DNA from: Cytophagaceae bacterium
GTDB lineage: Bacteria; Bacteroidota; Bacteroidia; Cytophagales; UBA9547
NCBI GenBank assembly: GCA_027488865.1
Contig: JAIYAU010000033.1
Span: 1-64,000 of the forward strand
Length of the DNA: 64,000 nt
Reading direction: 5' to 3'
This document shows positions 1 through 64,000 of this stretch, one piece after another. Both the position numbers and the translations under genes were made by a program. The notes under the pieces were generated by a model. The model was given only the letters and a program-made list of their open reading frames with translations. It was not told where the DNA came from and did no database searches. The stretch's first letter is position 1; each line of letters starts with the position of its first letter.

Positions 1-162
1 AATGCTTTTTATCTCTATGATCCTTATGACTTGGATGTACCCGTTTATCAGCGACTAGGATTTAAATATTTACCTCACAAAAACTTGTATTTTGGGTATT
101 ATCTTAAAACCCATGTTTATAAAGCTGATTTCTGGGAATTTGCCATTGGTACCAGATTTTAG
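1..162 (+). CDS. C-terminal end of outer-membrane beta-barrel protein, possibly acyloxyacyl hydrolase (PagL-like)
   Basis: Frame 1 is open from the first base and ends in TAG at 160-162, giving 53 residues of a protein that starts outside the window. The sequence alternates aromatic and polar residues and ends in GTRF, as expected for the last strands of an outer-membrane beta-barrel. The pattern KTHVYKADFWEFAIG near the end resembles the closing strands of PagL/acyloxyacyl-hydrolase-like lipid A deacylases common in Bacteroidota. That family call is inference from a short fragment; only the barrel-type ending is well supported. Confidence 0.55.
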   Translation, partial: NAFYLYDPYDLDVPVYQRLGFKYLPHKNLYFGYYLKTHVYKADFWEFAIGTRF

Positions 163-165
163 TAG

Positions 166-1008
166 TTAAAATAACTTAATACTTTCACACTGCACCACGG
201 AGCCATCACCTTTAGCACGCACAACAGCAATAATTTTACATTGTTCAATTCTCCAGTCTATTGAAGGCGCAAAAGTAAAAGTCCGCTCAATGGAAGTGCC
301 TTTATTGGTAGGATTTTCAAAAATACTTTGGTTGGGTACAGGCTGTAAGTCTTTGCGCAAAACGTCATGATGTACATAGTCTTCAATATCTTCTGGTTCT
401 AGACTATAATCTCGTTGCCAATTGACTACACTATCCTCAGTAATATAAAGTTTTAATTCCATTGCTTCATTGGAAGAAGCATTTAATCTAACAGTTATTT
501 TGCCAGAAATTTGATTATTGGCATTTAAGATGTCGCTAAATTCAATTTTAACCAAACTACTGTCCGCCAATCGCTTATTAATGGCAGCGGCCCAATTGGT
601 AGGTGTTAATATTTTGGTATTGTTAAACCCTGTTCGGTCTATCATACCTTTTGGTGTACCAGTGACCGTTACCCCGTATTCTGTGTCTAATTGATCGCCT
701 GCTGTAGTTTTAAAATCGTAGTCAAAAGGCTGACCAGCTTTAGAAACATTCGCAAAAAAGCCAGCATGAATGGTAATTACCTCAATTTTATCACCAAATA
801 CTTTCTTTAGTTCAGCGATGGTTTTTCCTCCATTGCTGGGGCAGTTGCCACATTTATGACCGGTATAGTATTCAACAAGCACCTTTTTATCTGAAGCACG
901 CTGCGTTAATTTTTCTTCGATTTGATCAAGTGGTACTACATCACAACTTGAAACCAGCCAAGATATTGCAATACAAATACTTAATCTTAAAACAATTAGA
1001 TTTTTCAT
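166..1008 (-). CDS. Omp28-related outer-membrane lipoprotein, thioredoxin-like
   Basis: The 280-residue protein begins with a hydrophobic signal ending in a lipobox (LVSSC, Cys22), so it should be a lipoprotein. Residues 43-60 contain a YYTGHKCGNC stretch with a CxxC pair (Cys53/Cys56) at the start of a thioredoxin-like fold, the signature of Omp28-related proteins in Bacteroidota. The C-terminal half has beta-rich segments typical of the family. It is the last gene of a minus-strand cluster (3853 to 166), 8 bp after the DUF6029-like barrel gene. The biochemical role is unknown; a redox or surface-assembly role is inferred from the CxxC motif and neighbours. Confidence 0.85.
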   Translation of the reverse strand: MKNLIVLRLSICIAISWLVSSCDVVPLDQIEEKLTQRASDKKVLVEYYTGHKCGNCPSNGGKTIAELKKVFGDKIEVITIHAGFFANVSKAGQPFDYDFKTTAGDQLDTEYGVTVTGTPKGMIDRTGFNNTKILTPTNWAAAINKRLADSSLVKIEFSDILNANNQISGKITVRLNASSNEAMELKLYITEDSVVNWQRDYSLEPEDIEDYVHHDVLRKDLQPVPNQSIFENPTNKGTSIERTFTFAPSIDWRIEQCKIIAVVRAKGDGSVVQCESIKLF

Positions 1009-1016
1009 ATTTTCTA

Positions 1017-2654
1017 TTAAAAACTACTTGATAAACTCACTGATAACCCGTTGGTTGCTGGTACTAATCTACACAAGCCACCTACACAAACCACGCCAGC
1101 TCTTTGTCTACCATAGCCTATGGTAAATCTTGTAGTACCTTTAATTATTCCCACATTTCCATTAATATAATGAACCGCAAGAGTCTCATCTTTATTGCCA
1201 TAATTATAGTCATCATTAATCGAGGCAAAAAACATTGGACTTATATTGTATTCTAATAACAGTGAAGCCCAATCTCCTCTGTCTTGTGCGGTTTTTAGCC
1301 ATTGCACCTGTGTTTTGAGGGTATGTTTTGGTTTAAGCTTATAAGAAAAGTCGATGACACCAATATTGGAATAAATAGTACCATCATATTCGGCAATTCT
1401 CAGTACTTTATTATTCGCTTCAATATAAAAGTAACTGGTAATTACTTTCGCATTTTTATTTAGCTTTTTATTTATTTCTATTTGAAAGCTTTTATACAAA
1501 ACATTATCACCTGCTTTGGTAAAATCAGATTCATAGCCTAACACATTTTTTGTTTGCTTTTTGTGAATATCATTAATGTGGCAATAGTTAAGTAAATACA
1601 TTGTTCCGTATTGTCCACCTAAGCTACTCTCAGGCACAAAACGACCTGATACTTCTGACTGAAAACCCATTTCACCCAACGGCTGGGTGGCGTAAGGATA
1701 CAAAGTAGTAAGTCCATAACTTAGCTGCGGTGTGATGGGCGGCAAATAGTTGATGAGCAAATTATTACCCGACTCTCCCCTATCGCTTCTAAAATCCATG
1801 TTGTCTATTCGTTTTAGATTTAGCGAAAATCCTATCGTTGATCGTGTATAGGACAAATTGAGCAGATAAGCATTTCCAGTTTTATAAATATTAGCGTTTG
1901 TAAAAGATGGATCGTTAATTTTATAGGCATATTCAGAAGCCAAAGAAAAATCCTTATAAACAATGCCCGTCCGTACGGCGCCTCCAGCCACGTTTTCAGG
2001 TAATTTTAAGATAGGATCCTCGTCTTTTTGATATTTACTTACAAAACTCCCCCCTAAGGAAAGTTTTACAGGACTCATTGATAAACTAGCGATACTTTCA
2101 TTTAACTGAATATCAACATCTGCCCCACGAATTGTACCAGCTCCTTTATTAAAAAAATAACGTTGGTGGCCTGCCAAGGCAGTGATATTTATTCCTTTAT
2201 ATATATTTGACTTAACCCGAAATCCATCTATTGAATTGTCAAATCCCAAAGACCAACTTTGGTAAGATCTTAAGAGAAGACCATTTCCAAACTGCTCATA
2301 AAAATTACCAGCGGTCACTTCTATCCCGTTAAACTTATATTCAACAAAACGATTGGCAATGCCACTGCCAGTCCACCTACTGTCGTAGCCCAACAACACA
2401 GGCTGATAGGCCTCAAATCTTACTCCTGCCTTTAAGTTTCCTCTGGTAAAATTGAGCTGCAAGAGGCTATTAGAACCAATCTTTTCCTTTACCTCAGGTA
2501 CACCAATGACAGAATCCTTTTGATACCACTGAAAATCAGATTGAAAATTTCCATGAATTTGACCCAAATCCTGACTTAATACCTGGGCAGACAGGTTAAA
2601 CGTATTCACCAAAATAAAACCTAATATTCCTAGAAATAACCTGAATTGCACCAT
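1017..2654 (-). CDS. DUF6029-like outer-membrane beta-barrel protein
   Basis: The 545-residue protein has an N-terminal Sec signal (about residues 1-23, ending LSAQ) followed by a long run of amphipathic strands and a C-terminal VSLSSSF ending, as expected of an outer-membrane barrel. An early segment (IHGNFQSDFQWYQKDS) and the later NFYEQFGNGLLLRSY motif match my recollection of the DUF6029 family, which in Bacteroidota sits next to Omp28 and TlpA-like genes. Here it lies 1 bp after the TlpA-like gene and 8 bp before the Omp28 gene, indicating co-transcription. Function is not known; a channel or surface scaffold partnered with the CxxC proteins is plausible. Confidence 0.8.
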   Translation of the reverse strand: MVQFRLFLGILGFILVNTFNLSAQVLSQDLGQIHGNFQSDFQWYQKDSVIGVPEVKEKIGSNSLLQLNFTRGNLKAGVRFEAYQPVLLGYDSRWTGSGIANRFVEYKFNGIEVTAGNFYEQFGNGLLLRSYQSWSLGFDNSIDGFRVKSNIYKGINITALAGHQRYFFNKGAGTIRGADVDIQLNESIASLSMSPVKLSLGGSFVSKYQKDEDPILKLPENVAGGAVRTGIVYKDFSLASEYAYKINDPSFTNANIYKTGNAYLLNLSYTRSTIGFSLNLKRIDNMDFRSDRGESGNNLLINYLPPITPQLSYGLTTLYPYATQPLGEMGFQSEVSGRFVPESSLGGQYGTMYLLNYCHINDIHKKQTKNVLGYESDFTKAGDNVLYKSFQIEINKKLNKNAKVITSYFYIEANNKVLRIAEYDGTIYSNIGVIDFSYKLKPKHTLKTQVQWLKTAQDRGDWASLLLEYNISPMFFASINDDYNYGNKDETLAVHYINGNVGIIKGTTRFTIGYGRQRAGVVCVGGLCRLVPATNGLSVSLSSSF

Positions 2655-2655
2655 A

Positions 2656-3138
2656 TTATTTCAATTTTCTTATTTGAGCAAGAAGAAGTTCCTCATCCCC
2701 AGCAATGTACGAACTATGCTGCCATACAATTTGCCCCATTCCATTGATTAGAATGGTGTGTGGCACTTCGTTGATATTAAAGGCGCGTTTTAAATCAGCA
2801 TTTGAATCTAGATAAATTTCAAATGGCCACCCACGACTTTTGGTAAAGGGCTTTACCTTCCCTTGACTACGTACATCATCAACCGAAATTGCAATAAATT
2901 TAACTCCGGTCTCAGACACCCAATCTGAATGCTGATCTGTAATGTTATCAAGTTCTAAAATACATGGCTTACACCAAGTAGCCCAAAAACTTAAAACCAC
3001 TGGCCCGTTATGCTTTACCAACTCTTTTAGGTTAATTTGTTTTCCTTCAAGGTCTTTTACAGCTATATCAGGTATTTCTCGATCTTGTGCATACAGACAC
3101 GAAGCAACCAAAAGCAAGAATAAAGTCAATTTAGTCAT
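2656..3138 (-). CDS. TlpA/ResA-like periplasmic thioredoxin
   Basis: The 160-residue protein has an N-terminal signal peptide (about residues 1-18, CLYAQ) and a thioredoxin-family domain of the AhpC/TSA-Redoxin type. The active site FWATWCKPC places the redox cysteines at 56 and 59, and EVPHTILING supplies the conserved cis-proline region. Such proteins reduce disulfides or act in oxidative folding outside the cytoplasm. The start overlaps the end of the upstream gene (3131-3853) by 8 bp, and the stop is followed 1 bp later by the barrel gene, so the four genes are almost certainly one operon. Confidence 0.92.
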   Translation of the reverse strand: MTKLTLFLLLVASCLYAQDREIPDIAVKDLEGKQINLKELVKHNGPVVLSFWATWCKPCILELDNITDQHSDWVSETGVKFIAISVDDVRSQGKVKPFTKSRGWPFEIYLDSNADLKRAFNINEVPHTILINGMGQIVWQHSSYIAGDEELLLAQIRKLK

Positions 3139-3853
3139 TTACAACTAGTTTAAGTTTTTGATTACCAATCACCACAATATACACACCATTATTTAATTGA
3201 AGCGGTATACGTAGATTTGAAGCATTTACTACACCTTCAAAATTCAATTGACCGTTTATACCAAGGACTTGTAATTTGCCCGAGATGGAATTGGCATTAT
3301 TTATAATCAACTGGTTATGTTGATAATAGACGTTAAGTTCGGCTAAAGTATTAACGGCATCCTCCGTTTGTAAAGTTTTATTGATATTAAGGGCTCGTTC
3401 CCGCGCGGTGGCGTCGTTGATAGTGTAATTATTACTTCCAAATTTTTCTACTTTTTTTGTTAATGGATTAATAACCGTGTAGGTAGGATAACCAACAGCT
3501 GCCCAAGATCGGTCCGTATCAACAAACATAAAGACATTATCCCAGCTATAACTGGACTTCCAATTATTTATTTGAGTACAAGTAGGTGTGGTACTACTGT
3601 ATTTAAAGTTCATAGCACCCCAGACCCTAATATTAGGATTGTCGTTGGCAAAGTTCTTGATGGCTGGAGCATGACTTTGGCAAACACTACAATCAAAGCC
3701 ATCAGCTGCTATTAAAACAACCTTATTTTGAGAAAGCCACTTGTACAAGGTATCTTTTGCAGAGGCATCACAGTTTGTTTCGATAACATCTGCAATATCT
3801 TGTGCCATAGCACATAAGCTTGACACTAAGAATAATAATATGATTTTTTTCAT
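3131..3853 (-). CDS. secreted CxxC protein with C-terminal T9SS-type sorting domain
   Basis: The 240-residue protein has a signal peptide (residues 1-18, CAMAQ). Its central region resembles a thioredoxin fold: a hydrophobic strand VVLIAADG is followed by a Cys55-x-x-Cys58 pair (FDCSVC) and a later VGYPTYTVI cis-proline-like segment. The last ~70 residues (LRIPLQLNNGVYIVVIGNQKLKLVVND) look like a type A T9SS sorting domain, so export to the surface is inferred. It is the promoter-proximal gene of the 3853-166 operon. It differs from the neighbouring TlpA-like protein in lacking a classical WCxxC motif. Confidence 0.8.
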   Translation of the reverse strand: MKKIILLFLVSSLCAMAQDIADVIETNCDASAKDTLYKWLSQNKVVLIAADGFDCSVCQSHAPAIKNFANDNPNIRVWGAMNFKYSSTTPTCTQINNWKSSYSWDNVFMFVDTDRSWAAVGYPTYTVINPLTKKVEKFGSNNYTINDATARERALNINKTLQTEDAVNTLAELNVYYQHNQLIINNANSISGKLQVLGINGQLNFEGVVNASNLRIPLQLNNGVYIVVIGNQKLKLVVND

Positions 3854-3872
3854 GAGTTTAATTAGTTAAGCA

Positions 3873-3880
3873 CAAATATA
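3873..3880 (-). promoter_or_regulatory. putative Bacteroidota -7 promoter element for the 3853-166 operon
   Basis: On the minus strand the sequence TATATTTG matches the TAnnTTTG consensus of the primary sigma factor in Bacteroidota and lies about 20 bases before the start codon at 3853. I found no convincing -33 TTTG box at the expected spacing, so this rests on the -7 element and its position. Confidence 0.5.
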
Positions 3881-3950
3881 ACCTGCTAGCAGCGAGTCGG
3901 ATTGTCCCACAGCCGACAAAAAGGATTAAACTTTTATGAAAAGGATGCAG

Positions 3951-4346
3951 CTAATTAACTTCACTTGTAAACTCAATCCAATAACCATCTGGATCTTGCA
4001 AGAAAAGCTGCCACTGCCCATCAGGTCTTTGTTTAGGGCCTAGGTGAATATAATCTTTAGATTGTATATAGGTTGCAACAGCTGCAACAGAATCTACTTT
4101 TAAGGCAAAATGATTTTTTCTTGATCCGGACAAAGCGAACTCAGCGGGAGTTTTACCCGCTATTAGATGCAGCTGTACTTGTGGAGTAATCTCAAACCAA
4201 GCACCCTCAAAGTCAAAAGCTGGTCTATCGATTTTGGATAAAAACAATAAATTCTCATAAAAATCACAACTTTTAGCTAGATCAGACACGTATAGTGAAA
4301 CGTGGTCAAATGAGCGTATTTTAATAAAATCTTGCTTCTTACTCAT
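3951..4346 (-). CDS. VOC (glyoxalase/dioxygenase superfamily) protein
   Basis: The 131-residue cytoplasmic protein opens with RSFDHVSLYVSDLAKSCDFYENLL and closes with QLFLQDPDGYWIEF, the first and last strands of a vicinal-oxygen-chelate fold. The family's metal-ligand positions (His early, Glu late) are present, so a metal-dependent lyase, dioxygenase or resistance-type activity is possible. The substrate cannot be told from sequence. It is a single gene of normal family length, about 100 bp upstream of the redox operon on the same strand but separated from it by a promoter-like element. Confidence 0.85.
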   Translation of the reverse strand: MSKKQDFIKIRSFDHVSLYVSDLAKSCDFYENLLFLSKIDRPAFDFEGAWFEITPQVQLHLIAGKTPAEFALSGSRKNHFALKVDSVAAVATYIQSKDYIHLGPKQRPDGQWQLFLQDPDGYWIEFTSEVN

Positions 4347-4509
4347 TGTTTTCTAACCAATAACAAATTTAACAATTTCAACCTTCAGTCCTAAAAATGC
4401 CCCAATTATTCAATAAAAGATAAAATTAAAAGAAAATCATTTAAAACTTAAGCGAATAATTTTTAAAAAAATATTACACTTAAAGTACAACATATTAAAA
4501 ATACTTCCG

Positions 4510-4517
4510 TATCTTTG
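4510..4517 (+). promoter_or_regulatory. putative -7 promoter element for the secreted protein gene at 4563
   Basis: TATCTTTG fits the TAnnTTTG consensus exactly and lies about 45 bases upstream of the ATG at 4563. The preceding ~100 bases are very AT-rich. The matching -33 box is not clear. Confidence 0.55.
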
Positions 4518-4562
4518 TATAAAATAAACAATAAAAATTCACAACTAAACACAATTTGTAAT

Positions 4563-5510
4563 ATGAAAAAAGTAATACTACTACTGTCAGCATTATTAGC
4601 GACCAACTTTTCTTTATTTGCTCAATCCAAATCAGTAGGCACAGGACTTGTTGATGATTTCGCGGCAGTAACTGAATATGGTTCAGCCTCTGATGGTGGA
4701 ATATTTTGGTTTCCCGGCGAAACAGCTTCTCCATACACAATTACTAGGAGCGCTGGTAAAATGGCAATTTCTTGCGTAAACGCAACTGAATTTAAACCAT
4801 TCGGCTTGGGATTTGGCGATGATAATGGAGTTTTAGCTGGTGGTAATGATTTCTTCCTAGATTTAGCAAAAAATTCAAATGCAAATATTTCAATTACCAT
4901 GAAAAATACCTCCTTGACTGATAGTGCACACGTTACACTTCAACTTGAAAGTATTGACAAAAAAACAGGAAGCTATATGCCAGATGAATCAGCTGTAACA
5001 ACTGATTGGGGAGGTCCAAGAAAACAAAAAATTGGTTTTTTACTTTTGCCTGGTGAAACAAAAACATCTACTTTAAATCTTTCTTTAGTTGGTAAAGTTG
5101 GAGGATTGGCTGCAGTTGGTTTTCCTTGTACTTCGCCCCTTGATTGCCCTACTACAGCATATGAGTTAGATGCGTCTAAAGTTGCAAAATTATTGTTCTT
5201 TGTTAACGGAGATGCTAGTTTATTGCCTGCTGGTGACAGAGTCTATCCAAATCTTACTCCATATGATGGTACTTTAGAGGTAACTGCCTTTTCATTTGGA
5301 ACAACAGCTACTAAAGCCGGTTTGAATATAGATGGAGTTACATATTCTGTTGATGAAGTTCTTAATCTATTCAATAACGAAACTGTTACTGTTTACAATA
5401 CTTTAGGTAAGGTAGTTGCAACTGGCAAATACAATGAGCTTTCATTAGAAAAAGGTCAAATGTATATTTTAAGATCTGCTTCAAAAACTCAAAAAGTGAT
5501 ATTGAACTAA
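4563..5510 (+). CDS. secreted protein of unknown function with probable T9SS sorting domain
   Basis: The ATG at 4563 begins a classical signal peptide (MKKVILLLSALLATNFSLFAQ); upstream in-frame codons would put charged residues before it, so this start was chosen. The mature ~295-residue protein is beta-rich with no motif I recognise. Residues near the end (VTVYNTLGKVVATGKYNELSLEKGQMYILR) resemble a type A T9SS sorting domain with its 'yNxxGk' turn, suggesting surface delivery. The gene has its own promoter-like element and a strong terminator, so it is a single-gene unit. Confidence 0.75.
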   Translation: MKKVILLLSALLATNFSLFAQSKSVGTGLVDDFAAVTEYGSASDGGIFWFPGETASPYTITRSAGKMAISCVNATEFKPFGLGFGDDNGVLAGGNDFFLDLAKNSNANISITMKNTSLTDSAHVTLQLESIDKKTGSYMPDESAVTTDWGGPRKQKIGFLLLPGETKTSTLNLSLVGKVGGLAAVGFPCTSPLDCPTTAYELDASKVAKLLFFVNGDASLLPAGDRVYPNLTPYDGTLEVTAFSFGTTATKAGLNIDGVTYSVDEVLNLFNNETVTVYNTLGKVVATGKYNELSLEKGQMYILRSASKTQKVILN

Positions 5511-5535
5511 TTTATAATACAAAACAAGCTACTTC

Positions 5536-5573
5536 AAAAAGGGGCTGTCTTTTAAAGGCAGTCCTTTTTTTTT
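5536..5573 (+). terminator. rho-independent terminator after the 4563-5510 gene
   Basis: AAAAAGGGGCTG at 5536-5547 pairs with CAGTCCTTTTTT (from 5559) to give a 12-bp stem with G-T wobbles and an 11-base loop, followed by an uninterrupted T tract. It starts 26 bases after the stop codon. Confidence 0.85.
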
Positions 5574-5589
5574 GTTTAAACTTGAATTT

Positions 5590-5882
5590 ACCACCCCTGC
5601 CCCGTTCTTGAAAAAAGGAGTGAAATTCTAATTCGAATTAAAAAGCCAATTCAAATTTTCTTGTTTTCAACGTAAAATACTTGCACAAATCCCAAAAATA
5701 CACTCATGGCTGCAGTTCCCCCCCTGTTTAATAACTTAACCACCCCTCCTTGAAAAAAGGAGGGGAATTCTAGCGCAACCTAAAAAAACCAATTCAAATT
5801 TTGTTGTTTTCAAAGTCCAATACTTCCCCAAATCTCTCATGGCTGCTGTTCCCCTCCTTTTTAAGGAGGGGTTAGGGGTGGT
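5590..5882 (+). repeat. tandem pair of imperfect ~149-bp direct repeats capped by a palindrome
   Basis: Two units begin at 5590 and 5739 with ACCACCCCT(G/C)C and share TTGAAAAAAGGAG, CCAATTCAAATTTT, TTGTTTTCAA, AATACTT and CTCATGGCTGC in the same order. The second unit ends with CCCCTCCTTTTTAAGGAGGGG followed by TTAGGGGTGGTT, the inverse of the unit's own first bases, so it is bounded by an inverted repeat. No open reading frame of note lies inside. The content (CCACCCCTCC/GGAGGGG) resembles intergenic palindromic repeats scattered in Bacteroidota genomes. Confidence 0.8.
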
Positions 5883-6015
5883 TATAATCGAATTGTAGGC
5901 ACCAGAAATACAACTTTAAACCTTTCAAAACAATATATCCAGCCAAAAGAGAAAACCACCAAGAAGAAAGTTACATTTTACCTACAAGTTACCAAAAAGA
6001 AGTAATCAATTTGCC

Positions 6016-6023
6016 TATATTTG
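6016..6023 (+). promoter_or_regulatory. putative -7 promoter element of the toxin-antitoxin operon
   Basis: TATATTTG matches the TAnnTTTG consensus and sits 27 bases before the antitoxin ATG at 6051, a typical spacing for Bacteroidota promoters. Confidence 0.55.
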
Positions 6024-6050
6024 TAGTAACAAAATTCTAATACGACTTCT

Positions 6051-6281
6051 ATGCAGCTACATGAGAAAAAACTTTACGTGATTGAGCAATTGATTATGCT
6101 TAATGATACAAAGGCTATTAAGAAAATAGAATCGATTATAAATGACTCATTCAAGAGACCTAAGTTGAAACCATTAACTATGGACGAACTTGCTGAAAGG
6201 ACAAAAAAGGCAAATCAAGATATTTCTGATGGAAAAGTTTTTTCACAGGAAGAGGTAGAAGGATTAACCAACAAATGGTAG
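6051..6281 (+). CDS. antitoxin of a RelE/ParE-type toxin-antitoxin pair
   Basis: This 76-residue protein is predicted to be mostly helical, with an N-terminal helix (EKKLYVIEQLIMLNDTKAIKKIESII) and a C-terminal region rich in charged residues (MDELAERTKKANQDISDGKVFSQEEVEGL). This matches the small antitoxins found before RelE/ParE toxins in Bacteroidota. The toxin gene begins 4 bp downstream. It lacks an obvious classical DNA-binding motif, so autoregulation is inferred from family knowledge only. Confidence 0.85.
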   Translation: MQLHEKKLYVIEQLIMLNDTKAIKKIESIINDSFKRPKLKPLTMDELAERTKKANQDISDGKVFSQEEVEGLTNKW

Positions 6282-6285
6282 GCTT

Positions 6286-6591
6286 ATGAGGGTCTTTTGG
6301 ACATCTTTTGCTTTGAATTCCTTGAAAGAAATTTACGATTATTATAAAGAATTTGCAAGTATACAGGTAGCTAAAAACATCAAAAATAGCATTTTAAGTA
6401 CTACTTCCCAGTTATCCACCCATCCACTATCTGGTACCAGAGAAGAGCTGTTGAAGAATTTTAACGAAGACTATCGGTATATAATAAGAGGGAACTATAA
6501 AGTTATCTATAAAATCAAAGATAAAGATATTTATATAACAGACGTATTCGATACACGCCAAAATCCGGATAAAATCAAAAATCAATCATAG
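6286..6591 (+). CDS. RelE/ParE family toxin
   Basis: The 101-residue protein has the family layout: an N-terminal strand and helix (VFWTSFALNSLKEIYDYYKEFAS), the conserved segment HPLSGTREEL, and the C-terminal strands YRYIIRGNYKVIYKIKDKDIYITDVFDTRQNP. The R-x-Y/V-I-Y-K pattern and DVFDTRQNP ending are typical of ParE/RelE toxins that act on gyrase or on ribosome-bound mRNA; which target applies is not decidable here. It is intact and full length, and co-transcribed with the antitoxin. Confidence 0.9.
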   Translation: MRVFWTSFALNSLKEIYDYYKEFASIQVAKNIKNSILSTTSQLSTHPLSGTREELLKNFNEDYRYIIRGNYKVIYKIKDKDIYITDVFDTRQNPDKIKNQS

Positions 6592-6740
6592 AAGGTAATA
6601 GAGCAGAATTTCCAATTTCTCGAAAAATAAAACTTTCCGGAAATTATAAAAACAGAAAGCATTTCTAGTGTGCAAGAAATACGATTGCAGCTTCAACCTT
6701 GTTCCGATTTAAAAACCATTCTAATTAGAAATAGCTAATC

Positions 6741-6966
6741 TTCCCGCATTTTGTATCATCTTTCCGCATTTTGCATTCATTATTCGGAAAGATCATTCAT
6801 TTATCTAAAAATGTGTTCTAAATTTAATTTCTGAACTATAAAATTAACTTTAATAAGAATTAGAAGTTTTTATTACCATTTTTAAGAATTTTGCATCACT
6901 TTTCTGACTTTTGCATCAGTTTTCCGAAATAAACATCCAAAATTCGGAAAAAGTATCATTTATTCG
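6741..6966 (+). repeat. two diverged direct repeats with internal TTTTGCATCA units
   Basis: The unit at 6741-6803 contains CATTTTGTATCATCTTTCCG, CATTTTGCATTCATT, TTCGGAAA and ATCATTCATTTAT. The unit at 6880-6966 has ATTTTGCATCACTTTTCTGA, CTTTTGCATCAGTTTTCCGA, ATTCGGAAA and TATCATTTATTC in the same order. Each unit therefore carries two TTTTGCATCA-like steps, then an inverted CGGAA, then an ATCATTtAT end. Confidence 0.65.
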
Positions 6967-6970
6967 AATT

Positions 6971-7046
6971 CCTCTGGTGCGGAAGTTCACTTCCGTACCC
7001 AAAACAATATAGGAACTTAGTTCCGAAAGTTGCAATCCAATACGGT
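6971..7046 (+). repeat. two-hairpin dispersed repeat, copy a
   Basis: GTGCGGAAGT-TC-ACTTCCGTAC forms the first hairpin and GGAACTTAGTTCC the second, joined by CCAAAAC. The block ends with TTGCAATCCAATACGG. Related copies lie at 7935-7996 and 56186-56261 (inverted), 8841-8919 and 58183-58250 (same strand), with a degenerate copy at 55374-55408. Paired bases vary together between copies. Confidence 0.8.
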
Positions 7047-7174
7047 AGCTACTGGCATAATTTTCAAGCTAGCGGACATCCGTTGGTGATATTATATAAA
7101 AAGGCGTCCGCCCAGCCATCACGTTCATTTAGTTACTTTCTTACTGCGCACGCCTTCCTACTGTCTGTTAAATA

Positions 7175-7696
7175 CTAGGTCGTGTTGTAAAAGCCGAGCT
7201 TGCCTAAACTAGTACATTGCTTGGTATTCATAATTTGTACATAACGTTGCAAGATAGGCAAAGCTGGTTTTATTACTTTTGAGGCTCCAGACCTTCTTCT
7301 GCCTTTGCTTGGTTGCATCTGGTGTATTTCTTCTAAAATGGCCTCCCAACTAGCATATTTCGACGCTAAGGGCAATGGCAATGGAATATGAATACCTTTA
7401 AGGAAGTATTGCGTGGCCAACAAATGAATGTTATTCTTCTTTTTGTTTTTGGCCATGGCAGTGTATGCTGCCTTGATTTCAGGTATTAACATGGCTTGGT
7501 TGGCATAGTGTACTGCGTCGCGGAACTTGCTGCGGCTTTTCTGTTGCTTGGGTGTGTTGGATACTGGCCCTGAGTACTTTAGATAATGCACGATGTGCCC
7601 GCCCTTTTGCCGACGAAACACCCAGTTGCCAAATGTGCCTACCACACCTTTTAATAATCCAGCTTTTATGAGATACTCCAATCGATCACGTTCCAT
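7175..7696 (-). CDS. uncharacterised basic protein, Bacteroidota-type small family
   Basis: The ATG at 7696 (MERDRLEYLIKAGLLKG) is preferred over a GTG at 7735 because a TATCTTTG promoter element lies just upstream of it and because the diverged duplicate near 58.5 kb keeps exactly this promoter and start. The 173-residue product has a G-x-x-GNWVFRRQKGGHIV motif, a KQQKSRSKFRDAVHYANQAML helix and a basic GRRRSGASK patch; it has no signal peptide. The layout recalls a multi-copy family of unknown function in Bacteroidota with a 'GxxGN-VFRK' start and '-Q-KFR-A--YA' helix. I cannot assign a function. Confidence 0.7.
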   Translation of the reverse strand: MERDRLEYLIKAGLLKGVVGTFGNWVFRRQKGGHIVHYLKYSGPVSNTPKQQKSRSKFRDAVHYANQAMLIPEIKAAYTAMAKNKKKNNIHLLATQYFLKGIHIPLPLPLASKYASWEAILEEIHQMQPSKGRRRSGASKVIKPALPILQRYVQIMNTKQCTSLGKLGFYNTT

Positions 7697-7996
7697 ACCA
7701 CAAAGATAATTTGGCGCAGTGCAACCAGCGTGCACGGTGATAAAAAGTTTAAGGTTAGTTAAAAGAAAAAGGGAACATACTCGAAGGATGTTTGGAAGAT
7801 GACCGTAGGATAGGCTTAAATAGAGGGTTTTCTTTCGTGAATTATAATTGAATAAATAAATATTTTGATTAAGATTGTAAAGGATGTTGGGAATTGGATT
7901 TGAGTATAATGGATAGAGGTCATGGTATTGCTATGTAACTAACGTAACAAAGTTCCTATAACGTTTTGGGTGCGGAAGTAAACTTCCGCACCAGAG
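7684..7996 (-). repeat. long inverted repeat, left copy (partner at 58186-58540)
   Basis: Read on the minus strand, this block matches 58186-58540 on the plus strand. Positions 7802-7887 and 58305-58390 are an exact 86-base match, and the flanks are similar with small differences and one ~17-base insertion in the right copy. The repeat covers the first codons, the promoter and about 290 bases upstream of the 7175-7696 gene, and ends in a two-hairpin repeat copy. Confidence 0.95.
7701..7708 (-). promoter_or_regulatory. promoter -7 element for the 7175-7696 gene
   Basis: TATCTTTG on the minus strand lies only 4 bases upstream of the ATG at 7696, so the transcript would be nearly or fully leaderless. 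The element is kept in the diverged duplicate (58485-58492) at the same distance from its ATG. Confidence 0.6.
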
Positions 7997-8149
7997 GACT
8001 CCATATTCACGAAATCCATCCTGTTAAATTTGGGGGTAGCCCAACAGATATGTCTAACAAAATTTTCTTAACCCCTTCTCAGCATTCGCAATACACTAAT
8101 TTTTGGAATTCATTAATGAGAAGTACTAAATAAATAAATAGTTAAAGTA

Positions 8150-8515
8150 ATGGCAACAATAGATAGAAATACAGCTCCGACAGTACAAGAAGTCGAAGAG
8201 TTTTTAGAACAAATTGATTTTACTTTACCAAAAGGATTTATTGAGTTTTTTAAAGAGTCAAATGGTGCAGATATTAGCACAGATGAAAGTTATACACTTT
8301 TATGGGCATTGACAGATATGATTCAACTTAATAAAGATTATAGTGTAGAAGATTATGCACCTGAATTCTTCATTTTTGGCTCTGATGGCGGAGATACAGC
8401 TTATGCAATAGAAAAAAGTACAAGCGATATTTATGAAATGCCGTTTATTGGAATGTCAAAGGAAGAAGCTGTTTTTAAAAGTAAAACCTTTACAGAATTT
8501 ATAGAGAGTTTTTAA
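8150..8515 (+). CDS. SMI1/KNR4 (SUKH) family protein, orphan immunity-type
   Basis: The 121-residue acidic protein shows the SUKH order: an N-terminal helix (VQEVEEFLEQIDFTLPKGFIEFFKESNGADI), then a strand WALTDMIQLNKDY, the FFIFGSDGGDTAYAI motif, and a closing helix (SKTFTEFIESF). SUKH proteins commonly protect cells from nuclease or other polymorphic toxins. No toxin gene is adjacent. The gene stands alone between repeat-rich non-coding stretches, which fits an acquired or leftover immunity gene. A housekeeping role cannot be excluded. Confidence 0.85.
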   Translation: MATIDRNTAPTVQEVEEFLEQIDFTLPKGFIEFFKESNGADISTDESYTLLWALTDMIQLNKDYSVEDYAPEFFIFGSDGGDTAYAIEKSTSDIYEMPFIGMSKEEAVFKSKTFTEFIESF

Positions 8516-8926
8516 TTAGAACAACAACCCTTTCTGTCAGTAGTCTTGCTGTTGGAGCCAATACACACCTTTGGACTCTATATTTTGCTTACAACGATGG
8601 TAAATTTGCTAGTAGAATTGGTATCAATGCTCCTTGGGTTCCCGCTGGCGCCGACGTCCGTCGGTGCTACCCCCTTCTGTCTGTAGTGTTCGATGTTGTT
8701 CCAGTTCGTAGTCTAAACGCAGTGGGACTACGAACCCTTTCTATCCGTAGAGTTAGCTTGCGCTCTACGGATTATATAATGACTGTAGAGTCTCCGACTC
8801 GGATTCCTGCCATAACACATGCGATAGCTCCAGTAAGTCTCCCTCTAGTGCGGAAGTTCAGTTCCGCACCCAAAACGTAACAGGAACTTCGTTCCGAAAC
8901 CTGCCCTCCAATACCGTTTGTAATAG
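8516..8926. other. gene-free stretch with an array of perfect hairpins
   Basis: It contains CCGAC-GTCC-GTCGG (8651-8664), GTTCGTAGTC/GACTACGAAC (8704-8713 with 8726-8735), ATCCGTAGAG/CTCTACGGAT (8743-8752 with 8763-8772) and GACT-GTAG-AGTC (8781-8792). These are followed by a two-hairpin repeat copy (8841-8919). It is more GC-rich than the surrounding DNA. A 64-codon open frame across it is judged non-coding. Confidence 0.75.
8841..8919 (+). repeat. two-hairpin dispersed repeat, copy c
   Basis: GTGCGGAA-GTTCAG-TTCCGCAC is a perfect 8-bp stem, followed by CCAAAAC and the GGAACTTCGTTCC hairpin, then CTCCAATACCG. Compared with copy a, the first stem changes on both arms so that pairing is kept. 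Confidence 0.85.
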
Positions 8927-9056
8927 CGTTGAAACATTTGGAATGTTAAATCATTATGTAGACTTTTGTTACGTTAAGAGAAAATTTGTTGGTGACGCCC
9001 CGTAAATGAATAAGACTTCAAAATGACATGTGAGGCTAAACACCAACACGGGCGGA
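8927..9056 (+). repeat. interleaved-inverted-repeat element, copy 1
   Basis: The element begins GCGTTGAAACATTTGGAATG and ends with GGCGGA. GTTGGTG (8988-8994) pairs with CACCAAC (9041-9047), and CGCCCCGT (8996-9003) is complementary, with one bulge, to ACGGGCG (9048-9054). The two stems interleave, giving a pseudoknot-type topology. Copies lie at 9724-9808 (same strand), 56044-56176 and 58561-58690 (opposite strand). It ends 77 bases before the gene at 9134. Confidence 0.8.
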
Positions 9057-9133
9057 AATGTTATTAAATTTTGGAAGTTGGTTAATTGATGGCGCTTTTG
9101 AACAAATCTTTATAACCGAAAATTCTTTACAAA

Positions 9134-9661
9134 ATGGTTGGAGACCAAGATAATCATTTATATTATCGAATAAATCGAAAGGATTTTTTCAAAACAACGT
9201 CTAATACAATATTTGCCTCAATTTTTATTATGGTTTTAATTGGGTATTATATTAGATTAGCAATTATTAATGGAGGAAACCTCGAACGACTATCTCTGTT
9301 TTTTATTCCTTTAGCTTTGTTCATGCTTCCATCTATAATCCTGAGTATTAACTATTGGTTGATATCGATAAATTATAAAATTGGGATGGATCAACTTAAA
9401 CAAGTTCTTTATGTTAAGAGGAAAAACATAATAATTGAATACAAATTCGACGATATTGATAATATTTTGCATGTTTGTGGAAATCCAAATGGAGTTACCA
9501 ATATTGGTGGACACCCAGTTGGAAGATTTTTCTTTTTTAAATTAATCATGAAAAACGGTGAGGTTTATATAATTACTTCCTTCATGACTGATAGAAATTT
9601 TATGATTTATAGACGTTCTATTGAAGTTAAAAAGACGCTTTTCCCAATTGCCATTTGCTAG
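9134..9661 (+). CDS. small membrane protein with PH-like C-terminal region, unknown function
   Basis: The 175-residue protein has two predicted transmembrane segments (about 24-45 and 54-77) and then a soluble beta-rich region of about 95 residues, reminiscent of bacterial PH-type domains (YKIGMDQLKQVLYVKRKNIIIEYKFDDIDNI). No catalytic motif is visible. It is bracketed by two copies of the interleaved-repeat element in the same orientation. The gene at 55415-56005 has a similar architecture and the same repeat upstream. Function unknown. Confidence 0.65.
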   Translation: MVGDQDNHLYYRINRKDFFKTTSNTIFASIFIMVLIGYYIRLAIINGGNLERLSLFFIPLALFMLPSIILSINYWLISINYKIGMDQLKQVLYVKRKNIIIEYKFDDIDNILHVCGNPNGVTNIGGHPVGRFFFFKLIMKNGEVYIITSFMTDRNFMIYRRSIEVKKTLFPIAIC

Positions 9662-9723
9662 TGCGGAGTTTGCCTACCCATATAGCCCTCGTTGCTCTTA
9701 TAGTTTAAACAAGGATAGGTGTA

Positions 9724-9808
9724 AGTTAAGAAAAATTTGTTGGTGACGCCCCGTAAATGAATAAGACTTCAAAATGACATGTGAGGCTAAACACCAACAC
9801 GGGCGGAA
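9724..9808 (+). repeat. interleaved-inverted-repeat element, copy 2 (shorter)
   Basis: From AAAATTTGTTGGTGACG to GGGCGGAAA this copy is base-for-base the same as copy 1 over about 75 bases, including both complementary pairs (9739-9745 with 9792-9798; the CGCCCCGT block with 9799-9805). It lacks the upstream half seen in the other copies. Confidence 0.9.
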
Positions 9809-9924
9809 AATAGCCCCAGCAGCCCCTCCCTTGAAAATATTTAATTATTGAACTCCTTATTACTTAAAATATTATTTGATATTAATATTTTTACAATTAA
9901 ATTAGTTTTAATAAGGGTTATTTA

Positions 9925-9932
9925 TATTTTTG
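9925..9932 (+). promoter_or_regulatory. putative -7 element for the porin operon
   Basis: TATTTTTG matches TAnnTTTG and is followed by about 108 bases of AT-rich leader before the ATG at 10041. The rest of 9809-10040 has no coding content. Confidence 0.4.
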
Positions 9933-10040
9933 TAACCTGATATTGATACATCCGTTTAAAAAAACACTTGATTTAGCGATTTTTTATAAACCAAGTTTTT
10001 TGTTTGCTAATTTATTCTGAAATTTTTAATAAACCCTATT

Positions 10041-11111
10041 ATGAAATCGAAATTCCTTTATTTGCTTTTATTCGTTGTGTTAATTGATTTATTTGCACAA
10101 GAAACAAGTATTCGCTTTTTTAGCCACCCCGGATTTGAGTACCAACACCATGCTGACAGTGGTACGGGCAATCCTTATTTTAGAGGTGGTCCATTAATTT
10201 TGTTTGCCACTTCCCAGATAACCGAAAATATTACAGCTGGTGCGGAACTTAATGCGCACTATATGGTGGAAACTGGTGCTGAGGTTGAAATTGAACGTAT
10301 TTTTGTTAAGTATTATCACAATGACTATATTAGTTTACGTGTGGGTAGAATGTATACCCCCATTGGCTTTTGGAATCTGAACTATAATTTTGGTTTGATT
10401 TTACAACCCAATATTGCCCGCCCAATGGCACTTAATCCTACACATGATGGCGGATTTGCCCTTACCAGAGATGCTGGAATTCAATTAGAAGGTGAAAAGA
10501 TTGGCAAAGCAGGCCTTTTTTATAAATTCTTCTTAAGCAATGGCATCGGAAAAAACGGAGGTTTATTAGGTTCATCCGATAGAATGGGAAGAACGAATTG
10601 TTTTACTGGCCAAATAGGTATAGAACCAGTTGACGGTGTAAAATTTATCGCTTCAGGCCAGTTTAATAAGTTAAATAAAGGGCAGCTTAACCAATATGGT
10701 GCAGCACTTCCTGAATCAGTAGATTATATGGTAGGTAATTTTTCGGTGGTATATCTTAACCCAGATAAAAAATTGGAGTTTATTGCAGAGTATTTTAATA
10801 CACAATATAAATATCAAACACTAGGAAGCCATACCATACAAAGTGGTGTTGCTTATTTAGGCTATAAACTTACAGATCGTGCAATACCTTATGTGTTTTA
10901 TGAATCTTCAATTTTCGGAGATAAAAATCCATATTTTCCTTCAATAAACGAATACATAGGCAGGCCATTTCAAAGTGTAAGCAAATATGATGTGGGTTTT
11001 AGATATAAAATCAATACGAACTTAGTGTTTAAAGTAGAAGGTGGGCTACAGTTTGAAGATAACTATGGAACATTAATTAATGCAAAAACACAATTGGCTT
11101 TTGCATTTTAA
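10041..11111 (+). CDS. outer-membrane porin, phosphate-selective OprP/O-like
   Basis: The 356-residue protein has a signal peptide (to about residue 19, LFAQ) and a 16-18-strand barrel pattern ending in TQLAFAF. Segments such as EIERIFVKYYHNDYISLRVGRMYTPIGFWN resemble the porin OprO/OprP family, with the conserved 'VGR-y-pFG' turn. It leads a cluster with a PstS-like protein and a HAMP-GAF sensor, which supports a link to phosphate or another small anion. Substrate specificity is inferred. Confidence 0.8.
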   Translation: MKSKFLYLLLFVVLIDLFAQETSIRFFSHPGFEYQHHADSGTGNPYFRGGPLILFATSQITENITAGAELNAHYMVETGAEVEIERIFVKYYHNDYISLRVGRMYTPIGFWNLNYNFGLILQPNIARPMALNPTHDGGFALTRDAGIQLEGEKIGKAGLFYKFFLSNGIGKNGGLLGSSDRMGRTNCFTGQIGIEPVDGVKFIASGQFNKLNKGQLNQYGAALPESVDYMVGNFSVVYLNPDKKLEFIAEYFNTQYKYQTLGSHTIQSGVAYLGYKLTDRAIPYVFYESSIFGDKNPYFPSINEYIGRPFQSVSKYDVGFRYKINTNLVFKVEGGLQFEDNYGTLINAKTQLAFAF

Positions 11112-11142
11112 AGATTTCTCTTAAATATTAATTTATAATATT

Positions 11143-11592
11143 ATGAAAAATTATAATTGGATAATAGGTTTTTTCTTGTTGGGTTTTGTGCTAGCCATGA
11201 AACCAAATGCCCCTATCATTGTGGTGATTGTGAATCCCGCTAATCCTATAACTGCTTTATCTGCTGGTGAGACTAAACTATATTGGTTGAGAAAAATAAA
11301 GAAACGATGGCCTACTATTAATAAAAATATCAAGCCTGCTGATAGAAAATCTAAATGCGCAGAACAAGATATCTTTTATTCAAAAGTTCTAGCAATGACG
11401 GCCAATGACGTAGAAACATATTTTACTCAAAAACAATACGAAAACGCAGAAAAACCACAAGATAAATTTACCTCCGATGCTGAAATCATCAATTTTGTAG
11501 CGAGTGAAATGGGCGCAATAGGTTTTGTAAATGCTGCCTCACTTACTGGTGAGGCCAAATCAAAAGTTAAAGAAATTCTAACCGTACAATAA
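11143..11592 (+). CDS. PstS-like small periplasmic substrate-binding protein
   Basis: The 149-residue protein has an N-terminal signal/anchor segment (residues 1-20) and the features of the short phosphate-binding-like domain: VIVNPANPITALSAGETKLYWLRKIKKRWP near the start and a late AEIINFVASEMGAIGFVNAASL segment. It is about half the size of a true PstS, so it may bind ligand as a one-lobe sensor rather than serve a transporter. No ABC transporter genes are nearby. It lies 31 bp after the porin and 7 bp before the sensor gene. Confidence 0.8.
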   Translation: MKNYNWIIGFFLLGFVLAMKPNAPIIVVIVNPANPITALSAGETKLYWLRKIKKRWPTINKNIKPADRKSKCAEQDIFYSKVLAMTANDVETYFTQKQYENAEKPQDKFTSDAEIINFVASEMGAIGFVNAASLTGEAKSKVKEILTVQ

Positions 11593-11599
11593 ATTGGAT

Positions 11600-13234
11600 A
11601 TGAAAATATCACTCAAAAATAGTTTGGTTGGTAAAATAATTCTAGGTTATTTATCTGTTGTAGCACTGGGTCTTGTGATGTCTGCTGTGGGCGTATTCAT
11701 ACTTAACAATACACAAAGTTATGATAAAGACATCACCGAGAAATATTTTCCTTCTTTAATATTGCTCAAGGATCAGCTTTCCACTGCCACAGAAAGTCAA
11801 AGATTAACCAGTAATTGGATTTACCAACCTAATAAGCAGGACAAAGCTCGTTTAAATCAATTGCATGAGGTAGAATATAAAACACTCATTCAAAAATGGG
11901 ACGATCAAATTCAAAAGTACGATGCTGTTAGTCAGGCCGAAGACAGTTTGTCTTCGATTTCCAATTTGCTTGGTAAACTCGCGGAGCAACAACAAAAAAT
12001 AACCACATTGCTAGGGAGTGATGAGGACTATGGCAATGACCAAGTTGTTGATAATTGTATTACCATATTTGAAAATGAAGCTACAAAAACCTTTGCGAGC
12101 CTAGAACATCTTCTGCAAAAACAAATAAATGAACAATATGACCTTATGAACATTACCGATGACAAAAAGAACTTTTACTCTTTTATTCTTAGGATGGTGT
12201 TTGGTGTTACACTATTGATTTTTGCTATAATAGCTGTATTGGCGACCTATTTATGTTTAAAAAACATATCTAAACCCATCGAAACGCTAAAAAATCAAGC
12301 TAATGCTATGGCCTTGGGTCGTTTTGATATTGATATTGATATTAATCAAAACGACGAAATCGGTGATATGGCCAAAGCCATGAGCAACATAATTGTTGGT
12401 TTAAAAAAGAAAACAACATTTGCCATGCGCATTGGAGAAGGTAATTATGATGAAAATTTTGAACTCCTTTCAGAAGAAGATGAAATGGGTAAAGCACTGC
12501 TTACCATGAAAGACAATCTAAAATTGAATGCAGAAGAAGATAAAATTCGTAATTGGACTACCCACGGACTAGCACAGTTTGGCGAAATATTAAGAGAAAA
12601 TAATTCCTCCAATTCAAACCTTTTAGATAAGGTGTTAAAGTTTATCGTGAAGTACTTAAATGCTAACCAAGCTGCATTATTTTTGCTGGAAGAAGATGTA
12701 GAGCTTAAGCGAGAAATATTAAAACTGGCAGCTTGTTATGCTTATGAACGTAAAAAATATCTTGATCTTAAAGTAGAAATAGGGGAAGGTTTGCTAGGAC
12801 AAGCTGTTCTTGAAAGAGAAATGACCTATTTAACTGATATTCCTGAAGGTTTTGTTCGCATTTCATCAGGACTGGGCGATAGCGGCCCCAATGCGGTGGT
12901 TATTACACCTATTATGCACAATAATTTGGTATTAGGCGTAATTGAAATTGCCTCATTTACTAAATTTGAGGCACATCACTTGCAGTTTATAGAAAAAATA
13001 GCAGAATCTTTAGGGTCTACTATATCAAATGTTCGTACTAATGAACGAACCAAAAAGCTGCTGGAAGCCTCTCAATCATTTACTGAACAAATGAGGAGCC
13101 AAGAGGAGGAAATTCGTCAGAATATGGAGGAATTATTAGCAACACAAGAAGAAGCCAATCGCAAATTGTCCAATCTGGAGCAACTTTTAATAGAAAAAGA
13201 CGCAGAAATAGCCATTTTTAAAGCTAAGAATTAA
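11600..13234 (+). CDS. membrane sensor with periplasmic domain, HAMP and GAF domains, no output kinase
   Basis: The ATG at 11600 is preferred to a TTG two codons earlier. The 544-residue protein has TM1 (about 11-36), a helical periplasmic domain, TM2 (about 195-220), HAMP (about 220-275, KNISKPIETLKNQANAMALGRFD), a second helical linker, a GAF domain (about 335-480, ending GVIEIASFTKFEAHHLQFIEKIAESLG) and a C-terminal coiled coil (EEEIRQNMEELLATQEE). No histidine kinase, GGDEF or full MCP signalling tip is present. It is the third gene of the porin/PstS-like operon. An adaptor role in signalling is inferred. Confidence 0.85.
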   Translation: MKISLKNSLVGKIILGYLSVVALGLVMSAVGVFILNNTQSYDKDITEKYFPSLILLKDQLSTATESQRLTSNWIYQPNKQDKARLNQLHEVEYKTLIQKWDDQIQKYDAVSQAEDSLSSISNLLGKLAEQQQKITTLLGSDEDYGNDQVVDNCITIFENEATKTFASLEHLLQKQINEQYDLMNITDDKKNFYSFILRMVFGVTLLIFAIIAVLATYLCLKNISKPIETLKNQANAMALGRFDIDIDINQNDEIGDMAKAMSNIIVGLKKKTTFAMRIGEGNYDENFELLSEEDEMGKALLTMKDNLKLNAEEDKIRNWTTHGLAQFGEILRENNSSNSNLLDKVLKFIVKYLNANQAALFLLEEDVELKREILKLAACYAYERKKYLDLKVEIGEGLLGQAVLEREMTYLTDIPEGFVRISSGLGDSGPNAVVITPIMHNNLVLGVIEIASFTKFEAHHLQFIEKIAESLGSTISNVRTNERTKKLLEASQSFTEQMRSQEEEIRQNMEELLATQEEANRKLSNLEQLLIEKDAEIAIFKAKN

Positions 13235-13411
13235 GCAATTTGAAGTAAAGAGGATAGCATTTCTATGGTAGTTTTAATATTCTTATCTTGGTTTCGATTA
13301 AAAACATTAACAGCTTTTAATCAATGAGTTTAAGGCAATTATTTAGTCTTTTTTGATATCCTAGGAACTAAATAATTGGTTATTTTATTAAATGATAAAT
13401 AGATATTTAAC

Positions 13412-13606
13412 ATGAACACAATTACACTCGAACAAAAGGAGGCATTTGCATTGCAAATAGAACAATTAGAAGAACAGGCTAAAAAAGAAAATGATTTTGA
13501 AGCTAAATTAGAGCTAAAAGATAAAATCCACAATCTTAAAATGGTGATAAATGGCACCAAACCAGTTGGTTCAATAGATTTTGAATGTGTAGGCTGTGGT
13601 TCTTAG
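13412..13606 (+). CDS. small coiled-coil protein ending in CVGCGS
   Basis: The 64-residue protein is a single predicted helical hairpin (EQIEQLEEQAKKENDFEAKLELKDKIHNL, similar in style to a UvrB/UvrC-type helix pair) followed by a short tail with two cysteines in ECVGCGS at the extreme C-terminus. No signal peptide is present. A role in metal or Fe-S binding is only suggested by the CxxC. It stands alone between the HAMP-GAF gene and a convergent T9SS gene. Confidence 0.6.
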   Translation: MNTITLEQKEAFALQIEQLEEQAKKENDFEAKLELKDKIHNLKMVINGTKPVGSIDFECVGCGS

Positions 13607-13948
13607 TGGTGGTTAGAATTTAATGGTGTTGCAGTGATATATTATTAATGGAACAAAATATTTGTTCATCCCACTTTATGCATTAAGGTATTTAACAATT
13701 CTAAATCATTAAGTTGTATCAAATAACGATTGTTAATATTATAAATTTTCCAGATATACATAATATCTAATTCGCTAGTGCATAAAATGGGTTTATGGTT
13801 TATATAGATATCGTTTATCTATGATGCTATTATCCTAGGCTTGGAGATATAACAAACTGAATATTAAATTCTTTTAAAAAAAATAGGATTTACAAAAACA
13901 CTCCTCGTTAACATTGGCAACGCCACACAACAAGGAGTGTTAATGATA
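13607..13948. other. gene-free stretch with terminator of the downstream minus-strand gene
   Basis: AT-rich, with no open frame of interest. It separates the convergent genes at 13606 and 13949. The only structure seen is the hairpin at 13898-13940. Confidence 0.6.
13898..13940 (-). terminator. terminator of the T9SS protein gene 13949-16606
   Basis: On the minus strand ACACTCCT (13940-13933) pairs with AGGAGTGT (13905-13898), with a 27-base loop, and is followed by TTTTTG. It lies just past the stop codon at 13949. Confidence 0.65.
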
Positions 13949-16606
13949 TTAATAAATCACCAATTTCTTGGTTAGTATTTGTGATGCGTTTTCTATTTTC
14001 ACGATATATATTCCTTTAGCAAGGTTATTGAGTGCAAGTGAAATTACACCTTCACTGGTTTTTACAGATTGATACACAATATTTCCTTGCAAGTCGGTTA
14101 CTTCAATTTGTAAGGTTTGTATATCAGCTATTCCAGCCAGTATCAAGGAGACATTGCCATCACTTGGATTGGGTAGAATATTAAAATCCAAAGTGGCACT
14201 TTGTTTGGCCAAAACACTTATCACTTTGCTGTAGGAAGTAGAACCATCTTTATCTACTTGCTTTAATCTATAGTAATTAGTACCTTCAAGAGGTGTCTCA
14301 TCTTCAAATTCGTATACCTTAGTACCCTGACCATTATTCAATGGATTGATGGTAGCAATCGCAGTAAAATTTAAATTGTTATTACTTCTTTCAATTACAA
14401 AATGGTCATTGTCTTTTTCATTTGAAGTTATCCACTGAAGTACATTTATTGACTCCTTAGGCCAAGCTTTAAAGGAAATTAAGTTGACCGGAAGTGGACA
14501 CAACACTGTGGCTACAATTGGCTCAGATACAGAATAACTTTTACATGGGTCATTCGCATTGGCATAGTTGGGTGCTGTAAAGTTAGTGTTTGCCGTAAAG
14601 GTGGCAGCTGAGGCAGCAATCACCCTAAAATAAATCTTATCACTGGCATTAAGCCCTAAGAATGGGGCACTTCCGCCAAAATTATTCAGGTTAAGAAATT
14701 CCGCAGATACAGGTGTTCCCAAGTTTGTCCAACTGGTATTGACTGAGGGCGTTTTGGTCCACTGGTATAAGAAAAGTGGAGCATTGCCATAAAAGGCCTT
14801 TAATAAATTACTGGCTTTAGATACCAAAGGCAAAGTGCTAGCACCATTGGCGCACAGGGTAGTAGCTTCCGAAGCAGTGGCTAGATCAAAGTATAAATTA
14901 ACAGCAGGTGGGGCACATGCTAGTATTCTAATATCATCGAGCACAAGGTCGTTGCCATTGGCTGACACGTTTTGGTTATTAATAATGTCCATTTGAAGAC
15001 TATTGCCCGACACCAAATTGATTTGTGCAGCTACCCTCACCCATACTCCGCCACCATCTGCTTCACGTGTTGCGGTGGCAATGGTAGAAACGGTATTGGT
15101 TGGATTGCCTACTTCTGTTAAATTCACTCTTATATTTACAGGATTGTAGGTACCAGATGCACTATTCGTAAATACAGCAATATAACATTCAAAGAACAAC
15201 TGTTTGCCAAAACAAAGGTTGTTGATGGTTCTGGAATATAATACTTGACCTCCCGTGTTTATTGGGCAATTAAGAAATAGAGCTCCACCGTCCTCAATAC
15301 CAGAATGGTCGTAACTTAAACTTGGCGAGGCAGATAGACCTTTTACATTATTTGCCCAGCGCAATAATGCACCATCATATCCATTTACTGCATTGTATCC
15401 TGTTATATAGGCTGCTACAGTATATTCGCCATCATTAATAAAGGTAGGTGCTCCTACAAATGTAGCTCCTAAGGGTGCGGGCGTAATTGGCCAACGAAAA
15501 GGAGTGGTTGTAGTTCTAGCCACTTCTACAGGATTAAGCACATTGGTATAGTCCCAAGTAAAATATTTGGTACCGGTTTTGTCACTCATATCCAACCTAC
15601 CAAAATTATCATAATAAACCGTTTGCCTAGAGGCTGAAACTGGCGGGCTACCTATTTGGCAACAAGTAATGGCACTTACCGATACAGGATCTGTGGTAAC
15701 AGCGGCTCCTACACTGGGCGTTACTACCAATCTAAATTGATAGTTTCCTACAGCGGCTACCTCATATAATAAAGATTGATTGGTGCCTCCGCTTACGTTA
15801 CCCCATCCACTGCCAGTATTAACTTGCCACTGAAAAGAAGCATTATAATTTTGGGTTGGTTGCAAGGATATTTGCTCTCCAACACACACCTCCGCACCCA
15901 TGTTAGAGATGATGACAGGTTTGATAAATCCATTTACATCAATTTTTTGTAAACCCATGGCCTGGCAGCTTCCGTTTCCATTCATGGTAGCATTGATTCT
16001 AAAAATCATGTCACCATTGGCCGCTACAGTACCTGTAAACGTTCTTGTTTGACACTGCCCCATTCCAATTTGTGGTGCATCAGTACCGTTTAATTGATTA
16101 AAGGCGTCTAGGTTAATTCCAGCTTTAAACTCGTTCCTTTGGCTATTACATGAAGCTAATGTACTACTTACAACGCTACAATAATCAACTGTGACAGAAA
16201 CAGCTGAATTAGGCAACATACCTTTTACTACATATTCAAGTACGTTGGTATTTCCTCCCGAAGGTTTTTGACCAAACACATACATATAGTCAGGTGTGGC
16301 CAAATTGGTGTAACGGGTGTTGTCAAGCTTGTATGGATTATCGGTGATGGCATAATAATAATTGGCATTAAAAACGTTAGCATTTACGTTGGGGGCAATC
16401 ACGGGAGTACTGGTGATACTTCCAGACTGAACACCATATTGTACAATATCGTTGAGCCCAATATACGTACGACCAGCATTGCCTGCGGAAGGATTAAAGG
16501 TGGTACCAGCTACAAGTATTTGTGCAGAAAGGTTGCTCATGTTGCATATTGATGCAACGTAAAGAATCAGTAAACCTACTGTTCTTAAGGGTAGGAATTT
16601 AATCAT
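13949..16606 (-). CDS. large secreted T9SS-sorted protein with Ig-like and adhesin-like regions
   Basis: The 885-residue protein has a signal peptide (about residues 1-29, NLSAQ) and an all-beta mature chain. Residues about 225-310 look like an Ig-like/PKD-type repeat (VCVGEQISLQPTQNYNASFQWQV). The part from 695 to 795 is the FN3-like domain that often precedes the sorting signal (NVLQWITSNEKDNDHFVIERS). The last ~80 residues are a type A sorting domain (ILPNPSDGNVSL to LTKKLVIY). It should be a surface or released protein; its target is unknown. Confidence 0.88.
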   Translation of the reverse strand: MIKFLPLRTVGLLILYVASICNMSNLSAQILVAGTTFNPSAGNAGRTYIGLNDIVQYGVQSGSITSTPVIAPNVNANVFNANYYYAITDNPYKLDNTRYTNLATPDYMYVFGQKPSGGNTNVLEYVVKGMLPNSAVSVTVDYCSVVSSTLASCNSQRNEFKAGINLDAFNQLNGTDAPQIGMGQCQTRTFTGTVAANGDMIFRINATMNGNGSCQAMGLQKIDVNGFIKPVIISNMGAEVCVGEQISLQPTQNYNASFQWQVNTGSGWGNVSGGTNQSLLYEVAAVGNYQFRLVVTPSVGAAVTTDPVSVSAITCCQIGSPPVSASRQTVYYDNFGRLDMSDKTGTKYFTWDYTNVLNPVEVARTTTTPFRWPITPAPLGATFVGAPTFINDGEYTVAAYITGYNAVNGYDGALLRWANNVKGLSASPSLSYDHSGIEDGGALFLNCPINTGGQVLYSRTINNLCFGKQLFFECYIAVFTNSASGTYNPVNIRVNLTEVGNPTNTVSTIATATREADGGGVWVRVAAQINLVSGNSLQMDIINNQNVSANGNDLVLDDIRILACAPPAVNLYFDLATASEATTLCANGASTLPLVSKASNLLKAFYGNAPLFLYQWTKTPSVNTSWTNLGTPVSAEFLNLNNFGGSAPFLGLNASDKIYFRVIAASAATFTANTNFTAPNYANANDPCKSYSVSEPIVATVLCPLPVNLISFKAWPKESINVLQWITSNEKDNDHFVIERSNNNLNFTAIATINPLNNGQGTKVYEFEDETPLEGTNYYRLKQVDKDGSTSYSKVISVLAKQSATLDFNILPNPSDGNVSLILAGIADIQTLQIEVTDLQGNIVYQSVKTSEGVISLALNNLAKGIYIVKIENASQILTKKLVIY

Positions 16607-17065
16607 AATATAATTTGAAGTAGTATATAAAATGCTTGGTACGAAATTACCTTTACATTTTAATTGTTTTAATAATAAAGTGTTGTTTGAAACAGCTAGC
16701 TTTTAATCCAATTTGGGTTGTAAAGGTAACCATAATTATTGTAATAAAATAGGATTTCTTGGTATTTTATGGGCAATAGTACCAGTTTAAACCTTAAAAA
16801 TGAGGGAGGTGGATTGACAAAATTGGCAACGGGAGTGGTGTTATCTTAGTAAGTTTAAAAGAAGTAAAATAATTGAATTCAGGGAGGGAGTGTTACAAAC
16901 AAAACCTAATTTAAATTCTCGCACCAACATAATTAAAAGGAAAGCGAATAGGTTTAAAAGCTTCAAAATGAATTTAAAAATAAAAACACTCCTTGAACAT
17001 GTTAAAGATCTATTTTGGATTGTTAAATTCGCTGGCAATATTTACACCAGTTTTTCAATTTTCTT
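16607..17065. other. gene-free stretch between divergent genes
   Basis: AT-rich. I see two overlapping open frames of about 65 codons on opposite strands but no family match, start context or composition that supports either. Promoters for the divergent genes at 16606 and 17066 should lie here. Confidence 0.5.
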
Positions 17066-17632
17066 ATGGCTGACACTACAAAAAACTTATCTATAGAGCA
17101 ACAGGAGGAACTATTAACCACCTTACGAATCCGTTTTGAAAAGAACGTGTTGCGTCATCCAGGGCTTGATTGGGCTATTGTACACAAAGCGTTACTAACA
17201 AAACCTGATAAACTTTGGTCAATTTATGAAATGGAACGAACTGGTGGTGAACCAGATGTGGTAATTGAACAACACATAAAAGATGGATTTACTTTTTATG
17301 ATTGCGCCCCAGAAAGTCCAAAAGGGCGACGCAGCATTTGTTATGACCACCCAGCACTTCATGCAAGAAAAGAAAACAAACCAGACAACTCCGCTTTAAA
17401 CATGGCCGAAGCCATGGAAGTAGAAATTTTGACAGAAGAACAATATCGATACTTACAGGAATTTGGAAATTTTGATACCAAAACTTCTAGTTGGGTTAAA
17501 ACTCCCGATAAAATAAGAGCTCTTGGCGGTGCCATTTTTTGTGATCGTCGTTATAATATGGTGTTTGTTTATCACAATGGTGCAGAATCATATTATGCTG
17601 CCAGGGGCTTTAGGGGGAGATTGTCGCTATAG
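17066..17632 (+). CDS. DUF4256 family protein
   Basis: The 188-residue soluble protein matches the DUF4256 layout: an N-terminal EELLTTLRIRFEKNVLRHPGLDW segment, a central GGEPDVV with FYDCAPESPKGRRSICYDHPAL, and a C-terminal GGAIFCDRRYNMVFVYHNGAESYYAARGFRG. The family is widespread in bacteria and uncharacterised. Length is normal for the family. The gene has no close co-directional partner (150 bp to the next). Confidence 0.88.
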   Translation: MADTTKNLSIEQQEELLTTLRIRFEKNVLRHPGLDWAIVHKALLTKPDKLWSIYEMERTGGEPDVVIEQHIKDGFTFYDCAPESPKGRRSICYDHPALHARKENKPDNSALNMAEAMEVEILTEEQYRYLQEFGNFDTKTSSWVKTPDKIRALGGAIFCDRRYNMVFVYHNGAESYYAARGFRGRLSL

Positions 17633-17766
17633 TAAATACCCTTTTTTAAGAGTCTCCCTTATTTACTTTTGCGAAATAATAAACTTAGTAATTAAAAGGT
17701 ATCAAGCAAACAAACTAAACCTTTACAAAATACAAAGTTAAAATCTAGTCAAATCAATTTTTTATC

Positions 17767-17774
17767 TACTTTTG
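17767..17774 (+). promoter_or_regulatory. putative -7 element for the aminopeptidase gene
   Basis: TACTTTTG fits TAnnTTTG and ends 8 bases before the ATG at 17783, so the transcript would have a very short leader. Confidence 0.45.
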
Positions 17775-17782
17775 ATAAAGTT

Positions 17783-18820
17783 ATGAAAAAGTATTTAAAA
17801 AGGATTGGTCTTGCGATGTTACTGTTGTTGGCAGTGGTAATAATTTGGCAACATGAGCTTATTTTTTATGGCATTTCTCAAGGATATGGACAAGTTAAAA
17901 TAATACTGCTAGCTAAGCCTGTTGAGGATTATTTAGCCAACAAAACCTTTCCCGATTCTCTAAAAGCTAAATTACGTCTGGTACAAGAAATTCGTCAGTT
18001 TGCGTTTGATTCTTTAGGAATAAACTATTCTGATAACTACACAACCCTCTATGATTTACGGGGCGATACGCCCATGTGGATGCTTACAGCCTGTAGTCCT
18101 TTTTCGTTTGAAGTGAAGGAGTGGGATTTTCCTATTATTGGGAGCTTTTCTTATAAAGGCTATTTTGATAGTAGCCAAGTGGCTAAGGAAGAAGAAATAT
18201 TAAAAAAACAAGGCTATGATACTGATGTGGGAGAAATAAGTGGTTGGAGCACCTTGGGATGGTTTAAAGACCCAATATTATCCAACATGCTGGAGCGCTC
18301 CGAAGGTAGCTTGGCCAATTTGATAATTCATGAACTCACACATGGCACGCTTTATGTAAAGAACAATGTTGACTACAATGAAAATTTGGCAAGTTTTGTT
18401 GGTGATGTGGGAGCGCTAAAATTTATGGAATATAAATTTGGCCCCAATTCTCCACAGGCCAAACGCTACATTAATAGTAAAAATGATTATGAAAAATATA
18501 GTAACCACGTATTAAGAGGTACTCAAAAACTGGATAGTCTTTATCATACTTTTGACAAATCTATGACGACAACCCAAAAATTAAATTCAAAAAATACATT
18601 TATAGCGACCATTATGCAAAGTATGGACACGATTAAATATAGCAATCGTCACATTTCAAAATTTGAAAAAGATGAACCATTGCCAAATAATACCTATTTC
18701 ATGCATTATGTACGATATCGCAAACAACAGAATACATTTGAAACCGAATTTTTACAACGCTTTCATGGAGACTTTAAAAAATACTTTATCTATCTCAAGA
18801 AAACATATCCATCGCTATAA
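17783..18820 (+). CDS. putative zinc-dependent aminopeptidase (PF10023-type)
   Basis: The 345-residue protein has an N-terminal transmembrane or signal segment (about 8-23), so it sits at the membrane facing the periplasm. The gluzincin motif HELTH occurs at 183-187, with a downstream NE (199-200) supplying the third zinc ligand. The family signature ASFVGDVGALKFM follows. This is the layout of the predicted aminopeptidase family found in Proteobacteria and Bacteroidota, whose substrates are not established. The gene ends 13 bp before namZ and is probably co-transcribed with it. Confidence 0.88.
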   Translation: MKKYLKRIGLAMLLLLAVVIIWQHELIFYGISQGYGQVKIILLAKPVEDYLANKTFPDSLKAKLRLVQEIRQFAFDSLGINYSDNYTTLYDLRGDTPMWMLTACSPFSFEVKEWDFPIIGSFSYKGYFDSSQVAKEEEILKKQGYDTDVGEISGWSTLGWFKDPILSNMLERSEGSLANLIIHELTHGTLYVKNNVDYNENLASFVGDVGALKFMEYKFGPNSPQAKRYINSKNDYEKYSNHVLRGTQKLDSLYHTFDKSMTTTQKLNSKNTFIATIMQSMDTIKYSNRHISKFEKDEPLPNNTYFMHYVRYRKQQNTFETEFLQRFHGDFKKYFIYLKKTYPSL

Positions 18821-18833
18821 CTGTACTGGTACC

Positions 18834-19991
18834 TTGAAAAACATTTTGTATTTTCTATTATTAACTTTTACTTTATTCAGCTGCTCCTTTGCTAAAGGCC
18901 AAATTACCGTTGGAGCAGCACAACTTGATAACTATCTAAAACTCATCAAAGGTAAAAAGGTTGGGTTGGTGGTAAACCAAACGTCGGTAATAGGCCAAAC
19001 TCATTTGGTGGATACCTTAAAAAGCTTGGACATTGAGGTTAAATTTGTTTTTGCACCAGAACATGGATTTAGAGGAGAAGCTGGCGCTGGCGAACATATT
19101 AAAAGTGAGATTGACCCTAAAACAGGCATACAAGTAGTGTCACTTTATGGAAAAACCAAAAAACCAAGTGCTGAGATTCTTGCCCAACTCGATATAGTAA
19201 TTTTTGATATTCAAGATGTTGGAGCAAGATTCTACACATATATAAGCACACTACATTATGTTATTGAAGCTTGTATTGAAAACAAAAAACAACTCATTTT
19301 ATTGGATAGGCCAAATCCTAACGGGATGTATGTACAAGGACCAGTGCTTGAACCCCAGTATAAATCTTTTGTAGGAATGCACCCAATACCCATCCTTCAT
19401 GGCTTGACCTTGGGAGAGCTTACCCAAATGATTATAGGTGAAAATTGGGTTCAAAATAGTAATCTACTAGACTATAAAATTATTTCATGTAAAAACTATA
19501 CCCATCAACAGGCTTATCAACTTGCGATAAGACCTTCGCCTAACTTACCCAATCAACAAGCTGTAATGTTATATCCTTCTCTGTGCTTATTTGAAGCCAC
19601 AAAAGTGAGTGTAGGAAGAGGAACAGTATTCCCGTTTCAAGTATATGGCACCCATACATCTAGCTTTGGAAATTTTCAATTTACCCCAAAAACGATCAAG
19701 GGTTATGTCACTCACCCTCCATATGAAGATACCTTGTGTTATGGTGTCGATTTAAGAAAAGTAGATATTGAAGATGGTTTTAGTCTTAAGTTTATTTTAG
19801 ATGCCTACCAGAAAATAGGTAAAGAACAAGCGTTTATCGCTAGCCCTTCGTTTTTTGATAAGCTTGCAGGTACTAACCAGTTAAGATTGCAATTGCAAGC
19901 GGGTGTGAAAGAGGAGGAGATTGTTAAAAGTTGGCAACCGGCACTTGATAACTTTAAGAAAATTAGGACAAAATATTTGATTTATCCTTAA
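18834..19991 (+). CDS. namZ: exo-beta-N-acetylmuramidase NamZ (DUF1343)
   Basis: A TTG at 18834 is chosen as start: it gives a proper signal peptide (LKNILYFLLLTFTLFSCSFAKGQ) right after the preceding gene's stop, while the only upstream ATGs lie inside that gene. The product is about 385 residues with the DUF1343/NamZ motifs KGKKVGLVVNQTSVIG, FAPEHGFRGEAGAGE, DIQDVGARFYTYISTL, DRPNPNGMYVQGP and GRGTVFPFQVYG. NamZ releases MurNAc from the non-reducing end of peptidoglycan fragments during cell-wall recycling. The signal may include a lipobox (LFSC). Confident by motif. Confidence 0.93.
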   Translation: MKNILYFLLLTFTLFSCSFAKGQITVGAAQLDNYLKLIKGKKVGLVVNQTSVIGQTHLVDTLKSLDIEVKFVFAPEHGFRGEAGAGEHIKSEIDPKTGIQVVSLYGKTKKPSAEILAQLDIVIFDIQDVGARFYTYISTLHYVIEACIENKKQLILLDRPNPNGMYVQGPVLEPQYKSFVGMHPIPILHGLTLGELTQMIIGENWVQNSNLLDYKIISCKNYTHQQAYQLAIRPSPNLPNQQAVMLYPSLCLFEATKVSVGRGTVFPFQVYGTHTSSFGNFQFTPKTIKGYVTHPPYEDTLCYGVDLRKVDIEDGFSLKFILDAYQKIGKEQAFIASPSFFDKLAGTNQLRLQLQAGVKEEEIVKSWQPALDNFKKIRTKYLIYP

Positions 19992-20003
19992 TACTGCATT
20001 TAC

Positions 20004-20906
20004 ATGAGAATTATCTATATGGGAACGCCAGAATTTGCGGTTCCAAGTCTTGAAATTTTAATACAAAACGATTTTAATGTGGTAGCTGTTATTACGGCAC
20101 CCGACAAACCTTCTGGAAGGGGCTTGCAGTTAAATGAGTCTTCAGTTAAAAAAATTGCTGTTCAACATAATATACCAGTTTTACAACCCACAAATCTGAA
20201 AGAACCAGCATTTCTAGAAGAATTAAAAAGTTATGAAGCAGATTTACAAATTGTAGTTGCTTTTAGAATGCTGCCTGAGGTAGTTTGGAATATGCCTCGT
20301 CTTGGTACTTTTAATTTACATGCCTCTTTGTTACCCCAATACAGGGGTGCAGCCCCCATCAATTGGGCTATAATAAATGGAGAAAAGGAAACGGGGGCTA
20401 CCACCTTCTTGTTACAACATGAAATAGATACTGGGAATATTCTATTCCAAGAAAAAATAGGGATTTCTGAAACAGAAAATGTGGGAGAACTGTATGAAAA
20501 GCTCATGATGCTAGGGAGCAATTTGGTGTTAAAAACAGTAAAATGTATGCAAACTGGTGATTACCACCTTGCACCTCAGCAGACTGACGGAAAAGAACTT
20601 AAACATGCACCAAAAATATTTAAAGAAACTTGTAAAATAGATTGGGACTTGCCAAGTATTAATGTATACAATTTTATTAGGGGATTGTCACCTTATCCCG
20701 CAGCGTTTTTTGAATATCATGGTAGGATTTATAAAGTATTTGAAGCAGAAGTAGCAAATGATAAATTGGACGAGGTAATGGCTACAGACCATAAAACCTT
20801 TTGGAAAATGAGAACTAAAGATGGTGCAATTGCCATCAAAGAGCTTCAACCCGAAGGCAAAAAGAGAATGACTATTGAAGATTTTTTAAGAGGCAATAAA
20901 ATTTAG
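20004..20906 (+). CDS. fmt: methionyl-tRNA formyltransferase
   Basis: The 300-residue protein has the N-terminal formyltransferase domain with RIIYMGTPEFAVPSLE, the substrate loop APDKPSGRG, and the catalytic region FNLHASLLPQYRGAAPINWAI with the Asn-His-Ser set. DTGNILFQEKI follows, and then the C-terminal OB-like domain. It formylates initiator Met-tRNA using 10-formyl-THF. It lies 12 bp after namZ, so it is likely in the same transcript. Length and motifs are standard. Confidence 0.97.
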   Translation: MRIIYMGTPEFAVPSLEILIQNDFNVVAVITAPDKPSGRGLQLNESSVKKIAVQHNIPVLQPTNLKEPAFLEELKSYEADLQIVVAFRMLPEVVWNMPRLGTFNLHASLLPQYRGAAPINWAIINGEKETGATTFLLQHEIDTGNILFQEKIGISETENVGELYEKLMMLGSNLVLKTVKCMQTGDYHLAPQQTDGKELKHAPKIFKETCKIDWDLPSINVYNFIRGLSPYPAAFFEYHGRIYKVFEAEVANDKLDEVMATDHKTFWKMRTKDGAIAIKELQPEGKKRMTIEDFLRGNKI

Positions 20907-21015
20907 CACAACTAGGGTTTGAGCACTACACCTAAAAGCGGAAATGGTTTTATTCATCCATATTTAGGTATATGCACCAACGGTTGAACATTATGCAGCC
21001 AAAACGTTTAACCTT

Positions 21016-22371
21016 TTACCGCCCTGAAAGATTAGCTGTTTTATAGCCAATAACTTTATCGGTTAATCCACCAAACGGCCTAAAATAAACTAGAATATCA
21101 TAAACGTTCTCGGTAACGCTGTAAGAATTCTCAAAAAAACTTAGGTCATAATTATTGCTATTATCTTGTTTGAGGGCATACATATAATTATAGTACCCCT
21201 GTTTTAATAAAGCTTGTCCTTTATAGGTTTTGGAAGCTTCATCATATACCATTAAAAAGTTCTTATTGATTTTCCAGTCAGTTAAGCCTCCTATAATATA
21301 CACTGAACCCGCTGTTTTCTCTGATTTCAAAGTAAAATTTACTTTAACATAATCTGCTTGAAGAGGGTCGTTGTTGGTTTCTGCTCTACCCAACAAAAAT
21401 CGTCCGTTAATGTCAGGTGTAAGTTCATAGGCCCTACCCATTTTGGACTTGTCTTCCATAAGTTTTAATTCCAATTTGTTATTAGTATGTTGTAGCGCTT
21501 CAACATTAAGGGCCGCGTAACGCACATTTCGTATATCAAACACCCTAAATTCATTATAGCCTTTAAAACAGTTTTCGTTATTAAAAAATTGAAAATCCAG
21601 AGTTTTTTCATTTTCTCTAATATAAAGCGGTTTCATATCAATAATGGCGTTATCCCAACGATAATTTTGTCTTACCACCACTTTAAGGTCATTTACATTC
21701 TGTATATTAAAGGTTGGATAGTTAATTACAAAATCTAGTTGTTGGTGTGTTTCTCTCACATCAGGATTGACGGCCATGGTCAAACGAGGAGAAATATTTA
21801 TTAAATTTTCATAAACTATAAATCGTCGAGTAAGCACAAAATCACTTTGGTTACCATCACGATAAACCATTAAAATGTAATTTCCTGATTGTTTTACCTT
21901 GGGTAAGTTAAATTTATAATGTACAAACGGTGTGTAAGTACTGCTTGACATGTTGTATTGATTAATCGTGTATTCGTTGTATTCGCTGAGTATTTGCATG
22001 TCAGGCACTTGAGAGGGTGTCCAATCTGCAGTACAGTTCACTATTTTGGCATAATAATTAGTGTAAGTAGTGCCTAACTCTTCAAATTCAAGTGTGAGGG
22101 GTAAGTACTGATAAAGAGAAACTATAGGGGGTTGAAAGGCATCGGTGTTTTGGCCAGACACCGGATAGAGCATAACACTTTTAATATTATCTTCATATAT
22201 AAGGTCATCCATTCTAAGCTGTTTTTCATAATAACTGGATTTGGTAGAGCTGCTTGTAGCTGTGCCAGCAGGTACACAACTATCAATGATTGCAGCCAAC
22301 CCAACCAAAATTACAACTTGAAAGTAAAACCTTGATTTGTTGGTTTTAGGTATTGTTCTAAAATTATTCAT
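21016..22371 (-). CDS. type IX secretion system plug-type lipoprotein (DUF5103)
   Basis: The start at 22371 (MNNFRT) overlaps the upstream stop by 8 bp and gives a signal with a lipobox (AAIIDSC); an ATG six codons earlier is possible. The roughly 450-residue product has the DUF5103/T9SS plug layout: an N-terminal IKSVMLYPVSGQNTDAFQPPIVSL, a beta-sandwich mid region with LRDGNQSD-type hairpins, and a C-terminal GGLTDWKINKNFLMVYDE and YYNYMYALKQD. The plug seals the SprA channel when no cargo is bound. It is the last gene of a minus-strand group. Confidence 0.9.
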   Translation of the reverse strand: MNNFRTIPKTNKSRFYFQVVILVGLAAIIDSCVPAGTATSSSTKSSYYEKQLRMDDLIYEDNIKSVMLYPVSGQNTDAFQPPIVSLYQYLPLTLEFEELGTTYTNYYAKIVNCTADWTPSQVPDMQILSEYNEYTINQYNMSSSTYTPFVHYKFNLPKVKQSGNYILMVYRDGNQSDFVLTRRFIVYENLINISPRLTMAVNPDVRETHQQLDFVINYPTFNIQNVNDLKVVVRQNYRWDNAIIDMKPLYIRENEKTLDFQFFNNENCFKGYNEFRVFDIRNVRYAALNVEALQHTNNKLELKLMEDKSKMGRAYELTPDINGRFLLGRAETNNDPLQADYVKVNFTLKSEKTAGSVYIIGGLTDWKINKNFLMVYDEASKTYKGQALLKQGYYNYMYALKQDNSNNYDLSFFENSYSVTENVYDILVYFRPFGGLTDKVIGYKTANLSGR

Positions 22372-22861
22372 TGCTTTTGCGCCATTCATCCAAAGTGATT
22401 AATCTATCTTCACCTGCATCGTATAGCTTGATCTCTCTGGTGTCTTTATCAATATAAAAATCGTACCTTACCTTGGATTCATTTCCTGTTTTTTCACTCA
22501 CCTTCACATTATACAGATTGTCTGTTTCTAGCGGAGTATCAGATAAAGTAGCAGCTAATTTTGTTTTGCCTTTTGAAGTTGAATCCAATAAAAGCGCTTC
22601 TCTTTTAAGTTCTGGTAATTTAAGAATGGCGGCAGTTAGTTGACCTTGTATGCTGGTGTCTTTTAAGCTAGTATCTATGGCAACGATATGTTTGGTAGTG
22701 GTATTATTCTTATTTTTAGAAGAATCTAAAGATAAACTATCTATAGGGTTAGGCCTTTTATTTTCACCGTCATCTCCAAAGTCACAAGATACCAAAATTG
22801 TGGCCATTGAGATAACCGTCAATAAGTAAACTACACGTACACAACTTGGTTGGTTGTTCAT
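22364..22861 (-). CDS. small lipoprotein of unknown function
   Basis: The 165-residue protein has a signal with a lipobox (TILVSC). The mature part has a Ser/Asn/Thr-rich linker and a C-terminal soluble domain of about 90 residues ending KLYDAGEDRLITLDEWRKSNE. I do not recognise the family. It sits between the DUF4293 gene (6 bp) and the T9SS plug gene (8-bp overlap), which hints at an envelope role. Confidence 0.65.
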   Translation of the reverse strand: MNNQPSCVRVVYLLTVISMATILVSCDFGDDGENKRPNPIDSLSLDSSKNKNNTTTKHIVAIDTSLKDTSIQGQLTAAILKLPELKREALLLDSTSKGKTKLAATLSDTPLETDNLYNVKVSEKTGNESKVRYDFYIDKDTREIKLYDAGEDRLITLDEWRKSNE

Positions 22862-22867
22862 AACTAA

Positions 22868-23344
22868 TTATCTTATTCTGTCAAAGGCATCTTTTACCAA
22901 GCGCTCATCTCTTCTAATAAATCTATTAGCAATCATATTTAGGATTAGTCCAATTGCAGGAACAAAAAATCCAAAGCCAAACTTGCCTACCACCTTAGCC
23001 ACCACCAACTTGTTGGCTTCTGAGGAATAATAAATCATAGCACCCAACATTCCTAACACCAGCAAAGTATTCAAAAGCCCAACCAACATTTGATTTTTTC
23101 TATTATTGTATTGAAAAATAGAAAAAGTAGAGGCTACAATTGCCAATCCTGCAATAATGGCGATTACAAAGGTAGCTTGTGTATTTATTACCTTGTCGTC
23201 TTTCGTTACCTGTGTATTAAGTGCAGTCATCACCACCCTTTCGTTGGTAACGAGATCGTGCTTAATAAAAATAGGCACAAAAAACAAAGAAATCATGAGC
23301 GTAACGAAAATTACTAATAATAGGGTTTGTACTCTTTGTATCAT
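22868..23344 (-). CDS. DUF4293 integral membrane protein
   Basis: The 158-residue protein starts MIQRVQTLLLVIFVTLM and has four predicted transmembrane helices, with a short periplasmic insert (KHDLVTNERVVMTALN), matching the DUF4293 family typical of Bacteroidota. The end (ANRFIRRDERLVKDAFDRIR) is the conserved cytoplasmic tail. The function of the family is unknown. It is followed within 6 bp by the lipoprotein gene. Confidence 0.9.
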   Translation of the reverse strand: MIQRVQTLLLVIFVTLMISLFFVPIFIKHDLVTNERVVMTALNTQVTKDDKVINTQATFVIAIIAGLAIVASTFSIFQYNNRKNQMLVGLLNTLLVLGMLGAMIYYSSEANKLVVAKVVGKFGFGFFVPAIGLILNMIANRFIRRDERLVKDAFDRIR

Positions 23345-23403
23345 TGTAATGGATTATAATACAAATTAAGGTATTTTTTAGTTATTTATGAATAAAAGAA
23401 AAA

Positions 23404-24081
23404 TTAAGCTACATTCTTTTTAGTAGATAACCATTCCATGATGGTAATAGGGAGCAGTAGGCAAGTAAAAGCATAAATAGTATCCTCCACTGGAATAGTG
23501 TATAACCGCTGTCCAATTATCTCTAGGTGATTGTATTTTACCACAGGCACTGCTGTAAGAACACCATTTACTACAAAGAATGGAATTAAATGTACTAGAT
23601 AAGCAATCCAAAAGTAGGCCATGTATTGTTTTTTTAATACATAGTGATGCAACACCAACAATAACAAGGCAATGGCACAATTGACAAGCGTATAGGTTTT
23701 ATCTTTGAACACAATACAAAGCACCAATAATACAGCAATTCCAAAAAAATTAATTTTATCCACATAAGGCGTGAGCCATTGATCGGAAAAATAGGCTTTA
23801 ATACAACAATAAATAAAAACACTGGCATAAGGCACCACAAAAAAGAAGCTCCATTCTTCTATTGGCAAATCGTTAATTCTAATTGGCCAAACATAATCGG
23901 GATTAAAACTCCACACTCCTATACGCGTAAACCAGCCGTCCCATAAAATAAAAAGTGCACCATTCACCAAAATACCCACAAACAAGGGTATCCAAATTTT
24001 ATAATAAGCCACTTTTTTATCAAAACTTAATATAAACGGCCCCAAAAAAGAAGCCAACATTAGCCAAGCGTACAAAGACAT
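23404..24081 (-). CDS. lycopene cyclase, CrtYcd-type membrane protein
   Basis: The ATG at 24081 is preferred over a TTG two codons upstream. The roughly 225-residue protein has six to seven hydrophobic helices. It shows the two-domain repeat of heterodimeric/fused lycopene beta-cyclases, with the signature SFNPDYVWPIRINDLPIEEWSFFFVVPYASVFIYCCIKAYF in the first half and IPVEDTIYAFTCLLLPITIMEW in the second (PxE(E/D) motifs in both). It would cyclise lycopene to beta-carotene. No phytoene synthase or desaturase is in the window, so the rest of the pathway must lie elsewhere. Confidence 0.88.
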   Translation of the reverse strand: MSLYAWLMLASFLGPFILSFDKKVAYYKIWIPLFVGILVNGALFILWDGWFTRIGVWSFNPDYVWPIRINDLPIEEWSFFFVVPYASVFIYCCIKAYFSDQWLTPYVDKINFFGIAVLLVLCIVFKDKTYTLVNCAIALLLLVLHHYVLKKQYMAYFWIAYLVHLIPFFVVNGVLTAVPVVKYNHLEIIGQRLYTIPVEDTIYAFTCLLLPITIMEWLSTKKNVA

Positions 24082-24135
24082 AATCAAAAAATTAATTTAA
24101 GACATTATTTTTAACTTGAAAGGCCAATTAAATGT

Positions 24136-25377
24136 TTAACCGAACAATAAACGCAGGTAAAACCTAGGATTGGTAAATTTTTTACGAAGATCCACATCAT
24201 CAAACATGCAGGAGATGGTTTCTCTTAGTTCTTTGTTGGTATTAGCCTTTTTTACTACAAAATTAAAAAGCCAAGGATATTGTACTAATTTTTGAAGCCA
24301 AGTGCTTATTCTTAGTTCAGGGCCTAGGCGTTTATAAACTTGGGTATCGTAGTTTTTTATAAAATTAGCTGAAAAATCGTTAGCTACAATACATTTTTCT
24401 GCTTGCTGAGCGGCATACATTCCACTTATCATGGCATTGCTGATTCCCTCCCCTGTAAATGGATCAATTAACGACGCGGCATCTCCACAAAGCATATAAT
24501 GATCTCCTGAAATAGCATGTTTTTTAGCGCCGAGCGGCAGCCCAAATCCTTTGATTGATTCAAGTGCCGTTGCATTTTCAAATCTTTTTTTAATCTCAGG
24601 TATAGATTCAATTACTTCTTGTAGTTTTTGTTTAAGATTAATTTTGTGTTTGCTAACATAGTCGGATCTTATTCCTAAGCCAACGTTTGCCTCTCCATTG
24701 GGTAATGGGAAAATCCAAAAATATCCAGGTAGTAAATTTTCTAAGAAGTAGAGCTCTAAAAAATTCCCATCATTTGTGAACGAAATACCTTTGTAATAAA
24801 CCCTTAACCCAGCACAGTGTTCTTTGAGTTTTAGTGATTTCTGTATAGTTTTTCTCACAAACTTTGATTGAGCACCAGAGCAGTCTATTATAAGCAAAGT
24901 TTGAAATACTGTGTTATCATCTTCTATTTCATACCCGCTATGAATTTTTGTAAAGTTAGTTATGGCAATGTTTTCTAAAATGGTAATTTGTTCAAATGTT
25001 TTTGCCCTTTGATATAAATAATGGTCAAAATCCAATCTTTTTGATACAAAACCAGAAGGCAATATGTTTTTATTAGCAAAAAAATCCTTTTTAAAAGGTA
25101 TTTCTATATTGGTTAAATTTGGCGCAATAAAATTTATTCCATAACAACCAATGGTATTATCTGCCTTGTTGAAGTCTTGTAATGTTTGAGGAAATAATTT
25201 CTTGAGGACAGAAACAACTTTGCCACTTAAAGCGTCGCCACATATTTTATCGCGTGGAAATTTTTCTTTTTCAAGTACTACACTAGGAATATTATTTTGT
25301 GCTAAAAACATGGCACAGGACAAACCTGCTGGACCTGCTCCTATAATACAAACTTTGGTACTGATTATTTTTTTCAA
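24136..25377 (-). CDS. FAD-dependent oxidoreductase, geranylgeranyl reductase family
   Basis: The start is a TTG at 25377 (read as LKKIISTKVCIIGAG); there is no closer ATG because a stop lies just upstream. The 413-residue protein has a Rossmann FAD motif (GAGPAGLSCAMFL), the LEKEKFPRDKICGDALSG segment and the late GDAASLIDPFTGEGISNAMISG motif of the geranylgeranyl reductase/lycopene-cyclase-like flavoprotein superfamily. It lies 54 bp upstream of the lycopene cyclase gene on the same strand, so a role in isoprenoid chain reduction is likely but not proven. Confidence 0.85.
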   Translation of the reverse strand: MKKIISTKVCIIGAGPAGLSCAMFLAQNNIPSVVLEKEKFPRDKICGDALSGKVVSVLKKLFPQTLQDFNKADNTIGCYGINFIAPNLTNIEIPFKKDFFANKNILPSGFVSKRLDFDHYLYQRAKTFEQITILENIAITNFTKIHSGYEIEDDNTVFQTLLIIDCSGAQSKFVRKTIQKSLKLKEHCAGLRVYYKGISFTNDGNFLELYFLENLLPGYFWIFPLPNGEANVGLGIRSDYVSKHKINLKQKLQEVIESIPEIKKRFENATALESIKGFGLPLGAKKHAISGDHYMLCGDAASLIDPFTGEGISNAMISGMYAAQQAEKCIVANDFSANFIKNYDTQVYKRLGPELRISTWLQKLVQYPWLFNFVVKKANTNKELRETISCMFDDVDLRKKFTNPRFYLRLLFG

Positions 25378-25439
25378 ATTAGTAGGACATGGTTACAAAT
25401 TTTGCGAAAATTACATTAATACTCAAACATGTTTGTATT

Positions 25440-27521
25440 ATGGATAGGCAAAATTTAATTTTTGCATTAGTTTGTGGGTTTATATTAGCTATTTTTTGTT
25501 CGTGTTTTCGAAAATTTGAAAGACCAAAATGGGATACAGATTTATTAACACCAATTGCAAAAACAAAGCTATCTATTGATAATTTACTTAAAGATTCATT
25601 AGTCGAAAAACAAATAGACAGCTCATACAAAATAGTCTATAGACAAGTGTTAGATAGTGTTTCTACAGATACTATTGTGCCATTAAATGGTAAAGAATAC
25701 GTAAAAAGTATACTTCTTAAGGATTTTGAACTTAATTCTTCTTCGGTTTATTACAAACTGAGTTTAGGGCAAGTGGCTGCTAATGCAGGTCCTCCGCTTA
25801 GTTTTATTATTCCGTTATCAAACGGCCAACGTATATCGATTCCGCAGCCAGGTTATTTAGGGCTGAAGGCCGGTCCTGTAACTTTAAATGCTGATAAAAT
25901 CTTTAGTTCTGCGGATGTACTTTCTGGCAGATTAGAGATTTTGATTAAGAATCAACTCAATTTTACAATTACAAATATCACATACAATATTAAAAATACC
26001 GTAAAAGGAGATATACTTGGTACCAAAACCATTGCATCCATTGCACCTGGAGAATCAAAAATTGAAGAAATTGACCTATCTGGCAAGTTTATTGAGGGCT
26101 TTTTAGATTTTAATGTGACTAACCTCGATATTCCAGGTACAGCGCCCAACAGGGTGCTGATAGATACTGCCAAAGGTCTTGACTTGACAATAACTGCAAG
26201 AAATCTTAAGGTAAGCTATGCACAAGCGATTTTCCCAAAACAAGATGTGGTTAACGATACCATTTTTACAGAAATCACCAACCTTGGAGACAAAAAACTT
26301 AAAAGAGCTGCAACCAAAAGTGGTTTTGTGGATGTGACAGTAGAATCGACCGCGCCAGATACAATTTTTTTTAAGTATAAAATATGGGATGCAAAAATTG
26401 GTAATGATACCTTTGTTGTAAACGCAAAAACGTTACCCGCACCTGAGGGTACTACCTCTAAACAAACATTCACTTACAATCTAGATGGATTTGACCTCAA
26501 TTTAAGTGGAGAAAACGGTGATTCTTCAAATTTCTTTAGAAGCCAACTTATTGCAAGCTTTGATTCAACGGGTCGGTTGGTAGAAATTAATGGCAATGAT
26601 AGTATTAGGATTACTATAAAGGTTTATAACGTAAAACCATCCTATGCCAAAGGATATTTTGGTAAAACTGATTTTAAGGTTGGTCCAGGAGACATAGCCA
26701 TATCTACTTTTAAAGGTATTAAAAGTGGTAAATTGGACTTTGATGAAATTAAAATGAAACTTAAAATCTCAAACGGTGCTGGAATACCTTGCAAATTGAT
26801 TTTAGAGGATATTTCCGCACAGAATACTGTTAGTAATTCGTCACAAAAACTAATTTTACAAAATAGTCTAGATCAAGTATCGATAAAAGGAGCAACGGAA
26901 ACTCCTTTTAGTTTCACAGAAACCAACGTTGAGATAAACAAAACCAACTCTAATCTTACGGATTTTATTAATGTTTTTCCAAATAAAATTTCATACACTG
27001 GCACACTTACTACCAATCCTGATGGTGATGATGGCTCTTTTAGCAATTTTTTATCCTCTGAAAGTAATGTGGTAGCAAACTTAGACATTGAAATCCCACT
27101 TTCATTCATAGCTACCGACCTTGCTTTAACGGATACCATCGACTTTATTACTAGCAGTATCAAAACACCAGAAAATATCAAATCAGGTATTTTTTCGCTT
27201 ATTGTAGAAAATGGATTTCCATTATCTTTAAACATGAAGCTTTATCTTTTGGATGAAAATGATGTTGTTTTTGACGAACTCATTACAACCCAACCTGTGC
27301 TACCTGCTATTACGAACGCTGCAGGAAGGGTAACAGAAAAAAAATACAACAAACTAGATTATGTTTTTGATCAGACCCGATTCAAAAATATTTTTAAGGC
27401 CAAAAAGATTTTGGTAATTGCTGATTTTTCAACCCCAACAGACAATAAATTTTACAAACTTTACAGCGATTACTCAATCGATATCAAAATGGTGGGTGAT
27501 TTTAAATACACCTTAGATTAA
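25440..27521 (+). CDS. large lipoprotein of unknown function, paired with outer-membrane barrel
   Basis: The ATG at 25440 follows a divergent 62-bp promoter region shared with the flavoprotein gene. The 693-residue protein has a signal ending in a lipobox (AIFCSC) and then beta-rich sequence with no recognised domain; several segments such as LSGKFIEGFLDFNVTNLDIPG resemble repeated beta-sandwich modules. It ends 27 bp before the barrel gene at 27549. This pair, a large lipoprotein then a DUF5723-type barrel, suggests a surface complex; that link is inferred from gene order. Confidence 0.7.
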   Translation: MDRQNLIFALVCGFILAIFCSCFRKFERPKWDTDLLTPIAKTKLSIDNLLKDSLVEKQIDSSYKIVYRQVLDSVSTDTIVPLNGKEYVKSILLKDFELNSSSVYYKLSLGQVAANAGPPLSFIIPLSNGQRISIPQPGYLGLKAGPVTLNADKIFSSADVLSGRLEILIKNQLNFTITNITYNIKNTVKGDILGTKTIASIAPGESKIEEIDLSGKFIEGFLDFNVTNLDIPGTAPNRVLIDTAKGLDLTITARNLKVSYAQAIFPKQDVVNDTIFTEITNLGDKKLKRAATKSGFVDVTVESTAPDTIFFKYKIWDAKIGNDTFVVNAKTLPAPEGTTSKQTFTYNLDGFDLNLSGENGDSSNFFRSQLIASFDSTGRLVEINGNDSIRITIKVYNVKPSYAKGYFGKTDFKVGPGDIAISTFKGIKSGKLDFDEIKMKLKISNGAGIPCKLILEDISAQNTVSNSSQKLILQNSLDQVSIKGATETPFSFTETNVEINKTNSNLTDFINVFPNKISYTGTLTTNPDGDDGSFSNFLSSESNVVANLDIEIPLSFIATDLALTDTIDFITSSIKTPENIKSGIFSLIVENGFPLSLNMKLYLLDENDVVFDELITTQPVLPAITNAAGRVTEKKYNKLDYVFDQTRFKNIFKAKKILVIADFSTPTDNKFYKLYSDYSIDIKMVGDFKYTLD

Positions 27522-27548
27522 TCCACTTATATAAAAATTGATTTACTG

Positions 27549-28820
27549 ATGTTTAAAAATCATTTAATATTAACGGTTTACTGCTTTTGTTCTTTAATAC
27601 TGTTATCTTTTTCTGCTGCCCAAAATGCTTCAAACTTGAGCAGATTTAAATTTGAAAATGCAGATTTTAGTAATTCAGAGTCGAAACTGTTGGTATCAGC
27701 TTATGTAGATGTAGTTGGCAATTCTTCTACCGTAACTAATTCATTTATAAATGCTTTATTAGGTAGCTCGTTTATTAACGATGGTAATAAAGATGATGTA
27801 AGTAAGCGACTTAAATCATCCAACAGACTTGGCTTTGATGCAGAAGAAGGTATTTTGACAAAAATAAAATTGGGCGACAACAAACCGATTTTAAGCATCG
27901 GACTATCGAACAGAGATTTAATCGGCGCTGTTTTTAACAAGGATCTTTTTGAATTGTACCTTCGAGGAAACAAACCCTTCGCTGGAAAATTAGCTAACCT
28001 TGGTTCTACTTCATTTCAATATTATAATTACCAACAAATTACCTTTGGCCTAGAGAAAAAAACTGGACAATGGCTATTTGGTGGAACGTTAGGTTTAGTA
28101 AAAGGTGGAAGATTACAAGCCGCTTCTTTAAAAAAGGCTGATCTATTTACCGCCTCTGATGGTTCGTACATCACTTTTGACGTAGATGCCGATATTTCTT
28201 ATGCTGGCAATACGAGCCAATCGAGAGTTTTAACAGTAAATGGAGCTGGAGCTTCCATAGCAGGAAAGGCCATGTATACCACCGAAAACAATAAACACCA
28301 ATTCGCTATTGAACTCAAAGATTTGGGTTTTATTAATTGGAACAATACTACCAACTACAGCAAAGATTCTACTTATCGATTTGAAGGGATTGTGATTACT
28401 GATGTATTTCAAATAAACGATTCCCTATTTTCCGATCTCAAAACCGATAGCATCACGAGTATTTTGAATATTGAGGCACAAAAAAAATCAAAGAACACAT
28501 TATTGCCTGTAAATGTACACTTTAGATATAGCTACCAAGCCACCGACAAATGGAATATTATCGGCGGACTGCACTATATGTATTTTAAGGGGTATTTACC
28601 AAAAATATACGGCGGTGCCAACTATCAACTAGGCAGCACGGGTATCAATGCCACTGCCTCCTTGGGCGGTTTTGGAAGAGCTGATTTTGAAATTGGCGCA
28701 ACCCAACGTATCAAAGACAAGTTTTTAGCTACTATTAACTTTTTATACCTCGAAAACCTACTCGCTCCAAAGAAAACAAGCGGACAAGGAATAAATGTAG
28801 GGTTAAGTATGAGGTTTTAA
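27549..28820 (+). CDS. DUF5723-like outer-membrane beta-barrel protein
   Basis: The 423-residue protein has a signal peptide (to about residue 25, FSAAQ) and then amphipathic strands ending GINVGLSMRF, a C-terminal aromatic outer-membrane signature. Mid-protein motifs such as YNYQQITFGLEKKTGQWLFGGTLGLVKG resemble the DUF5723 barrels of Bacteroidota. It probably forms an operon with the upstream lipoprotein. The cargo or ligand is unknown. Confidence 0.8.
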   Translation: MFKNHLILTVYCFCSLILLSFSAAQNASNLSRFKFENADFSNSESKLLVSAYVDVVGNSSTVTNSFINALLGSSFINDGNKDDVSKRLKSSNRLGFDAEEGILTKIKLGDNKPILSIGLSNRDLIGAVFNKDLFELYLRGNKPFAGKLANLGSTSFQYYNYQQITFGLEKKTGQWLFGGTLGLVKGGRLQAASLKKADLFTASDGSYITFDVDADISYAGNTSQSRVLTVNGAGASIAGKAMYTTENNKHQFAIELKDLGFINWNNTTNYSKDSTYRFEGIVITDVFQINDSLFSDLKTDSITSILNIEAQKKSKNTLLPVNVHFRYSYQATDKWNIIGGLHYMYFKGYLPKIYGGANYQLGSTGINATASLGGFGRADFEIGATQRIKDKFLATINFLYLENLLAPKKTSGQGINVGLSMRF

Positions 28821-28864
28821 AATAATACTTTTACCAAAAGAAAATATTGGTATTAAAATACATT

Positions 28865-29257
28865 ATGGCAAAAAAAACAGTGAAAGGGTTGTGTTTATTG
28901 TTGACTATTTTTTTTAAAACCAATTGCTTTGCACAAGTGTCAGATACCATCAATATTCAAATACGAGTTCCTGTTGCTAACCATGAAAAAATTATTTCAA
29001 ATGATTTGAGTAAAGGTGTTGGTAAACGAATATTAGGAGGAGGGCTACGCTTTTATAAGAAGTATATTTCTTCTCAAGATGGTTCCAATTGTAACTTTAA
29101 GCCATCTTGTTCGGAGTATTGTTATGTTTCCATTAAAAAGAAAGGAGTTTTTTGGGGTTTGCTTAATGCTTTTGATCGGCTAACACGATGTAATGGCAAT
29201 AAACATGGCTATCAATATGACCCCATATCAAACAAATTGCATGACCCAATATTATAA
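28865..29257 (+). CDS. yidD: membrane protein insertion efficiency factor YidD
   Basis: The ATG at 28865 (MAKKTVKGLC) is chosen over an upstream TTG. The 130-residue protein carries the YidD core RFYKKYISSQDGSNCNFKPSCSEYCYVSIKKKGVFWGLLNAFDRLTRCN, with the conserved cysteines. It has an extra N-terminal signal-like segment ending in CFAQ, unusual for YidD, which is normally a short cytoplasmic-face protein. YidD helps YidC insert membrane proteins. The end overlaps the next gene's start by 17 bp. Confidence 0.9.
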   Translation: MAKKTVKGLCLLLTIFFKTNCFAQVSDTINIQIRVPVANHEKIISNDLSKGVGKRILGGGLRFYKKYISSQDGSNCNFKPSCSEYCYVSIKKKGVFWGLLNAFDRLTRCNGNKHGYQYDPISNKLHDPIL

Positions 29258-30038
29258 ATTATTGATTATAATAGGGTTTTGTTTTACCTCACCCATCACC
29301 GCTCAAGATTTATTTAGTAAAGATAATTCGCGAAAGTATTGTAACTACCTGCTAGAAACCAGTCAATACGATGCTTTATTGATTGAACAATTAAGAATCT
29401 ATAAAGAACAACCTAAAACAGACTCATTAAACAAAGAAATTTATAGAACCTATCTAATTCTGCGAGACTACAAACATTTGGGTGAGTTTGTAAAATCTAA
29501 CAAAAGGAGTTTTAATACACTTGAGCTATTGGATGTTTGGGTTCTAACTATGCAACTTGATTCTTTGGAAAACCATTTAAAAATCAACCAAAAGGACTCC
29601 ACCTTGTTAAAATATAGATTAATAGTTGCGATTTTAAAAAATGAGCAAAAAGCTGCCAAACAAATATTTAAGCAAATAACAGATTCTACATTAATCTTCG
29701 CCTTTAATCCTGTTTTTACAACTTTTAATAACCGCCCCAAAAGTGTTTTTATTGCTGGTGCTTTAGCTACCTTAGTACCTGGATTAGGTAAATTGTATCT
29801 AGGAAAAAAACGCGATGCCTTATCTGCTTTCACCATTACAGGCGTATTTGTATGGCAATCAATCGTGGGGTTTAACAAAAAAGGAATAAAAAGTAGCTAT
29901 GGCCTCATAAATGGTACATTTGGCCTAGGGTTTTATTTGGGCAATATTTATGGCAGTGTTCGTTCAGCTAAAATAATTAATCATGAAAGGAGAAACCTTA
30001 TTTATAATCAAATTGTGGATGCTGTTATTCTTCGTTAA
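29241..30038 (+). CDS. secreted/membrane protein with TM2-like C-terminal segment
   Basis: The ATG at 29241 (MTQYYKLLIIIGFC) is preferred to an upstream ATG inside yidD because it gives a proper signal peptide (TSPITAQD). The 265-residue protein has a helical, TPR-like soluble part and then a hydrophobic pair with the motif LVPGLGKLYLGKKRDAL, a 'PGxGxxYxGxxxDA' hairpin seen in TM2-like small membrane proteins. It shares this motif with the next gene. Unknown function; the overlapping gene order yidD-this-next points to a shared role in envelope assembly. Confidence 0.7.
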   Translation: MTQYYKLLIIIGFCFTSPITAQDLFSKDNSRKYCNYLLETSQYDALLIEQLRIYKEQPKTDSLNKEIYRTYLILRDYKHLGEFVKSNKRSFNTLELLDVWVLTMQLDSLENHLKINQKDSTLLKYRLIVAILKNEQKAAKQIFKQITDSTLIFAFNPVFTTFNNRPKSVFIAGALATLVPGLGKLYLGKKRDALSAFTITGVFVWQSIVGFNKKGIKSSYGLINGTFGLGFYLGNIYGSVRSAKIINHERRNLIYNQIVDAVILR

Positions 30039-30843
30039 TGCTGTAGCAGTAGGACAAGATGCAGAACAAACTTACAATATGGCTATCAAAGAATACCAAA
30101 GGGGCAATCTGGAATCAAGCAGAAGCCTATTGACCAGATTAAACTATTTTGACACAGCACATGTCTTCAGCGTATCCTCCTACTTAATACTGGGCGACAT
30201 AGAAGAAATAAATAAACAGTATTATGCAGCTTTAAGTAATTACAAAGAGGCATTACGATATAATCTTGACACCTTAAAGAAGCCCTTTATTATTTTCAAA
30301 ATAATGGCTTGTTATGTTAATATAGGCGATTACAATAGCGCAAAGGAATTTCTAAATTATTCATGTATCGATACTACCCACGTGAGTTACCTTGCTATTA
30401 GTTCCATTTTAGGCGTTTGGGAGGGAAATTATGATTTATCGAAAAAGTATTATTTAAAAGCTTTCGGAAGCATATCTAAAGAAATAAAACATGAATTTGA
30501 CCAAATTGAAAAAATTGAATCTAGGAATATCAACAAGGCCAAAATACTAAATGCCATTGCGCCAGGGTCAGGAATGTGGTATCTTGGATCAAAAAAGGAT
30601 GCCCTCAACTCCCCTATCTTAATATCCTCTTTAGCTGGTTTATTTATTTATTATGGAAACATCTATGGATGGTTAAACTCCTTAGTAACATTTAGCCCAT
30701 GGATGGGTCGATACTATTCTGCGGGCATAACTAGAGTAGAAAATTTAAAAAAAGATTTAATTCATCAACACTGTTTAAGTATAACAAAAAACATTGTTTC
30801 CAGCTATCCAAAAAACAACAAACTCAAATTAAAAATGAATTAG
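29983..30843 (+). CDS. TPR-containing membrane protein with TM2-like segment
   Basis: The 286-residue protein starts inside the previous gene (56-bp overlap) with a signal peptide (FFVNAVAVGQD). It contains tetratricopeptide-like helices (YNMAIKEYQRGNLESSRSLLTRLNYFD, YYAALSNYKEALRYN). The C-terminal hydrophobic part has APGSGMWYLGSKKDALNSP, a paralogue of the motif in the preceding gene. The two proteins probably arose by duplication and act together; their biochemical role is unknown. Confidence 0.75.
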   Translation: MKGETLFIIKLWMLLFFVNAVAVGQDAEQTYNMAIKEYQRGNLESSRSLLTRLNYFDTAHVFSVSSYLILGDIEEINKQYYAALSNYKEALRYNLDTLKKPFIIFKIMACYVNIGDYNSAKEFLNYSCIDTTHVSYLAISSILGVWEGNYDLSKKYYLKAFGSISKEIKHEFDQIEKIESRNINKAKILNAIAPGSGMWYLGSKKDALNSPILISSLAGLFIYYGNIYGWLNSLVTFSPWMGRYYSAGITRVENLKKDLIHQHCLSITKNIVSSYPKNNKLKLKMN

Positions 30844-30953
30844 TATTGTTTTTGCCTCCAATCCTAGGCTTTAATTTCAAGAAACTTGGGTAAGGCTTAT
30901 TATCTTGCGCTATTGTATTTTTTAAGTTAAATTCGTAATAAGTTAAGTTTTTT

Positions 30954-31937
30954 ATGATGGGTAAATTCAAGAAAAAAGTAGTAGACCACATGCCTGCAGG
31001 TGAAGATCTTGGTATGGATCGAACGGTAAAAAAAGGAAGAAAGCGCACCATTAATCAAGATGGTTCTTATAATATTAAAAAAACTACGGGCACCCTTTTT
31101 GGCAATATCAACCCCTATCATTGGATAATTACTGCTTCTTGGGCCAAATACTGGTCAGTTTTGGTTGGTTTTTATCTGGTGATGAACATACTATTTGCCT
31201 CTATTTATTTTATTATAGGTACTGAACAATTGAGTGGGCTACAAGGTGAAAATGCATGGACACAATGGCTCTATTGTTTCTTTTTTTCAGCACAATCTTT
31301 TACCACGGTAGGTTATGGAGGTATACATCCTGTGGGGGTGGCAGCTAATTTGCTGGCGGTAATTGAAGCATTCATTGGATTAATGACTTTCGCTCTTGCC
31401 ACAGGCTCTCTTTATGGGAGATTTTCAAGGCCTATTTCTAAAATAAGATACAGCAAAAATATTTTGATAGCCCCCTTTAGGCAAGGTACTGCTATGCAGT
31501 TTATGGTGGCTAGTGAATTAAATTCTGGATTGATGGAAATGGAAGCTACTATCAATATTAGTTGGAACGATCTGGACTTTAAAGGAAATCCTACCCGAAA
31601 ATTTCAACAAGTAAAGTTAGAAATTGACAAAATTGCCATGTTTCCTACTAGTTGGGTCATTAACCACCCCATTAATGAAGAAAGCGCCTTATACGATTGC
31701 AGCATGGAGGAATTGATGATGATGGATTTGGAGGTATTTGTGTTGTTAAAAGGATTTGACGATATCTTTTCACAGACCATTTATAGTCGACATTCTTACG
31801 TAGTGGACAACTTTGTGTGGGGCGCCAAGTTTCGTAAACCATTTCATGTGGATGACCAAGGCATTATTATTATGGACTTGTCTAAAGTGGGAGATTATGA
31901 TATAGCACCCATGCCAGATGTTGTTAATAAAATCTAA
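30954..31937 (+). CDS. inward-rectifier potassium channel (KirBac type)
   Basis: The 327-residue protein has a short N-terminal amphipathic segment, TM1 (about 67-88), a pore helix with the selectivity filter TTVGYGG (TVGYG at 118-122), TM2 (about 128-152) ending in GRFSRP, and the beta-rich cytoplasmic Kir domain. Within that domain, the SRHSYVVDNFVWGAKF segment is conserved in bacterial Kir channels. It would conduct potassium with gating by its cytoplasmic domain. Two ATGs in a row (30954, 30957) can serve as start. Confidence 0.95.
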   Translation: MMGKFKKKVVDHMPAGEDLGMDRTVKKGRKRTINQDGSYNIKKTTGTLFGNINPYHWIITASWAKYWSVLVGFYLVMNILFASIYFIIGTEQLSGLQGENAWTQWLYCFFFSAQSFTTVGYGGIHPVGVAANLLAVIEAFIGLMTFALATGSLYGRFSRPISKIRYSKNILIAPFRQGTAMQFMVASELNSGLMEMEATINISWNDLDFKGNPTRKFQQVKLEIDKIAMFPTSWVINHPINEESALYDCSMEELMMMDLEVFVLLKGFDDIFSQTIYSRHSYVVDNFVWGAKFRKPFHVDDQGIIIMDLSKVGDYDIAPMPDVVNKI

Positions 31938-32102
31938 AAATAATATTGTTAATACTTTAGACAATAACAAACAGTCCAAAATAGTTAAAATACGGATCTT
32001 ATCTAATTGCAAAAAATATCAGGTATAATATTTAGGAGTAGTTGAATTTTTTGATAAAGTAATTAATAAAGCTAAAAACAATGTTGTAAATAAAACCTTA
32101 TT

Positions 32103-32501
32103 ATGGGTAGTTTTAATGCGAAAATAGAAATTCTAAAACATACAGAAGAAAGCCAACTCATTTCAGATTGTTATGATTTTGTAGGTGAAATAGAATCAGA
32201 ATTTGGTTATAAGACAGAACTATTGGAATCAATTTTCATGCTTTTTGAGGAAAGGCCTGAAGATGACTTTGGCGTACCTGGTCCTTTAGTGCATTATATT
32301 GAAAAAGTTGAAGGGTATGAAATAGAATTATTGAATTCGTTAAAAAGGAAACCAGTTTTTCAGACTTTAATAATGACTAAACGATGTTTTAATGCCTCTT
32401 CTCAAAGTAGCGATTTACAACGTATATTTGAAGAAATTTGCAATGACCCAAATACAGATCCTGAGGTTAAAAGTATGATTAACAATATATTTTTTGATTA
32501 A
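32103..32501 (+). CDS. hypothetical acidic protein
   Basis: The 132-residue protein has no signal peptide or membrane segment and is predicted mostly helical with acidic patches (EEERPEDDFGVPGPLVHYIEKVEG). I do not recognise any family. The gene is followed by a strong bidirectional terminator and lies between the Kir channel gene and a convergent T9SS gene. Clean codon phase and start context make it a plausible real gene. Confidence 0.6.
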   Translation: MGSFNAKIEILKHTEESQLISDCYDFVGEIESEFGYKTELLESIFMLFEERPEDDFGVPGPLVHYIEKVEGYEIELLNSLKRKPVFQTLIMTKRCFNASSQSSDLQRIFEEICNDPNTDPEVKSMINNIFFD

Positions 32502-32510
32502 TAAATGGAA

Positions 32511-32542
32511 AAAACCAAAAGCAAATAATTGCTGTTGGTTTT
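32511..32542. terminator. bidirectional terminator between convergent genes
   Basis: AAAACCA (32511-32517) pairs with TGGTTTT (32536-32542), and an inner AGCAA/TTGCT extends the stem. It lies between the stops at 32501 and 32588. Confidence 0.65.
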
Positions 32543-32587
32543 AAACAAATTAATAAGTTCAATTTTCATAATCCATAAAGTAAAAAT

Positions 32588-33274
32588 CTATTCTTTCACA
32601 AATTTAGATAAGTGAAAACCAAGTTTTATTAGGTAGATACCAGATGGAAGTTTAGAAACGTCAATTTTGTCTCCGTTACCATTTAATAATTCCATCCCAA
32701 ATGTGTCAAATATTTGATAATTACTTGAATTCGAGAGATTCAAGATGTTATTTGTAGGGTTTGGAAATGCCTTCAGTGAATTATCTATAATATTTTCATT
32801 TTCGGTAGACAAAATTGTACTACAGCTCACTTCTTCTACAAAAGTCCACGTAGAACTTTTATGATCGAGCTCCTTATTTTTTACAGCATCTGCTTGTGCT
32901 TCTACAAGTCCATTTCCAAATCCTACCGCATACCTAGCCACCGTACAATTCCAACCCGATATGGGTTTATCGTATTTAATGATAACTACAGTGGATTTGG
33001 TGCTTGATGTTGTAATACTCGTATTGGTTGAAGTAACTGAATATTTTGTGGCAACATCGGTTTTTAATTTATTCTGCTGACCAGTGTAATCAAATGGTGA
33101 AGCACAATCGAATGAAATAATGTAACCAGCTCCATCTGAAAATGTTGACGTTGCAGAACCACTTGTGCATTTCTTGTCTTTAAAAGCCTTCCCAACCATA
33201 ATAAGAGGATAGCTTTGACCAAATCCGTTTGTGTAGGCAAACAATACCAGAATTGAATAATATAGTTTTTTCAT
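32588..33274 (-). CDS. secreted protein with T9SS sorting domain
   Basis: The 228-residue protein has a signal peptide (to about residue 20, TNGFGQ), a short unknown domain with cysteines (KKCTSGSATSTFSDG, SGWNCTVARYAVGFGNG), and a C-terminal sorting domain (AFPNPTNNILNL to LSKFVKE). The last residues LGxxxSKFVKE are shared with the neighbouring kelch protein (33307-36048), so both may use the same secretion subset. Target unknown. Confidence 0.8.
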   Translation of the reverse strand: MKKLYYSILVLFAYTNGFGQSYPLIMVGKAFKDKKCTSGSATSTFSDGAGYIISFDCASPFDYTGQQNKLKTDVATKYSVTSTNTSITTSSTKSTVVIIKYDKPISGWNCTVARYAVGFGNGLVEAQADAVKNKELDHKSSTWTFVEEVSCSTILSTENENIIDNSLKAFPNPTNNILNLSNSSNYQIFDTFGMELLNGNGDKIDVSKLPSGIYLIKLGFHLSKFVKE

Positions 33275-33306
33275 CGCTTGAAGTCTTTTTATTAATTAAA
33301 ATTTGA

Positions 33307-36048
33307 TTACTCCTTTACAAACTTTGACACTCTATTGCCCAGTTTTATAAAGTAGATACCTGTATTTAAATACGAAATATCCGCTTCTGACCCCTCACCT
33401 GAAACAAGAGAAACACCTTGGGAATTAATTATTTGGTAATGAGTAGATTCAATAAAGTTTAATTTATTACTTGAAGGATTTGGGTAGAAAAAGGTTGATT
33501 CCGAAGGTTTTACTTTATCATCCAAGTCGGTTGTAATTGCTACTTTGCTTTTCAATACCACATACAATTCACCTAGTATATTATTCAGGTTATTGTCCCC
33601 ATTTAGTTCTAATACTTTGTCTGTTCCAAAGGACTTAATCACCGGTTTGTAGATTTTATAATTTGAAGAGGAATTATCATTATTTAGTATACTGGAATCA
33701 ATGTTGGCAGCTCCATAGTAATAGTATTGTAGCACTTTTAAACTATCTATTGTTTTATCGGAATTGTATTTGTTATTATAGCTTTGTACAAATTTTTGCA
33801 GTTCCGTGGTACGTAAATAAATACTTAATTTAGTATCCTTAGCTATGTATTGGTTATAACCATTGATGTAAAAACTTTTATTCAAGATCATAACGGTTTC
33901 ATCTATATTGCTTCCAAATTTTCCACTAAGCACTTTGTGTTTCAATAATGTATCTTTCGAGGAAACTTGTAAACAAACATTTGGGGTATTAGAAGAAGTT
34001 GTAGTGCCAACATTGATGATTGTTGCAAATAAATCACCTTTCTGGTCACTGATGCTAGACGACATTCCAGTATTTAGAAAACCTGATCCACAAATTATTG
34101 GTTGAGTTGATGTTAACTGGGTAGATACTTGAGAGGCAAACAGGCCTACTTCTTTCGATACGCCCGCATTGTATGTCAACTTGCTTAGGCTGTTTATATA
34201 TAAAACTCCTAAAGGCGGTGTGTTATCATAACCAAAGGCGAAATATATACCATTATTTGAGACAGGTATTATGGTTTGGTTTACTATATCCTGTGGCATA
34301 TTTAAAATATTTGTCCAGGTACCAGTTGAAGGATTATACTCAGCTAATCTTTGGGGATTAGAACCTACAAGAGCATATCCTTTGCCGTTATATGAGTAGG
34401 CTTGATTTCCATATGAGGTTGAAAGTGATAAATTATTAAATTGTCTGCTTGTCCAGGTATTAGATAAAAAGCTATACTTCATAAGGTGGGTCGAATTTTC
34501 GAGGTACTTAGTTAATAAGACGTAAGCAGTATCACCAATTGTAAAATAATTACGATTGCTGCCACCAAATGGTGCATTGGTTTTAGCTGCCCATGTATTG
34601 GTGGCGGGATTGTATTCGTAATAATCTGTTGTGTTTTCACCTCTTACATTTGATCGACCCATCCCTGCATAAATTTTTCCATTATATGCGTGAACAACCA
34701 TAGTCGATCTTTTGCCTCCAGGAAAATTCGCGAGTTTTTTCCATGTATCCGTAGTAGGATCGAAAGAATAAACAGAATCTGTAAAAGATTCTCCTGATGC
34801 ATCTCCGGCATTGTATCCTCCAAATAGATACCCTTTGTTATTTAAGCCTATGCTTGCAATTTGTGAAAAATAGTAAAAGTTTTTAGAATTAGACTTCTGA
34901 GTCCATATATCCGTAGCCAGATCATATTGCCAAAAATCCAAACAACCCTCACTTCTTTGGCCTGCACCTGCATATAATTTTCCGTTAGCATAAAAACCAA
35001 ATGCTTCTGAACGGTTTTGTCCGGGATCCCTATCCTTCAAACTCCATGATTCATTTGTAAAACTATAATTGTAAATATCATCGAAATAAACTTGTCCTTT
35101 AAGACTACCTCCAAATACATGTAGTTCATTTCCTAATACAGCCGCAGAAGACAAGTATCTTCCGGAAACATTATTATCACTGGCATTTAAAAAGTTAGGG
35201 TTTTTTGTCCAACTAGAATCCGAGGGATTATATTCATAAAAATAGGGCCGTAAATCTATCGCTAAAGGGTCGGAAGTTTTAAAACCAATGCCTAATCCTA
35301 TATACCCTTTACCATTATAAGAGACCCCAATTCCTCCAGAGAAGGCTAAAGGTGCCTGAATTTTTGTTTTCCATTGATTTTTATCAGGTATATACTCATA
35401 AAAAGAAGCTGAATAGCCTCCGGACAAAGTTCCTCCTCCTATTGAATATCCTCTTCCGTTAATGGCAAAAGCTACTGCGTTCGTACGGCTTGGTGAGGGA
35501 AGATTTGCCCTCTGATTAAATTTATCTGTTTTTATGTTATAGGAGTAGAAGTAAGTATAATAAAGACTTGTAGTCCCTCCCTGAACACTTGATATTAGAA
35601 AAATAGTATCGTTAATAACAAAACCAGCATCAGGCGCTAAATTACCTCCTAAATTACCATAACTTTTCAAATACTGATTACCTCCTGGATTCGAATATTC
35701 CCAAATATTTGTATTTGGATCATAAACATTATATCCATTTGCATTGAAATAATAAAACTTACCTTTTACCTCAAAAAAACATTTACCACCTAAAGGATTG
35801 TAAGAACCAGTTGTAAGGTTAGGGAGTTTCTTAATTTCACCTGTAGTTGGATTGTATTCAGTAAAATCCTTTGGTCCACCACTATTATATCCTCCTAAAA
35901 TATACAGTTTACTGTTGTAGGATAACATTGCTGCATTGTGTCGTGCAACAAGATCATTACCTAGTGGGGTTTTAGTCGCCCAGGATGGGATCTGGGCATG
36001 AGTAAATTGAACTGAAATAAAAAGCAAGAAAATAACGAAAGACCTCAT
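33307..36048 (-). CDS. secreted kelch-repeat protein with T9SS sorting domain
   Basis: The ATG at 36048 (MRSFVIFLLF) gives a signal peptide; a start eight codons upstream is less likely. The 913-residue protein contains many kelch-type blades with GG doublets and W/Y-N-P-x-T-x-x-W ends, for example LYILGGYNSGGPKDFTEYNPTTG, GYLFGGYNAGDASGESFTDSVYSFDPTTDTWKK and KIYAGMGRSNVRGENTTDYYEYNPATNTW. They should form one or two beta-propellers. A beta-rich region and a sorting domain (FFYPNPSSNKLNF to VSKFVKE) follow. It is probably a surface-bound carbohydrate- or protein-binding factor. Confidence 0.88.
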   Translation of the reverse strand: MRSFVIFLLFISVQFTHAQIPSWATKTPLGNDLVARHNAAMLSYNSKLYILGGYNSGGPKDFTEYNPTTGEIKKLPNLTTGSYNPLGGKCFFEVKGKFYYFNANGYNVYDPNTNIWEYSNPGGNQYLKSYGNLGGNLAPDAGFVINDTIFLISSVQGGTTSLYYTYFYSYNIKTDKFNQRANLPSPSRTNAVAFAINGRGYSIGGGTLSGGYSASFYEYIPDKNQWKTKIQAPLAFSGGIGVSYNGKGYIGLGIGFKTSDPLAIDLRPYFYEYNPSDSSWTKNPNFLNASDNNVSGRYLSSAAVLGNELHVFGGSLKGQVYFDDIYNYSFTNESWSLKDRDPGQNRSEAFGFYANGKLYAGAGQRSEGCLDFWQYDLATDIWTQKSNSKNFYYFSQIASIGLNNKGYLFGGYNAGDASGESFTDSVYSFDPTTDTWKKLANFPGGKRSTMVVHAYNGKIYAGMGRSNVRGENTTDYYEYNPATNTWAAKTNAPFGGSNRNYFTIGDTAYVLLTKYLENSTHLMKYSFLSNTWTSRQFNNLSLSTSYGNQAYSYNGKGYALVGSNPQRLAEYNPSTGTWTNILNMPQDIVNQTIIPVSNNGIYFAFGYDNTPPLGVLYINSLSKLTYNAGVSKEVGLFASQVSTQLTSTQPIICGSGFLNTGMSSSISDQKGDLFATIINVGTTTSSNTPNVCLQVSSKDTLLKHKVLSGKFGSNIDETVMILNKSFYINGYNQYIAKDTKLSIYLRTTELQKFVQSYNNKYNSDKTIDSLKVLQYYYYGAANIDSSILNNDNSSSNYKIYKPVIKSFGTDKVLELNGDNNLNNILGELYVVLKSKVAITTDLDDKVKPSESTFFYPNPSSNKLNFIESTHYQIINSQGVSLVSGEGSEADISYLNTGIYFIKLGNRVSKFVKE

Positions 36049-36123
36049 GATACAATTTTGATTAAAAGTCAAAATTCGTCAGTCGGTAAAAAAATATCAA
36101 TAGCCCTTTTGGGTCATTTTTTC

Positions 36124-36897
36124 CTAAATTAATCCTATCAAAGTCATTTTTCGAACCAACTGTACCATATTTTTGCAATCCGCCTTTTCTAGTATGTTTT
36201 TGCGGTGGTTGCGAACGGTTTCATTGGAAATATGGAGTTTGTTGGCTATTTCTACGCTACTCAAACCTTCTGCGAGAAGTGAAATAATTTCAACCTCTCG
36301 GTTGCTAAAATAATATTGATGTTCCTCGTGACGAACAAAATCATATTTCAAATTAAAATAAGATGGTTCTCCTTTCAGCCCAATAAAAGAAATAGAATAA
36401 TCATTTTCTTTGGTCAAGTGGCTAATATCCGTATGTATATTCAATGATTTTGCAGTCCGTCCCAAATGATCGACACTTAAATTCAACGATTGGTGGAGAA
36501 AAAGTCTGTAACTACCATCTGCCACCTTGAATCGAAAGCTATAACTTAATTTATAAAAAGTGGATTTCTGCCATAATAGCTGGTTTTCACCTAAGTAATA
36601 GGAACATAATGATTCAGACTTAGCCACATGTTCCATATCATCAGGATGTATTAAGCTTAATATTTCGTCCAAAGTAACATTGGACAAATCTATGCCATGT
36701 ATTTCCTTCATCGATTGACTCACATGCGAAATACTTCTGTCGGAAAAATCTATGATAAAAAAATAGGTTGGCCCTGAGGAAAATATACTGCCTGCCAATT
36801 CTTCAATATTGAGTTCAGGTAATTCTATTTTAATTGGCGAAACCATACCATGGGTGTTCCAAACGTTGTGCATTTTTTGAATATCTGGCTTATTCAT
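36124..36897 (-). CDS. LuxR-type transcriptional regulator with PAS-like sensor domain, copy 2
   Basis: The ATG at 36897 (MNKPDIQKMHNVWN) matches the start of the neighbouring paralogue; an open frame upstream of it is only the paralogue's end read in another frame. The 257-residue protein has a PAS/PAC-like N-terminal region (YFFIIDFSDRSISHVSQSMKEIHGID) and a LuxR-type helix-turn-helix (FSNREVEIISLLAEGLSSVEIANKLHISNETVRNHRKNIL). No phospho-acceptor domain is present. It probably regulates the adjacent T9SS genes or itself. Confidence 0.88.
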   Translation of the reverse strand: MNKPDIQKMHNVWNTHGMVSPIKIELPELNIEELAGSIFSSGPTYFFIIDFSDRSISHVSQSMKEIHGIDLSNVTLDEILSLIHPDDMEHVAKSESLCSYYLGENQLLWQKSTFYKLSYSFRFKVADGSYRLFLHQSLNLSVDHLGRTAKSLNIHTDISHLTKENDYSISFIGLKGEPSYFNLKYDFVRHEEHQYYFSNREVEIISLLAEGLSSVEIANKLHISNETVRNHRKNILEKADCKNMVQLVRKMTLIGLI

Positions 36898-36911
36898 CTT
36901 TCGAATAAAAT

Positions 36912-37682
36912 TTAGATCAAGCCTATCAACGTCATTTTTCGAACCAACTGTACCATATTTTTGCAATCCGCCTTTTCTAGTATGTTTTTGCGGTGGTTGC
37001 GAACGGTTTCATTGGAAATGTGGAGTTTGTTGGCTATTTCAACACTACTCAAACCTTCTGCGAGAAGTGAAATAATTTCAACTTCTCGGTTACTGAAAAT
37101 ATGTTTTTTGTTTTCAAGGTCAAAATGGTCATAGGAAAGGTTAAAATAAGAAGGCTCCCCCCTTAATCCAATAAAAGATACGGTATAGTTATTTTTACTA
37201 GCAAAGTGACTTATGTCGGTGTGGATGTTCAGAGAACGTGCGGTTTTCCCTTGATCATCTACACCTAACGTTAAAGCTTGGTGCAAAAAAAGCCTGTAAC
37301 TTCCATCGGTCACCTTAAACCTGAATGAATAACAAACTTTATAAGTGGTTGCCTTCTGCCAGAGAATATGGTTTTCAAAAAAAGACCTAGCACAAAAATA
37401 TTCAGCCTTCGCCACATGATCCATGTCATCGGGATGAATGATACTTAAAATGTCATCCAAAGTGACACTTTGTGGGTCAAATCCATGTATATCTTTAATG
37501 GACTGGCTCACATTTGATATGCTTTTATCTGAAAAATCAATGATATAATAATACGTTGGCCCTGAGGAAAATACATTTCCAACCAGTTCTTCTAAGTTTA
37601 ATGCAGGTAGTTCAATTTTGGATTCGGAAATCACACCTTTTATATTCCAAATCGCATGCATTTTCGATATTTCAGTATTCAT
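36912..37682 (-). CDS. LuxR-type transcriptional regulator with PAS-like sensor domain, copy 1
   Basis: The 256-residue paralogue of the gene at 36124-36897 lies 14 bp upstream of it. The domain order is the same: a PAS-like sensor in the first ~180 residues and a LuxR HTH at the end. Over the last ~60 codons the two proteins are identical (FSNREVEIISLL to MTLIGLI) and the DNA is almost identical, while the sensor halves have clearly diverged, pointing to conversion of the 3' ends. Confidence 0.88.
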   Translation of the reverse strand: MNTEISKMHAIWNIKGVISESKIELPALNLEELVGNVFSSGPTYYYIIDFSDKSISNVSQSIKDIHGFDPQSVTLDDILSIIHPDDMDHVAKAEYFCARSFFENHILWQKATTYKVCYSFRFKVTDGSYRLFLHQALTLGVDDQGKTARSLNIHTDISHFASKNNYTVSFIGLRGEPSYFNLSYDHFDLENKKHIFSNREVEIISLLAEGLSSVEIANKLHISNETVRNHRKNILEKADCKNMVQLVRKMTLIGLI

Positions 37683-37952
37683 GTATTAAATGAAATGCCA
37701 TAAACGCATAAAAATAAAAAATACAGAAGAAAAAAAACAACAAAAACGAGAATAATTTGTTAAAAGAGTACTTTTTATAATTTATTTTTCATCTCCTAAC
37801 CATCCTCTCAATTTGTTTATAAAACACCAAAAACATACCAAAGGCACCACCAGAAAGTTAAAAGGAATAACTTAAATGGTTAGATTACGAAATTGGCAAA
37901 AGACTTAAATTTAACAAATAAAGCTCTTATTTTGTATATTGATTTTAAATAA

Positions 37953-39056
37953 TTAGCCATTCCATTTATACTTTTTGCCAGGTAAAGACCTAACATAACC
38001 TGCAAATTCCAACCCAAGCAAAACCGATGCAGTTTCACTCATAGAAAGCTGACTTTTCCAACTCAAATCATCTATTTGCATTTCAGGAGTGGTTATTAAT
38101 AAATCATAAATTTTACCTTCTTGCTCACTTAAATGACTCGGTTTTTGTGATTTACTTTGCTTAGTTACAACCTTGGTATTGGTTAGGTCCCAATTCATAA
38201 ACTGAAGAAGGTGGTCGACGTTGGTGAAAATATTGGCTTTATGATTTTTTATTAAATTGTTACATCCCATCGAGTAGGGATCGGTTAGTTTACCAGGTAC
38301 CGCAAAAATTTCTTTGTTATAGTTGTTGGCATATTCAGCGGTAATTAATGCGCCACCTTTGGCCGCAGCTTCCACAACTATGGTGACGTCGGTCATGCCC
38401 GCAATTATTCTATTCCGTTCTGGAAAATGGGGAGCATCGGGTTTAGAGCCCAGCGGGTATTCGGTGATGATACCCCCGTTATTTATGATGGTTTCTGCTA
38501 CTTTCTTATGCACGGAAGGATAAATAATATCCACCCCACTTGCCATGGCGGCAATGTTCGTTACATTATGCTTGAGGCAGGCTTTATGTGCTATTATATC
38601 AATACCATACGCTAGCCCACTTACTATTAAGGGATTATATAGAGCCAAGTTAGCTATGATTTCTTCGGTAATCTCTTTGCCGTAGTTAGTAGCCTGTCTA
38701 GTTCCCACAATGGCCACAGATTTAGGATTTTCAAGATTTGCCTTTCCTTGAAAAAACAAAACAACTGGAGCATCCAATAATTGTTTTAATCGATTTGGAT
38801 AATTTGGTTCATTGTAATAAAGAATTTGTACATCCCCTTTTTCGCATTTACGGAGTTCTTCCTCGGCACGCTTCAGGGCTTGTTCTTTTTGGGTGATAAT
38901 ATTATTTGCCAATATTTCACCAATGTTAGGAATACTTAGTAGTTTATGCCTATTCGCATTAAATACATTTTGTGCTGACCCACAATAGCTTATTAATAGT
39001 TTTGTGTTGGCATTGCCAATCCCTTGTATGAAGGTAAGGGCGAGTTCGTGGAGCAT
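37953..39056 (-). CDS. dprA: DNA-processing protein DprA
   Basis: The 367-residue protein shows the full DprA layout: an N-terminal helix-hairpin-helix region (ISYCGSAQNVFNANRHKLLSIPNIGE), a Rossmann-like core with VGTRQATNYGKEITE, SGLAYGIDIIAHKAC, PERNRIIAGMTD and VEAAAKGGALITAEYA, and a C-terminal winged-helix-like domain (EGKIYDLLITTPEMQIDDL). DprA loads RecA on incoming single-stranded DNA in natural transformation. It lies 6 bp downstream of the Ppx/GppA gene on the same strand. Confidence 0.97.
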   Translation of the reverse strand: MLHELALTFIQGIGNANTKLLISYCGSAQNVFNANRHKLLSIPNIGEILANNIITQKEQALKRAEEELRKCEKGDVQILYYNEPNYPNRLKQLLDAPVVLFFQGKANLENPKSVAIVGTRQATNYGKEITEEIIANLALYNPLIVSGLAYGIDIIAHKACLKHNVTNIAAMASGVDIIYPSVHKKVAETIINNGGIITEYPLGSKPDAPHFPERNRIIAGMTDVTIVVEAAAKGGALITAEYANNYNKEIFAVPGKLTDPYSMGCNNLIKNHKANIFTNVDHLLQFMNWDLTNTKVVTKQSKSQKPSHLSEQEGKIYDLLITTPEMQIDDLSWKSQLSMSETASVLLGLEFAGYVRSLPGKKYKWNG

Positions 39057-39062
39057 ATTGCA

Positions 39063-39992
39063 CTAAAAAAATTTAAAAAATCTGCGCCTTACCGTATCGT
39101 TGGCCTGTGGAGTTCCTTTGATATTCTTATCATACAACATTTGAATCATGCCATCTTTAAGCCCAACATCAGGCACAGTCATCACCGAAGATTTGGCCCA
39201 TTTCATTACAGATAGGTAGATCTCAGAAGCTGGCACAATTACGTCGGCACGATCGGCATTTAACATGAGTATATTTATTCTTTCCTCCAGCGAATATTGT
39301 TTTACAAAATTTACAGTTTTTTCAACTGCCAATCTTGACATAGTGCGATTGGCCTTTTTGCCCGTGTAGAGGTCGTATATTTTACCAATGTTACCACCAG
39401 TACCTATTGAAATAATGGGGCCAAATTCTTGTGTTACATTATTTTTTATCCACAACCGCATTTCTTCCCAAGCTTCTGGTGAATCAAGGCCATTTAACCT
39501 ACGCACAGAACCTATTTTGAAAGAATTGGATGCAATTTTGGATTTATTGACATAAAAATTAAGTTCGGTACTGCCCCCTCCTACGTCGATGTGCAAGTAA
39601 TTTTTATCATCTAGGTTGGTATATACCACATTGTTGATATATAAAGCCTCTATTTCTCCTTGTATTATATCTATCTGCAATCCTGTTTTGCGTTTTACCC
39701 GTGCAGCAATACTTTTGCCATTGATAGATTCACGCATGGCAGAGGTGGCACAAATCATATAATCATCTACTTCATACAGCTCAAAAAGCAGTTTCACAGC
39801 CTCCATGAGCTTTACAAACTTTTCCTCTTTTACCTTACTTATTTCACCGTATTTAAATACATCATCCCCAAGACGAAGCGCGTATCGTATATATTCAACT
39901 TTTTTAAAACTCACGCTATCGCCGTTTCTTAACACCTTGGTGATCTGAAACCGAATCGCATTGGAACCTATGTCTACTACGCCTAATTTCAA
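39063..39992 (-). CDS. Ppx/GppA family exopolyphosphatase
   Basis: The 309-residue protein has the ASKHA-type phosphatase motifs: GVVDIGSNAIRFQI (P-loop-like Phosphate 1), CATSAMRESING, and HIDVGGGSTELNFY (Phosphate 2). It has only the N-terminal catalytic half, the usual short form in Bacteroidota, which cleaves polyphosphate or pppGpp. Which substrate is preferred cannot be told. Co-transcribed with dprA (6 bp). Confidence 0.92.
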   Translation of the reverse strand: MKLGVVDIGSNAIRFQITKVLRNGDSVSFKKVEYIRYALRLGDDVFKYGEISKVKEEKFVKLMEAVKLLFELYEVDDYMICATSAMRESINGKSIAARVKRKTGLQIDIIQGEIEALYINNVVYTNLDDKNYLHIDVGGGSTELNFYVNKSKIASNSFKIGSVRRLNGLDSPEAWEEMRLWIKNNVTQEFGPIISIGTGGNIGKIYDLYTGKKANRTMSRLAVEKTVNFVKQYSLEERINILMLNADRADVIVPASEIYLSVMKWAKSSVMTVPDVGLKDGMIQMLYDKNIKGTPQANDTVRRRFFKFF

Positions 39993-40320
39993 GTAATTTA
40001 TTTTTTTGCAAAACTAGTGATTTTATTTTTTTAACGCATTGCTTGGTTAAAATTTGAAAAATAAAAATATCGAGAAAAGCGGTTATGCATAGGAGGTTAA
40101 AGTACAAATATTAAAAGCGACGCTCACCCTGTTCCTTACTGTGCATAAAGAAGTTACGTACCCTTTTCTAGTAGATTTTTTGTAAAAATAAATGTAACCA
40201 TAGATAAATTGTGGTATTTATGTAAAATTACCCGTTGCGGATGTAATGGATTTAGATCTTAAATGAGCCAATTTTGATAAGTCATTATTAGCACAAACAT
40301 TAATCTAAATCAATCTTAAA
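39993..40320. other. gene-free stretch between divergent operons
   Basis: No coding sequence or clear repeat. The upstream control region of the stress block (first gene at 40321) must be here; I see no convincing TAnnTTTG element immediately before it, which leaves room for an alternative sigma factor. Confidence 0.5.
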
Positions 40321-40992
40321 ATGAAAAGCAACGAAGAACTACAAAAAGATGTGCAGTATGCCATCAAATGGGAACGTCAATTACATGCTGCTGAAATAGG
40401 AGTAACTGTACATGACGGTGTTGTTACACTTACAGGTGTAGTAGATAGCTATTCTAAAAAACTTGAGGCTGAAGACGCTGCTAAAGGTGTTGCTGGTGTA
40501 AAAGCATTGGTGGAAAAAATCATTGTGCAACTATCACATCCTACCACTACGCCTGATGGAGATATAGCTTCTGCTATTTTGAACAATTTCAAATGGAATT
40601 GGGAAATACCTAAGGATAAAATAATGGTAAAAGTAGAAGATGGTTGGGTTACTTTAGATGGTGAAGTAAACTACAACTATCAAAAAGAAGCTGCTAAAAG
40701 GTCGATCAGGACACTCACAGGTGTAAAAGGAGTAACCAACATCATTAAGTTAAAACAAGATACTTCTGACGAAGTGGAAGAAAAAAGTATTGAACGTGCC
40801 TTAGAACTTAACTGGTCCATAAACGCAAGCGATATTAAAGTAAAGGCTCACGGAAACACCGTAACCTTGTCGGGCACGGTAAGCTCTTGGTATCAAAAAG
40901 AAGAGGCAGGTAGAATCGCTTGGAATGCACCAGGAGTCTGGATTGTCAACAATGAACTCATTGTAGAGTATGATTTTTCATTGGTAGATTAG
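40321..40992 (+). CDS. triple BON-domain stress protein
   Basis: The 223-residue soluble protein has three BON domains (about 1-70, 75-145 and 150-215), each with the V-x-x-G-x-V-x-L-x-G-x-V pattern, for example GVTVHDGVVTLTGVVDSYSKKLEAEDAAKGVAGV. It has no signal peptide, so it is likely cytoplasmic, unlike OsmY-type periplasmic homologues. BON domains bind membranes or phospholipid surfaces during osmotic and related stress. It heads the stress block. Confidence 0.92.
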   Translation: MKSNEELQKDVQYAIKWERQLHAAEIGVTVHDGVVTLTGVVDSYSKKLEAEDAAKGVAGVKALVEKIIVQLSHPTTTPDGDIASAILNNFKWNWEIPKDKIMVKVEDGWVTLDGEVNYNYQKEAAKRSIRTLTGVKGVTNIIKLKQDTSDEVEEKSIERALELNWSINASDIKVKAHGNTVTLSGTVSSWYQKEEAGRIAWNAPGVWIVNNELIVEYDFSLVD

Positions 40993-41000
40993 AGGCTATT

Positions 41001-41032
41001 AAAGGGCGAAGTGAAAATCTTCTCCCTTTTTT
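41001..41032 (+). terminator. terminator after the BON gene
   Basis: AAAGGG-C-GAAG (41001-41011) pairs with CTTC-T-CCCTTT, with a single internal mismatch and a 7-base loop, then TTTTT. Confidence 0.75.
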
Positions 41033-41111
41033 ATTCATCAAAATCCTCAAATGAGTTGGCCTACATGGTTTATGATAAAGTGAGTAGGTTGCTTCTAATA
41101 AAAAAATTAAA

Positions 41112-41564
41112 ATGGAAAACACGCATCATTACGAAGTAGATATTCATTGGTCTGGTAAATTTGAGGGAGAACTATCCTCTCCTTTGGTGCCACTTCAGAT
41201 TCCTGTGGCCATTCCAGATGACTTTCCTAATGGCATAAAAGGCGTATGGTCGCCAGAACACTTGCTTATTGCAGCGGTAAATAGCTGTATTATGGTCACT
41301 TTTATTACCATAGCTGCTAATTCCAAAATCCCCTTCATACGCTATGACAGTAATGTAAAAGGTATAGTTGAAAAACTGGTAAATGGATTAAAATTTACTA
41401 GCATAATAATCGTGCCCACTGTGGTTATTACCACTGGGCAAGATGACCACAAAATAAGGCACTTATTCGAAATGACCGAAAAAGCATGTGCTATATCTAA
41501 CTCATTATCAGATAGAATCAAATTGGAACCGCTTGTTGTTTTTGAGCCCATTCTTTCAAACTGA
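41112..41564 (+). CDS. OsmC family protein
   Basis: The 150-residue protein shows the OsmC fold markers: an N-terminal beta sheet (VDIHWSGKFEG), the catalytic-region segment WSPEHLLIAAVNSCIMVTFI with one cysteine, and a C-terminal region with KACAISNSLSD carrying a second cysteine. OsmC proteins reduce organic hydroperoxides using such a cysteine pair. It lies in the stress block, with its own terminator upstream. Confidence 0.88.
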   Translation: MENTHHYEVDIHWSGKFEGELSSPLVPLQIPVAIPDDFPNGIKGVWSPEHLLIAAVNSCIMVTFITIAANSKIPFIRYDSNVKGIVEKLVNGLKFTSIIIVPTVVITTGQDDHKIRHLFEMTEKACAISNSLSDRIKLEPLVVFEPILSN

Positions 41565-41601
41565 TCTGCCAAATTATTTATCTTTTAAAACTTATTACAA
41601 A

Positions 41602-41814
41602 ATGATTTACGAAAATTATTACTGGGGCATGAATTTTATTTGGTGGATTATATGGGGGATTATTCTTTTTTGGATTTTTGCCTTGCCGTATGACATACCC
41701 GGCCAGAGGTACAGTAAAGAAACAGCCTTGAGTATTTTAAAAAGAAGATTTGCCGCAGGCCAATTAAACGAAGATCAGTATCAGGCAAGAAAAGCGGTAT
41801 TAGATAGACAATAA
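41602..41814 (+). CDS. small membrane protein with C-terminal SHOCT domain
   Basis: The ATG at 41602 (MIYENYYWGMNF) is chosen over an upstream start inside osmC. The 70-residue protein has one hydrophobic helix (FIWWIIWGIILFWIFAL) and a SHOCT-type tail (ALSILKRRFAAGQLNEDQYQARKAVLDRQ). SHOCT domains often mark multimerising membrane or stress proteins. It is followed by an AT-rich hairpin terminator. Confidence 0.85.
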   Translation: MIYENYYWGMNFIWWIIWGIILFWIFALPYDIPGQRYSKETALSILKRRFAAGQLNEDQYQARKAVLDRQ

Positions 41815-41874
41815 TAATGTTTACCTCTCAAAAAAGGGGAGATATTTTATGTTAAGAAAGCTATCAACTGGAAC

Positions 41875-41904
41875 AATAAAAAATCGCTATTTGGTTTTTT
41901 ATTG
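41875..41904 (+). terminator. AT-rich hairpin terminator after the SHOCT gene
   Basis: CAATAAAAA (41875-41883) pairs with TTTTTATTG (41896-41904) and is followed by TTTTTATTG. The stem is weak because it is almost all A-T. Confidence 0.4.
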
Positions 41905-42133
41905 TTTTTATTGTTTAAAGCATCAATAAAACCTTCCTTCAAGCAAAACACGATTGATGTTAGCAAATTCGATCTATATTTTTAGTTTAAGTTAAAAACC
42001 AAATACGCAATATTCGATATTTATTTAAAAATATTAGAATAAATTAGTCATATTGTAGAATAAACATTTTTTCCTGCAAATACCAAGGCCTTGACAACCT
42101 TGTAAATCGATAGTTTAATTTTATCCGAATATT

Positions 42134-42694
42134 ATGAAATTATATATTAAATACATGGTGAGCTTGCGTTGCAAGATGATGGTAAAAGAAGAATTGAGAA
42201 AGTTGGGAATTGAACCTGTCTCAATCGAATTAGGCCTGGTAGATGTATTTGAGCCAATAAGTGAAGATAAAAAAAAGCAATTTGCAGCAAGGTTACTCAT
42301 GTCTGGCCTTGAGCTACTCGATGACAAAAAGTCAATCTTAATAGAGAGAATAAAAAATTTGATTGTTGAAATGGTTCATTATGATGAAGAGATGCCCAAG
42401 GTTAATTACTCTGAATACATTGAACTTAAAATCGGATACGACTACACTTATTTATCCAATATTTTTTCGGAGGTGAAAGGTATCAATATTCAGCAATTTA
42501 TTATTCATCACAAAATAGAGCATGTAAAAGAGTTATTGCTTTATAATGAACTTAATCTAACAGAAATAGCCTATAAACTTCATTACAGTAGTGTAGCACA
42601 TTTGTCTACACAATTCAAGAAAGTCACTGGACTCACACCATCTTATTTTAAGTCCATTAAAGAAAAAAGATTGGGCAACTTAGAAAGTTTATAG
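42134..42694 (+). CDS. AraC-type transcriptional regulator with short N-terminal domain
   Basis: The 186-residue protein has an unusual N-terminal part (MKLYIKYMVSLRCKMMVKEELRKLGIEPVSIELG) related to small Bacteroidota regulators. The C-terminal AraC double HTH comprises YLSNIFSEVKGINIQQFIIHHKIEHVKELL and LTEIAYKLHYSSVAHLSTQFKKVTGLTPSYFKS. No sensor domain of known type is present. Its place within the stress block suggests it controls some of those genes. Confidence 0.9.
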   Translation: MKLYIKYMVSLRCKMMVKEELRKLGIEPVSIELGLVDVFEPISEDKKKQFAARLLMSGLELLDDKKSILIERIKNLIVEMVHYDEEMPKVNYSEYIELKIGYDYTYLSNIFSEVKGINIQQFIIHHKIEHVKELLLYNELNLTEIAYKLHYSSVAHLSTQFKKVTGLTPSYFKSIKEKRLGNLESL

Positions 42695-42833
42695 AAAGAC
42701 ACTGGTTTCTTTTAGTTGGCAAATATTCGTTAATGAGAAACTTATAACAATATTGTTAATTTCTATAATGAAAAGGGTGGTGTTTGGGGTCAACTTTGAT
42801 GTATAATTTTAATAATCATAAAAGCACACAAAC

Positions 42834-43058
42834 ATGGAAAAAACACCTCATAAAACCATCGAACCCTTTAAAGTAACAGGCAATTGGGATGCTCAAAGTA
42901 AAGCACTTAAAGAAAAGTATTCTCAACTTACTGATGCCGACCTCAAATTTGAAACAGGAAAAGAAAACGATTTGCTTTCAAGAATTGAAAAAAAATTGAA
43001 TAAAAAGAGAGATGAGGTAATAAACATTATTAAAAAACATCAGCCTGAAAAGGTATAA
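42834..43058 (+). CDS. CsbD-like stress protein
   Basis: The 74-residue protein has the CsbD pattern, NWDAQSKALKEKYSQLTDADLKFETGKENDLLSRIEKKLNKKRDEV, typical of small helical proteins made under general stress in many bacteria. A second CsbD-like gene lies at 48005. It is followed by a strong terminator. The molecular function of CsbD proteins is unknown. Confidence 0.88.
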   Translation: MEKTPHKTIEPFKVTGNWDAQSKALKEKYSQLTDADLKFETGKENDLLSRIEKKLNKKRDEVINIIKKHQPEKV

Positions 43059-43064
43059 CAATGA

Positions 43065-43095
43065 GCGTGCATCAAACTGGTGCACGCATTTTTTT
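43065..43095 (+). terminator. rho-independent terminator after the first CsbD gene
   Basis: GCGTGCA (43065-43071) pairs perfectly with TGCACGC (43081-43087) around a 9-base loop, followed by A and seven T. Confidence 0.9.
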
Positions 43096-43115
43096 AAAGT
43101 TTAACAACACGCTCA

Positions 43116-43466
43116 ATGGAAAATACCGAAATAGAAAAATCAAAAGCATTTATTATCGTAGAAATTATTGAGTATGTTCCTAATTCGGTGGTCATAAAAA
43201 CGATTATTAAAAAAAGTACGGGTACCGTTACAGCCGTTTCCTCAGATTCTGGAGAAGAACTAGCTATTAAAACATCTCCATTTGATAAGTTTATTCAAAT
43301 CATAGATGGAAGAGCGGAAATCATAATTGAGGGTGTTTCAAATATACTTAGCACTGGTCAATCTATCATTATTCCGGCACATGCCAACAATGTGATTAAA
43401 GCAACTGATCGCTTCAAAATGATTTCAACAGTTATTAAAAGCGGCTACGAGGAAGAAATGAATTAA
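43116..43466 (+). CDS. cupin domain protein
   Basis: The 116-residue protein has the small cupin layout: KTSPFDKFIQIIDGRAEIIIEGVSNILSTGQSIIIPAHANNVIKATDRFKMISTVI, with the G-x-x-x-x-I-P-A-x-x-x-H/N region. The metal-binding His set of typical cupins is incomplete, so a binding or structural role is more likely than catalysis. Single gene in the stress block. Confidence 0.85.
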   Translation: MENTEIEKSKAFIIVEIIEYVPNSVVIKTIIKKSTGTVTAVSSDSGEELAIKTSPFDKFIQIIDGRAEIIIEGVSNILSTGQSIIIPAHANNVIKATDRFKMISTVIKSGYEEEMN

Positions 43467-43615
43467 GAATACCTTCTATCGATTAATAATTTTAAAACTC
43501 TGCTGGCAGGTTACTTCCTTTTATAATTAACTAACGCAATCAGGTTCGCATTTTAATCGCCATTTACTTCAATTTGGGTTATTATATAGTAGCCAATCAC
43601 TTAAACACACTTATT

Positions 43616-44242
43616 ATGAAAAGAATCTTATTGGTATTGATATTTATTTCACTGATGTTTTGGGCTGGTTGTGCGGCAAAAAAAACAACCATATCGACTA
43701 AGGCGGTGGATGTAAAAACTAAGGGAAACACAAAACCTAAGGTAAATGAGCCTAAAGAGGTGCTTCATAAAGCTGTGGGTACTGCAAAGACAACCTCTAT
43801 AAAAGAAGATAAAACTAAGGAAACTGTTCCTGTACTTCCAACATCGACTGTCATGGTTGAACGTGTGCCGATAGCTGTGGAAGATGCTTTTAAGGTAAGT
43901 TATCCATTAGTTGAATATCCCGCTTGGAATATTGAAAAAACTGGAGAAAACCCTATTAGTAGATCGTATCACGCCTTATTTAAGATAAATGATAAACGAC
44001 AAACTGTTTCTTACGACAAAGTGGCAAATGTAATAGGATCTCGCGCCGAAATAACACCAGAACAGTTGCCTCCTTTACTGAATAATGCCATGAAAGCCAA
44101 ATATCCAGAAGCAAGAGTTTTAACAGTTTACACCTATAAAAACACCCAAAAACAAGGAGCTTACTTGGTTAATATTATACCATATTTAGGTGCAAAGGAA
44201 ATGGAAGTAATATTAACTGACATGGGCGAAATAATGAATTAA
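43616..44242 (+). CDS. lipoprotein with PepSY-like/BLIP-type C-terminal domain
   Basis: The ATG at 43616 (MKRILLVLIF) gives a signal with a lipobox (FWAGC). The 208-residue protein has a Lys/Thr-rich linker (about residues 20-85) and a C-terminal domain of about 120 residues (VEDAFKVSYPLVEYPAWNIEKTG to MEVILTDMGEIMN) resembling the PepSY-like DUF2874 domains of Bacteroidota. These may bind or regulate partners in the periplasm; this is inferred. Confidence 0.7.
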   Translation: MKRILLVLIFISLMFWAGCAAKKTTISTKAVDVKTKGNTKPKVNEPKEVLHKAVGTAKTTSIKEDKTKETVPVLPTSTVMVERVPIAVEDAFKVSYPLVEYPAWNIEKTGENPISRSYHALFKINDKRQTVSYDKVANVIGSRAEITPEQLPPLLNNAMKAKYPEARVLTVYTYKNTQKQGAYLVNIIPYLGAKEMEVILTDMGEIMN

Positions 44243-44347
44243 GGACTACACAAAAATTATAATTAAAACAATTAACTACCTATATTATAATTACTTACTC
44301 ATTTAATAATGTTGGAATAGTACCCAAATGCATAAAACTTTAATAAT

Positions 44348-45391
44348 ATGATAAAGGTACAAAAGGAAGGAGTAGTGCTTAATAAAACACATCTAGATTT
44401 CGAAAATGAAGGTGTGCTAAATCCAGCAGTTATAGAGGAAAACGGCGTTATACACATGTTTTATAGGGCTGTGCGCCGAGGAAACCATTCCACAATAGGT
44501 TATTGTCAATTTGACCTATCCTTAGGGTTACTATATAGAGCAATTCAGCCCATCATGGAGGTAGAGCATGAATATGAGCAACATGGAGTAGAAGATCCAC
44601 GAATAACCAAAATTGACGGGAGGTATTATCTTACCTATACTGCCTATGACGGACATAATGCCCTTGGGGCATTGGCGATGTCAAACGATCTCACAAGTTT
44701 TGAAAAACACGGAATAATAGTACCGAAGCTTACTTATAAGGAGTTTATGGTGCTGGCTGAATCCAAAGGGGCTCTTAATGTGAAATATCCCCGTTACAAT
44801 ATCCCAAACACAACCAACCGTAGCGATAAAATATCTTATGTATGGGATAAAAATGTAATTTTCTTTCCTAGAAGAATAAGCGGCAAATTACATTTTTTGC
44901 ACAGGATAAAGCCGGATATTCAAATAGTGTCAGTTACTAACCTGATTGAACTGAATGATGATTTTTGGAAAGCTTATTTCTTAGATTTTCATAATCATAT
45001 TGTTATATCTCCCAAATACGAGCATGAAATAAGCTACTTAGGTGGTGGTTGTACACCAATAGAAACAGAAGAAGGCTGGTTATTAATATATCACAGTGTA
45101 CATGACACAATTAAGGGATTTGTGTATTGTGCATGTGCCGCATTGTTAGACCTGCATAATCCCAACAAAGAATTAGCTAGACTTCCCTATCCTTTGTTTA
45201 TCCCCGACCAAGAATGGGAACTAAAAGGAGAAGTAAATAATGTATGTTTTCCAACAGGGGCAATAGTTCACCAAGGCTTGTTGTACATATTTTATGGTGC
45301 CGCCGATGAACAAATCGCCTGTGCTACTGTCAATTTATCCACTTTAATAGCAGAGCTATTATTAAACAAACAAGATCATGTTAAACACTAA
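44348..45391 (+). CDS. GH130 family glycoside phosphorylase/hydrolase
   Basis: The 347-residue protein shows the GH130 five-bladed fold markers: NPAVIEENGVIHMFYRAV, HGVEDPRITKIDGRYYLTYTAYDGHNA and the late FPTGAIVHQGLLYIFYGAADEQIACATV. GH130 enzymes act on beta-mannosides, often by phosphorolysis of Man-beta-1,4-linked substrates; the exact bond is not decidable. It overlaps the GT gene by 14 bp, so the two act together, probably in making and trimming a mannose-type glycan or storage oligosaccharide. Confidence 0.9.
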   Translation: MIKVQKEGVVLNKTHLDFENEGVLNPAVIEENGVIHMFYRAVRRGNHSTIGYCQFDLSLGLLYRAIQPIMEVEHEYEQHGVEDPRITKIDGRYYLTYTAYDGHNALGALAMSNDLTSFEKHGIIVPKLTYKEFMVLAESKGALNVKYPRYNIPNTTNRSDKISYVWDKNVIFFPRRISGKLHFLHRIKPDIQIVSVTNLIELNDDFWKAYFLDFHNHIVISPKYEHEISYLGGGCTPIETEEGWLLIYHSVHDTIKGFVYCACAALLDLHNPNKELARLPYPLFIPDQEWELKGEVNNVCFPTGAIVHQGLLYIFYGAADEQIACATVNLSTLIAELLLNKQDHVKH

Positions 45392-47753
45392 TAAAGCATT
45401 AGAACAACATCGGATTCCACAGGCATTTTATAGTCAAAAACCGCTCCAAGTCAACTTATCTAAGGCACAACCTACTGTTCTTTTTGTTACCTCTTATCCT
45501 CCAAGAGAATGTGGAATAGCCACCTATTCCCAAGATTTAATTATAGCACTTAAATCAAAATTTAACAAAACTTATGATATTGAGATTTGTGTCTTACTTA
45601 CTGAAACAGAACTTCAATCCAATATAAAAAAGCCCAAATACAGCCTGGATACCACCTCTTGGGTTTCTTTTATAGAGCTGGCCAAAAGCATTAATATGAA
45701 TAACAACATCTGTTTGGTAGTTATTCAGCATGAGTTTGGCTTCTTTGAGCTTCACCCCCAATTTCTAATCGATTTTCTAAAATTACTTGCCAAGCCAGCT
45801 ATTACTGTCTTCCATACAGTGTTGCCCTTGCCGAGTGATTCGCTTAAACAAACGGTGCTCGCAATTGCAGATAGTACACAACTGGTAGTAATGACCAATT
45901 TCTCTAAAAAAATCTTACTTGATGAATATGCGCTAGCTCCAGAAAAAGTTACGGTAATTGAGCACGGTACCCATTTAGTACCTCACATTTCTCAAACAGT
46001 ATTAAAACAGAAATATGGCTTTGTAAATAGAAAGGTACTTGTCACATTTGGGCTATTAAGTGCGGGTAAAAACATTGAAAGTACGCTGCTTGCACTTCCT
46101 GATATCATCGCTAAACATCCGGAAGTAATTTTTATAATAATGGGCAAAACTCATCCCAGTGTGCTCAAGACCGAGGGAGAATTGTATCGCAATAAGCTGG
46201 AGGCCCTAGTAACCGAACAGAAACTAGAAAATCATGTTTGTTTTGTAAACAAATTTGTGCCACTTGATGAGCTGCTAGAAAATCTTCAAATGGCTGATAT
46301 TTACATATTTACTTCCAAAGATCGTCATCAGGCCGTTAGCGGTACTTTTTCTTATGCCATTAGTTGTGGTTGTCCTATCATTTCCACGTCCATCCCACAT
46401 GCCATAGAGGTAATTGGCGATGATGCAGGTGTCTTGATTGATTTTGAAAATTCACCTCAAATAACTAAAGAAGTAAATCGTTTACTTGCAGATGACAGCA
46501 TCCGATTAAAAATTAGCACCAACGGTCTTCACCGAATGGCTTCTACAGCTTGGGAAAATTCAGCAAATGCTCATGCTACTTTATTCGCTACGGTGGCAAA
46601 CAAAACCATAAAACTAAAGTATAACATGCCGCCAATTAATCTTGATCATTTAAAAAAGATGACCACCGATTTTGGAATAATTCAATTTGCCAATATTAAT
46701 GAACCCGATAACACCACGGGCTACACACTTGATGACAATGCAAGGGCACTGGTGGCCATGTGTCAATATTTTGAAATCACCAAAGATATTGCAGTCATTC
46801 CGTATATATCAATTTACCTTGACTTTATAACGTTTTGTTTGTTGCCAGAGGGGTATTTTCTTAATTATGTGGATTATGACAATCATAATTTTACAGAACA
46901 GAATTTTAAAACAAATCTGGCTGACTCTAATGGAAGGGCAATATGGGCACTAGGTTATTTGATGTCTATTGAGGCGCTTTTGCCTACCAAATTTGGCGTA
47001 CAAGCCTCCAAGAGTTTAAATCTTTCACTCAGTCAAGTGTATAAAATTCACTCTACACGTGCCATGTCTTTTATAATTAAAGGGCTGTACTATGCGGGCT
47101 TGGCGTATCCTAAGGAATATTACAACGTCTTAATTGTCATGCTTGCTGATCGACTAACACAAATGTATAAACATGAGTCAGATGCACATTGGTCTTGGTA
47201 CGAGAGCTACTTTACTTATGCCAATAGCGTGATGCCCGAAGCGCTATTATGCGCATATCTAAGTACAGGAGATCCCAACTATAAGAAATTAGCCAAATCT
47301 TCTTTTGATTTTTTACTATCAAAAATATATGAAGAAAATGGTATTCATGTTGTGTCAAATAGAGGATGGACAGAAAGCCATGCGGCACAAGCTGCTACCA
47401 AAGGTGGAGAGCAACCAATAGATGTTGCTTATACTATATTGGCCTTAAAAAAATTCTTTGCAGTGTTTAAGGAAAACGAATATCTGAATAAAATGGAAAT
47501 CGCCTTTAACTGGTTTCTAGGTCATAATCACCTCAATCAAATCATCTATAATCCTTGTACAGGTGGCTGTTATGATGGGCTTGAAGAAAATAACGTGAAC
47601 CTCAATCAAGGGGCAGAATCAACAGTAAGTTATTTAATGGCACGATTGGCAGTGCATCGCTCACTAGGGATTTTAAGAGATGCTACTAAACACAATTATA
47701 TATTAGATTTTGACAAGGTAAATGTGCACAAGCCCGTCTTTTCGGTTATGTAG
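45378..47753 (+). CDS. GT4 glycosyltransferase fused to an (alpha/alpha)6-barrel domain
   Basis: The 791-residue protein has a GT4-type GT-B N-terminal half (about 1-410) with SYPPRECGIATYSQDL, LLSAGKNIESTLLALPDI and SGTFSYAISCGCPIISTSIPHAIEVIGDDAGVLID. The C-terminal half (about 420-790) has the (alpha/alpha)6 hallmarks TGYTLDDNARALVAMCQYF, GRAIWALGYLMS, YFTYANSVMPEALLCAYL and WTESHAAQAATKGGEQPIDVAYTILALKKFF. Such GT4/barrel fusions next to GH130 occur in Bacteroidota; the product glycan is not established. Confidence 0.9.
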   Translation: MLNTNKALEQHRIPQAFYSQKPLQVNLSKAQPTVLFVTSYPPRECGIATYSQDLIIALKSKFNKTYDIEICVLLTETELQSNIKKPKYSLDTTSWVSFIELAKSINMNNNICLVVIQHEFGFFELHPQFLIDFLKLLAKPAITVFHTVLPLPSDSLKQTVLAIADSTQLVVMTNFSKKILLDEYALAPEKVTVIEHGTHLVPHISQTVLKQKYGFVNRKVLVTFGLLSAGKNIESTLLALPDIIAKHPEVIFIIMGKTHPSVLKTEGELYRNKLEALVTEQKLENHVCFVNKFVPLDELLENLQMADIYIFTSKDRHQAVSGTFSYAISCGCPIISTSIPHAIEVIGDDAGVLIDFENSPQITKEVNRLLADDSIRLKISTNGLHRMASTAWENSANAHATLFATVANKTIKLKYNMPPINLDHLKKMTTDFGIIQFANINEPDNTTGYTLDDNARALVAMCQYFEITKDIAVIPYISIYLDFITFCLLPEGYFLNYVDYDNHNFTEQNFKTNLADSNGRAIWALGYLMSIEALLPTKFGVQASKSLNLSLSQVYKIHSTRAMSFIIKGLYYAGLAYPKEYYNVLIVMLADRLTQMYKHESDAHWSWYESYFTYANSVMPEALLCAYLSTGDPNYKKLAKSSFDFLLSKIYEENGIHVVSNRGWTESHAAQAATKGGEQPIDVAYTILALKKFFAVFKENEYLNKMEIAFNWFLGHNHLNQIIYNPCTGGCYDGLEENNVNLNQGAESTVSYLMARLAVHRSLGILRDATKHNYILDFDKVNVHKPVFSVM

Positions 47754-48004
47754 TAAGTCAACTGTACCTAAGGATAAATCTTACTAATCACACCATGGCT
47801 TTAGAGATTGGTTTTATAAATTATTGATAAATAAATAATTATAATTCATTCCAAAGTTCACGGCTGTGAATATTGTAACAATTACGCCATCCGATGTAAA
47901 ACAAAATAGTTGAATTAAAATCACCTTTGTATGGTAGTCGCAAAGGAATATGACTGCAAAAAAAAGTTAATTTTTATTCTTTAAAATTCTTAAACATACT
48001 TAAT

Positions 48005-48190
48005 ATGAACACAACCGAATTACTTGGCAATTGGAATGAGCAAAAAGGCAAATTAAAACAAAAGTTTGCTCAACTTACTGATGACGATCTTTTGTTCGCC
48101 AAAGGACTTGAAGATGAAATGTTAGGTAAAATTCAGATCAAGTTGGGAAAAACTAAGGAAGAAATGCATAAAATATTGCTAGAGTTATAA
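48005..48190 (+). CDS. CsbD-like stress protein, second copy
   Basis: The 61-residue protein matches the CsbD pattern NWNEQKGKLKQKFAQLTDDDLLFAKGLEDEMLGKIQIKLGKTKEE. It is closer to the classical short CsbD than the gene at 42834 and lacks that gene's extra C-terminal residues. It follows the GT gene after a 250-bp gap, so it probably has its own promoter. Confidence 0.9.
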   Translation: MNTTELLGNWNEQKGKLKQKFAQLTDDDLLFAKGLEDEMLGKIQIKLGKTKEEMHKILLEL

Positions 48191-48232
48191 TTCGTTTAAT
48201 TACAAGCTTCTACTAATAAAAATCAAATCTCC

Positions 48233-48568
48233 ATGGCAAATCAAAAGTATCAAAATTGTATCAATGCATGTGCGGAAGCAGCAGTGGCAAGTAAATATTG
48301 CGCCACTTCTGACTTAAACGAGGTGGATTTATCAATGTTAACACGATGCATCAGAATCAACCATGAATGTTCAGCCATTGCCATGTTGGCAATGCAGGCC
48401 ATGGCGAGTGAAAGTGAGTTTATCAAACCGATTTGCGACTTGTGTGCACAAATTTGTAATGTAAGCGCTATGGAATGTGAAAAACACCTGCACATGGATC
48501 ACTGCAAAGCAAGTGCAGAAGCATCGAGAAAAGCAGCGCTTGCCTGCTTAGAAATAGGCAAAATTTAG
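48233..48568 (+). CDS. four-helix Cys-rich copper-binding-type protein (DUF326)
   Basis: The 111-residue protein has the regular cysteine spacing of the DUF326/Csp-type four-helix bundles: CINACAEAAVASKYCA, CIRINHECSAIAMLAMQAM, CDLCAQICNVSAMECEKHLHMDHC and a last helix AALACLEIG. Such proteins store or buffer Cu(I) in the cytoplasm or periplasm. There is no signal peptide, so the cytoplasmic form is likely. It lies 42 bp after a CsbD gene. Confidence 0.92.
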   Translation: MANQKYQNCINACAEAAVASKYCATSDLNEVDLSMLTRCIRINHECSAIAMLAMQAMASESEFIKPICDLCAQICNVSAMECEKHLHMDHCKASAEASRKAALACLEIGKI

Positions 48569-48617
48569 CATTGAATCACTATTATCTATTTATAAACATC
48601 TTTAAAAATTAAAAAAA

Positions 48618-49058
48618 ATGAAAAGGACATTATTATTAATTTCTTCATGCGCTGTTATGTCAGCATTCGTGATTACTAGCTGCAACACACCTGCAAAAAA
48701 GGTTGAAAATGCGGAAGAAAAAGTGGCAGAAGCCAAAGACGATTTGAAAGACGCCAACCAAGAGTATCTTGATGATATTCAAAACTACAGGAGACAAACT
48801 CAGGAGCAAGTAGATGCGAATCAGATTATTATCAACGACTTTAATGAAAGAATTAAGGATGAAAAAAAAGAGGCTAAAAAGGACTATCAAGAAAAAATAG
48901 CCAAACTTGAACAAAAAAATTCGGACATGAAACGCAAAATGGACGAATATAAAGAAAATGGAAAAGACAATTGGGAAAAATTCAAAACTGAATTTTCACA
49001 TGACATGAGTGAGCTTGGTCAAGCTTTTAAAGACCTTACTGTAAAGAACACTAAATAA
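48618..49058 (+). CDS. coiled-coil lipoprotein
   Basis: The 146-residue protein has a signal with a lipobox (VITSC) and a mature part that is almost entirely one charged coiled coil (KKVENAEEKVAEAKDDLKDANQEYL and following Lys/Glu-rich heptads). It ends in MSELGQAFKDLTVKNTK. The resemblance is to small coiled-coil envelope lipoproteins of Bacteroidota; the role could be spacing or stress protection. Inferred only. Confidence 0.8.
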   Translation: MKRTLLLISSCAVMSAFVITSCNTPAKKVENAEEKVAEAKDDLKDANQEYLDDIQNYRRQTQEQVDANQIIINDFNERIKDEKKEAKKDYQEKIAKLEQKNSDMKRKMDEYKENGKDNWEKFKTEFSHDMSELGQAFKDLTVKNTK

Positions 49059-49121
49059 GTAAAAACTTCTTTGTAAGAATTGTCAAGAGTGAAACATAAA
49101 CATTTAAAAACTATAAAAATT

Positions 49122-49766
49122 ATGAAAAATTTATTCTTCCTATCGCTTATGGCGATAGCGTGTTTGGCGGGTGCTCAAGAAGTTATCGATAATAGAACTG
49201 ACTTTAGAAAAAAGCTGATCATTGGGCCAAAAGTAGGGTTTAACTACTCTAACATCTACGATAGTCAGGGTGAAAACCTAACCCAAGATGGTAAATTCGG
49301 CCTTGTTGCAGGTGGATTCCTTGCTATTCCTATTGGCAAATTATTTGGTATTCAACCAGAAGTGCTATTTTCTCAAAAAGGATTTAAAGCCAAAGGTTCC
49401 ATTTTGGGTGGAGGGTACAATCTTACGCGTACCACTAGTTATTTGGATATACCGATTTTGTTTGCTTTAAAACCAAGTGAGTTTTTTACTATCGTGGCTG
49501 GTCCGCAATATTCCTATCTCATAAGTCAGAAGGATGTTTTTGACAATGGCGTCACCACAGTAGAGCAGGAGCAACAGTTTAAAAACGACGATTTAAGAAA
49601 AAACACACTCTGTTTTACTGGTGGTTTTGATATCACCATCAAAAGAGTGGTGTTAGGTGGCAGAATAGGATGGGATCTTCTAAATAATGCTCCAAATGGC
49701 AACTCCACTACGCCACGATACAAAAATGTATGGTATCAAGCCACTTTTGGCCTAAGAATCTTTTAA
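49122..49766 (+). CDS. outer-membrane beta-barrel protein (PorT/OmpA-like small barrel)
   Basis: The ATG at 49122 (MKNLFFLSLMAIACLAGAQ) gives a signal peptide; an upstream in-frame start would add an unlikely basic segment. The 214-residue protein has eight-strand barrel features: IGPKVGFNYSNIYDSQGEN, GGFLAIPIGKLFGIQPEVLFSQKGFKAKG, FFTIVAGPQYSYLIS and a terminal ATFGLRIF. It resembles the small outer-membrane barrels of the PorT-like domain family. Ligand unknown. Confidence 0.88.
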   Translation: MKNLFFLSLMAIACLAGAQEVIDNRTDFRKKLIIGPKVGFNYSNIYDSQGENLTQDGKFGLVAGGFLAIPIGKLFGIQPEVLFSQKGFKAKGSILGGGYNLTRTTSYLDIPILFALKPSEFFTIVAGPQYSYLISQKDVFDNGVTTVEQEQQFKNDDLRKNTLCFTGGFDITIKRVVLGGRIGWDLLNNAPNGNSTTPRYKNVWYQATFGLRIF

Positions 49767-49836
49767 ATATTAATCGCAGGCTAATTTAAATAAATGGTTT
49801 TTAATAATTTCTGCAAATCCTTCTAAATAATTTAAC

Positions 49837-50085
49837 ATGAAACCAAAACATACACCGATCATCATGAAACCGGCCAAAAGCCACATCACCACCAAGTCGT
49901 ATGACCGTCCAGATCATACCAATAAGGATGATGATGCGGACAAAACTGGAGCTGACAATGATAATGATCACACACAAAATAAAAAGGCTAAGCAAAGTAG
50001 GTCTTCTAGTAAAGATCAACGAGAGATTAATCTTGATAGCATTGAAAACGGTAATTCAACAAACCAAACTATAACACCTCACTAG
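49837..50085 (+). CDS. small low-complexity hydrophilic protein, hypothetical
   Basis: This 82-residue frame is rich in Lys, Asp, Asn, Ser and Thr with no predicted structure (RPDHTNKDDDADKTGADNDNDHTQ). It lies in the co-directional stress block between the barrel and Lmo0937 genes with suitable spacing. An alternative start is the Met at residue 10. I do not recognise a family; it may be a stress-linked disordered protein. Confidence 0.5.
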   Translation: MKPKHTPIIMKPAKSHITTKSYDRPDHTNKDDDADKTGADNDNDHTQNKKAKQSRSSSKDQREINLDSIENGNSTNQTITPH

Positions 50086-50105
50086 TATTAATTTATTTTA
50101 AAGTC

Positions 50106-50261
50106 ATGGGAAATATACTTTATATAGTTGCGGTAGTGCTCATTATAATATGGGCGGTAGGATTTATTGGATACAGCGCGGGTGGATTAATCCACATTTT
50201 ATTGGTGATTGCTGTTGTTTCAGTTCTTTTGAGACTTATTAGTGGTCAGAAAATTTTATAA
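50106..50261 (+). CDS. Lmo0937-family small membrane protein
   Basis: A 51-residue product beginning [20 protein letters not shown] and continuing [26 protein letters not shown] matches the Lmo0937 family of tiny two-helix stress-related membrane proteins. Two hydrophobic helices separated by a GYSAGG turn are clear. It lies in the stress block; family function is unknown. Confidence 0.92.
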
Positions 50262-50287
50262 ATACATTCCTTTTAATTAGTAAGATT

Positions 50288-50557
50288 ATGGACAATTTGA
50301 AGAATACAGAAAAAGTACTTGGTGCATTGTTAATAGGTGTTGCTGTTGGCGGCATATTAGGTGTTTTGTTTGCTCCAGCAAAAGGAAGCGACACGCGTAA
50401 TCGTATAACTTCTAAAGGAGATGATGTTAAAAACGCATTTTCTGAGAGAGTTAATGAGTTTTTAGAAAAAATTAATGGTGACTTGCAAATGGTAAAGACC
50501 AGAGCTTCCGAAATTATGGAAGATCAAATGGATGGAAAATCTAAATTATCAAGTTAA
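50288..50557 (+). CDS. YtxH-domain small membrane protein
   Basis: The 89-residue protein has a single N-terminal transmembrane segment ([26 protein letters not shown], with the YtxH 'LLFAPxxGxxxR' motif) followed by a charged helical tail. YtxH proteins are small general-stress proteins in many bacteria. The stop is followed by a hairpin (50570-50622). Confidence 0.9.
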
Positions 50558-50569
50558 AAATTAACAAGT

Positions 50570-50622
50570 CCCAAAAAGGTAATAATCAGGAAGAATAGGT
50601 TTCAAATCTCCTCCTTTTTGGG
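50570..50622 (+). terminator. possible terminator after the YtxH gene
   Basis: CCCAAAAAGG (50570-50579) and CCTTTTTGGG (50613-50622) are perfect 10-bp inverted repeats separated by 33 bases. There is no T tract outside the stem, so a terminator role is uncertain. Confidence 0.4.
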
Positions 50623-50654
50623 CACTATTAACCCTTCACTTTAATAAAAATAAC

Positions 50655-50990
50655 ATGGAGACAAATATAGTTAATCCATTGATTGATCGGGCTGAGGCTT
50701 TTAGCAAAACAAGCCTTGAGCTTTTAAGACTCAAGGGAATAATAAAGGCTTCCAACATTGCCACCTCGGTTTTTTCAGGGATACTTTTTTTGAGTATTAT
50801 AGTATTGGTACTGCTCACTTTTACCATTGCCGCAGGCCTTTATCTTGGTGAGGTATTCGGTCGATACTATTATGGTTTTGCAGCTATGATGCTCATTTAC
50901 ATCATGTTTGCAATAGCCATTTATTCATTCAATCCTTATATTAAGTTTAAAGTACATGCCATTGTTATTAACAAGTTATTACAATCTTGA
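50655..50990 (+). CDS. phage-holin-like/DUF1469-type membrane protein
   Basis: The 111-residue protein has an amphipathic N-terminal helix (LIDRAEAFSKTSLELLRLKGI) and two hydrophobic helices (SVFSGILFLSIIVLVLLTFTIAAG, YYYGFAAMMLIYIMFAIAIY). This matches the 'phage holin family' label used for small stress-linked membrane proteins in Bacteroidota; it is unlikely to be a phage lysis holin here. Its TGA overlaps the next gene's ATG (TGATG). Confidence 0.8.
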   Translation: METNIVNPLIDRAEAFSKTSLELLRLKGIIKASNIATSVFSGILFLSIIVLVLLTFTIAAGLYLGEVFGRYYYGFAAMMLIYIMFAIAIYSFNPYIKFKVHAIVINKLLQS

Positions 50991-51382
50991 TGGTCAAAAA
51001 ACTAATCACCGAAGAAGAACTTAAAAGTAGAATTTCCATGCTTGAGATTGATCAAGCAAATGAATGGCAGTTGCTCAAACAACAGTTGGATATCACATAC
51101 GATCACTTAAACCCAGTAAATTTTGTAAAAAATTCAATTATCAATTTATCAAAAGATGTTGAAGTAAAGTCGAGTTTGGTAACAACCTCGGTAGGTATGA
51201 TAGCTCGGTTGATAACTAAAACCGAAATACTTGGTGGTGCTGCTCACCCAATTAAGCAAATAACAGTTACAATTTTACAAATACTTGTTTCGAGCTTAAT
51301 CTCTAAAAAAGGAGAAGTACTTTTAACCAAAGCGGTTGATCTCATACAAAACACTTTCAACAAGACTAAACCTAAAACCTAA
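50990..51382 (+). CDS. hypothetical protein linked to the holin-like gene
   Basis: The ATG at 50990 overlaps the upstream stop. The 130-residue protein is helical with a hydrophobic C-terminal half (LGGAAHPIKQITVTILQILVSSLIS) that could touch the membrane. I do not recognise a family, but its place just after the holin-like gene in the stress block is a common pattern in Bacteroidota. Confidence 0.7.
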   Translation: MVKKLITEEELKSRISMLEIDQANEWQLLKQQLDITYDHLNPVNFVKNSIINLSKDVEVKSSLVTTSVGMIARLITKTEILGGAAHPIKQITVTILQILVSSLISKKGEVLLTKAVDLIQNTFNKTKPKT

Positions 51383-52453
51383 TTGAAAAACGACGTAACA
51401 TTTCCATTTTATGCCAAGGCTTCATTGGTGTTTTTAGCCTTGTTTGCTTTTGTGGGGATGCTTTTTTTGGCACAATCTATTATTGTACCCATCATTTATT
51501 CCACATTATTGGCCATTTTAATTAGTCCTCTGGTTGATTTTTTGGTGAGAAGAAAGGTTAATAGAAGTATTGCAATTATAGTTACAGTTTTAGTAGTAAT
51601 TGGTTGTATTACCACCATTATAGCACTTTTAATAGGCCAATTGATTCAATTTAGTGATTCCTTTCCATTATTTATTATCAAAATATACGCACTAATTGAC
51701 CAAATTATTTTTTGGGTGTCTAATAACTTTGGTTTGAGTACTTACAAAATAAATGCCTGGATTAATACCAACCGTATAGAAATGTTGAATAACAGTGGCC
51801 AGCTAATTGGCCAAACTTTGCAGTCAACTGGTAATCTTGTTGTGGTTTTATTTTTAGTACCTGTGTATATTTTTATGATTTTATATTACAAACCCATTTT
51901 AATTGAATTTATCCATATGCTTTTTGCAAAAAGCAATAGTGAAGTCAACGATGTTCTTTCTGCTACCAAGAGCGTAGTACAAAGCTATCTGATAGGATTA
52001 TTATTTGAAGTTCTATTGGTTGCTACACTTAACTCCATTAGTCTTCTTGTTATTGGTGTGCAGTATGCAATACTATTTGGAGTAGTAGGTGCCATTTGTA
52101 ACATCATTCCTTATGTAGGGGGCATGATAGGTGTTACACTTCCTGTATTACTCGCACTTGCTAATCTGTCTCTAACCCACGCAATTATGGTAATTGTCAC
52201 ATATTTGTTCATTCAATTTCTCGACAATAATGTAATTATTCCTAGGGTTGTGGCTTTTAAGGTACAAATTAACGGGTTAGTTTCTATTATCGTCATTCTT
52301 ATAGGTGGAGCCATGTGGGGGCTGGGAGGCATGTTTTTGTCCATTCCGCTTACAGCTATCATCAAAGTATTATTTGACCACATTGAAGGTTTTAAACCTT
52401 GGGGTTATTTATTAGGTAATCGTTTTCCAACTTTAGTTCCTAAGCCTTCCTAA
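51383..52453 (+). CDS. AI-2E-type/PerM family permease
   Basis: The start is a TTG at 51383 immediately after the upstream stop; no in-frame ATG occurs before residue 22. The 356-residue protein has seven to eight transmembrane helices, with the family features LLAILISPLVDFLVRRKVNRSIAIIV and a C-terminal IGGAMWGLGGMFLSIPLTAIIKVLFDHIEGFKPWGYLLG. PerM-type proteins have been linked to export of small molecules and ions; the substrate here is unknown. Confidence 0.9.
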   Translation: MKNDVTFPFYAKASLVFLALFAFVGMLFLAQSIIVPIIYSTLLAILISPLVDFLVRRKVNRSIAIIVTVLVVIGCITTIIALLIGQLIQFSDSFPLFIIKIYALIDQIIFWVSNNFGLSTYKINAWINTNRIEMLNNSGQLIGQTLQSTGNLVVVLFLVPVYIFMILYYKPILIEFIHMLFAKSNSEVNDVLSATKSVVQSYLIGLLFEVLLVATLNSISLLVIGVQYAILFGVVGAICNIIPYVGGMIGVTLPVLLALANLSLTHAIMVIVTYLFIQFLDNNVIIPRVVAFKVQINGLVSIIVILIGGAMWGLGGMFLSIPLTAIIKVLFDHIEGFKPWGYLLGNRFPTLVPKPS

Positions 52454-52492
52454 AACAAAATAATTTATGTTCGTTACTAATTTTCTAATACC

Positions 52493-52966
52493 ATGAAACC
52501 AGAAATAGGAATTACCGACAAACACCTCCAAAAGAGCATCAACTTGCTTTCAGTGACCCTCGCCGACGAAATGATGCTCTATATAAAAACTAGAAAATTT
52601 CATTGGAATGTAACAGGAGAAAATTTTATGGAATTGCACCTTTTGTTTAAAGCCCAATACCAAGAATTGGAGGAATCCATAGACGAAATAGCAGAAAGAA
52701 TTGGCAAGCTAGGAGGACAAAGCATTGGTACCATGAGTGAATTTGTGGCGCTTTCTAGACTGAAAGAATCTCCGGATAAATATCCCAACAAAAACGGAAT
52801 GCTGAAGGAACTTTTAGAAGACCATGAGGCAGTAATTGTGCATTTAAGAGAAGATATTGTAGAGAGTGCAGAAAAAAATGCAGACTTGGGCACAGCAGAT
52901 TTTCTCACGGGGCTGCTAGAACAACATGAAACTACCGCTTGGGCGCTAAGGCGTTATTTAAGTTAG
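52493..52966 (+). CDS. dps: Dps-type DNA-binding ferritin-like protein
   Basis: The 157-residue protein has the Dps four-helix pattern with the inter-subunit ferroxidase set: TRKFHWNVTGENFMELHLLFKAQYQELEESIDEIAERI, plus ADFLTGLLEQHETTAWALRRYL at the end. Dps binds iron and DNA, protecting the cell under oxidative and starvation stress. It closes the stress block before the Mla-like operon. Confidence 0.95.
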   Translation: MKPEIGITDKHLQKSINLLSVTLADEMMLYIKTRKFHWNVTGENFMELHLLFKAQYQELEESIDEIAERIGKLGGQSIGTMSEFVALSRLKESPDKYPNKNGMLKELLEDHEAVIVHLREDIVESAEKNADLGTADFLTGLLEQHETTAWALRRYLS

Positions 52967-52992
52967 TAATACATTCATTTAAAGCTTTATTG

Positions 52993-53757
52993 ATGGTGGC
53001 TGTTGTAAATTCCTTTCTTGAAGAACTTGCCAATTTGTATTTGTTTGTAATTCGCTTTTTCAAAGAAGTATTTACGCCTAGGTATGAATTAAGTGAGCTA
53101 GCCAAACAATGTTTTACAATTGGTTATAAATCTTTTCCGTTGGTTGCAATTACTGGTTTTATCATGGGGCTAGTGCTTACCATCCAATCCAGGCCCACCA
53201 TGGCGGAGTTTGGGGCTACATCTTGGCTGCCTGCCATGGTTGCGGTTTCCATCATTAGAGAAATTGGCCCTGTAATCACTGCACTTATTTTTGCCGGAAA
53301 GGTTGGCTCGGGCATTGGTGCTGAACTCGCTTCTATGAAAGTGACAGAACAAATAGACGCCATGGAGGTGTCAGGTACTAATCCTTATAAATATATTGTG
53401 GTTACCAGGGTAGTAGCCGCTACATTAATGCTTCCCTTACTTGTAATACTAGGAGATGCAGTAGGATTGTATGGCGCTTATGTAGGAGTAAATATTAAAG
53501 GAGAGGTGAGTTGGACCCTTTTTTGGTACAATGTTTTTCAAAAAGTGGTTTTTTCTGATGTATTTCCTGCTTTGGTAAAAACCTTCTTCTTTGGTTTTTC
53601 AATCGCCATCATCAGCTGTTACAAGGGCTATAGTGCAAATAGTGGCACTGAAGGAGTGGGTGCTTCTGCCAATTCTTCCGTTGTTTTTGGTTCTCTGTCC
53701 ATTTTTGTTATCGATATGTTGGCCGTGCAAATTACCGATCTATTCTTTACGCCATGA
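52993..53757 (+). CDS. mlaE: MlaE-like ABC transporter permease
   Basis: The ATG at 52993 (MVAVVNSFLEEL) is preferred over an in-frame TTG inside dps. The 254-residue protein has five to six hydrophobic helices and the MlaE motifs ITGFIMGLVLTIQSRPTMAEFGA and FAGKVGSGIGAELASMKVTEQIDAMEVSG. It pairs with MlaF- and MlaD-like proteins downstream for retrograde phospholipid transport. Its stop overlaps the mlaF start (ATGA). Confidence 0.93.
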   Translation: MVAVVNSFLEELANLYLFVIRFFKEVFTPRYELSELAKQCFTIGYKSFPLVAITGFIMGLVLTIQSRPTMAEFGATSWLPAMVAVSIIREIGPVITALIFAGKVGSGIGAELASMKVTEQIDAMEVSGTNPYKYIVVTRVVAATLMLPLLVILGDAVGLYGAYVGVNIKGEVSWTLFWYNVFQKVVFSDVFPALVKTFFFGFSIAIISCYKGYSANSGTEGVGASANSSVVFGSLSIFVIDMLAVQITDLFFTP

Positions 53758-54482
53758 GTCCTACTGTAGTCGAAATAACCCATCTTAAAAAATCCTTTGG
53801 TTCTAATAATGTACTGGAAGATGTGAGCTTGTCGCTTGTAAAAGGCGAGAATTTAGTAATTCTGGGTAAATCTGGCTCTGGTAAATCAGTTTTAATCAAA
53901 TGTCTGATAGGGCTTCTAACTGCTGACGATGGACAAATAAACCTTTTTGAAAAAAACATCGGTGAGCTAGATGAAACCAATCTAAATGTAATGCGCAAAA
54001 GGATTGGATTTCTATTTCAAAGTGCTGCTTTGTACGATTCTATGACGGTAAGGGAAAATTTAATGTTCCCACTTCGAGAACTTACTGATTCGTCTAAGCA
54101 AGAAAAAGATAACTTGGTTAACGAGGCACTTACGAATGTTGGTTTGCTTGAAGCTATAGATAAAATGCCTTCTGAACTCTCAGGGGGTATGAAAAAACGC
54201 ATTGGCTTGGCTAGGGCGCTTATAATGAAACCAGAAATTTTACTCTACGACGAGCCTACTACTGGGCTAGATCCTATCACTGCCAAAGAAATAAGCTATT
54301 TGATATTAGCCATACAAAAAAAATACGAGGCTGCTGCTATTATCATTACCCATGATGTAGAATGTGCAAAAATAACGGCCAACAGAATTATGATTATTAA
54401 AGATGGTTTGGTAAAAGCACAAGGTACTTACCAAGAGTTATTTCAATCACAAGACGATTGGGTAAAATCGTTTTTTCATTAA
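53754..54482 (+). CDS. mlaF: MlaF-like ABC transporter ATP-binding protein
   Basis: The 242-residue protein has Walker A (GKSGSGKSV), the Q-loop, the ABC signature (ELSGGMKKRIGLARAL), Walker B (ILLYDEPTTGLDP) and an H-loop (ITHDVECAKIT). The 4-bp overlap with mlaE and the following mlaD-like gene show it belongs to the Mla-type lipid transport set. Confidence 0.95.
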   Translation: MSPTVVEITHLKKSFGSNNVLEDVSLSLVKGENLVILGKSGSGKSVLIKCLIGLLTADDGQINLFEKNIGELDETNLNVMRKRIGFLFQSAALYDSMTVRENLMFPLRELTDSSKQEKDNLVNEALTNVGLLEAIDKMPSELSGGMKKRIGLARALIMKPEILLYDEPTTGLDPITAKEISYLILAIQKKYEAAAIIITHDVECAKITANRIMIIKDGLVKAQGTYQELFQSQDDWVKSFFH

Positions 54483-54503
54483 CTATTAATTAATGTACTA
54501 AAA

Positions 54504-55214
54504 ATGAAAAAGTCAACAGGTGATAAAGTTAAGCTAGGAATATTCATTGTTGTAAGTTTAATGCTTTTTATATCAGGAGTATATTTTTTGGGCAAAAAGC
54601 AACAGCTTTTTGGCTCCACCTTTCGTGTGGTAGCGTTATTTAAAGACGTAAGCGGCTTGCAAATCGGAAACAATGTAAGATTTGCTGGCATCAACGTAGG
54701 GGTAGTTAAAAACATCTATTTGATTGCTGATTCCACTGTTCGTGTAGAAATGGTGATAAATGATATGAATCGAAAATTTATGAAAAAAAGCCTAACCGCC
54801 ATCGTTGGGGCTGATGGGCTGATGGGAAACAAGATAATGCTGTTATTGCCTGGTGTGTATACCGCCGCATTATTAGAAAACAACGATGTTATAACCACTG
54901 CCCAGCCAATAGGCTTAGATGATATCTTGAAAAAAGTTAAAATTACGAGCGATAACGCCGCCAGCATTACCGGCGACTTGGCAGCCATCACCAAAAATGT
55001 ACGTGAAGGCAAAGGAACCTTGGGTAAATTCATCATGGACGATAAATTTGCCGATAATATTGACCACACCTTTACCAATATCAAACGAGGAACGGATGGT
55101 TTTAATAACAACATGGATGCCGTTAGCCATAGTTTTTTCCTTAAACGATTTTTTAAACGTAAAAATAAAAAGGCTTTAAAAGCAAAATTGAAAGTTACAA
55201 AGATAGAGGAGTAG
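54504..55214 (+). CDS. mlaD: MlaD-like MCE-domain protein
   Basis: The 236-residue protein has one N-terminal transmembrane helix (LGIFIVVSLMLFISGVYFLG) and an MCE domain (FRVVALFKDVSGLQIGNNVRFAGINVGVVKNIYLI to NKIMLLLPG), followed by a helical tail (VREGKGTLGKFIMDDKFADNIDHTFTNIKRG). It would ferry phospholipids between membranes as the periplasmic part of the Mla-type complex. Confidence 0.92.
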   Translation: MKKSTGDKVKLGIFIVVSLMLFISGVYFLGKKQQLFGSTFRVVALFKDVSGLQIGNNVRFAGINVGVVKNIYLIADSTVRVEMVINDMNRKFMKKSLTAIVGADGLMGNKIMLLLPGVYTAALLENNDVITTAQPIGLDDILKKVKITSDNAASITGDLAAITKNVREGKGTLGKFIMDDKFADNIDHTFTNIKRGTDGFNNNMDAVSHSFFLKRFFKRKNKKALKAKLKVTKIEE

Positions 55215-55233
55215 AGCTATTTTGATTGAGCTA

Positions 55234-55326
55234 GCCGAAATCCGTCGGTGCTAATTTTGTTTTGGTTAAGGAAATAGATTCCAAAGGGTTCTTGAGCTAG
55301 CCAATGTTGACTCCGACGTCCGTCGA
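55234..55326 (+). repeat. two copies of the CCGAC/GTCGG motif
   Basis: GCCGAAATCCGTCGGTGCT (55234-55252) and TCCGACGTCCGTCGA (55312-55326) recall the motif at 8651-8664 (CCGACGTCCGTCGG) and a looser version at 7072-7086. The second has a CGAC/GTCG stem. They mark the start of the second repeat-rich region. Confidence 0.55.
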
Positions 55327-55373
55327 AGTCTGTCATTACTAAGTTTAAGTCTATTAAACATTGACGTTTAAAT

Positions 55374-55408
55374 GAGTTCCTAACTTGTTTTGGGTATGGA
55401 AGTAAACG
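55374..55408 (-). repeat. two-hairpin dispersed repeat, degenerate partial copy f
   Basis: GAGTTCCTAACTTGTTTTGGGTATGGAAGTAAAC preserves the TTCCT, TTTTGGGT and GGAAGT steps of the family in the inverted orientation, but has lost both full hairpins. Confidence 0.6.
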
Positions 55409-55414
55409 TTTGAA

Positions 55415-56005
55415 TCAGTGTGAATCCGAGTCGGTGAGTCTAAAGTCATGGCTATAATTTGTAGACATATTTTGGAAGTCAAATAAGTTGGTAGGTAGGC
55501 CCATTTCTGTTGGAGTTTTTCCAGTTTTTTGAATAAGTTTTTCCACGAGTTCTCCAAAGCCAACCAAATGAATATGAGCTTTTATTTTCTTTTTTTTGCT
55601 TTTAATAGTTAGTTCTTGACTTACGATTCCAAATGAAATGCTTTCGATTTCGTTGATATTAATTTGAGTTATTTGTCCGAAAATTCCTGTTTCTACAATG
55701 TCTGTTTCTGAAATTAATATTTTTGAAATATATCCTTTGGTGAATAAAAAACCACCTAGGATAATCGCACCTAAACTCATATATAAAACAATTTCCTTAT
55801 CATCTGTTGCTTCAACATAAAAATTTGCAACAACTAATAATGCTATTCCAACTGATATCATAAATGCACCAAAAAACCAATAGAATTTTGGAAGTTGTAA
55901 AACCAAATTTCCTTGTTCATCTTCATTTGCTTTTCTTTTAGAAGCCGAATAAAGCATTCTTAATATTAATGTAACTGCAGTTACGGTTAAAATATGGCTA
56001 ATCAT
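55415..56005 (-). CDS. membrane protein with PH-like C-terminal region, unknown function
   Basis: The 196-residue protein has a hydrophobic N-terminus (about 4-19), two more transmembrane segments (about 44-66 and 71-93) and a beta-rich soluble part (ISETDIVETGIFGQITQININEIESISFGIVSQELTIKSKKKKIKAHIHL) of PH-like character. The C-terminal tail overlaps the degenerate repeat zone. The general layout, membrane helices then a PH-like part, echoes the gene at 9134-9661, and both have an interleaved-repeat element just upstream in the same relative orientation. Function unknown. Confidence 0.7.
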   Translation of the reverse strand: MISHILTVTAVTLILRMLYSASKRKANEDEQGNLVLQLPKFYWFFGAFMISVGIALLVVANFYVEATDDKEIVLYMSLGAIILGGFLFTKGYISKILISETDIVETGIFGQITQININEIESISFGIVSQELTIKSKKKKIKAHIHLVGFGELVEKLIQKTGKTPTEMGLPTNLFDFQNMSTNYSHDFRLTDSDSH

Positions 56006-56043
56006 AGTTTAATTTTTTTGGTTTATTGGTTATTTTCTGCAAT

Positions 56044-56176
56044 TCCGCCATTGATTGGTGTTTAGCCACACAAGTCATTCTGAAGTCTTATTACCATGAC
56101 AGAGCGTGACTAGTACCTTTCCTTGCCCTTGACAAAAATCTGCATAATGAACCAACATTCCAAATGAATCAACGCC
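56044..56176 (-). repeat. interleaved-inverted-repeat element, copy 4
   Basis: On the minus strand this reads GGCGTTGATTCATTTGGAATGTTGGTTCATTATGC at its start and CTAAACACCAATCAATGGCGG at its end, matching the other copies in order. The stem sequences are more diverged (CTAGTCACGCTCTGT in place of GTTGGTGACGCCCCGT), so pairing is weakened. It ends 38 bases before the start of the 55415-56005 gene. Confidence 0.75.
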
Positions 56177-56185
56177 TAGTTCAAG

Positions 56186-56261
56186 GAATATTGGACTGCA
56201 ATTTTCGAAACAAAGTTCCTAAAAATGTTTTGGGTACATAAGTGAACTTCCGCACCAGAGG
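56186..56261 (-). repeat. two-hairpin dispersed repeat, copy d
   Basis: On the minus strand it reads CCTCTGGTGCGGAAGTTCACTTATGTACCCAAAACATTTTTAGGAACTTTGTTTCG, the same order as copy a (6971-7046), with mismatches in both stems. The GTGCGGAAGTTCACTT core and the CCTCTGGTG lead are retained. Confidence 0.75.
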
Positions 56262-56362
56262 GGTGGCCGTTGGTGTTTGCCAACTTCTCGAAAGTTTTTA
56301 ACTTTCGGGAAGATATTAAAAAGCTTAAGTCCTTTAAACCGTTAAATTAGAACAACTAATAA

Positions 56363-57160
56363 ATGAAAAAATCTTTTAACCTGACCACAACACTATTCTT
56401 TTTGTCAATTCTAGTTTTTAATTTTATTCAATTGCAAGCACAAAACTTTTCAAGTCGTATTGCTCAAAATGATACCACGCTGATTGTCAACAATAAAACC
56501 GAAAATCCAAAACCATCCTTTGATTCTAAAAATCAACTGTTATTCCAATTGTCCGGATTACCATTGCTTAACTTAGAGCTTTCTTATAGCCGCAAGGTTT
56601 CACCTCATACATTTATTGGGCTGGTACAAGGCTACAAAATAGCGAATGGAAAGACGCCGTATCAGTATTACAACTCTGGCGGCCAGCTATTTCAGTCCAC
56701 GGATCCATTTACACAAAATATGCTCATGCCTTTTGCCTCAAGTTATTATTGTGGGCTAAATGCCAAACAGGTTGATTTATTGGATGGTCCGCTGTATTTT
56801 GGAGTAGAAGTATTTGGCCGTTTTACACAATACGACAATGCTGTAGTGAGCTGGGAAAACAAAATTAACACAGACTTTGTTAGAATCGATGACTCAGTTA
56901 AAGTTACAAGCAGAGCTATTGGCCTTAAGACGCTAGTTGGTATTCAAGCATTCATTCCTATCAAAAACAGTGTTAAGCTAGTTTTGGATATTTACGGAGG
57001 CATCGGGACTAGAACAAGAAAGGCTTCAATTTATCATTATAGCCTTAGCCAAACCTACAATGACAATCCTTATAAACCAACGGAGTATAACTTTTCAGAA
57101 ATAAATAAGAAAGACTACCTTACATTTCAATTGGGTTTAAAATTAGGTGTGGCATTTTAA
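56363..57160 (+). CDS. outer-membrane beta-barrel protein, unknown function
   Basis: The 265-residue protein has a signal peptide (to about residue 27, LQLQAQ) and barrel-like strands (LPLLNLELSYSRKVSPHTFIGLVQGYKI, YLTFQLGLKLGVAF), ending in the aromatic outer-membrane signature. I do not recognise a family. It has a repeat-rich stretch upstream and a hairpin (57194-57216) downstream. Confidence 0.75.
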   Translation: MKKSFNLTTTLFFLSILVFNFIQLQAQNFSSRIAQNDTTLIVNNKTENPKPSFDSKNQLLFQLSGLPLLNLELSYSRKVSPHTFIGLVQGYKIANGKTPYQYYNSGGQLFQSTDPFTQNMLMPFASSYYCGLNAKQVDLLDGPLYFGVEVFGRFTQYDNAVVSWENKINTDFVRIDDSVKVTSRAIGLKTLVGIQAFIPIKNSVKLVLDIYGGIGTRTRKASIYHYSLSQTYNDNPYKPTEYNFSEINKKDYLTFQLGLKLGVAF

Positions 57161-57193
57161 AGGAAAGCATCCTATTTAGGCAATTGTTCCCCC

Positions 57194-57216
57194 GAGGCTG
57201 GTGTCCCCACCAGCCA
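57194..57216. repeat. perfect hairpin GAGGCTGGTG/CACCAGCC
   Basis: GGCTGGTG pairs with CACCAGCC around a short TCCC loop, about 35 bases after the barrel gene's stop. There is no T tract, so this is not a standard terminator; it may be a stray repeat or protein-binding site. Confidence 0.55.
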
Positions 57217-57307
57217 ACAATTTTCGGTAGGTGTGACACTTATCGAGGAAATAGTCTTTAAGCAAATACGTAAAATCCATGGCACAATCGGCGCTAGCAG
57301 ATGGGTA

Positions 57308-58090
57308 TTAAAAGGAGTAACCTAAAGACAAACCCATGGATGGATAGTAATTATATTCGTAGCTGTAAATGTTACCGTAATAAATGTTAGAAAATGTATT
57401 TCCTCCAACTCCTTGATATTGTGACTGCACTCGTACCTCCTTACTTGTATACATGGTAAGGAACATTCTAAACAAAAATCCTTTTGCCCCTTGTCTTCTA
57501 AAACCAAGAGTTGGAGTAAAATAAGCATAATTATAATCTACTTCACTACCAAATCCGTAGGAATCATCAGTAGAAAAATAACCAAAGCCTCCGCCAACTT
57601 CAAAATAGTTCATACCATCACCTAAATTATAGGTGGCGGTAACATTTGCAAGGTTAATTATCCCAAAAGGTCCTAGTCCAGCCTTGAGTGCTACAAAATT
57701 ATTATTCTTTGAAGAGAAAATTTTTCTTTCATAATTCAAAGAGGCAATCAAACCATTGCCAGCTGCTTCAAAAAAAACTGAATTTTTCCTTTTTAAAGGT
57801 GCACAAAGTGTAGAAATATCTGAGGAAGGTGTTTGATTTATAGGAACAATGTTTACGAAAACCTCCTTTTTCCCGTTTTCAAATTTTACAAACAATATAC
57901 CACTCTTTGGTTCAACATATTCCGGCCCTTCAAGATTGTCAGCTTTCTTATAAGTCACTTCATTTGGTGTAATCCTAACAATCTTACCTACCAGCTCATC
58001 GCCATTGGTTTTAACAATAAGATCTTGACCAAGAAGGGCAAAAGCCAGCGTACTGAATGATAATAACAATATTAGGCGTGCTGAAAACAT
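57308..58090 (-). CDS. secreted protein with N-terminal 'QD-IVKxxG-E' domain and barrel-like tail
   Basis: The 260-residue protein has a signal peptide (to about residue 21, LLGQ), then the segment LIVKTNGDELVGKIVRITPNEVTYKKADNLEGPEYVEPKSGILFVKFENGKKEVF, a pattern common in Bacteroidota envelope proteins. A beta-rich part ending YYPSMGLSLGYSF follows, which is outer-membrane-like. Function unknown. It is separated from the next plus-strand gene by the second repeat cluster. Confidence 0.78.
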   Translation of the reverse strand: MFSARLILLLSFSTLAFALLGQDLIVKTNGDELVGKIVRITPNEVTYKKADNLEGPEYVEPKSGILFVKFENGKKEVFVNIVPINQTPSSDISTLCAPLKRKNSVFFEAAGNGLIASLNYERKIFSSKNNNFVALKAGLGPFGIINLANVTATYNLGDGMNYFEVGGGFGYFSTDDSYGFGSEVDYNYAYFTPTLGFRRQGAKGFLFRMFLTMYTSKEVRVQSQYQGVGGNTFSNIYYGNIYSYEYNYYPSMGLSLGYSF

Positions 58091-58182
58091 AGTAAAAGGT
58101 ATTTATAATAATATGCCAAAGTTAAGAATAAAGTGAAAATCACCAATAAATTATTCTTCAAATAACCAACATGCAAACACTC

Positions 58183-58250
58183 ATCTGTTGCGGAGTTTAC
58201 TTCCGTACCCAAAACGTAGTAGGAACTTTGTTCCGATGGTTGCATAGCAA
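58183..58250 (+). repeat. two-hairpin dispersed repeat, copy e
   Basis: TGCGGAGTTTACTTCCGTACCCAAAACGTAGTAGGAACTTTGTTCCGATGGTTGCATAGCAATA follows the family order. The first stem has lost one base (GGAGT versus GGAAGT), the second stem GGAACTTTGTTCC is intact. It forms one end of the long inverted repeat. Confidence 0.8.
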
Positions 58251-58540
58251 TATCATGACCTCTATCCAATAAACATCACATACCCAACTCAAATCCAATT
58301 CCCTACATCCTTTACAATCTTAATCAAAATATTTATTTATTCAATTATAATTCACGAAAGAAAACCCTCTATTTAAGCCTATCCTACGGTTATCTTCCAA
58401 GCATCCTTCGAGTATGTTCCCTTTACTTCTCAACTAAACTTAAAACTTTTTACAACCATATTCACTGGTTGCGTTGCGCCAAATTATCTTTGTGGTATGG
58501 AATGTGATCGATTAGGCTGGATAAAAGCGTCTCGCTTTTA
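58186..58540 (+). repeat. long inverted repeat, right copy (partner at 7684-7996)
   Basis: Matches the reverse complement of 7684-7996, with 86 identical bases at 58305-58390 and good similarity either side, plus a ~17-base insertion near 58270-58290 absent from the left copy. It includes the TATCTTTG promoter element and the start codon region of the duplicated gene. Confidence 0.95.
58485..58492 (+). promoter_or_regulatory. duplicated promoter -7 element
   Basis: TATCTTTG, 4 bases before an ATG, is the counterpart of the element at 7701-7708. Here it would only drive a 17-codon frame, so it may be an orphan promoter firing into the repeat cluster. Confidence 0.5.
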
Positions 58541-58550
58541 CTCATTCTAA
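58497..58550 (+). pseudogene. 5' remnant of a paralogue of the 7175-7696 gene
   Basis: ATG at 58497 opens MECDRLGWIKASRFYSF and then a stop at 58548-58550. The first codons match MERDRLEYLIKAG of the intact gene, with in-frame loss of a codon, after which homology ends abruptly. The rest of the gene is missing, so this is a truncated duplicate. Confidence 0.8.
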
Positions 58551-58560
58551 ACTCTTATTT

Positions 58561-58690
58561 ACCGCCGTTGGTATTTTGACCAACAAGTCATTCTGAAGTC
58601 TTATTACACTGACGGGGCGTCACCAACAACTTTCCCTACCCATAACAAAAATCTGCATAGTGAACCAACATTCCAAATGTTTCAATGCCT
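58561..58690 (-). repeat. interleaved-inverted-repeat element, copy 3
   Basis: On the minus strand it reads AGGCATTGAAACATTTGGAATG at the start and ATACCAACGGCGGT at the end. GTTGGTGACGCCCCGT is kept exactly; CACCAAC is replaced by TACCAAC, and ACGGGCG by CGGCG, so the interleaved pairing remains possible. An extra GTTGGTC/ACCAAC pair lies near its end. Confidence 0.8.
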
Positions 58691-58893
58691 GATTCGTAAT
58701 AACTAGTATATGACCACTAGTAATCATCCCTTGGTCTAATTACTCTAGGCGTCCTTCATGAAAAATTGTTTTAAATCAGCTTATATTCAGTTTTTTTATG
58801 TAACTATTTTACAAGGAGATATAAAACATTAGGCTTAAATAAACCTCAATTTTGTAGGGTCAATTAAATTGTTTTGACGGTAAATACAAAATT

Positions 58894-59325
58894 ATGAAAA
58901 ACAAAAAGCTATTATTCTTGATCCCAATCATTTTAGGTACCATGTTGTTTAGTACTTCATGTCAGAAAGGATCTGATGATCCAGTTGTTAGTTTAAAATC
59001 GCGCAAAGACAGGGTAACCAACACTTGGACGCTTACTAAATACGAAGTAAATGGAGCAGGTCAAGATATAAGCGGTACTACCTACACCTATGCCATTTAT
59101 AATAACTACACCATCACACAAACCATCGAAGGTTCTATTTTTGGCTTTGCCACAAGAACAGTTACTAACGGTACTTGGTCGTTTGTGAATGATGATGAGG
59201 ATTTAAAGGTGATTATTAACAACGATGTCACTGTTTATAACATTCAACGACTTGCCACCAAAGAACTTTGGTTAAGAAGAGTAAGAGATACCCAAACGGA
59301 ACAATATTATTTTGAAGGGTTGTGA
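58894..59325 (+). CDS. small lipoprotein, lipocalin-like
   Basis: The 143-residue protein has a signal with a lipobox (LFSTSC) and a mature beta-rich domain (RVTNTWTLTKYEVNGAGQDISGTTYTYAIYNNYTITQT) that resembles the small lipocalin-like lipoproteins of Bacteroidota. The C-terminus (LRRVRDTQTEQYYFEGL) closes the sheet. The ligand is unknown. Confidence 0.8.
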   Translation: MKNKKLLFLIPIILGTMLFSTSCQKGSDDPVVSLKSRKDRVTNTWTLTKYEVNGAGQDISGTTYTYAIYNNYTITQTIEGSIFGFATRTVTNGTWSFVNDDEDLKVIINNDVTVYNIQRLATKELWLRRVRDTQTEQYYFEGL

Positions 59326-59411
59326 TAATTATAGGCCTTTAATTTAGTGATGGGATTTTCAATAATCAAATCAAAAACATTATCAACGTGAGAACTAAAA
59401 ATTTTGAAATT

Positions 59412-59588
59412 ATGCAAGCTGTAAAATCAAAAATAAGACCCAAAAGTCCGCCACATCGGCTGGAACATGAGACGGAAGTATCGCTTTCAATAAACCAATA
59501 CCTGTTTCTATTTGTGTTTGTTATTATCGGAATGGGTATGGTAGTTTTGCTGGGGGTAATGATTACTAAAATTATTGGATTGTTTTAA
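59412..59588 (+). CDS. small single-TM protein, hypothetical
   Basis: The ATG at 59412 is preferred over a GTG at 59388. The 58-residue product has a basic N-terminal part (KSKIRPKSPPHRLEHE) and one long hydrophobic helix (LFLFVFVIIGMGMVVLLGVMITKIIGLF). I do not recognise a family; it may be a small membrane regulator. Confidence 0.55.
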   Translation: MQAVKSKIRPKSPPHRLEHETEVSLSINQYLFLFVFVIIGMGMVVLLGVMITKIIGLF

Positions 59589-59621
59589 CCCTAACCATTT
59601 ATTGGGCGGCATCCATTTGCT

Positions 59622-59689
59622 AAAACCTGTCAGATTTACTTAAAACAGATGAAAATATGATTTCTCAAAGTAAAAACCTGACAGGTTTT
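59622..59689. repeat. AAAACCTGTCAG/CTGACAGGTTTT inverted repeat
   Basis: A perfect 12-bp inverted repeat (59622-59633 with 59678-59689) encloses about 44 bases; the right arm is itself a palindrome (CCTG-A-CAGG). It lies between the small-TM and DUF6496 genes. The core is a known-looking Bacteroidota intergenic palindrome, but I have no proof of function. Confidence 0.65.
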
Positions 59690-59739
59690 CTATTACCATT
59701 ACCCACCACTTTTTCGCAACATTTATATAAAAGCGCCTA

Positions 59740-59910
59740 ATGAAAAAAACTAAACAATTATTACGTCGCCAAATTAAGATTGCAAAAGTAATGCAAGAAT
59801 TTAAGCATGGCGAATTACATTCCGGCAAAAGTAACATCATTGTAACCAATCGAAAACAAGCCATAGCCATTGCACTAAGTGAGGCGGAAGCCTTGGAGAA
59901 TAAAACTTAA
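59740..59910 (+). CDS. DUF6496 family small basic protein
   Basis: A 56-residue product starting MKKTKQLLRRQIKIAK contains VMQEFKHGELHSGKSN and VTNRKQAIAIALSEAEA, the signature of the DUF6496 family, which is usually found with stress-type genes. There is no signal peptide. It lies 20 bp upstream of the NAD(P)H oxidoreductase gene, so both are likely co-transcribed. Function unknown. Confidence 0.88.
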   Translation: MKKTKQLLRRQIKIAKVMQEFKHGELHSGKSNIIVTNRKQAIAIALSEAEALENKT

Positions 59911-59930
59911 ACAATCTAATTCAAATAATC

Positions 59931-60509
59931 ATGAAAAAAGTACTTATTATCAATGGCCACCCCGACAAAACAAGCTTGTGTTTTGCCCTGGCTGAAAGCT
60001 ATAAAAGAGGGGTCGACTTGGCTGGAGGACAATCTAAATTAATTCACTTGATAGATTTAAACTTCAATCCCATTCTTACCAATGGATATAAAGAAGTATC
60101 TGAATTGGAACCTGATTTGGTGCAGACACAAAAAGATATCATAGAAGCTGAACACTTAGTTTTTGTATATCCCAACTGGTGGAGTACCTACCCAGCCTTA
60201 CTTAAGGGTTTCATTGATAGGGTTTTTCTACCAGGATTTTCATTTCGATATCGTAAAGATTCCCCTTTTTGGGAAAAACTATTGAAGGGCAAATCAGCAA
60301 GGTTAATCGTAACCCTCGACACACCAGCTTGGTATTATTGGTTATTCAATAAAAATACTGGTCACAACTCAATGAAAATAGGTATTTTAGAATTTAGTGG
60401 CATTGCACCCGTACGTATTACCACTTTCGCACCTGTTAAAACCTCTAATCTTGAGAAAAGAAAAAAATGGATTAAAGAGGTAGAAGAACTTGGCAAAAAC
60501 GGGGATTAG
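59931..60509 (+). CDS. NAD(P)H-dependent oxidoreductase, flavodoxin-like (NQO/KefF type)
   Basis: The 192-residue protein has the flavodoxin-like fold markers VLIINGHPDKTSLCFALAESYKRG near the start, YPNWWSTYPALLKGFIDRVFLPGFSF in the middle and a final helix region. These are the hallmarks of the NAD(P)H dehydrogenase (quinone)/KefF family, which reduces quinones or regulates a potassium-efflux partner. No Kef channel is nearby. It follows the DUF6496 gene by 20 bp. Confidence 0.92.
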   Translation: MKKVLIINGHPDKTSLCFALAESYKRGVDLAGGQSKLIHLIDLNFNPILTNGYKEVSELEPDLVQTQKDIIEAEHLVFVYPNWWSTYPALLKGFIDRVFLPGFSFRYRKDSPFWEKLLKGKSARLIVTLDTPAWYYWLFNKNTGHNSMKIGILEFSGIAPVRITTFAPVKTSNLEKRKKWIKEVEELGKNGD

Positions 60510-60552
60510 TAGCCTAAAATTACATTTCAAAAAAGCTATTGTACATATTAAT

Positions 60553-61188
60553 ATGAAAAATTCATGGATTGTTGTGTTCACTTTATTCTTTGTGTTGGTT
60601 TTCGTAGTCACCGTAACGGCTCAAAGAAACCCGAATAAACAAAAAAATCAAAACAAGGTAGCTAAAACAGCTAGGGTGCAGAGACCAGCGAAAACAAAGG
60701 TAATCTCTGCTCGCCCTTCAAGATTCCGCTATCCACGTAATCAATTTCCTAGAACAAAAATTGTCGTGGTAAGGCCAAGGGTGAAAAAGATTCAGGTGCT
60801 AGCTGCTAACCACACACGTATTATTTACAGAAATAGACCTTACTATTATCAAGAAGGTAGATATTATCGATTTTATAATAATAGCTATTGGATAATTCCT
60901 CCTCCCCGTGGTATCAGAATTGGATTCTTACCCGTTGGTTATAGACGCGTTTTTGTAGGTAACGTTTCAAATTATTATTATTTGGGCAGCTATTATAGAC
61001 CGGTTGGCAATGAATATGAAGCGTTTGAACCAAACATTGGCACAATTGTTCCCGACTTACCACCAGACAATATTGAGGAGGTTACTATAGATGGATTGAC
61101 TTATTATGAATGTAACGACATACTGTACAAATTGATAACCACGACAAACGGCATAGAATATGAGGTTGTTGGCAAATTAAATGATTAA
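60553..61188 (+). CDS. DUF6515-type secreted protein
   Basis: The ATG at 60553 (MKNSWIVVFTLFF) gives a signal peptide (VTAQR); an upstream start inside the previous gene is unlikely. The 211-residue protein has a basic low-complexity N-terminal part (RNPNKQKNQNKVAKTARVQRPAKT) and a C-terminal domain rich in Tyr and Pro (YYYQEGRYYRFYNNSYWIIPPPRG), with GNEYEAF and VTIDGLTYYECNDILYKL, the DUF6515 pattern. Likely surface-associated; function unknown. Confidence 0.85.
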   Translation: MKNSWIVVFTLFFVLVFVVTVTAQRNPNKQKNQNKVAKTARVQRPAKTKVISARPSRFRYPRNQFPRTKIVVVRPRVKKIQVLAANHTRIIYRNRPYYYQEGRYYRFYNNSYWIIPPPRGIRIGFLPVGYRRVFVGNVSNYYYLGSYYRPVGNEYEAFEPNIGTIVPDLPPDNIEEVTIDGLTYYECNDILYKLITTTNGIEYEVVGKLND

Positions 61189-61387
61189 ATAGTACATCAA
61201 ATCAACTATTTGTACAAAACACCAATTTGTTAAACCCATTTTATCCAATAGCGAATTATGTATTTTGTATATCTTGAAAGTTTACAATAATAACAATCGT
61301 GAGTTTACGATTTTTGTTATCCAGTTCGGCTCAATCGTTATCTCGCCTACTTTATCTAAATTTTTGGTTGGTTTTGTTAGTAACTGC

Positions 61388-62287
61388 CTACCAGATGGAC
61401 AACGCTGTTCTAAAAGTATTGCAGTGGGCATCAACGGTGTCGACTACTTTGGCAGAGTAGCCTCCGCCCATTGCTACAGCCACAGGTATTTGATGCGTTT
61501 TACAATATTCTAAAACCAGTTCATCCCTATGTTTACAACCTTGTTTTGTAAGTGCTAACTTTCCCAGTTTATCGGTAGCCAACACGTCTACCCCCGAAAG
61601 ATAAAACACAAAATCGGGCCTTTGGTGCTTGAATAGTAATGGTAAATTATAATTTAAAACAGCTAAATAATCATTGTCGACAGTGTAAGCCGGCAACCCT
61701 ATGTCTAGGTCAGAGTTTTCTTTTTTAAGTGGGTAATTATCTGCCCCATGCATACTAAAAGTAAATACGGCCGGTTGATTGTTAAAAATAGCCGCTGTGC
61801 CATTCCCTTGATGTACGTCAAGGTCTATTACCAATATTTTTCTAGCTAATCCTTTATTTAACAGATAATTAGCAGCAACAGCTATATCGTTTATGACGCA
61901 AAAACCTTCTCCCCTATCTACAAAGGCATGATGGGTGCCTCCAGCTGTGTTAAGTGCCACTCCATATTCCAGGGCATACAATGCACATTGTAAGGTGCCT
62001 TGAGTACTCGTATAACACCTTTTTATCAATTTATCATTAAATGGAAAACCAATTTTTCGTATTTCCATATCCGTAAGCTGGTGCTGCCAAAGTCGAGTAA
62101 GATAGTGCTTGTCGTGGGTTGTGGCAACTATTTCTTCATCACAGATGGTAGGTTCAAATAGCTGGTCTTCCGTAATGCTGCCTTCATAAAGCAATTGATC
62201 CTTAATTAATTCATATTTGACCATCGGAAATCGGTGGCCTTCTGGCAAATCCAACACAAAACGATCTGAATAGGCTATTTTAATCAT
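61388..62287 (-). CDS. histone-deacetylase-superfamily (AcuC/HDAC-like) hydrolase
   Basis: The ATG at 62287 (MIKIAYSDRFVLDLPEGHRFPM) is chosen over an in-frame upstream Met because it fits the family's N-terminus. The 299-residue protein has the HDAC metal motifs: GGTHHAFVDRGEGFCVINDIAVAANYLL, VIDLDVHQGNGTAAIFNNQ and a later GVDVLATDKLGKLALT. Members deacetylate proteins, acetylpolyamines or acetoin-derived substrates. The exact substrate is unknown. Confidence 0.93.
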   Translation of the reverse strand: MIKIAYSDRFVLDLPEGHRFPMVKYELIKDQLLYEGSITEDQLFEPTICDEEIVATTHDKHYLTRLWQHQLTDMEIRKIGFPFNDKLIKRCYTSTQGTLQCALYALEYGVALNTAGGTHHAFVDRGEGFCVINDIAVAANYLLNKGLARKILVIDLDVHQGNGTAAIFNNQPAVFTFSMHGADNYPLKKENSDLDIGLPAYTVDNDYLAVLNYNLPLLFKHQRPDFVFYLSGVDVLATDKLGKLALTKQGCKHRDELVLEYCKTHQIPVAVAMGGGYSAKVVDTVDAHCNTFRTALSIW

Positions 62288-62323
62288 GGGCAAATATAAA
62301 GTGCAATAGCAATTACAACTCAA

Positions 62324-62652
62324 TTTGGCATATTCAAGTTTAAGTATGTTGATATTTTTTCATTTTTGTTGTGCTAGAGAAAATAGATTATCTAGTTTAT
62401 GAATTTATTTAATGAGTTTCACTTCATCGTTAGCTAGTTTCATTTTATTACTAGGGTTATCGAGCAATGCTTTTATAAGTCGACGGGTATATTAACTTAC
62501 CTAAAAATGACACCTAATGGCTCATTTTGAGTAGTATTTTATAGTAGCTTTTCATAAAATCCCTTTTTTTTATTATTTTTAGGTTTATAAAACATGAACT
62601 ACAGTCAAAACACGGCCAATTAGGTCAATTACAATTTATAAACGAATCCTGA
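62324..62652. other. gene-free stretch between divergent genes
   Basis: About 330 AT-rich bases with no open frame or repeat that I can support; it must contain the divergent promoters for the HDAC and otsA genes. Confidence 0.5.
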
Positions 62653-64000
62653 ATGGCCAAAACCATCATCATTTCTAATCGACTACCACTTACCATCCAA
62701 AAAAAAGATGGCACCTTTTCTTATAGCGAAAGTGCAGGTGGCTTGGCTACTGGCTTGGGTTCCATTTATAAAACCAACAATATGCTGTGGGTAGGTTGGC
62801 CGGGAATTAACCTCAAGACTGATACTGAAAGAATCGCACTCAAAATTGAACTATTAAAAGAAAATTTATTCCCGATATTCTTAACTGATAAGGATATCGA
62901 AAATTATTACGTAGGTTTTAGCAACAAAACCATCTGGCCGATTTATCACTATTTTACACAATATGCCTCATTTCATCACGACTTATGGCTATCATACAAG
63001 AAGGTAAACCGTATTTTTTGTGATGAAATCGTCAAGCTATATAAACCCGGTGATATTATTTGGGTGCATGACTATCAGCAGTTAATGTTATCATCTTACC
63101 TTAGGCAAAAATTACCACAAGCTACGATTGGATTTTTTCAACATATTCCATTTCCCTCATATGAAGTATTTAGGTCTATCCCTTGGCGAGAAGAAATACT
63201 CAAGGGTTATCTTGGAGCAGATCTAATAGGCTTTCATACATACGACGATACACGACACTTTTTCAGCTGTTTAAAGCGGGTATTGGGCATCGAAAATAAC
63301 CTGGGCAAAATTGAGTACGAACAAAGAACCATCCACGTGGATGCGTTTCCGATGGGTATAGATTTTGAAAAATTCAATACCTCTGCTTCGGAACAAGACA
63401 CTACAGCAAAGGTATTGGAATATAAAGCCTCCTTAGGCGACCGTAAAATCATCTTGTCAATAGATCGTCTAGATTATTCTAAAGGTATCCCGCAGCGTTT
63501 GATGGCCTACGAATCTTTTCTAGAAAAATATCCTGAGTATCATTCTAAAATCATTTTGGTACAGCTTACTGTGCCCTCACGGTACGATGTTTCGCACTAT
63601 AGAAATCTAAAAATAGAAATAGACGAATTGGTCGGGAGAATTAATGGGAAATTTGGTAAAATAAATTGGATGCCAATACATTACATCTTTAGAGCAATTC
63701 CCTTTACGCATCTTTCTGCATTATATGCCATTTCTGACGTTGCCTTAATTACGCCCATCAGAGATGGAATGAACTTGGTTTCTAAAGAATATGTAGCCAC
63801 CAGACATTTAAACACTGGGGTGCTAATCTTAAGTGAAATGACAGGTGCTGCTAAAGAATTGGTAGAGGCAATTATCGTTAATCCTAACGACAAGGAGGCA
63901 CTTATCGCTTCGCTTAAAAAAGCCCTTAGCATGTCCAAAGAGGAACAAAAAAAGCGAATGACTTCGATGCGCAATACCATAAGGGCGTATAATGTGCATA
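62653..64000 (+). CDS. otsA: trehalose-6-phosphate synthase, cut by the window end
   Basis: The frame opens at ATG 62653 (MAKTIIISNRLPLTIQKKDG) and runs open to the last base. It shows the GT20 motifs: SAGGLATGLGS, VGWPG, WPIYHYF, VHDYQQLML, FFQHIPFPSYEVFRSIPWREEIL, LIGFHTYDD, RLDYSKGIPQRL and DGMNLVSKEYVA. It makes trehalose-6-phosphate from UDP-glucose and glucose-6-phosphate, an osmoprotectant route. Many Bacteroidota enzymes continue into an OtsB phosphatase domain; the missing C-terminus leaves this open. Confidence 0.95.
   Translation, partial: MAKTIIISNRLPLTIQKKDGTFSYSESAGGLATGLGSIYKTNNMLWVGWPGINLKTDTERIALKIELLKENLFPIFLTDKDIENYYVGFSNKTIWPIYHYFTQYASFHHDLWLSYKKVNRIFCDEIVKLYKPGDIIWVHDYQQLMLSSYLRQKLPQATIGFFQHIPFPSYEVFRSIPWREEILKGYLGADLIGFHTYDDTRHFFSCLKRVLGIENNLGKIEYEQRTIHVDAFPMGIDFEKFNTSASEQDTTAKVLEYKASLGDRKIILSIDRLDYSKGIPQRLMAYESFLEKYPEYHSKIILVQLTVPSRYDVSHYRNLKIEIDELVGRINGKFGKINWMPIHYIFRAIPFTHLSALYAISDVALITPIRDGMNLVSKEYVATRHLNTGVLILSEMTGAAKELVEAIIVNPNDKEALIASLKKALSMSKEEQKKRMTSMRNTIRAYNVH

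Follow-up and report, generated by a model that had tools for sequence, protein, structure and literature searches.

The window that we analyzed covers positions 1-64,000 of contig C61 (75,016 bases in all), which belongs to a genome of 4,326,669 bases (4.33 Mb) on 64 contigs. When the window was compared with itself by BLASTN, a compound repeat at 7680-7998 (+) aligned with 58513-58181 (-) over 334 columns at 85.9% identity, with 31 mismatches, 3 gap openings, and an E-value of 2.7e-109, bearing out the sequence-only reading, which had placed two inverted copies about 50 kb apart (hereafter copies 1 and 2; Table 1). That reading had also credited the pair with 86 identical bases, and the longest exact inverted match was indeed 7802-7887 versus 58305-58390, compared to 16-22 bases in 20 sequences as long as the window that were simulated with a first-order Markov model. 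Inverted copies do occupy the intervals it had proposed (7684-7996 and 58186-58540), but bases 58514-58540 lie mostly beyond the aligned similarity (58181-58513). Both end zones hold further related repeats that it had not listed, at 6970-7043, 8841-9060, 9722-9809, 56040-56262, and 58556-58690.

Several other features were observed in the window. The DNA at 5601-5864 is repeated imperfectly in tandem and contains CCCCTCCTT...AAGGAGGGG palindromes; a small ORF and, after it, a gene for a ParE-family toxin (PF05016) occupy 6051-6591 beside repeats, probably as a toxin-antitoxin pair. An SMI1/KNR4 gene is present at 8150-8515, and a Por_Secre_tail protein is also encoded. Two adjacent genes at 36124-37682 are 75% identical in DNA and look like tandem paralogs. 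Searching the whole window with Rfam at the gathering threshold gave no match.

Table 1. Repeat modules, repeat copies, and the orphan gene in the window.
Feature	Position	Strand	Details
B repeat, left end of gene-bearing unit	6971-7046	+	
Gene-bearing unit, ~1.03 kb	6971-7997	.	Inverted B hairpin repeats enclose the orphan gene and module A
Orphan gene, multi-copy family	7175-7735	-	Conserved ATG at 7696-7694; 173 residues from ATG
Copy 1, compound repeat	7680-7998	+	Module A (~7680-7830), linker, module B reversed (7925-7997)
86-base patch, mostly linker	7802-7887	+	Equals 58305-58390 reversed; candidate gene-conversion tract
B repeat, right end of gene-bearing unit	7925-7997	-	
B-C repeat	8841-9060	+	B 8841-8925, C 8926-9060
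C hairpin repeat, partial	9722-9809	+	
B-C repeat	56040-56262	-	
Copy 2, inverted remnant	58181-58513	-	A, linker, B; gene lost after about six codons
Partner of 86-base patch	58305-58390	-	Exact inverted match
C repeat adjoining copy 2	58556-58690	-	

Copies 1 and 2 are built from modules that occur in varying combinations across the genome. Module A corresponds to the 5' region of an orphan gene and consists of the start of the ORF at 7175-7735 and ~120 bp upstream of its conserved ATG, whereas module B is a repeat of ~75 bp that begins CCTCTGGTGCGGAAG and contains a 24-nt hairpin and a second small hairpin. The linker between A and B, which carries most of the 86-base patch, is present in copies 1 and 2, in a copy on contig C5, and partly in one copy on contig C36. 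The hairpin repeat of module C is longer and frequently follows B directly; by eye, it contains a short conserved frame. A second inverted pair across the block, at 13726-13795 and 61231-61300 (70 bp, 87% identical), is apparently unrelated to modules A, B, and C.

Genome-wide, the 319-bp copy 1 matched at least 43 places, and by our own count at least 13 of these include most of module A; the B-C repeat at 8841-9060 matched at least 47 places. These counts are lower bounds, as 40 of 90 candidate stretches were scored for copy 1 and 40 of 62 for 8841-9060. Counting B ourselves from the results of both searches gave at least ~35 places, again a lower bound and for a draft genome. B-C repeat DNA was found in none of 147 other genomes of the order, and an exact-pattern scan of genome_contigs, which possibly omits the organism's own genome, gave no match to the C repeat. 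At L072 (contig C28) 8822-9050, B copies appear to be nested within other B copies, an arrangement that suggests insertion of B into B.

Two inverted B arms, 83.8% identical over 74 bp, enclose the orphan gene and module A at 6971-7997. The same layout occurs on contig C5 (22705-23764), where the arms are 91.3% identical over 69 bp. An alignment of both units spans 1,067 columns at 88% identity, and their homology stops within a few bases of the B termini. These were the two places at which we found terminal inverted repeats bounding a unit, corresponding to inverted B arms at only 2 of the 12 gene loci examined, with a 16-base arm match (E 0.008) at a third gene locus, on C46. The copy at 58.2-58.5 kb retains the A-B end, and its gene stops after about six codons. 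Comparison by eye of the flanks of the two units revealed no target-site duplication.

The orphan protein matched 25 stretches of the genome. The last match is weak (30% identity, E 5e-4), and two stretches belong to one gene on contig C51, so that the sequences point to a family of about two dozen full or partial copies. By our own count, a family match lies no more than ~130 bases from a contig end on 12 contigs, and the family thus coincides with many assembly breaks. Among 14 copies, median dN/dS was 0.10 in the core of the gene and 0.51 in its tail, with dS undefined in 15 of the 91 pairs. No match to the orphan protein exceeded the cut-offs of Pfam, NCBIfam, or PHROGs, and no transposase was therefore found inside the unit. 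Peptide-pattern scans of genome_contigs and viral_contigs gave no confirmed relative. Beyond its own genome, the protein had a weak match, confined to the N-terminal part, in 1 of 240 genomes of the order, and weak, distant relatives of the N-terminal part were present in 6 of the 394 further genomes searched in the phylum, one of these relatives carrying an Ig-like match below cut-off. Predicting the fold from the single sequence gave a mean pLDDT of 43.7, which is unusable. By eye, an open frame also lies upstream of the orphan gene.

We compared B and C with REP sequences. In 20 fetched stretches, which had been picked around matches, 40 of 41 BLAST hits to B and 31 of 33 to C had midpoints beyond ORFs of at least 100 aa, compared to 9.1 and 7.1 expected, respectively. 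The B hairpin retained 93.7% of pair cells among 29 copies chosen from hits (slid versions, at most 55.3%), and the C hairpin retained 86.3% among 26 copies (slid versions, at most 48.7%). Covariation in B was weak, with one pair changed on both sides and a value of 0.054 compared to 0.077 for one slid version. For C, 9 cells had changes on both sides, a result equaled by 8 of 500 shuffles, although related sequences may exceed shuffles without structure; the first covariance model of C held 3 base pairs only and served solely to collect copies.

Like REP sequences, B is a hairpin repeat that is extragenic and present in many copies, and we regard it as resembling a REP. Its copy number may be lower, since REPs usually exceed 100 copies (PMC2817692) and B was counted at no fewer than ~35 places, and it differs in its conserved unit of ~75 bp with a second small hairpin and in bounding an unrelated orphan gene at two places. 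Module C, like REPINs (PMC3116915) and BIMEs, also forms an inverted doublet, with a spacer of ~55 bp in three cases. Four such doublets of ~270 bp (L070:4467-4739, L070:6168-6440, L038:1496-1769, and L047:1367-1635) are REPIN-like, but they are longer than the inter-REP spacings of 71 and 110 bp quoted for Pseudomonas in PMC3116915.

The genome also contains RAYT-type transposase genes. Y1_Tnp (PF01797) matched at nine places, all above cut-off, and 5 of 14 control genomes also matched. A further RAYT-like gene, C28:85221-85778, had no Pfam match at E 0.01 and was recognized by its 33% identity to the RAYT on C60 (E 5e-19) and, by eye, by its motifs. The Y1 place at C38:57936 looks IS200-like by eye, and Y1 genes are broken by stops at two places and by split frames at two. 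Six of the 10 Y1 loci (C60, C36, C27, two on C40, and C28) are bounded on both sides by an inverted repeat no more than 400 bp from the gene, at E 2e-8 or better; the other four (C38, C2, a further C40 locus, and the one at the start of C40) show no such bounding repeat. RAYT subclass 2.6 consists mostly of Bacteroidetes sequences with the motifs NH[LIV]H, WQ, and YIH[QN]NP, and its genes are flanked by atypical secondary structures that have copies elsewhere, as described in PMC6006769. The motifs in this genome (NHVH and YLHYNP at C60; NHLH and YIHQNP at C40:204 kb; NHLH, WQ, and YIHLNP at C28) are similar to those of this TnpA-REP subclass but not identical. Along with the Por_Secre_tail protein of the window, these genes suggest that the organism is a member of the Bacteroidota.

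A cognate RAYT would be expected to lie between inverted copies of its REP; no inverted B pair was seen around the gene at any of the 10 loci, one of which is cut by a contig end. B occurs on one side within ~400 bp at three of them, and a C tail occurs at C60. By eye, the hairpins flanking the RAYT genes appear to share with B a C-rich foot and a short G+C-rich stem. Because B bounds none of the Y1 loci as inverted pairs, its link to RAYTs rests on likeness and a shared genome.

The pair in the window also shows signs of exchange between repeat copies. In a three-way alignment of copy 1, copy 2, and the C5 copy (copy 3), which contained 63 variable sites or indel events, copies 1 and 2 carried the same state, different from that of copy 3, at 14 variable sites in succession (7803-7883), a run that was reached by 4 of 100,000 shuffles (p 5e-5, from three sequences only). 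To the left of this patch, ten sites in succession grouped copy 1 with copy 3 (p 0.0027); to the right, the three patterns were mixed; and the longest run common to copies 2 and 3 was 2 (p 0.63). As copy 3 differs freely within the 86-base patch, constraint explains it poorly. The mosaic is consistent with repeat copies having undergone gene conversion or crossover, events whose direction three sequences leave unpolarised. Alternatively, copies 1 and 2 may descend from a later common ancestor, other exchanges having affected the left part.

Taken together, we consider it probable, at roughly three chances in four, that the pair consists of two members of a dispersed REP-like repeat family with an amplified orphan gene, which by chance lie inverted 50 kb apart.

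The sequence-only reading had proposed instead that homologous recombination between the two copies could invert the block between them. Its claim of recombination holds insofar as copies 1 and 2 carry the mosaic signal of exchange, but the idea of the pair as a block switch is unsupported, the two being members of a family found at 43 places or more. As in known inversions by homologous recombination between inverted repeats, the copies are inverted, lie on one contig, and contain an exact run, here of 86 bases within a repeat of 86% identity; they differ in belonging to a dispersed family, whose many further copies would allow other rearrangements equally well. Base composition can be read in favor of inversion: raw GC skew, calculated in 4-kb bins, was below zero at 1-6 kb and again at 56-62 kb, and 17 of the 25 bins between 6 and 58 kb had positive values, so that the sign changes near both block ends; intergenic skew was +0.046 inside the block compared to -0.120 and -0.033 outside. 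At four-fold sites with the strands separated, however, skew differed little, from few sites, between the inside (-0.18 for plus-strand and -0.21 for minus-strand genes) and the two outside regions (-0.39 and -0.22 for plus-strand, -0.13 and -0.17 for minus-strand genes), leaving a clear difference in intergenic DNA only. The skew pattern is compatible with a past inversion but is confounded by gene orientation and repeats.

Gene order in relatives bears little on the question, the genomes examined being too distant. The fetched stretches of three genomes of the same family (G004, G007, and G009) have only three-gene blocks in common with the contig, namely 10041-13234 (G004, G007) and 166-3138 (G004, G009), which in G004 lie on different contigs; a transporter gene at 53754-54482 was also matched in the relatives' stretches, at 30-37% identity. 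No gene of the Resolvase family (PF00239) was found in the genome, compared to matches in 10 of 14 control genomes. No second orientation of the block was seen. The pair could possibly invert the 50-kb block; that it supports RecA-type homologous inversion at a low rate in living cells seems to us unlikely.

Less likely still is that the unit between the B arms is an independent transposon for which the orphan protein serves as transposase. Terminal inverted repeats around a single ORF, homology that ends at those repeats at two loci, and amplification of a family whose core is under purifying selection count in favor of this reading. Against this, the orphan protein lacks the database matches noted above, arms of this kind are absent at 10 of the 12 gene loci, and the distant homologs look like a small domain of unknown function, in one case followed by the sub-threshold Ig-like match; the fold prediction was too poor to help.

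We give least credence to the zones being integron-like cassette arrays with the repeats as attC-kind recombination sites: single-ORF runs with the B-C repeat in constant orientation do occur, as on contigs C42 and C27, but the genome has no integron integrase above cut-off (for model TIGR02249, the best stretch scored 75.4 bits against a cut-off of 265, with hits on C5, C18, and C28 only and none on the window's contig, and sub-cut-off matches in all 14 control genomes too), and the ends of the C hairpin read GTT...AAC, the reverse of attC boxes. Cassette-like single-ORF runs between B-C repeats were seen at L075 (C42) 6131-8430 and L071 (C27) 8376-10745, and the three proteins scanned from the C42 run had no Pfam match.

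For the reading that we prefer, of dispersed REP-like repeats with an amplified orphan gene, the following course of events can be envisaged. An ancestral unit would have carried the orphan gene between two inverted B copies, an arrangement that is found at 6971-7997 and on C5 and of which only the A-B end is left at 58.2-58.5 kb. B and C would have spread, now or once, as non-autonomous elements, probably with the help of RAYT-type Y1 transposases that recognize hairpins in single-stranded DNA; we infer both the mobility of B and C and the identity of the transposase that moves B. Homologous exchange between copies would then have homogenized patches such as the 86-base run.

More speculatively, and at a probability that we would call low, part of the spread of the orphan family may be due to carriage between inverted REP-like hairpins that RAYTs mobilize in trans, with the repeats exchanging by gene conversion and able to rearrange large blocks. 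The parts of the REP and RAYT papers cited here make no mention of a gene-carrying REP element.

Because copy number across the genome reveals a dispersed family, an isolated inverted pair such as this one is a poor sign of a genetic switch. As a useful by-product, the analysis brought out an amplified gene family whose core is under strong purifying selection, which has no known function, and which, among the genomes searched, is nearly restricted to its own. Should units with REP-like ends be able to transport a passenger gene, host genes could be amplified by RAYT systems.
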